The notes below the pieces were generated by a model that searched no databases, was not told the DNA's origin, and worked only from the letters and a program-made list of their open reading frames with translations. DNA of 23,853 bases from a virus, in the IMG/VR virus record IMGVR_UViG_3300037882_003223, positions 1-23,853 of that record; one strand, given 5' to 3'. The position numbers and the translations under genes were made by a program. Shown here piece by piece: positions 1-23,853 of this stretch; the stretch's first letter is position 1; the number at the start of each line of letters is the position of its first letter.

Positions 1-1
1 A

Positions 2-949
2 GAAAAAGATATAAAATCAATTAAAATAAATAATGAGAATGCTCTAAAGGAGAAGCAGCAAGACATAATAAAAAGTCTAAAAGAGGGCATTGCCTTAAAA
101 GATGGCCAGCTTCAAAGAGGGGCAAATTCAATTTGGGCGGCTTCTAATGCTTTTCGATTTTATGAAAACCCAAGCAGATTGAGTATAATCATAAATTCAA
201 GGGTAAATGAAGCCTTATCGGCGATTGGTTTACCCCCCACTTTAGAGGCAATTAAGGAAGAAAATTCTCGTTTATCGCGCGAGTTGGACGAGAAATTGAC
301 CTCAATTGATCAACTTAAGGCCACCAATCAGTTAAAAATTAAGGAAAATGAGGCTTTGGTGGCAAAAACGCGCGAACATGAGAATACTGTCAAAAGGCTT
401 GAGGATGAGAAGGTGGCGATTGAAATTTCCGGGTTAGAGAAATTGTCGGGCAAACAGGCTGAGCTAAGTGAGGTTCAAAATAAATTAATTGTTGAAGAAA
501 GGAAGAATGCTGAGAGTAAAAAATATATCGAGGCGAATAAAACTCGCATATCAATTGCATCTGGCTTGCTAGCCTTGGCATGTGTCGCGGGTGCTTTCTT
601 CAGTCCGATCTTCAAAGACAAACTAGCCTTAAGTGCGGCTTTATTTGGCGCGATTTCAGTAGGGGTAATCTTCTTGCAACCTTGGCACGCGGCGGTTGTT
701 TTTAGTGTCGCCTTACTCGGGGGCGGCGCATGGTTTTTAAGAAAACACTTCATCTCGCAAAAGACTAATGAAAACTTAATCAATGCCGTTCAGTCAATTA
801 AGGATGAGAGTGCTAACATTTATGATACTTACATTAAGCCCCAACTTACGGAGTGGAACACCAAATATTTAAAATCGGGCGAAAAGGTTGAGGATAAGGT
901 CGTGGTAGCGCATGTTGAAGAAATTCTTAAAGATTTTGAGCGGAAATAA
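2..949 (+). CDS. Coiled-coil membrane protein, 5' end outside the window
   Basis: The reading frame is open from the first bases of the window, so the TTG at 179 is not a convincing start and the gene begins upstream. About 315 residues are visible. Counting from the codon at 179, residues 22-120 are highly charged, rich in Glu and Lys, and look like a long coiled coil. Residues 125-144, 149-166 and 170-188 are hydrophobic and probably form two or three membrane helices. A charged tail of about 65 residues follows and ends in DFERK. I do not recognise a family. The arrangement (coiled coil, membrane hairpin, soluble tail) would fit an inner-membrane anchored phage protein, but that is inference. 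The next gene follows after 14 nt. Confidence 0.75.
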   Translation, partial: EKDIKSIKINNENALKEKQQDIIKSLKEGIALKDGQLQRGANSIWAASNAFRFYENPSRLSIIINSRVNEALSAIGLPPTLEAIKEENSRLSRELDEKLTSIDQLKATNQLKIKENEALVAKTREHENTVKRLEDEKVAIEISGLEKLSGKQAELSEVQNKLIVEERKNAESKKYIEANKTRISIASGLLALACVAGAFFSPIFKDKLALSAALFGAISVGVIFLQPWHAAVVFSVALLGGGAWFLRKHFISQKTNENLINAVQSIKDESANIYDTYIKPQLTEWNTKYLKSGEKVEDKVVVAHVEEILKDFERK

Positions 950-950
950 C

Positions 951-958
951 TGTATTAT
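951..958 (+). promoter_or_regulatory. -10-like box TG-TATTAT close to the start at 964
   Basis: TG at 951-952 followed directly by TATTAT at 953-958, then 5 nt and the ATG at 964. No clear -35 hexamer lies 16-18 nt upstream. If it is a promoter, the transcript would be almost leaderless. It belongs to a set of similar boxes before other genes in this window. Confidence 0.35.
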
Positions 959-963
959 AAAAT

Positions 964-1377
964 ATGGCGCGGCAATTAACTGAGGTCAATGGACTGACAC
1001 TAAATTCAGAATTTGGCGACCCTGAGTTATACGATAAAATTCGCTCGCTTCAATTTTTATTTCTCCATACTTATAAGATGGGCGCGGCCCTGAAAGTTTT
1101 AGAAGTTAAGATGCGAAGGAGGGGCTTTTATTATGCTATTTCCAACCAAGAGAATAATTTATTCGGATTTGTTGGGCGCGATTTAAAGACTAAGGAGATA
1201 TTTTATTTAGTTAAAGATTGGGGGCGGCTCACTTGGCTTCGGCTGGAAGGTTTCGAGTTAACCGAGGAAAACTATCAGTCAGTAGGCGTAATGGCTAAAT
1301 GCGCGCGCATGGAAGATTTTATCCTCTTTATGGCAAATCAGAAGGGTTATGATTTTGTTGGTTATGCGAAAGTTTAA
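964..1377 (+). CDS. Hypothetical protein, 137 aa
   Basis: Complete frame with an ATG start preceded by a TG-TATTAT box and no Shine-Dalgarno sequence. The protein is soluble, without signal peptide or membrane segment, with alternating hydrophobic stretches (FLFLHTYKMG, FYYAISNQENNLFGFVG, IFYLVKDWGRLTWLRLEGF) that suggest a small alpha/beta fold. I do not recognise a family. Its stop codon overlaps by 4 nt with the stop of the convergent gene on the other strand, and no terminator separates them. The frame is real by length and codon content, but its function is unknown. Confidence 0.7.
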   Translation: MARQLTEVNGLTLNSEFGDPELYDKIRSLQFLFLHTYKMGAALKVLEVKMRRRGFYYAISNQENNLFGFVGRDLKTKEIFYLVKDWGRLTWLRLEGFELTEENYQSVGVMAKCARMEDFILFMANQKGYDFVGYAKV

Positions 1378-1790
1378 GCCGCCTTCAACCACATTAAACC
1401 AGTTCGCGCCGCGCAATAATTGTCGATATGTTTCACCCCAAGTTCGGCGCAATGAACGGCCAAAATTTGGTAATCGTTTCTGATTAATGCGACAAAGTAT
1501 GGCACCCAGCCAACCTCTTCGCACACAACGAGATATAATCCCGGGTTAGTGGGAGTTTCGGCAGAATAAGCCTTAAGTTTATAATGATCATGGGCCTCAT
1601 CTTTAGTTATTGTAATTTCGGGTTCGGGTTCAATATACAGTTTTTGCAAACAAGCTGCGTTGGTAATTATGGCATTTACGCGAGGGAGAATAGTTTCTTT
1701 GCGGCCAAAGTTAAGGTCCATCTGGATTAACTCCGCCAAATATTTAACGGCGCTTATGTATTCCTCGGGTTCTTTTAATTGGTCGTTCAT
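1374..1790 (-). CDS. Hypothetical protein, 138 aa
   Basis: Last gene of a three-gene minus-strand set (methyltransferase, small ExoX-C-like protein, this gene). The start overlaps the stop of the preceding gene by 4 nt in an ATGA arrangement, which supports translational coupling and the chosen start. The first half is acidic and helical (EPEEYISAVKYLAELIQMDL). The second half contains GLYLVVCEEVGWVPYFVAL, which looks like a beta-rich segment. No catalytic motif is visible, and three of the Cys residues are scattered rather than in CxxC pairs. I do not recognise it. Confidence 0.7.
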   Translation of the reverse strand: MNDQLKEPEEYISAVKYLAELIQMDLNFGRKETILPRVNAIITNAACLQKLYIEPEPEITITKDEAHDHYKLKAYSAETPTNPGLYLVVCEEVGWVPYFVALIRNDYQILAVHCAELGVKHIDNYCAARTGLMWLKAA

Positions 1791-2107
1791 AAAAATGGTT
1801 CTGATTTCTCTTTAAATCCCTTAATATTCTCGCAAGCCCAAGAATAGTACCCAAAATGTTTTTCTTTAAGTTCTTTATAGGTTAAATTCGCATGTTTTCC
1901 AAACCCAACCAATCCACCAGCTTTTTGCGGCGCTAATCTTTTATCCCAAGGCGGGAAAGCAAGTTTTTCTATACAGCCCGTTCCCTTGATTAAATTCTCT
2001 CTCGTTATCCCAATGATTGCTAGCCACTTGGGTTTCAGCCTCCATGCGCCCGCCTTCTCCTTCGCTAATTCGCGCGCGGCTTTTTCAAGTTCTTCTTCAA
2101 AGGACAT
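1787..2107 (-). CDS. Small protein with ExoX-C/DUF3820-like motif, 106 aa
   Basis: The C-terminal half has the pattern GFGKHANLTYKEL followed by HFGYYSWACENIKGF. This resembles the short 'FGKHKGKTYxEVLxxDPxYxxW' module found at the C-terminus of ExoX-like exonucleases and in many small phage proteins; the similarity is from memory of the family. The first 30 residues are a charged helix. The stop of the upstream methyltransferase gene overlaps this start by 11 nt and the next gene overlaps by 4 nt, so the three genes form one transcription unit. No nuclease active site is present in this short protein, so it is more likely a binding module than an enzyme. Confidence 0.65.
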   Translation of the reverse strand: MSFEEELEKAARELAKEKAGAWRLKPKWLAIIGITRENLIKGTGCIEKLAFPPWDKRLAPQKAGGLVGFGKHANLTYKELKEKHFGYYSWACENIKGFKEKSEPFL

Positions 2108-2564
2108 TTGTCCCCCTTGGTCGATATTTTTTTACCTCAACAAAATGACCCGGTAATTCACTCGACAATAAGCGCGCTGCCGCCTCCTTCCCAAAAGGAA
2201 AAAGTACACTTCCAAGATTATTTGAACTCGGGCCACCGATAAAGTTAATTTTTTGCCCCATTACCCAATACGCCCCAGCAGCCTGAGCAAGCGGCCCGAA
2301 CCATGGAGCAGATCCTCGCTCGGGAAGTACTAGAATTCCGTTTCCATGTTCTACGCATTTTTGCGCCCACATCTCTTTTTGCGAGAATGGTGGGTTGCAG
2401 TAGACGAAGCCAAACCACGGAAGCACTAACCCATTCTCTCCTCGCTCAATGGCATAATTAACATGTCCGATCCGGGTGTTGATTCCTGCGCATGGATCAA
2501 GGTCGATTGCACCTAACTTTGTCCAAATATTTTCGGGGGTTTCTAAGCAATCGTTTTTCTTCAT
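2097..2564 (-). CDS. dam: Phage DNA N-6-adenine methyltransferase (Dam family)
   Basis: 155 aa, a normal length for the phage Dam family (PF05869 type). The order of motifs fits: ETPENIW near residue 8, LDPCAG at 22-27, the DGL-like region ENGLVLPW at 43-50, and the catalytic motif CNPPFS at 56-61 (NPPF, the S-adenosylmethionine/adenine site). The enzyme transfers a methyl group from S-adenosylmethionine to adenine N6 in DNA, and phages use it to shield their DNA from host restriction. It is the first gene of a minus-strand unit with two overlapping downstream genes. It starts with ATG just behind the Hsp20 terminator, with a TTGACA element upstream. Sequence specificity cannot be read from the sequence. 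Confidence 0.85.
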   Translation of the reverse strand: MKKNDCLETPENIWTKLGAIDLDPCAGINTRIGHVNYAIERGENGLVLPWFGFVYCNPPFSQKEMWAQKCVEHGNGILVLPERGSAPWFGPLAQAAGAYWVMGQKINFIGGPSSNNLGSVLFPFGKEAAARLLSSELPGHFVEVKKYRPRGTNVL

Positions 2565-2569
2565 TGGTT

Positions 2570-2599
2570 TATGAAGATAGGTTTTGTGATTATTGTCAA
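2570..2599 (-). promoter_or_regulatory. Possible promoter for the dam unit (exact -35, weak -10)
   Basis: On the minus strand an exact TTGACA lies at 2599-2594. At 17-18 nt spacing the -10 candidates are CTTCAT or TTCATA, both weak. The element begins right after the T-run of the Hsp20 terminator, so a separate start of transcription for dam makes sense, but the weak -10 keeps confidence moderate. Confidence 0.4.
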
Positions 2600-2624
2600 T
2601 AAAAAACCCGCCTTTTGAGCGGGT
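2600..2624 (-). terminator. Rho-independent terminator after Hsp20
   Basis: Read on the minus strand: stem ACCCGC / GCGGGT (2624-2619 and 2611-2606), 7-nt loop TCAAAAG, then a run of T. It lies just downstream of the Hsp20 stop codon and just upstream of the dam -35 element. Confidence 0.85.
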
Positions 2625-2635
2625 CGGGGTTAAAT

Positions 2636-3028
2636 TTACTTAATTTCGATTTTCCTCGGTTTAACTTTCTCAACTTTAGGTAGATTAACAGTTAACAGGC
2701 CGTCTTTCATAGAGCCTGACACCTTCTCAAAAGCAATCCCCTCCCAGAGACTTAACTCCCGATTAGTTTCCCGGTCGTTCAACTTCGCCTTAACATGCAA
2801 AGTTTTATCCTCCACGCTTACCTCTGCATCTTTTGAGGAATACCCGGGCAGTTCTAAAGTGAGGGACCATTGAGAATCAGTCTCATTTAATTTGATTCGG
2901 GAATTAAAGGAGGTTTGGTTATAATTGAATAACTGATTAAGCAGGGAATCAAAATTTTGGATTAAAGGGGCGTAAGAAACGCGGCCAAGTTGACTTGTGG
3001 GTGATTTATAATTGGTTAGAGTAAACAT
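2636..3028 (-). CDS. Hsp20-type small heat-shock protein
   Basis: The alpha-crystallin domain is clear: SQWSLTLELPGYSSKDAEVSV, then KTLHVKAKL, the G-x-L region MKDGLLTVNLPK, and the C-terminal I-x-I anchor in PRKIEIK. Such ATP-independent chaperones hold unfolding proteins, and phage copies may protect structural proteins during assembly. I use the ATG at 3028 (130 aa). A TTG ten codons upstream at 3058 is possible but unnecessary. A TTTAAT hexamer lies 6 nt before the ATG. The gene stands between the ClpP terminator and its own terminator, so it is probably transcribed alone. The N-terminal arm is short, as is common in phage and bacterial class A proteins. Confidence 0.85.
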   Translation of the reverse strand: MFTLTNYKSPTSQLGRVSYAPLIQNFDSLLNQLFNYNQTSFNSRIKLNETDSQWSLTLELPGYSSKDAEVSVEDKTLHVKAKLNDRETNRELSLWEGIAFEKVSGSMKDGLLTVNLPKVEKVKPRKIEIK

Positions 3029-3117
3029 AGAGTTATTAAATAGCAAGGGATGGGCCAATTAAGGGGAGAATGGGTAAATCGTTGATTGATAAGGGGTTAA
3101 GGTTAATTGGGGGCATG

Positions 3118-3148
3118 AAAAGAGCCACTTGTTGGGACAAAATGGCTC
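3118..3148 (-). terminator. Hairpin terminator after ClpP
   Basis: On the minus strand: stem GAGCCA / TGGCTC (3148-3143 and 3127-3122) with an inner TTGT/ACAA stem, followed by four T (3121-3118). It lies 14 nt downstream of the clpP stop. The T-run is short, so termination may be partial. Confidence 0.6.
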
Positions 3149-3161
3149 AGAGTGAGACGGG

Positions 3162-3872
3162 TTAAACGGAGGGGGTGGCGGGTTTTTGTTTGGGCTTCTT
3201 TGTGGGTTTGGGGATCCTTTCGGCTTTAAGCGTCTTCTTTTCGGGAATGCCATTGTGAGTAATCTTATACTCAGCGCGAATATCCATTTCAAGAGTAGGC
3301 ACGGAAACAAAGTCGATCAGACCGTATTCAAGAGCTTGATACGCCGTCAAATATAAATCTGCGTTATTAGCTTTCTTAATAAGTTGCTGATAAAACTTCT
3401 TCGGGCGATTAGAGTTCTTGGCAAGAATTTCCATCATCTTATCATTAAACACCTCCATGCTTTTCGCATCACTGATAATATCGGACGCCTTTCCTTCAAG
3501 TTGAGTTGAGGCTTCATGGATAAGGATTGTCGCGCGTGGAGAAGCAAAACGATAACCTTTTGTTCCAGCAGACAACAAGACGCTTCCGCAACTCATGGCC
3601 TTAGATGTGCAAATCGTTACTACTGGCTTACTTATGGCATCAATCATATCCAGCATTGAGAGGACGGTTAGTACGTCGCCGCCAAATGAATCCACTACGA
3701 CTGGCACGAATGGCTGCGGGTCGTTAACGACATGATTAATTCCGGCTAAAAACATGTTGTTAGCCTCTTCGCAAAAATCGTTAACAATTAGAAACTTAGG
3801 CTTGTTTAACTGAGTGTTACCGTTTTCGTCAGTGTAGGTTAGTCCGGGAGATGTAGAGATTTTAGTTAGCAT
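3162..3872 (-). CDS. clpP: ClpP-like serine protease
   Basis: 236 aa with the ClpP/crotonase fold signature: oxyanion strand DSFGGDV at 61-67 (usual NSPGGxV), catalytic Ser94 in AMSCG, catalytic His119 in ILIHEAS, and Asp172 in NNADLYLTAYQALEYGLID. All three triad residues are present. Cellular ClpP works with AAA+ partners, and phage ClpP-like proteins usually process the prohead. Here the capsid operon already has its own protease-scaffold fusion at 18.5 kb, and this gene stands alone with its own promoter and terminator, so a role in host or phage protein turnover is as likely. The last 45 residues are a Lys/Pro-rich tail beyond the usual C-terminus (about 195-200 aa). The start is ATG, 12 nt after a -10 box. 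Confidence 0.88.
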   Translation of the reverse strand: MLTKISTSPGLTYTDENGNTQLNKPKFLIVNDFCEEANNMFLAGINHVVNDPQPFVPVVVDSFGGDVLTVLSMLDMIDAISKPVVTICTSKAMSCGSVLLSAGTKGYRFASPRATILIHEASTQLEGKASDIISDAKSMEVFNDKMMEILAKNSNRPKKFYQQLIKKANNADLYLTAYQALEYGLIDFVSVPTLEMDIRAEYKITHNGIPEKKTLKAERIPKPTKKPKQKPATPSV

Positions 3873-3884
3873 GGTTGTACTTTT

Positions 3885-3913
3885 ATAGTATTCAATTTTC
3901 TTTGATTTGTCAA
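3885..3913 (-). promoter_or_regulatory. Sigma-70 type promoter of clpP
   Basis: Minus strand: exact -35 TTGACA at 3913-3908, 17-nt spacer, -10 TACTAT at 3890-3885, then 12 nt to the clpP ATG. Spacing is ideal and the -10 matches four of six consensus bases. It overlaps the promoter of the divergent endonuclease gene. Confidence 0.75.
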
Positions 3914-3931
3914 GGTTTTTAATGGTATAAT
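3902..3931 (+). promoter_or_regulatory. Divergent promoter of the GIY-YIG gene
   Basis: TTGATT at 3902-3907, 18-nt spacer, exact -10 TATAAT at 3926-3931, then 11 nt to the ATG at 3943. The -35 regions of this promoter and the clpP promoter physically overlap, so RNA polymerase can probably occupy only one at a time. Confidence 0.65.
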
Positions 3932-3936
3932 ACCAT
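3922..3936. repeat. 15-bp perfect palindrome over the -10 box
   Basis: ATGGTAT - A - ATACCAT is a perfect inverted repeat (7-bp arms, 1-bp centre) that covers the TATAAT of the promoter at 3902-3931. It could be an operator for a dimeric repressor or a chance symmetry built on the -10 box. Confidence 0.5.
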
Positions 3937-3942
3937 ACTGTT

Positions 3943-5505
3943 ATGAAAAATTTGGATTATATCTATAGTGTTTATTTGGTGACAAACTTAGCTAATGGTA
4001 AAATTTACGTGGGAAAGACAAAGGAGCCCATATTGGATCGTCTGAGTGGGCATTTTTATGACGCTCGCTCGAATAAAGATGATCGGTATTTTATGCATGC
4101 GATTCGGAAGCATGGAGAACATAATTTCAAGATAGAACTAATCGAGGAGTGCTCCTCCGAGAAAGAGTGTTTAAAAGGGGAGTCTTTTTGGATTTTAAAA
4201 AAGAAAAGTCACGATCCAAGCGTTGGGTATAACTTAATTTTTTCAGATGATGAGTATATCGCGAAGGTTAGTAAAAAGCAAACCACGAAATTATCTGAAA
4301 CCTTTAAGAAGGTGATTAGAAAGCCCGGAAAATATGGTTTCGGGGTTGGGAAGGATGAGAATCGCTATATGGTCACAAGACGCCATATCGGAGAAAATTA
4401 TAGATATAGATGCGATGATTTATCAGAGGCTCAAATATCTTCAGATAAATTTGCTATATTTTCGTGCAAAGCAACCGCCTGTTTAAATTTCCCAGACAAA
4501 AGAAGTGAATACGACAATGAAGAATTATTATTAAATTTTAATAAATTCAAAAAAGAAGCTAAGAGAGCCGAAAAATCTAATTATTACGAAGTTGAATATA
4601 TTTCTAATAGTTGGGCCGCAAATCTTAGGATTTCTGGAAAATTATTCTTTTTAGGTCTTTTCGAAAAAGAAGAGGATGCGGCGCTTGCTGTTGATATGGG
4701 CAAATTTCACATCAAAGGTAGACTTGGGGTTTATTATAACTTTCCCGAAAAATTTGAAGAATACGAGACTGCTGACTTGGGCTTGTGGTTTAAGGAGAAC
4801 CTTAGAGGAGATCGCCCCACCGTGCCTTGGATTAAGGAAGATAGTAAGTATTGCGTTTCTATAAAGACAGGGAATCAAACTCGAAGATTTGGGCAGTTTT
4901 CTTCATTAGAAAAAGCTATTGAGGCTTGGGATATGGTAGTAATGGGGCTAGGCTTAGAAAGAGACATATATTTCAAAAATAAAATTAATTTTTATAAAGA
5001 AACTCACGTAGATTTTTTGAAAAATATACAATCAGAAAGATTAAAGGACAATTTTTATGGCATAAAATTTAAAAACTCCATAAAAGAATATGAAATCGTT
5101 ATAAATCACAATAAGACTAGGACTTATTATGGAAGTCATAAAGATCCAGAAATCGCTGCCAAAATATACGATTACCACATTTGCAAGCTTGGGCTAAACA
5201 AGCCACTTAATTTTCCAGACGGCATACTAAAGGATATATCTCAGTATGAAAAATTTAATTTTAAGCGTCCAGTATTTTGTGAAACAACCAAAACTAAATT
5301 TTTGAAATCAAAAGATATGTGGAAGTTTATTGGGAGAAGTCGCTCTTACATTTTTAAAAATATAAAAAAGACAGGTTCAGTTGATGGTTTTAAATTTTCT
5401 TATGATATAGGAAATCCCGAAGACTATTCCGAGTGGGATGGAGTCACCTTAAGTAAAGATATTACACCGGCCTATCACTGTCCTTCCGAATTTAAAAATA
5501 TTTAG
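3943..5505 (+). CDS. GIY-YIG homing endonuclease with four AP2-like repeats
   Basis: 520 aa. Residues 7-100 are a GIY-YIG nuclease: VYLVTNLANGKIYVGKT supplies the two signature strands, His37 and Arg55 lie in the following helices, and Glu80 in KGESFW is the likely metal-binding glutamate. Residues 129-186, 213-270, 294-345 and 370-427 are four diverged repeats with the AP2/ERF pattern (a three-stranded sheet with G-x-F/LG-x-F, then a helix with AA-x-A/IYD, ending in NFP). Residues 441-486 (FLKSKDMWKFIGRSRSYIFKNI) resemble a NUMOD/IENR helical module. The N-terminus would cut DNA and the repeats would give site recognition. The gene is AT-richer than its neighbours and lies between clpP and phoH with its own promoter, as expected for a free-standing mobile endonuclease. 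Confidence 0.85.
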   Translation: MKNLDYIYSVYLVTNLANGKIYVGKTKEPILDRLSGHFYDARSNKDDRYFMHAIRKHGEHNFKIELIEECSSEKECLKGESFWILKKKSHDPSVGYNLIFSDDEYIAKVSKKQTTKLSETFKKVIRKPGKYGFGVGKDENRYMVTRRHIGENYRYRCDDLSEAQISSDKFAIFSCKATACLNFPDKRSEYDNEELLLNFNKFKKEAKRAEKSNYYEVEYISNSWAANLRISGKLFFLGLFEKEEDAALAVDMGKFHIKGRLGVYYNFPEKFEEYETADLGLWFKENLRGDRPTVPWIKEDSKYCVSIKTGNQTRRFGQFSSLEKAIEAWDMVVMGLGLERDIYFKNKINFYKETHVDFLKNIQSERLKDNFYGIKFKNSIKEYEIVINHNKTRTYYGSHKDPEIAAKIYDYHICKLGLNKPLNFPDGILKDISQYEKFNFKRPVFCETTKTKFLKSKDMWKFIGRSRSYIFKNIKKTGSVDGFKFSYDIGNPEDYSEWDGVTLSKDITPAYHCPSEFKNI

Positions 5506-5524
5506 CCGTCACCCCTAATTTCTG

Positions 5525-5532
5525 CGTATTAT
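5525..5532 (+). promoter_or_regulatory. -10-like box CG-TATTAT upstream of phoH
   Basis: TATTAT at 5527-5532, 11 nt before the phoH ATG. There is no obvious -35 and no Shine-Dalgarno sequence. It is similar in placement to the boxes before other genes in the window. Confidence 0.3.
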
Positions 5533-5543
5533 AAGTTAATACC

Positions 5544-6317
5544 ATGTCAAAACCAAAAAAGGCTAGCAAAAAAGTGGCGGCGGAAAATGGCGAAGTTAAA
5601 ATTGATAAATCACCAAGGGTCCCGCAAAGGGATAAGTTAAAACAGAATCTAACGATTTATACCCGTGATGATTATACACAAAAACAAAAAGACCTAATTG
5701 ACTTAATCCTAGATAAGAAAACCAATATCGTTTTTATATCAGGTTGTGCCGGAACCAGTAAGACGCACACAGTGGTATATGCAGCCTTAAAAGCCCTAAA
5801 CAGCAAGGCCCAATCTGATATTCTTTATCTGAGAAGCGCGATTGAGAGTGCTAGTAAGTCTTTAGGTGCTTTGCCAGGAGACGCTTTAAGCAAGATTGAA
5901 CCGTATTTACTTCCGTTGCATGATAAGCTTGAGGAGATGCTTCCCAAAAACGAGATCGACGCACTTACTAAGGACAAACGAATCGAAGGGAATGTGGTAA
6001 ATTATATTCGCGGCGCATCATGGAATGCTAAGTTCGTTATTGTTGACGAGGCACAAAATCTCACCAGAGAAGAGCTTCGCACTATTTTAAGCAGAATGGG
6101 TCGTTATAGTAAATTGGTAATTTGCGGCGATCCGGGACAAAGTGATCTTAAAGAGAAGTCTGGTTTCGCGCCTCTTTTTGATTTGTTTAATGAGCCAGAA
6201 AGTAAAGATTACGGAATTCACTGTTTTGGCTTCACCCGCGAAGATATTGTTCGTAGTAAAATCCTTGGTTATATTTTGGACAAAATTGAGGGCGTTTACC
6301 ATCCGCCTATAAACTAG
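5544..6317 (+). CDS. phoH: PhoH-like P-loop ATPase
   Basis: 257 aa. Walker A is GCAGTSKT at residues 67-74, Walker B with the PhoH signature is FVIVDEAQN at 164-172, and the sensor-type motif CGDPGQSD follows near 195. These match the PhoH family, a nucleotide-binding RNA helicase/nuclease-related family. PhoH is a common auxiliary gene of marine and freshwater phages, with an unsettled role (phosphate stress or RNA metabolism). The first 30 residues are a Lys-rich, probably disordered tail. The ATG start is 11 nt behind a TATTAT box. The gene is followed after 24 nt by a small metallopeptidase-like gene. Confidence 0.88.
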   Translation: MSKPKKASKKVAAENGEVKIDKSPRVPQRDKLKQNLTIYTRDDYTQKQKDLIDLILDKKTNIVFISGCAGTSKTHTVVYAALKALNSKAQSDILYLRSAIESASKSLGALPGDALSKIEPYLLPLHDKLEEMLPKNEIDALTKDKRIEGNVVNYIRGASWNAKFVIVDEAQNLTREELRTILSRMGRYSKLVICGDPGQSDLKEKSGFAPLFDLFNEPESKDYGIHCFGFTREDIVRSKILGYILDKIEGVYHPPIN

Positions 6318-6341
6318 CCCCTTAAACGGGTATCCCTTAAC

Positions 6342-6764
6342 GTGCCCCTAACCCCCAAAGACCACTATACTTTACTGTTAAAAACATTCAAGGGCGAAGG
6401 CATCACCATAATCCACCGCGCCCTAAAAAACGCTGGCGGCTTCTATTGCCCGCGAACAAACAAAATCACCATCTCCACCGAATATCGTAACACCTTGCAA
6501 GGCTGCTATTTGCTCTGCCACGAGTACCAGCACAGATTACAAGATAGGTTTAACGAATATCCAAATTTCTTTAAAATACCCCCGGGTCAACACCCCTTTA
6601 ATGAGGCCCTATTCGAGGAAATCTTGGACGCGGAGATGGAAGCTGTGAAAAAAGCCAACGTCATGCTAAAAATGTTTGGAATACCCTATTCGCCCAATGC
6701 ATTAACTCAAGACGGTTACGAGGAGGCTAAAAAATTTTGGCGCGAATATTATTTTAAGAACTAG
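6342..6764 (+). CDS. Small zincin-like putative metallopeptidase (HExxH)
   Basis: 140 aa, starting with GTG; no ATG is available before the conserved region. Residues 60-64 read HEYQH, a full HExxH zinc-binding motif inside a helix (LLCHEYQHRLQ). A conserved-looking acidic helix, DAEMEAVKKA at 96-105, could supply the third zinc ligand (Glu98 or Glu100), as in gluzincin-type proteins such as the ImmA/IrrE or minimal MPTase families. The N-terminal part forms strands (GFYCPRTNKITIS) leading into the motif helix, a usual zincin layout. The substrate is unknown. It might process phage proteins or inactivate a host regulator, but the sequence does not decide this. Confidence 0.6.
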   Translation: MPLTPKDHYTLLLKTFKGEGITIIHRALKNAGGFYCPRTNKITISTEYRNTLQGCYLLCHEYQHRLQDRFNEYPNFFKIPPGQHPFNEALFEEILDAEMEAVKKANVMLKMFGIPYSPNALTQDGYEEAKKFWREYYFKN

Positions 6765-6806
6765 TGTAATTAAGTGAACTACTATTAACTTAAATTACCA
6801 TTAAAC

Positions 6807-7271
6807 ATGTCAACCGCAAGAAATAGAGACTACTCTAGCCTCCCTCAAGGCATCCATAATGTCGCCGGATTATACGGCTGGAATCCAACCCTAATTATCA
6901 CTGGCGCGCAAAACCCTCAAACGGGCGCATGGTCTGCCCTTTTAGCTGATTCAAATGGAATGCTTGTCGTTTCTTTGTGCTCTGGGTCAAATGCTATTGC
7001 AGAAAATCGCTTAGGTGTTTTAGGCGGCACCGGTGTTGTAACAGGGTTGGCTTTAAATGAAAATCCCGCTAGAAGTGAACTATTTATCCAAGCCACCTCG
7101 ACAGTTACCCCCGTTTTTGTTCGTTATGGAAGCCCTGCGAGTAGTCAAGCGTTCAGTGCAATTCTCAATCCATCAAACGTTAGTGGTCAAGCCGGTGGAA
7201 GTCTAAGTTCAGATAAGTGGCGTGGTAGTGTTTATACTTCGGGTGGTAGTTACACGGCTTGGGAGATCTGA
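6807..7271 (+). CDS. Putative virion beta protein, 154 aa
   Basis: Small protein rich in Gly, Ser, Ala, Asn and Thr, with no charged helices and many short beta-type strands. The segment SELFIQATSTVTPVFVRYGSPAS and the ending VYTSGGSYTAWEI follow a pattern I associate with head-fibre or decoration proteins of phages (a residue-level impression, not a search result). The preceding 42 nt are A/T-rich without a Shine-Dalgarno sequence, and a weak TG-TAATTA element lies 34 nt upstream. The HNH endonuclease gene starts 1 nt after its stop, a typical place for a homing gene to settle. Confidence 0.6.
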   Translation: MSTARNRDYSSLPQGIHNVAGLYGWNPTLIITGAQNPQTGAWSALLADSNGMLVVSLCSGSNAIAENRLGVLGGTGVVTGLALNENPARSELFIQATSTVTPVFVRYGSPASSQAFSAILNPSNVSGQAGGSLSSDKWRGSVYTSGGSYTAWEI

Positions 7272-7272
7272 T

Positions 7273-8201
7273 ATGCCGAAAAAAACTATTTTTTCTAGAG
7301 AGGAAATAAATCATATTATCTTATTGAGAAACGAGGGCGTGTCATTGAAAGAAATTGGATCAAAATTTAAAAAATCTAAAGAAGTTATTAGGAGGGTTTT
7401 GGGGGGGAGAATGGGTTTGTTTTTGATTCTAAATACGAAAGAATTCATGAATTTTATCCGCTCATAAGAAAATATTACGAAGATGGATTCTCTGTTTTAA
7501 AAATTGCAGAATTAATAGGTTTGTGTTCACCGACTATAAAAGCCGTTTTGGTAAGACTTGGCTTAAGAATAAAGAAAAACGAAGATTACGCAAAAAAATA
7601 TAATATATCAGAAGATTGTATAATTCGCGAATATATTGACGGTAATAGCATATGGTTTATATCTCAAGAACATAAATGTCCCGGTTCTTTTATAGAAAGA
7701 GTTTTAAAAAAACATGGAATTAAAATAAGAAAAGGAAAAGAGGCTTGGGCCGGATCAAGAAAGAAAATAAAAGAAAAGAAAATTGTTGATGGATATATAA
7801 ACATATGCAGAGCGTCATTTCGCAACTGGAAAAAGAATGCAGAAGAACGGAATCTAGACTGGGATTTGACAATAGGAGACATAGAAGACGTTTTTAATAA
7901 ACAATGCGGGCTATGTTTTTATTCAAAAATCCCATTATTAACGCATAATTTAGATTCGGAATATACAAAATTAAGAAATAATTTAGAATGTATTTCTTTG
8001 GACAGAATTGATTCTTCAAAAGGTTATTATAGGGATAATGTTGTTTTGTGTTGTGTCCCGATGAATCTTGCCAAAAGTGATTGGGAGTTTGACAAATTCA
8101 CGGCCTTTATAAGAAGGGCAGCTTATACAATTATTTACCAAGACAACAATCACGCCGCTTCAATTCCCGCCCATTGGGGCATTATGGAGGGAGCGGTTTA
8201 A
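7273..8201 (+). pseudogene. HNH homing endonuclease gene split by a -1 frameshift
   Basis: The first frame starts at ATG 7273 (MPKKTIFSREEI) and runs to a stop at 7467. The continuation is in the -1 frame, open from a run of seven G at 7401-7407 through 8201. Joined there, the protein reads about 309 aa: three helix-turn-helix-like segments (SLKEIGSKFKKSKEVIRRVL, SVLKIAELIGLCSPTIKAVL, SIWFISQEHKCPGSFIERVL), then an HNH-type domain with CGLCFYSKIPL, ISLDRIDSSKGYYRDNVV and the closing NLAKSDW. The evenly spaced recognition helices across the frame break show it was one gene. The break may be a real inactivating indel, a homopolymer error, or programmed slippage at GGGGGGG. The gene is AT-rich except for its last ~50 nt. 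Confidence 0.75.
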
Positions 8202-8229
8202 TGAAACCCTTCCGAACAAATAAACAATT

Positions 8230-8301
8230 ATGAATATTGAACAACCATTAGATGCTTCGGGGCAAATTGAAACACATAATGTAAATGCGGACGCACATGG
8301 C
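8230..8301 (+). repeat. Tag repeat, copy 1
   Basis: Coding repeat of the N-terminal tag; 42 of the first 51 nucleotides match 16704-16754, after which a 2-codon shift in the ADAH region is needed to continue the alignment. Confidence 0.75.
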
Positions 8302-8406
8302 AACTTGCTCGCGTCCTCGTTGGTCGATCAGCCCTATCGTAATGTTCTAAGCCCGCTCGCGGGGGCAGGCCCGGATGCAAAATATATTAAAGCACCAATG
8401 CGCTGA
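8230..8406 (+). CDS. 58-aa protein sharing its N-terminal tag with the SGNH hydrolase
   Basis: ATG at 8230, TGA at 8404-8406; too short for usual gene calls. The first 17 residues, MNIEQPLDASGQIETHN, match the start of the SGNH protein at 16704 in 15 of 17 positions, and 42 of 51 nucleotides are identical. The remainder (NLLASSLVDQPYRNVLSPLAGAGP and on) has no counterpart there. The conserved tag with mostly synonymous nucleotide differences supports real coding. It may be a complete small virion protein or the remnant of a longer tagged protein whose catalytic part was lost. An A-rich stretch and no Shine-Dalgarno sequence precede it. Confidence 0.6.
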   Translation: MNIEQPLDASGQIETHNVNADAHGNLLASSLVDQPYRNVLSPLAGAGPDAKYIKAPMR

Positions 8407-8420
8407 ATACTCATAATTCT

Positions 8421-8450
8421 TAGACTTTTTAGTGTACACTCTCATATAAT
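8421..8450 (+). promoter_or_regulatory. Promoter with TATAAT 7 nt before the start at 8458
   Basis: TAGACT at 8421-8426, 18-nt spacer, exact TATAAT at 8445-8450, then 7 nt and ATG. The spacer holds an 8-bp palindrome GTGTACAC (8432-8439). With normal start-site selection the message would begin at or next to the ATG. Confidence 0.6.
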
Positions 8451-8457
8451 CTAGTAT

Positions 8458-8808
8458 ATGAGTAAACGTTATTGCACCCATTGCGGCACCCCCAACATCC
8501 CCACAAATGAAACCTGTTCAAAATGTGGAAAACCCTTGAGTTCGGGTTTACACCAACACGCTTCCGAGAAAAAGCCCGCGAAAGCTAGTCGGTTCGATAG
8601 GCGTGCCCAAGTTGAAGATGATGACGATGATTGGAGTGGCGATATAACCATGCCCGATTCGCGAGATGTTATAATCCAAAAGCCCCAGAAACTAACGATT
8701 GGCGGTTTACGTGATGGGGCGCAAATTCCAAGTTTTGCCGGTGAGCAATTACCCTCTGACATTCAGGTGACTTCCCGCGCATATTTTCATGATCAGAAAT
8801 TTGACTGA
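8458..8808 (+). CDS. Zinc-ribbon protein, 116 aa
   Basis: The N-terminus carries two CxxC knuckles, YCTHCG and CSKCGKPL, 14-15 residues apart, the layout of a short zinc ribbon. An acidic linker follows (VEDDDDDW at about 52-59). The last 45 residues look like an extended peptide, with IQKPQKLTIGGLRDG and a C-terminal SRAYFHDQKFD. It may bind nucleic acid or a protein such as RNA polymerase. The position right before a sigma-like gene makes a regulatory role attractive but unproven. It is the first gene behind the TATAAT promoter, so it may open the packaging operon. Confidence 0.65.
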   Translation: MSKRYCTHCGTPNIPTNETCSKCGKPLSSGLHQHASEKKPAKASRFDRRAQVEDDDDDWSGDITMPDSRDVIIQKPQKLTIGGLRDGAQIPSFAGEQLPSDIQVTSRAYFHDQKFD

Positions 8809-8861
8809 ATGTAATCTTGGTTAAGCATTACCTAAGATAAAGCCTCACGAAGAATACATTG

Positions 8862-9542
8862 ATGATTAAACCCCCATTTGAAGAAATGATTCCTGCCGCG
8901 ATGGTGGAAATTAACAAGAGGCGCAATGGGTGGACACTGACTTCAGTACCTTTTGATGATGTGACGCAGTTACTCTTGATTAGGGCAAATGATAAGTATG
9001 CGCAATACACGCCTGAAAAAGGGCCGTTTACCAACTGGCTTAACACCTTAATAAGTAACGCTTTAACAAATATACTGAGAGATAACTTGGGTAAGTTCAG
9101 CCCACCCTGTAATACAGGTAAAGGTGGGTGTGAATTTAATCGCGGCGAGGATTTATGTGGATTCACCAAAAGTGGGCATAAAGATTGTGAATGTCCCGCG
9201 TATTGTAGGTGGTTGAAAAAGAAACGTTATGAGTATGGGATTAAGCAAGGGCTTTCGTTGGACTCGCACTCTCAGGAGGTGAACACGATCCCAGACGAAT
9301 TCATTGACATTCCGGAATACAAAAAGGCAATTGATCTTAAGATGGTTAACTATTTAACTGTGCAGGAGTTGCGTATTTACAAATTGCTATTTACCGAACA
9401 TAAAACAATGACGGAGGTTGGGGTTATTCTGAAATTAGCCAAGGCGAAAAATTCCCCCATTCCCGGGTATCAAACAATCCATAAGGCTAAGCAGAAAATT
9501 ATTAAGGTTGCGAAAAAAATTATTGTGGAGGATATTATCTAA
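8862..9542 (+). CDS. Sigma-factor-like protein with Cys-rich insert
   Basis: 226 aa from ATG 8862 (the TTG one codon earlier is not needed). Residues 31-75 (FDDVTQLLLIRANDKY, GPFTNWLNTLISNAL, ILRD) fit sigma-70 region 2.1-2.2, which contacts core RNA polymerase. Residues 83-115 hold six Cys (83, 90, 99, 109, 111, 115), a probable metal site replacing most of region 2.3-3. Residues 163-220 (LTVQELRIYKLLFTEHKTMTEVGVIL and the helix starting GYQTIHKAKQKI) resemble the region 4 helix-turn-helix. It is probably a divergent phage sigma factor for structural genes. The next gene overlaps by one base (TAATG), so it is coupled to the terminase genes. Confidence 0.65.
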   Translation: MIKPPFEEMIPAAMVEINKRRNGWTLTSVPFDDVTQLLLIRANDKYAQYTPEKGPFTNWLNTLISNALTNILRDNLGKFSPPCNTGKGGCEFNRGEDLCGFTKSGHKDCECPAYCRWLKKKRYEYGIKQGLSLDSHSQEVNTIPDEFIDIPEYKKAIDLKMVNYLTVQELRIYKLLFTEHKTMTEVGVILKLAKAKNSPIPGYQTIHKAKQKIIKVAKKIIVEDII

Positions 9543-10675
9543 TGGCATCGGAGAAAATTATATTAACGGAAGAGCAGAAAAGGTGTGTTGATGAGAATTT
9601 TGACAAAACGCCGAACATGAAGGATTTGGCGCGGATTGTGTTTAATGATCCCACGATAAATGGCAACTTTAAGCAAGCTCACGCAGTCCGGGATTACATA
9701 GCTTCCGATGAATTTCAAAAGAAGAAACCGGGGGCTAAGCTTAAGACTACAAAATACGTAAAGGGAGAATATGAGAAAGTTGAACTTACCCCTGAACATA
9801 AGTTGTTAATTAGAAATAATCTAGGCAAGATGAGTTGGGGCGAGATGGCTAAGCTTATATTTAATGACCCGACCCTAACACCGTTAAACGCGGAGTCTAA
9901 GGCGGTTTATGAGTATTGTTTGCAAATCGACCCGGCGAGCATTCCGGATGATGAGAAATTAACGGAGGAGGAACAGTATAAAGCGCCGACTTCGATTGAT
10001 CGGTTGGTCACTAAAGTAAACAAGTATAGATTCAAATTCAATGGGGACAAGAGCAAGGTTTTAGATAGGAATGATTTAAGGCCGGTAGATAAGAAGAATT
10101 TGGAGTCGCTGTTAGGTTACATGAATGTTTTCAGGTTTGTTCAGCAAGCATGTAAATATACAACAGAAGAAGATCGAAGCCTTTTTGAAAGTTTGTTTGT
10201 TCGTTATTGTTACGACAAACCGGACTTGCTGGAAGAGGAGGTAGATAATTACGTAGTGATGTGCGCCGAGGCAGTTACCGTTACTCAGTTAGAGAAAACG
10301 GTCCAATTACTTCGCAAAAAACTAAATGATGCGTTACAGGGCGAGACAGAGGGAAAGAGCGGGATGACAAAAACTTTTGCCGATTTGATCAATGGGCAAA
10401 TGGATAAATTAAATCATTCTAAGAAAAACTACCAATCACTTATGGATAAGTTGGTTGGAGAAAGAAGCGAAAGGCTAAAGGGTAAGATTCAGCAGAGCGC
10501 CACGATAATTAATTTGATTGACGCGGTGAAGATGGAAGAGCGCCGGATTCAATTACTTAAGATTGCGGAAAAACAAAAGATGCTGGAGTCAGAAGAGATC
10601 GACGCGTTATCAAGCATGGATTCTGTTATAGCTTTGATTGCCGGAATTTCAAAGGAGCGCGCAAAATATGGTTAA
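9542..10675 (+). CDS. Two-repeat DNA-binding protein, candidate small terminase
   Basis: 377 aa. Residues 7-55 and 81-128 are a clear internal duplication: LTEEQKRCVDENF / LTPEHKLLIRNNL, then MKDLARIVFNDPTI / WGEMAKLIFNDPTL, then AHAVRDYI / SKAVYEYC. Each unit looks like a helix-turn-helix. The middle is helical, and residues 255-365 are long charged helices likely to oligomerise. A DNA-binding front and an oligomerising back, placed upstream of terL, suggest the small terminase, which finds the packaging site. The match is by architecture and place, not by a recognised family motif. It overlaps the sigma-like gene by 1 nt and the ERCC4 gene by 8 nt. Confidence 0.6.
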   Translation: MASEKIILTEEQKRCVDENFDKTPNMKDLARIVFNDPTINGNFKQAHAVRDYIASDEFQKKKPGAKLKTTKYVKGEYEKVELTPEHKLLIRNNLGKMSWGEMAKLIFNDPTLTPLNAESKAVYEYCLQIDPASIPDDEKLTEEEQYKAPTSIDRLVTKVNKYRFKFNGDKSKVLDRNDLRPVDKKNLESLLGYMNVFRFVQQACKYTTEEDRSLFESLFVRYCYDKPDLLEEEVDNYVVMCAEAVTVTQLEKTVQLLRKKLNDALQGETEGKSGMTKTFADLINGQMDKLNHSKKNYQSLMDKLVGERSERLKGKIQQSATIINLIDAVKMEERRIQLLKIAEKQKMLESEEIDALSSMDSVIALIAGISKERAKYG

Positions 10676-11579
10676 GTGTTTAATTGACGATAGTGAACAT
10701 TATGGGGCGAAGGAGCTTCATGGGCATTTGCGTAAACTTAAAGTGACACAGAAGGATTATTACGAGAAATATATAGCTAAAAAAGATTTGCTCACGGGTG
10801 AACTTATTGAATTTAAAGATTATAAATCTTATCTGATAAGCGATTTTAAAAATAAAATTAATTTAAATAAGTATTGCAATCAATTCCCCGAAAAAGGCGT
10901 TGAGTGGGGCAAGAAATATCTGGCGCGGCGAAAAGAGGAGAAGAATTTAGTTTGGGCTCCTTCGCACGTTGAACTGAGGAGTTTACATTGCCCAAATGTT
11001 AGATATTTTGAAAAGTTTTCTGATTACGCAAAGGTTTGTGGAGAGTTAAAATTAAAGGTTAAATTTAATTACAAAGAGAAGCTTAAATTTACAGCTCTAG
11101 CTTCTAAAGTGAGTGTTATACAGGATACTCGTGAACAAACTCCGTTGCAATTAAAGAATTCGTATGTAGATACATTAAATTTTGGCGATTACACGATTAC
11201 TAGTCAAAACCCAGCGAATCTATACATAGAGAGAAAAAGTCTTAACGATTTCGTTAACACGGCTGGAAAAGACATAGAAAGATTTCGGCGAGAGCTGGGG
11301 CGGGCGCGGGACGCGGGGGCGTATATGGTGGTTCTAGTCGAAAAGAATATCAACGACTCATTGAGTTTCGATCATCAATTTGAGACTCGATACGCAAAAG
11401 TAAGCCCTGATCATATATTTAAAAATATGCGCGATTTATTGGCCGAGTTCGAAGATTTGCAATTTTTATTTGTTAACGGAAGAAAAGAATCCGCTATAAT
11501 CTTAATTAAGATGTTCGAACTACAAAACCAGATAAAAACAACCGATTTGCAGTTTCGGTATGAAATGGGGGGGCTTTAA
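10668..11579 (+). CDS. ERCC4/XPF-type nuclease
   Basis: 303 aa from ATG 10668, with AAGGAG 10 nt upstream (one of few Shine-Dalgarno-like sequences here); the longer TTG start at 10638 lies inside the previous gene. The nuclease core is plain: DTREQTPL at 153-160, FGDYTI at 172-177 and YIERKSLNDF at 186-195, the GDx(n)ERKxxxD signature of XPF/ERCC4 nucleases, with the following helix RFRRELGRARDAG. Such enzymes cut branched or flapped DNA. The N-terminus (LHGHLRKLKVTQKDYYEKYI) resembles a phage zinc-finger-like 'H-x-L-K-x-T-x-K-x-YYxKY' module that has lost its Cys pair. Lying between the candidate small terminase and terL, it may resolve branched DNA before or during packaging. Confidence 0.82.
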   Translation: MVKCLIDDSEHYGAKELHGHLRKLKVTQKDYYEKYIAKKDLLTGELIEFKDYKSYLISDFKNKINLNKYCNQFPEKGVEWGKKYLARRKEEKNLVWAPSHVELRSLHCPNVRYFEKFSDYAKVCGELKLKVKFNYKEKLKFTALASKVSVIQDTREQTPLQLKNSYVDTLNFGDYTITSQNPANLYIERKSLNDFVNTAGKDIERFRRELGRARDAGAYMVVLVEKNINDSLSFDHQFETRYAKVSPDHIFKNMRDLLAEFEDLQFLFVNGRKESAIILIKMFELQNQIKTTDLQFRYEMGGL

Positions 11580-11582
11580 TTT

Positions 11583-14500
11583 ATGGCGTGGATTGAACCG
11601 AATTGGGACAAAGGTGATTTAAAAAATGTCAACGAAGAGTTGGCTTTAATTAAAGGAGAATTAAGTGATGAAGAAGCAAAGAATTGGCTGGGCCAGTTCT
11701 TAATGTATAATATCCAGTTTACGACGGAAATTTTATTCGGAGTTAAATTACATCCGCGTCAATGCATTCTCCTAAAGTCTTGGTTCCATTGTAATTACAA
11801 CTTAGCTGTTTGGGGCAGAGGATCTGGAAAAACCGTAAGATATAGTGATGATACCCAACTAGTTACAAAAAATAATGGCTATATTTCTTTAGTAAAGCTA
11901 CTCCCCGATGTTTCGTTTTTAACGGAGGGATGGCAGAATATTCCCGAGACTGAGCTTTGGAACGGAAATTCTTGGCAAAAAACAGACAAGATTTACGTTC
12001 AACCCCAAAAGGATTGTCTTACTGTTAAAACGCGTTATAATTATTCTTTAACCGGCTCAACTAATCATTTAGTTAAAGTTTTAAATAAGGAGAAATCCGA
12101 AATTGAGTGGAAAAAATATTCCGACATCAATCTCGGCGACTATATTTGTATTTCTAGAAATGATGTTGATTTCGAACCAAAGGAGAAAACATATAAAAGA
12201 GAGGCTTATCTATTAGGACTACTTGTAGGAGATGGAAGTTATGGAGAAAGTGAGGCGAGCGCCTGTATTACTACGGCAGATCAGGAAACTATAGATTGGG
12301 TTTATAAAAATTGGGAGATAATGAGCTATACTCCAAAAGAAGGAACCGAAGCTATAGATATTAATTTCTCTACAAAATTAATCGGTCCGCTTTTTGAAGA
12401 GTATGGAGTAAAAAAGTCTTTGTCGTATTCAAAAGAAATACCCATTAAAATAAGAGAATCGAAGAACTCTTTGAAGTGGTTCCTGTCGGGTCTTTACGAT
12501 ACAGACGGAAGCGCCTTGACGCAAGGAAACATTGAATACTGCACGGTTTCTATTACTTTGGCGAAACAGGTTCACAATGCTCTGCTTTTATTTGGAATTG
12601 TTTCTCGGTTAAAGGAATGCAAAACCCCATCACCGTTTGGTAAATGCTGGAAAGTGGTGATTAGTGGGCATGATGTAGATATTTTCTCTCAAAAAATCGG
12701 ATTCAATCTAACAAGAAAAAGAGTTTTATCAGAGCGGTTTTTCGAAAGAAATACTAACAATGACGTTGTTCCGGGAGTAAAAGAGTTTTTTCAAAAAAAC
12801 GTTAAAACTGGATTTAGATTAAAAAAAGAATTTTCGGATGAATGGAGAAACAAAATTAGAAGAAAAACGAATCAAGAAAGTTTATCTTATGATAGTTTAA
12901 AAAAATATACTGATTTTGCAAAAAAAGTTGGTATGACTGTGCCTTCAAATATTGGCGAAATTCAAAACGAGAACTTCTTTTTTGATCCTGTTATAGAAAT
13001 TATCCCATCAAAAGAGGATTGTATAGATTTCAGCATTCCAAACGGAGCTAAATATTGGTGCAACGGATTCATAAACCATAATAGCACATTCGCTGGTTTA
13101 TGGGCTGTTTTAGACGGCTTATTTAATCCTGGAACCCATACCCTAATCGTTTCCCAAAACTTTCGCTCAAGTCGTCGTATATTAGAAAATCTTGAAAAAT
13201 TAGCAAATTCCCCAGAGGGGGCGCTATTTAAACAATGTATCGATGGGGAGTTATCTAGAAGAGCCGATATTTTCAAATACACGTTTAAAAATGGATCGTC
13301 TATAACGGCGGTTCCGCTTTCTGGGGGCGAGGGATTGCGAGGATTGAGATGTTCGAGACTTATCATTGACGAAACATTATTAATCAGTCTCGGAATTATA
13401 GAGACGATTTTGAAGCCTTTCTTGGTAAGTGGGGGAAATATTAAAGAGAAACTTCAATTACGCGAGCTTGAAGACAGGTTGATTAAAAAGGGTTTTCTCA
13501 AAGAAGAAGATAGGGAAATTTTTGCTTCAACCTCAAAAATGATTTTACTTAGTTCCGCTTCTTATCAATGGGAGGATCTATATAAGACTTATCGACAATA
13601 CTTAAAAAATATAGAAACCTTTAAGGAGGCTGATTTGAAAGTTGCCACTTACAGTGTTACCCAAATTGGCTACAAAGCTGTTCCCAAAGACTTGCTAGAC
13701 CCCGGAATTATAAAAGACGTTGAGAGTGGCGATATATCTCAAAATGTTGTAGATCGGGAGTATGGTGCTATTTTCGTTTCTGATAGTTCCGGCTATTTCA
13801 AGGCGTCAAAAATGGCCGAATGCACTATACCGGATGGCCAGCGACCCTGTGTGGAAATTGCGGGAGAAAAGGGGACGGAATATGTTCTGGGGATTGATAT
13901 TTCATTATCCAGTGGAGAAGCGAGCGATGATTTCGCCATGAGTCTTTTAAAAATTATCCCAAAGGGGGATAAAAAAATAGGGATGTTAGTGCATTCTTAC
14001 GCAATGGCCGGTGGGGCACACAAGGATCACGTAGCATATTTACATTACATTTTAACAAACTTTAATGTTGTATACATTGGGATCGATTCAAGTCAAGGGG
14101 ATCAGGAGTTCTCATCTCAATCGAACGAAACGAAGCTATTTAAAGATTCAAATATTGAGTTAAGAGATATTGTGGCGGATTTTAATAAAAACGACCAATC
14201 TGAGATACCAAAACAAATTGCGCAAAGCTATAATTTACAAGCTAGGCGAATAGTCCACAAGCAATCATTTACAAGCGCATGGCAAAGAATGGCATGTGAA
14301 CACTTACAGGCATGTATTGATTATAAAAACATTTTATTCGCGGGAAAAGCTGGTGCGGTGGATGGCCTTGGCGATGAACTGGCGCACTCTAGACCTTCTA
14401 TTATGGATAATCATCCAGATTTTCTAGAGGAAGGTATTCATTACTTTATCGAAAGACAAGATTTTCTTATAGATTTAACAAAAAGAGAGTGCGCCTTAAT

Positions 14501-14702
14501 CGAAGTCACTTCGAATCCAAGCGGTGGCCAGAGTTTCGACTTACCCGCTTCCATGAGAAGAACAACATCAAAAACCAGAGCAAAAAAAGACAATTTCTCC
14601 TCTTTGGTTTTAGCCAATTGGTGTTTAAGAATGTATCTGGATTCCCAGTCCTTACCCAAAGAGGAAGAATACAGTACATTTAATTTCTTCTTCGCGAGAT
14701 AA
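11583..14702 (+). CDS. terL: Terminase large subunit interrupted by an intein
   Basis: 1039-aa precursor; 623 aa after removal of the 416-aa intein, a normal terL length. Walker A is GRGSGKT at residues 78-84, joined after splicing to Ser501 (STFAGLW). Walker B is LIIDE at 593-597. The RNase H-like nuclease domain begins with VLGIDIS (Asp772), continues with VVYIGIDSSQGD and closes with KKDNFSSLVLANW. The protein is the packaging motor: ATP-driven DNA translocation and cutting of concatemers at the portal. Until the intein leaves, the P-loop is broken and the ATPase should be inactive. The gene starts 3 nt after the ERCC4 stop. Confidence 0.93.
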   Translation: MAWIEPNWDKGDLKNVNEELALIKGELSDEEAKNWLGQFLMYNIQFTTEILFGVKLHPRQCILLKSWFHCNYNLAVWGRGSGKTVRYSDDTQLVTKNNGYISLVKLLPDVSFLTEGWQNIPETELWNGNSWQKTDKIYVQPQKDCLTVKTRYNYSLTGSTNHLVKVLNKEKSEIEWKKYSDINLGDYICISRNDVDFEPKEKTYKREAYLLGLLVGDGSYGESEASACITTADQETIDWVYKNWEIMSYTPKEGTEAIDINFSTKLIGPLFEEYGVKKSLSYSKEIPIKIRESKNSLKWFLSGLYDTDGSALTQGNIEYCTVSITLAKQVHNALLLFGIVSRLKECKTPSPFGKCWKVVISGHDVDIFSQKIGFNLTRKRVLSERFFERNTNNDVVPGVKEFFQKNVKTGFRLKKEFSDEWRNKIRRKTNQESLSYDSLKKYTDFAKKVGMTVPSNIGEIQNENFFFDPVIEIIPSKEDCIDFSIPNGAKYWCNGFINHNSTFAGLWAVLDGLFNPGTHTLIVSQNFRSSRRILENLEKLANSPEGALFKQCIDGELSRRADIFKYTFKNGSSITAVPLSGGEGLRGLRCSRLIIDETLLISLGIIETILKPFLVSGGNIKEKLQLRELEDRLIKKGFLKEEDREIFASTSKMILLSSASYQWEDLYKTYRQYLKNIETFKEADLKVATYSVTQIGYKAVPKDLLDPGIIKDVESGDISQNVVDREYGAIFVSDSSGYFKASKMAECTIPDGQRPCVEIAGEKGTEYVLGIDISLSSGEASDDFAMSLLKIIPKGDKKIGMLVHSYAMAGGAHKDHVAYLHYILTNFNVVYIGIDSSQGDQEFSSQSNETKLFKDSNIELRDIVADFNKNDQSEIPKQIAQSYNLQARRIVHKQSFTSAWQRMACEHLQACIDYKNILFAGKAGAVDGLGDELAHSRPSIMDNHPDFLEEGIHYFIERQDFLIDLTKRECALIEVTSNPSGGQSFDLPASMRRTTSKTRAKKDNFSSLVLANWCLRMYLDSQSLPKEEEYSTFNFFFAR
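11835..13082 (+). mobile_element. LAGLIDADG intein in the terL Walker A loop
   Basis: Residues 85-500 of TerL. The start follows GSGKT and has the N-terminal splicing pattern DDTQLVTKNNGYISL. The block B His is in TGSTNHLVKV. Two LAGLIDADG motifs, LLGLLVGDGS (about 210-219) and FLSGLYDTDGS (about 300-310), form the homing endonuclease. The end has block F CIDFSIPNG and block G NGFINHN followed by Ser+1. Removing it joins GRGSGKT to STFAGLW, a perfect P-loop. Oddly, the first residue is Val (or Arg if the cut is one codon on), not the usual Cys, Ser, Thr or Ala. Confidence 0.9.
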
Positions 14703-14740
14703 CATTTCTCACAATTTCTAAGAATATGTGACATTTTTGG

Positions 14741-14748
14741 TGTTATAT
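14741..14748 (+). promoter_or_regulatory. -10-like box TG-TTATAT before the portal gene
   Basis: TG followed by TTATAT, 7 nt before the portal ATG at 14756; an alternative reading is TATATT ending 4 nt before it. No -35 and no Shine-Dalgarno sequence are seen. Confidence 0.35.
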
Positions 14749-14755
14749 ATTCCAT

Positions 14756-16702
14756 ATGGCACGCCCCTACAACAAGCGGAATTCTGACTATTGGCAAAAT
14801 CGAACAAATAAGCCCGTTCAACAAACTCCCACCCCCGTTGGTGACTTCCCCCTCGCCCTAGCCTCCTTCGACGAGCAGCCCCACTATTCCGTAATTGCCT
14901 CCTGTGGTGGTGACGGTTCTTCAACGCGCTCCTCATTTTCCGCGCAGATCTCACCGTTAGATCGCTATAAGAACATCAACGCCGGGATTCTACCTTGGGA
15001 AAACAGAAGTGGCATGGTCGGTATGCAATCGGTAATTATAGTGTGCCAAAAAGCATACGCGAATGTTTCGGTTGTTCGTAACGCAACAGAGGCATCCGTG
15101 GAGTTCAGTTGCTCTAACTTACATATTAAAACGTCCAATAAAACTGTATCTGATTTTTTCGCCGAATGGTTTAATAGGGTTAAAATGTATAGTTTTACTC
15201 AACAATTCATGCGGGAATACTATCGCTCCGGCAACGTGCCAATTTATAAATTCACCGGCAAAATGTCCCCCGAACAATATGGGAAAATGACCACTGTTTT
15301 TGGCGCGAAAGAGAATTCACTCCCCATTAAGTATACTATCTTAAACCCTGCCCAGATTTACCTAAATGGCGGTTTAGGTTATGACCAAAATTGGGTTAAG
15401 GTTTTATCCACCTTTGAAATTGACCGGTTAAAAAAGGGTCTCACCCCCGAAGATAAGCAAGTTTTCAATTCACTTCCAAGCGATGTAAAGCAGCAAATCA
15501 TGAAAGGTGGCTCTTACAATGAAGTGCTAATCCCGCTAGATCCCAAGAAATTGACCTTTGTGTTCTATAAAAAGCAAGATTACGAACCGATGGCCATTCC
15601 GATGATATTCCCCGTTTTGAATGACATTGAGTGGAAGCTAGAACTCAAAAAAATGGATATGTCGTTAAGCCGCACTATCGAGCAAGTTATTTTGATGATA
15701 ACTACCGGCGAAAAAAAAGATCAATACGGCGGCGGCATTAACCCCCAGAACTTGAGCAATTTACAAAACATGTTCAAGAATCAGACCTTAGGGCGCGTTC
15801 TTGTCGCAGATTATACAACCAAGGGTGAATGGCTAATTCCAGATATCGGTTCAATTTTGGGACCAGAGAAATATAAACAAGTGGAAAGCGACATTAGGGA
15901 GGGTTTACAATCAATCTTAAGTGGGGATGGGGAGAAATTTGCCAACGCGCAAATTAAAACGAAGGTATTTATTGAGCGAATGAAAGAGGCGCAGAAGGTT
16001 TTCCTCACCGAGTTCCTAATCCCGGAAGTTCAGCGTATCTGTGTGGCGATGAATTTCAAGAATGTGCCCGTTATTGAATTTGAGGAAATTCGGTTAGATG
16101 ACCCCAACGTAGCCGCGCGCACGTATCTGCGGCTTGCAGAATTAGGCATCTTAACCCCCGAGGAATTATTCACCGCAATGGAAAGCGGCGTTCTCCCGGA
16201 TATTGAATCAAACATCATTAAACAATCGCTATGGAAAAAGCAGCGTGACGACGGACTGTATGAACCTATGTTAGGTGGTGCTAATAAGGATGAGGAGGGC
16301 GGCGATGGTCGGCCCGCTGGAACCAAAACTAAAAAGACATCCAATAAAATTAGCCCAATTGGGACTAAGGCTAGCGAGGATGCCTTTTCAATGACGAAAG
16401 TTGCCACGTTAAGTTTAATTGCCGACAAATTGCGCAATGATGTTAAGGCCGCGTTTAAGAAATCGTTTAAAGTTAAAAAATTGAATGAAGCGCAGGTTAG
16501 TGTGGCGGAAACCCTGACTAAGCAAATTATGGCCAATGAGGATTTTGATAAGTGGATTGATTCGGTTGCCGCGTATATCGAAGCGCCAAAATCCGTGGAT
16601 TCTATTAAGGCGCGGGAAATTGATGAATTGGCCCTTAAATATGAGTTGAATGAATTTGATGCGATCATCGTTAGTAAGTGCTCCGTTCAGTGTATTAAAT
16701 GA
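14756..16702 (+). CDS. Portal protein
   Basis: 648 aa, long for a siphovirus portal but normal for larger phages. After a polar N-terminus of about 70 residues comes the portal core: VCQKAYANVSVVRNATEASVEF, DFFAEWFNRVKMYSFTQQFMREYYRSGNVPIYKF (clip/wing entry), YTILNPAQIYLNGGLGY, then the long helices AIPMIFPVLNDIEWKLELKKMD and LGPEKYKQVESDIREGLQSIL of the crown/stem. The C-terminus (from about 490) is Lys/Gly-rich and helical. Twelve copies would form the DNA gate at one capsid vertex, where the terminase docks. Its position directly after terL and before the protease and capsid genes supports the call, which rests on layout and secondary structure more than on a short motif. Confidence 0.82.
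   Translation: MARPYNKRNSDYWQNRTNKPVQQTPTPVGDFPLALASFDEQPHYSVIASCGGDGSSTRSSFSAQISPLDRYKNINAGILPWENRSGMVGMQSVIIVCQKAYANVSVVRNATEASVEFSCSNLHIKTSNKTVSDFFAEWFNRVKMYSFTQQFMREYYRSGNVPIYKFTGKMSPEQYGKMTTVFGAKENSLPIKYTILNPAQIYLNGGLGYDQNWVKVLSTFEIDRLKKGLTPEDKQVFNSLPSDVKQQIMKGGSYNEVLIPLDPKKLTFVFYKKQDYEPMAIPMIFPVLNDIEWKLELKKMDMSLSRTIEQVILMITTGEKKDQYGGGINPQNLSNLQNMFKNQTLGRVLVADYTTKGEWLIPDIGSILGPEKYKQVESDIREGLQSILSGDGEKFANAQIKTKVFIERMKEAQKVFLTEFLIPEVQRICVAMNFKNVPVIEFEEIRLDDPNVAARTYLRLAELGILTPEELFTAMESGVLPDIESNIIKQSLWKKQRDDGLYEPMLGGANKDEEGGDGRPAGTKTKKTSNKISPIGTKASEDAFSMTKVATLSLIADKLRNDVKAAFKKSFKVKKLNEAQVSVAETLTKQIMANEDFDKWIDSVAAYIEAPKSVDSIKAREIDELALKYELNEFDAIIVSKCSVQCIK
16691..16698 (+). promoter_or_regulatory. 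-10-like box TG-TATTAA before the SGNH gene
   Basis: TG at 16691-16692, TATTAA at 16693-16698, 5 nt before ATG 16704, inside the last codons of the portal gene. It could give the SGNH gene a near-leaderless transcript of its own. Confidence 0.3.
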
Positions 16703-16703
16703 T

Positions 16704-16772
16704 ATGAATTTAGAGCAACCATTAGATGCTTCCCCGCAAATTGAAACGCACAACGCAGACGCGGGGGCGCAT
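16704..16772 (+). repeat. Tag repeat, copy 2
   Basis: Second copy of the N-terminal tag-coding sequence, matching 8230-8301. It has the base composition of the phage genes, unlike the GC-rich sequence that follows it. Confidence 0.75.
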
Positions 16773-18503
16773 GCGGAGGCTATGGCGCTTAAACAAGATA
16801 AGGCAGAGGTGTCGGCAACTTACCTGCTATCGTTGGTGTGCGAGAAACTGGCGGCTGGCGAAGCAGTTAGTATTAATTTCCAAGGAGACTCTATTTTATA
16901 CGGACAGACCACGGGAGGAGAGGCAGCGACAATCGCGGCGATCAATAGCTCGTCTCAACTTCGGTCTATCACGCCGATCCCGGAAACATTCAAGCAGGCG
17001 GTTGCGTTAATGCACCCGACGGCGACGATTACCGTAACCAACCGGGGCTACCCAGGCGACACGGCGGCGTCCAGCTATGCCCGCTGGTCGGCCTCTAGCG
17101 TTGGGGATGTTACGATAATAAATCCGTGCCTGAACGATGCCAACGCTTACGGAAACCCCGTCACCCAGCCGGCCGTCGATTATCCTACATACATCGCGGA
17201 CCTTCGCACCTACGTCACGAGCCTGACTGCCGCTGGGTCGCTCGTGATATTCATGCAGCCGCCTATTCCGCAGAGCAACACGGATAACGGAAAATCGCGC
17301 CGATACTCTGCGGCGGCGAAGGCGCTTGTGGAGTCGCTAGGCGGAATCGTGGTCGATATAGAGCAGATGATACGAGTCTTTCTTAAGTCTCGCGCGGATA
17401 GTATACACATGGACGCTCAGTTATATGCGCATGCGGGATGCTGCCTTGCTGCGCTTTTTTCAGGATATGCAGGCCGGATTGAGCAAGTCGCGCCCGGATC
17501 TCAGATCGCATTGCGCACGCGAAGCATTTGGCCGCTGGCATTTACCGCTTCCGGGACTAATATCGCGCGCACACGCGAGGCGGGGTACACGGACATCGGG
17601 AATTCGCTGGTGGATCGTTGGCTGCCTCTTTTTGTTACGGCCCCGTGCCGGCTTAATGTGCGGATGTTTCAGGTATCTTTCACGGGCGCTGTACGCATGC
17701 TGAGAATTGCCCGTGGCGCGGCGATTGCGCTGAAGGGCGACGGAACTTCCACCTCGGATTCGTGGGTAGTGGAGCAGCCGCGAGACTTTTTCGAGATCGG
17801 AACGGATGCGGTTGGCGGTCAGCCGGAACAACCAATGGTTGGGCCTTTGCTAATGCCGGGACTAAACCTTATTTCGCTCACCAATGACCTGAGCACGAAT
17901 AATTACGGCATCTCTAGCGTCTGGTTCGCGCCGCCGGAGGTAAGCTGCGCGTATATGGCTGCGCGGATAATGAAGTCGGGTGGACAAACCGTCACTGACA
18001 CTGCCGCACTCAATCCCGGCACGGCCTCGTTCGCGGTCTCCGTGCTTGTGGGGGGGCACCATCTATACAGCAATCCAGACTCCGCGATCTCTCTACTCAA
18101 TAAAGTCACCGGAAACACGGGATGGAAGCTCGATCTAGGCACGGATAGGAAGCTCGTTTTGACTGTTTACAACGGGTCAACAAGCACGGCATACACCGCC
18201 CCAGTTGCCGCTGAATATGATCAGACGCAACGATGGACGTTCGGCTTCTTGATGAGCCGGGCAAACCGTGTGTATTTCCACTGCAACGGGGAGTCGCTTG
18301 GCTCCGTTGTATGCACGGCTACCGCTGCTTATAATGTGGACTCCACTGGAACAAATTTGACGGCTCTTACCGGAGCTCCAGCTAAAATATACATTGGCGG
18401 AATCTGGTTTTGCACGTCTACGACCGTAGATTTCCCGAAGACAATGGCACTCCTGAATTGGGGGCCTGATGCGTCGGGAGTATATACAGAAATATTGCCG
18501 TAA
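16704..18503 (+). CDS. SGNH/GDSL hydrolase with virion-type tag and LamG-like C-terminus
   Basis: 599 aa from ATG 16704, one base after the portal stop; this start keeps the tag MNLEQPLDASPQIETHN shared with the 58-aa protein at 8230. After a short helix (ALKQDKAEV) an SGNH esterase domain follows: block I NFQGDSI (Ser63), block II NRGYPGDT (Gly115), block III CLNDAN (Asn144) and block V DSIHMD (Asp232, His235). All catalytic residues are present. Residues 440-545 (LVGGHHLYS, WKLDLGTDRKLVLTVYNG, YFHCNGESLG) look like a concanavalin/LamG beta sandwich that may bind glycan. Such enzymes remove acyl groups from surface polysaccharides. The gene is far GC-richer than both neighbours, a sign of recent transfer. 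It is probably displayed on the virion, by inference from the tag and position. Confidence 0.8.
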   Translation: MNLEQPLDASPQIETHNADAGAHAEAMALKQDKAEVSATYLLSLVCEKLAAGEAVSINFQGDSILYGQTTGGEAATIAAINSSSQLRSITPIPETFKQAVALMHPTATITVTNRGYPGDTAASSYARWSASSVGDVTIINPCLNDANAYGNPVTQPAVDYPTYIADLRTYVTSLTAAGSLVIFMQPPIPQSNTDNGKSRRYSAAAKALVESLGGIVVDIEQMIRVFLKSRADSIHMDAQLYAHAGCCLAALFSGYAGRIEQVAPGSQIALRTRSIWPLAFTASGTNIARTREAGYTDIGNSLVDRWLPLFVTAPCRLNVRMFQVSFTGAVRMLRIARGAAIALKGDGTSTSDSWVVEQPRDFFEIGTDAVGGQPEQPMVGPLLMPGLNLISLTNDLSTNNYGISSVWFAPPEVSCAYMAARIMKSGGQTVTDTAALNPGTASFAVSVLVGGHHLYSNPDSAISLLNKVTGNTGWKLDLGTDRKLVLTVYNGSTSTAYTAPVAAEYDQTQRWTFGFLMSRANRVYFHCNGESLGSVVCTATAAYNVDSTGTNLTALTGAPAKIYIGGIWFCTSTTVDFPKTMALLNWGPDASGVYTEILP

Positions 18504-18519
18504 CATAACCAATATTTCG

Positions 18520-18527
18520 TGTATCAT
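18520..18527 (+). promoter_or_regulatory. -10-like box TG-TATCAT before the protease-scaffold gene
   Basis: TG at 18520-18521, TATCAT at 18522-18527, then 7 nt and the ATG at 18535. An in-frame ATG at 18526 overlaps the box, which favours the downstream start if the box is used. Confidence 0.35.
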
Positions 18528-18534
18528 GGGTGAT

Positions 18535-20088
18535 ATGTTCTCTTTCGGCGATAAACAATTTAAATACCAAGCCTTCTTTGAAGCGCAGGCGCGAGTTGTT
18601 TGCGGGCAACCGAAAGAGAAGGCTGGTTTGGCTATTGCATCCCTATCGAAAATTACAGGTGTATTTGATGAAGAGGTTTTAGAGAAACTTAAAGAGTCGC
18701 CCGATTTAATGGCAGTGGCTAGTAATTTAATCCTCATAGATCACTGTAACAAAAATCACGATGCCGTACTACTTCAAGATATAGTCGGAGTTGCTGATAA
18801 GTTTGAATACAAACAACTTAACGCCGAACACAATCGCGCCGATGTCAAAGGTTTTATTGATGAGGTGGGCTGGTCCCTATACCCTTCCAACGAGTTAATT
18901 GATAAGGAGGAATTACTTAACCAAACGTCCCCCATCCAACTTGTTATCGGCGGCTATTTATGGCGCGTGGTTGATCCCAAGTTATGCAACCTAATTGAGG
19001 AGGCCGCGAACGAAAATAGCAAAAATTACGGGGAGGTTTCGACCTCATTCGAATTACTATTTAACGAATACTTAATTTGCGTTGGCCCATTAGACGCGCG
19101 CAAGGGTCGGTTGATTAAATCTGACGAAGAGGATTATGACAAGTATGATAAAATGCTACCGCAAAATGGCGGGTCAGGGAAAGATGGCGGAAATTATGTT
19201 TTTCGCGTATTGAAAGATATTCTCCCCGTGGGCGCGGGAATTGTAAGGAAACCTGCGTCTGGGTTGAAAGGGATCGCGGTTGTTACACAAGATTCCGAAT
19301 TAAAGAAAGAGGAAACCGAAGATGAGCACCCATTAGCAGAATATTTAGACGCAAAAGAAAATTTAATAAAAATTTCAGAAAACAGTGTAAACGAAAATAA
19401 ATCAACTAATATTATGGTAATCACATCCCTAAACGACATTCAAGCCAATTTTGAAGGCTTCGCGAAACTCCCGGCAAACGAGGCCGTTGCGTCCATTCAG
19501 AAAATCATGGAAACTAAGATTCTTGAGCTAAGTGAAAATTACGCGAAAGAAATTAAACTTAAGGAGGACGCCGTTAAGGCTTCTACCACCGCGCAGGCCG
19601 AACTTGAAGATCGCGCCAAAGGTCTTGGTAAAGCCGTGGAGGAGTTGCAGGCCAAACTTTTAGAAATCGAGAGCAAGCAAAGCGCCGCCGCTAATGAAGC
19701 TGCTTTCAACTCTCGGATGGCCGCGCTTGATGAGACTTTCGACCTAGATGACGATGACCGCGCAATTCTCGTTGATGAGGTTAAAGCCCTTGAGTCTGAA
19801 GCCGCGTTTATGCCGTGGATGGATAAAAAGAAGAAACTCATGAAGGAGAAAACTAAGGCGTACAAAAAAGAGAAGGCGAAATGTATGGAAGAGAAGCTTA
19901 CTAAAGCCGGTGTAAAATTTACTCTCGATGAGAAAACCCTAGATGTCAAGGAGGTTTTTGCTTCACTTAAAGATGATCAGACTAATATAAATATTCCCAA
20001 TGGTGCGCCTGCTATCACTGAGAATTTGGCGGAAAAAATGAAAAAACTGCGTGAAGGGATTTCTGTAGCTGGCGTTAAAACCGAATAA
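18535..20088 (+). CDS. Prohead protease fused to scaffold
   Basis: 517 aa from ATG 18535 (ATG 18526 is an alternative). The first ~230 residues fit a phage prohead protease of the herpesvirus-assemblin-like fold: NAEHNRADVKGFI (likely catalytic His99), LVIGGYLWRVVDP, and EVSTSFELLFNEY (likely Ser169 or Ser171). A linker follows, then from residue 294 a helical, charged region with a coiled coil (about 330-400) and Lys-rich helices, typical of scaffold proteins. The fusion would co-assemble with capsid subunits and then digest the scaffold and itself. The place between portal and capsid genes agrees. Family assignment is from pattern only. The catalytic Ser choice is uncertain. Confidence 0.75.
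   Translation: MFSFGDKQFKYQAFFEAQARVVCGQPKEKAGLAIASLSKITGVFDEEVLEKLKESPDLMAVASNLILIDHCNKNHDAVLLQDIVGVADKFEYKQLNAEHNRADVKGFIDEVGWSLYPSNELIDKEELLNQTSPIQLVIGGYLWRVVDPKLCNLIEEAANENSKNYGEVSTSFELLFNEYLICVGPLDARKGRLIKSDEEDYDKYDKMLPQNGGSGKDGGNYVFRVLKDILPVGAGIVRKPASGLKGIAVVTQDSELKKEETEDEHPLAEYLDAKENLIKISENSVNENKSTNIMVITSLNDIQANFEGFAKLPANEAVASIQKIMETKILELSENYAKEIKLKEDAVKASTTAQAELEDRAKGLGKAVEELQAKLLEIESKQSAAANEAAFNSRMAALDETFDLDDDDRAILVDEVKALESEAAFMPWMDKKKKLMKEKTKAYKKEKAKCMEEKLTKAGVKFTLDEKTLDVKEVFASLKDDQTNINIPNGAPAITENLAEKMKKLREGISVAGVKTE
19414..20088 (+). CDS. Probable separate scaffold protein from an internal start
   Basis: In-frame ATG at residue 294 of the fusion (MVITSLNDIQANFEGF) would give a 224-aa helical scaffold without the protease. 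The 35 nt before it are A/T-rich like the leaders of the capsid-block genes here (AAAATAAATCAAC, compare AAATAAACAA before 8230 and TATAAATAAAC before 20170), in a linker of low coding constraint. Lambda C/Nu3 uses the same design. No direct proof. Confidence 0.5.
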   Translation: MVITSLNDIQANFEGFAKLPANEAVASIQKIMETKILELSENYAKEIKLKEDAVKASTTAQAELEDRAKGLGKAVEELQAKLLEIESKQSAAANEAAFNSRMAALDETFDLDDDDRAILVDEVKALESEAAFMPWMDKKKKLMKEKTKAYKKEKAKCMEEKLTKAGVKFTLDEKTLDVKEVFASLKDDQTNINIPNGAPAITENLAEKMKKLREGISVAGVKTE

Positions 20089-20133
20089 TTTTTAACAAAT
20101 TCGTATAAAAAGAAATATTTCAAGAAAAACTAG

Positions 20134-20143
20134 TGTATAAATA
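20134..20143 (+). promoter_or_regulatory. TG-TATAAATA box before the decoration and capsid genes
   Basis: TG at 20134-20135 followed by TATAAATA (20136-20143), 26 nt before the ATG at 20170. The eight bases equal the T4 late promoter consensus, but no T4-type late regulators are visible in this window, so a sigma-70 or phage sigma -10 reading is as good. Confidence 0.45.
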
Positions 20144-20169
20144 AACAACCTAATAACAGGATATAAAAT

Positions 20170-20775
20170 ATGTCACAACTAAACAACACCTTCTCCGACA
20201 TTCTCGGCTTCGGTATTACTAACCCTTACAGCATCGTTAACTTTTATTCGTTTAACGGTACGGGATTCGCTGGCCGCCTGGCTACCTTTGAAACTGGCAA
20301 TCAAGATCCCGCGCTTACCGCTGGTGATTTTTCCGCCTCCACTCCCGGTCTCTCCTACGAGGGCGCTATCAGCCTTCGCTATGAGAATCCCCGTAAAGTT
20401 AAATATGCTTCTTACGGCAATACTAAATCTGAAATTGCTGGTCTCATTCTTGATGCCACTATCGAAATTGATGAGCATGGCCGCAAAGTCTTCCTTCTCG
20501 ATGGCCCTTATAAAGCCGAGAAGCAGATTGTTAGCTCCGGCGAATCTATTCGTCTAGCCACCGAAGGTATTTATACCCTCAAGCAGAACGCCTATCTCGC
20601 GACTCCGTTCCCCGGTTATGTTGGTATCGTGTCCGGCACCGAAGGCAAACTTACTTTCGTTTCTCCTGCTACCGCGCAGCCTTATGTTGGTTCCGGTCTC
20701 GCCGTCTGTAAAGTTCTTTCTACCTCTGGTTCCGCTTTCGGTGGTTACGCTCAGGTTCAACTTACGCTCACCTAA
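20170..20775 (+). CDS. Putative head decoration protein
   Basis: 201 aa, no Cys pairs or helices of note, mostly beta-type sequence with many Gly, Ser, Thr and Ala. The C-terminal stretch YVGSGLAVCKVLSTSGSAFGGYAQVQLTL ends like capsid decoration proteins, in which a small beta-barrel carries a 'G-x-A' strand followed by the last strand. It lies 47 nt upstream of the major capsid gene, the usual place for decoration proteins. Codon choice is strongly biased (CGT, GGT, CTC, TCC) like that of the capsid gene, which points to very high expression. The leader is A-rich with a TATAAATA box. The name rests on context and composition. Confidence 0.6.
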   Translation: MSQLNNTFSDILGFGITNPYSIVNFYSFNGTGFAGRLATFETGNQDPALTAGDFSASTPGLSYEGAISLRYENPRKVKYASYGNTKSEIAGLILDATIEIDEHGRKVFLLDGPYKAEKQIVSSGESIRLATEGIYTLKQNAYLATPFPGYVGIVSGTEGKLTFVSPATAQPYVGSGLAVCKVLSTSGSAFGGYAQVQLTLT

Positions 20776-20822
20776 TACGGATAAAAAACTTTAACAAACA
20801 AAACATTAAAAAAATAAATAAT

Positions 20823-21956
20823 ATGAATCAATTTGGTAAATTTTCAATTAAACCCGGTTCTGACACTGCGAAACTTATCGCCCAGATGGGTTCCCGCAAA
20901 GCTTCTGAGTCTGCGCTAGCTAACGAGGCTTTTTCTGCCCTAATCGGCCCGGTCATTCAGCAAGTCATTGATCAGGCTCCTATCATCAGCAACCTTTATT
21001 CCGCTGACACTTATGCAGAAGGCACTGCCCCGTCTCTTCCCCTCGATTTGTTTTACGATGTAAAAGATCGTAACTTTATTCAGGTTTGGTCTCAGGGTAT
21101 TGCTGGTGGTCTTGCTACTACCGAGATCAAGGGTCTTGATGAGATGTTCGTCAGTACCTATCGTCTTGATACTGCCGTCTCCATGCAAAAAAAATATGCT
21201 CGCGAGGCTCGTCTGAATGTTGTCGCCGCGACCATGAATCGCATGGCCCAAGAAATCCTTATTAAACAGGAAATCAACGGTGCTAATATTCTTCTTAAGG
21301 CCGTTGCGGATGCAACTTACGACTCAAATGAGGATGGCGTTGCCGATACCCGTCAGGTTATTCGCACCACGACTGCTGATGTGTTCCAGCTCGATGACCT
21401 CAATCGTCTCTTCACCCTTGCTGCCCGCACCAAGCCCTCGTGGTTTGGCGGCACGCCGGTCGGTGGAAATCAGGGGTTAACCCATCTAATCCTTTCTCCC
21501 GAGATGATTGAACAGATTCGCGGAATTGCCTATAATCCGCAAAATGTTCGCGCAACGCCAGATACAGCCGAATCTACCGCTATGCCTGCCACCGATGCGG
21601 TTCGTAATGCGGTCTGGAATCTCGCTGGCACCCCAAGCTTTTTCGGTGTTGAGCTTATTGTGGCTCAAGAATTTGGAGTCGGAAAACGGTATAACAAAGT
21701 CTTCTCTAAGTACGCTGGTTCTACCCAGTATGGCGGTTCTGCATTCACTCAGGCTTCTCAGGAAATCATCGTTGGTCTGAATCTTGCCGGTGTTAATCCG
21801 ATGGTTCGTCTCACTGAGACTGGTCCTGAAGGCGGCACCTTTAGTGTTCAGCCGGATCAATTTCACACAAGGGAAGAGAAGATCGGTTGGTACGGTGGGC
21901 TTCGTGAAGGCCGTGTTATTCTAGACAGTCGCGGGATCGTCGGCGCAATCTGTTAA
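20823..21956 (+). CDS. Major capsid protein, HK97-like
   Basis: 377 aa. The N-terminal part is helical (ALANEAFSALIGPVIQQVIDQAPIISNLYS), then comes an extended loop and strand (LPLDLFYDVKDRNFIQVWSQG), a long spine-like helix (ARLNVVAATMNRMAQEILIKQE), and peripheral and axial domain strands ending in GWYGGLREGRVILDSRGIVGAIC. This order fits the HK97 fold. Codon bias is the strongest in the window. The leader is nearly all A and T (AAAAAAATAAATAAT) without a Shine-Dalgarno sequence. A strong terminator lies 22 nt after the stop, so this gene closes the capsid transcript. There is no long N-terminal delta domain, consistent with a separate scaffold. Confidence 0.85.
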   Translation: MNQFGKFSIKPGSDTAKLIAQMGSRKASESALANEAFSALIGPVIQQVIDQAPIISNLYSADTYAEGTAPSLPLDLFYDVKDRNFIQVWSQGIAGGLATTEIKGLDEMFVSTYRLDTAVSMQKKYAREARLNVVAATMNRMAQEILIKQEINGANILLKAVADATYDSNEDGVADTRQVIRTTTADVFQLDDLNRLFTLAARTKPSWFGGTPVGGNQGLTHLILSPEMIEQIRGIAYNPQNVRATPDTAESTAMPATDAVRNAVWNLAGTPSFFGVELIVAQEFGVGKRYNKVFSKYAGSTQYGGSAFTQASQEIIVGLNLAGVNPMVRLTETGPEGGTFSVQPDQFHTREEKIGWYGGLREGRVILDSRGIVGAIC

Positions 21957-21978
21957 AAATAAAAAAATAAAGTTGATC

Positions 21979-22010
21979 AAATCCTCACTTGACAAAAGTG
22001 GGGATTTTTT
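21979..22010 (+). terminator. Terminator of the capsid operon
   Basis: 12-bp stem AAATCCTCACTT / AAGTGGGGATTT with one T-G wobble, 5-nt loop GACAA, then a run of six T (22005-22010, the first three shared with the stem). The loop and stem tip contain the -35 hexamer of the next promoter. Confidence 0.88.
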
Positions 22011-22017
22011 GTATTAT
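21989..22017 (+). promoter_or_regulatory. Promoter of the LAGLIDADG gene, nested in the terminator
   Basis: Exact TTGACA at 21989-21994, 17-nt spacer, TATTAT at 22012-22017, then 7 nt and ATG 22025. The best sigma-70 match in the window. The transcript would be nearly leaderless. Confidence 0.78.
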
Positions 22018-22024
22018 ATTTTTT

Positions 22025-23017
22025 ATGACAAAAAGAAAAAACGGCAAATGGCTTCCAGAGTATACCCCTTTGTCACAGTCTTTATGCAAAAATGGAGACA
22101 TGAAGTTGGCAGATATGAAAGACTATTTTCCGAATTTTTCTTTATCATCCTTAAGGAAAAAGGCCAATTTCCTAAAAATTCATAATGGTTATCTTTCAAA
22201 CAAACTCCCTTATAATAAAGAAGCTTTGCTGAGTTTAAATCCAGCGGCTTGTTATTGGATGGGATTCTTATGTGCTGATGGCTCTTTCATAAAAAGAAGC
22301 GATAAAAATATTGCGCTTTCTATTTCTCTAGCTAAAGAAGACGAAGAGTTCGTTTATCAACTTAGAGATTTTTTAAAAGCCAAAACACAGATTAAAGATA
22401 GATATGTTGAGAACGATAAGTATAAAACAAAAAAGGGCGGTTGGCATACTTATTTTAGTCTATCTGTATCAGATATATATTGGAAATTAACTGAAATATA
22501 CGGAGATTTACATGATAAAACATATAGAGGAATTAATTTGTCCCTACCTTCTAATGATTTAAAGTTGGCTTTTTTATTGGGATATATTTGTGGAGATGGT
22601 TGCGTTTCTTTTTCCAAAGAAAAACAATGTTTAACGATTGGGGTGACTAGCAGCGCAGAAAATACTTTATACTGGATTAAAGATTTTGTTAAATCATTGG
22701 AACTTCCTGCTGCACCGGGTTTTGGAAAAAAGATTCTATTTCCTGATGTTAGAAAAACAAAGGGGAAAGCGGGAAAGATAAGTTTTAATGGAATTAGGGC
22801 GGCTTATTTATACAAATTATTAAAGCTTGTCCCGGTCAGCATAATGAAAAGAAAATTTGAGAACCCGGAGATTGAGGAGTTTGTTGAGGGTTTGTTTAAA
22901 AGATCCTCTTTCTGTAATCAAACCATAGATGAGATTTGTTTTCGCAATAAAATTGACTTTTCGAAAACTTTCCCCCTTCCCGAAAATAATTCTATAATTC
23001 CCCCAATTTCCGTGTAA
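22025..23017 (+). CDS. Free-standing LAGLIDADG homing endonuclease
   Basis: 330 aa from ATG 22025; a longer frame from TTG 21989 would start inside the -35 box and the terminator and is rejected. Two LAGLIDADG motifs are present: YWMGFLCADGSF (about 77-88) and AFLLGYICGDGC (about 182-193), each with its acidic residue, so a single chain forms both halves of the nuclease. The first 60 residues (LADMKDYFPNFSLSSLRKKANFL) look like a helix-turn-helix that adds DNA contacts. No intein splicing residues are present. The gene is AT-rich and sits between the capsid gene and the connector genes with its own promoter. The target is probably the neighbouring capsid or connector region of related phages. 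Confidence 0.88.
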   Translation: MTKRKNGKWLPEYTPLSQSLCKNGDMKLADMKDYFPNFSLSSLRKKANFLKIHNGYLSNKLPYNKEALLSLNPAACYWMGFLCADGSFIKRSDKNIALSISLAKEDEEFVYQLRDFLKAKTQIKDRYVENDKYKTKKGGWHTYFSLSVSDIYWKLTEIYGDLHDKTYRGINLSLPSNDLKLAFLLGYICGDGCVSFSKEKQCLTIGVTSSAENTLYWIKDFVKSLELPAAPGFGKKILFPDVRKTKGKAGKISFNGIRAAYLYKLLKLVPVSIMKRKFENPEIEEFVEGLFKRSSFCNQTIDEICFRNKIDFSKTFPLPENNSIIPPISV

Positions 23018-23057
23018 CCACTACACCAACCATAAAGGACCAAGGAAAAACAAAATT

Positions 23058-23417
23058 ATGCCACGTTCAAAAAAACTCCCGTTAAAAATCGCCACCGGCA
23101 ACATTGCCCTGCAAACCCCAGAGGACTCCGTTTACGCCCTTCTCGGTTTTAATCAGTTCCCTTATAAACAAAAAACTCAAGCCGAATACCTATCTTATCT
23201 GCGCGAGTTAAACCTAAGCGATTTACAACGTCATGCTGTTGAACATGGTGTTATCCCCAATGCAGTTTCCCGTTCCGTATTATGTGATCGTTTAGAAAGG
23301 GAATATCTTAAAAAGAAATATGCTTACGTTGATGTTAAAGATTCAAATCCCGTGACGGCCAAATTAGGTGATAAGGACGAACAAGATATTGCCAATTTAC
23401 TAGCTCGCGGTCGCTGA
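23058..23417 (+). CDS. Small connector-region protein with SAP-like helices
   Basis: 119 aa, ATG start; AAGGA sequences lie 15-25 nt upstream, too far for a normal ribosome site. The central part, YLSYLRELNLSDLQRHAVEHG followed by SRSVLCDRLEREYLKKK, has the helix-turn-helix layout of SAP-like modules (L-x-x-LQxxAxExG-x-x-P-x-x-x-R-x-x-L). Small proteins of this kind occur after capsid genes in several large phages. I cannot tell whether it is a DNA-binding or a virion protein. It is separated from the capsid gene only by the inserted endonuclease gene, so it was probably next to it originally. Confidence 0.65.
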   Translation: MPRSKKLPLKIATGNIALQTPEDSVYALLGFNQFPYKQKTQAEYLSYLRELNLSDLQRHAVEHGVIPNAVSRSVLCDRLEREYLKKKYAYVDVKDSNPVTAKLGDKDEQDIANLLARGR

Positions 23418-23419
23418 TT

Positions 23420-23449
23420 AGGTGTAACTCACTCAAATGAGTTGCACCT
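23420..23449 (+). promoter_or_regulatory. Stem-loop across the start codon at 23437
   Basis: AGGTGTAACTCA (23420-23431), loop CTCAAA, TGAGTTGCACCT (23438-23449): 12 paired positions with one U-G wobble. The A of the ATG is in the loop and the TG is in the stem. No T-run follows, so it is not a normal terminator. It could hide the start codon or couple translation to the gene before. Confidence 0.7.
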
Positions 23450-23853
23450 ACATAGAAACCCTCGCCACCGGCATCTGGACCGATTTAAATGAACCATCTT
23501 CCGTTAGCGTCTCGTTTATCTCGGGCAAACTCGTAAGTAACGCCTTCTTAGGGCAGCTTGGCAGTTTAACCTATAAATGCTATTCAGGGGTTAGTGGTTG
23601 TATTGAGCCAGTCTTAGATAATGGTGAGCAAGGGATTTACTCATTACTTTATCAGGCCGATTACTATAAGAAATTAACCCTAAGCTATTTAGGGGCGGCA
23701 GGAGTTAAGCGCGTTTTAAGCGTAAGAGATGGTGATTCAAGTATAAACCTAAGTAACTCGACCACAGAGGCTAAGGTAATTAGCGATCTAGCTAAATCTA
23801 CCCTTCAAGAGGCTCGCGACATGGCTGATTTATATAACAGGGGTTTATCCACG
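23437..23853 (+). CDS. Putative head-completion/connector protein, 3' end outside the window
   Basis: Frame open from ATG 23437 to the last base of the window, 139 codons seen. It starts MSCTYIETLATGIW; the middle has YKCYSGVSGCIEPVLDNGEQGIYSLLYQADYYKKL and then LSVRDGDSSINLSNS, and the last visible part is a helix (TLQEARDMADLYNRG). The lone frame, the order after capsid genes and the length suggest a head-tail adaptor or neck protein, but I recognise no family motif. The start codon lies in the stem-loop described at this site; the next in-frame ATG is far downstream at 23820, so 23437 is the best start. Confidence 0.6.
   Translation, partial: MSCTYIETLATGIWTDLNEPSSVSVSFISGKLVSNAFLGQLGSLTYKCYSGVSGCIEPVLDNGEQGIYSLLYQADYYKKLTLSYLGAAGVKRVLSVRDGDSSINLSNSTTEAKVISDLAKSTLQEARDMADLYNRGLST

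Follow-up and report, generated by a model that had tools for sequence, protein, structure and literature searches.

The window analysed here, an IMG/VR virus record taken at its whole length of 23,853 bases, is a metagenomic contig from an uncultured virus of bacteria. Between its portal gene and a putative prohead protease/scaffold gene lies a single uninterrupted reading frame of 599 amino acids, running from an ATG at 16704 to a TAA at 18501-18503, the start of which is put earlier by a mechanical ORF call, at 16650 and thus within the portal gene (Table 1). The portal protein ends with the residues CSVQCIK, where its relatives end with SAM or SSL. The right-flank gene had no family match; in relatives it is the upstream neighbour of the capsid genes, and its putative protease/scaffold function comes from this synteny. 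Of the position between portal and scaffold given in the original prediction, the portal side therefore stands, and the protease-scaffold label is one of synteny. A ClpP-like protease gene is also present in the window (3162-3872; PF00574, E=6e-31); it lies on the minus strand, distant from the capsid genes.

Table 1. Positions of the features discussed, in the window unless another locus is named
Feature	Position	Strand	Basis or remark
Portal gene, left flank	14756..16702	+	common to 80+ loci
SGNH-hydrolase putative virion-appendage gene, 599 aa (P0001)	16704..18503	+	ORF, Pfam, PHROG, alignment, AlphaFold, Foldseek
Putative prohead protease/scaffold gene, right flank, 517 aa	18535..20088	+	synteny, 58% identity to L083
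17-residue N-terminal tag MNLEQPLDASPQIETHN	16704..16754	+	repeat of 8230-8280, 42/51 bases identical
Second tagged ORF, 58 aa, MNIEQPLDASGQIETHNVNADAHGNLLASSLVDQPYRNVLSPLAGAGPDAKYIKAPMR	8230..8406	+	tag repeat
Helix predicted for residues 19-50, linking tag and enzyme; candidate stalk for oligomerisation	16758..16853	+	AlphaFold
SGNH esterase domain, residues 33-253	16800..17462	+	PF13472, conserved columns, AlphaFold, Foldseek
Catalytic S63	16890-16892	+	conserved column
Catalytic G115	17046-17048	+	conserved column
Catalytic N144	17133-17135	+	conserved column
Catalytic D232	17397-17399	+	conserved column
Catalytic H235	17406-17408	+	conserved column
C-terminal region (residues 269-599), which may hold carbohydrate-binding beta domains	17508..18500	+	loosely alignable with C-terminal part of L149
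GC-rich segment	16747..18327	+	LLR 41.4 vs best shuffled control 18.9 (60 shuffles)
AGTGTAT, late-promoter-like motif	16689..16695	+	in last portal codons, just before SGNH start
CGTGTAT, motif copy	18518..18524	+	before protease-like gene; right edge of slot
GTGTA motif copies	6764, 8432, 16690, 18519, 20133, 23012, 23422	+	before SGNH gene, protease gene and several late-looking genes
RecG-like bacterial gene fragment in portal-protease slot of L083	L083:6080-6586	-	HATPase_c_4, E=1e-13

The protein contains an SGNH hydrolase domain. PF13472 (Lipase_GDSL_2) matched residues 61-242 with E=4e-7, its score of 31.1 bits being 1.8 bits under the curated Pfam cut-off of 32.9, and the PHROG tail-fibre family phrog_8460 matched residues 29-252 (E=2e-17). 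The five catalytic residues, with S63 closing the GDS motif of residues 61-63, were invariant in an alignment of six proteins and invariant or nearly so across the alignments with phage proteins, so that the Ser, Gly, Asn and Asp-x-x-His blocks of SGNH/GDSL hydrolases are all present. AlphaFold (11 sequences) modelled residues 33-253 mostly at 70-90 pLDDT and left the remainder unmodelled; the pLDDT was low upstream of residue 33, a stretch that includes part of the predicted helix. When this model was compared with solved structures using Foldseek, the first three ranks went to phage tail-fibre-type proteins (9d84, 9lna, 9d81), followed by the acetylxylan esterase Axe2. The resemblance to SGNH proteins of virion fibres thus extends to both sequence and fold, and the two family matches, the catalytic residues, the predicted fold and the Foldseek matches together support a phage-fibre SGNH esterase that belongs to the carbohydrate O-deacetylase type. 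A complete hydrolase had been predicted originally and is borne out by the catalytic set and the modelled fold; the predicted surface-glycan deacylase type agrees with the structural matches of the model to tail-fibre proteins and to an acetylxylan esterase. Close relatives of the protein were not found by sequence search of the PDB or by a peptide-pattern scan of viral contigs, and a whole-protein search of 45 phage records, a method insensitive to distant SGNH proteins, matched the window alone. A search of 43 phage records with PF13472 gave no match and missed the window's own gene as well, and is therefore not evidence of absence.

The C-terminal region is less well characterized, its 330 residues giving no confident match. 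The predicted LamG-like domain was not confirmed, and assignment to LamG or to a concanavalin-like lectin is unproven, because residues 431-599 had no Pfam match below E=0.2 and no LamG match in NCBIfam and the AlphaFold model of residues 269-599 was unusable (pLDDT 29). Structure prediction of the two domains therefore succeeded for the SGNH fold only. The protein with the best full-length resemblance, L149, shows a weak match to Laminin_G_3 (E=0.12) in its C-terminal part.

Base composition changes within the gene. A maximum-likelihood segmentation of 14756-20088 with two changepoints, controlled by 60 block shuffles, delimited a GC-rich segment (Table 1), and this change is real, far beyond chance. 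The GC-richness begins at about codon 15 of the gene. Synonymous codon usage gave a score of -0.149 for the SGNH gene and of -0.045 to +0.067 for all other genes tested, whereas the first 28 codons of the gene, of which 26 could be scored, look native (+0.008), and codon usage is normal again at the gene downstream. The phage-like start followed by a GC-rich body, for which GC and codon-usage profiles had been proposed as a check, is thereby upheld, the body being foreign in composition and the tag not. That the GC-rich part ends abruptly is only roughly right, as GC declines across the final ~170 bases of the gene.

The first 17 codons of the gene, which encode the N-terminal tag, recur at the start of a second ORF of 58 residues. 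Elsewhere in the window the tag DNA matches at most 26/51 bases, and a DNA self-search of the window aligned 8229-8299 with 16703-16773 at 79% identity (E=2e-11). The similarity begins at the start codon and not upstream, and it weakens past residues 24-28, reaching about 16787 in the SGNH gene and 8313 in the second copy. The 58-residue ORF opens with MNIEQPLDASGQIETHNVNADAHGNLL, has a tail unrelated to the SGNH gene and had no family match. Over the 17 codons, synonymous sites have diverged widely and nonsynonymous sites have not (pS 0.57 vs pN 0.08, Fisher p=0.0016), and for this reason we read the tag as a peptide that has been under purifying selection in two different proteins of one genome. 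The tag was not found in ~140 related loci, nor in pattern scans of IMG/VR with LDAxxQIETHN and MNxEQPLDA, and so it is a property of the window phage or of relatives that have not been sampled. Within this genome the N-terminal tag is common to two ORFs with different bodies, as a shared anchor would be, and it was not found in the relatives searched; conservation across phages, which had been proposed originally, is not supported, and the slot proteins of relatives bear different tags.

In the neighbourhood of the second copy, the ORF at 7521-8201 had no Pfam match, and it reads, like those at 3943-5505 and 21989-23017, as a homing-endonuclease type between other genes. Rfam revealed no intron or known RNA in the window, e.g., in the HNH-like region at 7.3-8.4 kb. 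An intein that carries a LAGLIDADG endonuclease (PF14528, E=2e-13) splits the large subunit of the terminase (11583-14702), and the terminase of a related locus, L003, has no intein.

A motif containing GTGTA, with the consensus AGTGTAAT, stands ~20 bases before start codons. Among related loci, 86 of 94 have it at about this distance upstream of the portal gene, against a chance expectation of 3%; the corresponding figures are 30 of 89 for the first slot gene, 23 of 60 for the protease gene and none of 56 for the major capsid gene. The motif looks like a late promoter shared by the whole family. A sigma-70 region 2 protein encoded at 8859-9542 (PF04542, E=8e-6; TIGR02937, E=5e-6) could be the phage sigma factor that reads it; we infer that the motif is a promoter recognized by such a factor. 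Since AGTGTA precedes the SGNH gene as it precedes structural genes, the SGNH gene appears tied to the structural programme.

Related loci were collected through a portal scan, which returned at least 600 related stretches and from which 80 loci were taken in, and a capsid alignment included 57 loci. At the portal-protease position the closest relatives have other material instead of the SGNH gene, or nothing. L003 (portal 78% identical) carries there an adhesin-like pair of ORFs, one of 170 aa and the beginning of a repetitive, beta-rich one. In L083 (portal 78%, capsid 77%) the place is taken by 0.8 kb of GC-rich DNA that includes a RecG-like gene fragment, and a plasmid search for the source of this insert gave no result. 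In L086, the next closest relative, and in L087 (portal 53%, capsid 52%) only 65 bases separate the portal and protease matches, i.e., the site is empty. Distant relatives have an interval of 0.7 to 9 kb that opens with variable genes. Two conserved tags open many of their slot proteins: an IRxKQ tag, 61% identical over 20 residues with bodies 28% identical, and an FNGLQ tag (MRTFNGLQIFT), 94% identical with bodies 34% identical and often present in 2-3 copies per contig; several of the proteins in the slot have matches to virion-structural or tail-spike families. As these tags are conserved and the bodies behind them divergent, the phage family repeatedly places a short tag before exchangeable proteins at the portal-protease locus, the tags differing. 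The swappable slot of the original prediction is therefore corroborated, and uniform composition with one full-length architecture in relatives, a pattern that would speak against it, was not seen. In L043, L049, L052, L058, L061 and others, conserved small proteins that follow the portal start with MRTFNGLQIFT.QLTNSGQLD.RY; they occur in 2-3 copies per contig with differing bodies, upstream of large variable genes.

The best account of these observations, which we consider probable, is that a foreign receptor-binding deacetylase fibre sits behind a native tag in a slot for accessory appendages. The gene would then encode a receptor-binding appendage of the virion, either a fibre or a short spike, in which the phage-specific N-terminal peptide and the helix might provide docking on the particle and oligomerisation, with the tag itself likely being the docking element. 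The SGNH domain would strip O-acyl groups, in all likelihood O-acetyl ones, from a surface polysaccharide of the host, and the C-terminal region would probably bind that same glycan. Enzyme and C-terminal region may have come by horizontal transfer from a phage or prophage of higher GC content and have been joined to the native tag, downstream of it, in the portal-prohead protease slot for exchangeable appendage genes, and the late-promoter-like motif upstream would lead to expression with the structural genes. Caulobacter matches (L158, L160, L161) were rejected as donors because they are of small size, begin like lipoproteins and are not phage fibres; L158, in addition, has a bacterial gene neighbourhood. 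The fibre reading is weakened by the absence of the tag from the relatives searched, which leaves no independent case of it on another virion protein, by the second tagged ORF, which has 58 residues only and may be a remnant, and by the sequence itself, as the C-terminal half has no recognizable fold, known SGNH fibres are less than 30% identical and PF13472 scores just under its cut-off. A bolder version, which we put forward tentatively and hold to be possible rather than probable, is that a short peptide address of 17-28 residues guides otherwise unrelated proteins to a single virion docking site, that foreign host-recognition enzymes are captured by fusion behind this address in the accessory slot, and that related phages use other addresses, such as MPNYIRVKQLDQ or MRTFNGLQIFT.

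Other explanations were weighed against the fibre reading. The tag might be a relic of recombination or duplication, the start of the gene having been copied from 8230 or in the reverse direction, which hooked the cargo into a late-expressed region; the protein could then still be a virion fibre, attached through other parts such as the helix. A similarity that sets in at the very start codon and weakens past residues 24-28, a tag found in neither the related loci nor the IMG/VR scans, and a 58-residue ORF that could be a remnant next to an HNH-like ORF are all in line with a relic. However, synonymous divergence far exceeds nonsynonymous divergence, so the peptide has long been retained in both copies, a pattern that a relic would not give, and we regard this explanation as unlikely. 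More doubtful still is a late enzyme that is not part of the virion (a moron), i.e., a secreted or intracellular esterase that alters envelope sugars of the host for superinfection exclusion or lysis. Foreign composition, an accessory position and a separate promoter-like motif are typical of morons, and SGNH enzymes act on many substrates, but virion fibres are the nearest matches in sequence and in fold, the N-terminus, judged by eye, has no signal peptide, and proteins of virion families occupy the same slot in relatives.

A chimera, in which assembly mistakenly joined a foreign fibre gene to the contig, would fit a metagenomic viral contig with a sharp change in composition, and an independent assembly of the junction was looked for and not found. 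We nevertheless think it very improbable, since the break falls inside one uninterrupted frame and after a tag that is present elsewhere in the contig, the phage motif at the end of the portal gene precedes the gene, codon usage is normal again at the next gene, and the same place is variable in relatives. With the receptor-binding fibre as the preferred reading, a tag that did serve as a docking peptide would be far shorter than the attachment domains of comparable SGNH fibres and would offer a testable handle on the swapping of host-recognition proteins in a large family of uncultured phages. The portal-protease slot, in which tagged proteins vary and which is empty in some loci, is a place in which to seek receptor-binding proteins that escape family searches.

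SGNH proteins 24-29% identical to the window protein occur in 30 phage records (24 Gordonia, 5 Vibrio and 1 Arthrobacter), many of them annotated as tail fibre, minor tail protein or hydrolase. Linetti gp13, Demosthenes gp12 and OtterstedtS21 gp4 of Gordonia phages share the catalytic residues of the SGNH domain, continue into a long C-terminal region and are encoded directly after the portal gene, which gives a receptor-binding protein at this place a precedent and weakens the earlier argument that no enzyme is required there. Linetti and Demosthenes have, in this order, terminase, portal, SGNH fibre/minor tail protein, small gene and capsid maturation protease; in these two the SGNH gene thus stands shortly before the protease gene, and in OtterstedtS21 it comes after the portal. 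The Gordonia fibres are ~27% identical to the window protein in the SGNH part only and differ from it in having a long N-terminal part and no short tag, and tblastn of the window portal against the three phages gave no match. The cellular enzyme with the best fold match to the SGNH domain, Axe2 of Geobacillus (PDB 4oap, 3w7v; TM-score ~0.70 of target, ~22% identity), stands alone, with neither tag nor C-terminal part. L149 (IMGVR_UViG_2929288378_000002) is 26% identical over residues 1-268 and loosely alignable in its C-terminal part; its gene lies downstream of a large tail-region ORF and not of the portal, and the tag is lacking.

NMR evidence shows that the SGNH tailspike gp41 of phage Aristophanes (PMC8471582) and the SGNH protein gp66 of Possum (PMC9569702) O-deacetylate host surface polysaccharide, namely capsule or O-antigen, in vitro; G7C gp63.1 is named alongside them as a modular SGNH deacetylase and cited there. 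As far as they are described in these sources, the three proteins are like that of the window in combining an N-terminal part that binds the particle, inferred for the window protein, with an SGNH domain. They have larger, recognized attachment domains, whereas the anchor in the window would comprise ~17-50 residues of no known family. By description, the window protein also resembles prophage proteins of Klebsiella, in which SGNH domains are carried on receptor-binding proteins, two of them active as esterases (PMC13123978). Modular SGNH receptor-binding proteins are thus already known; what is new is the slot, together with a tag that is both short and duplicated.
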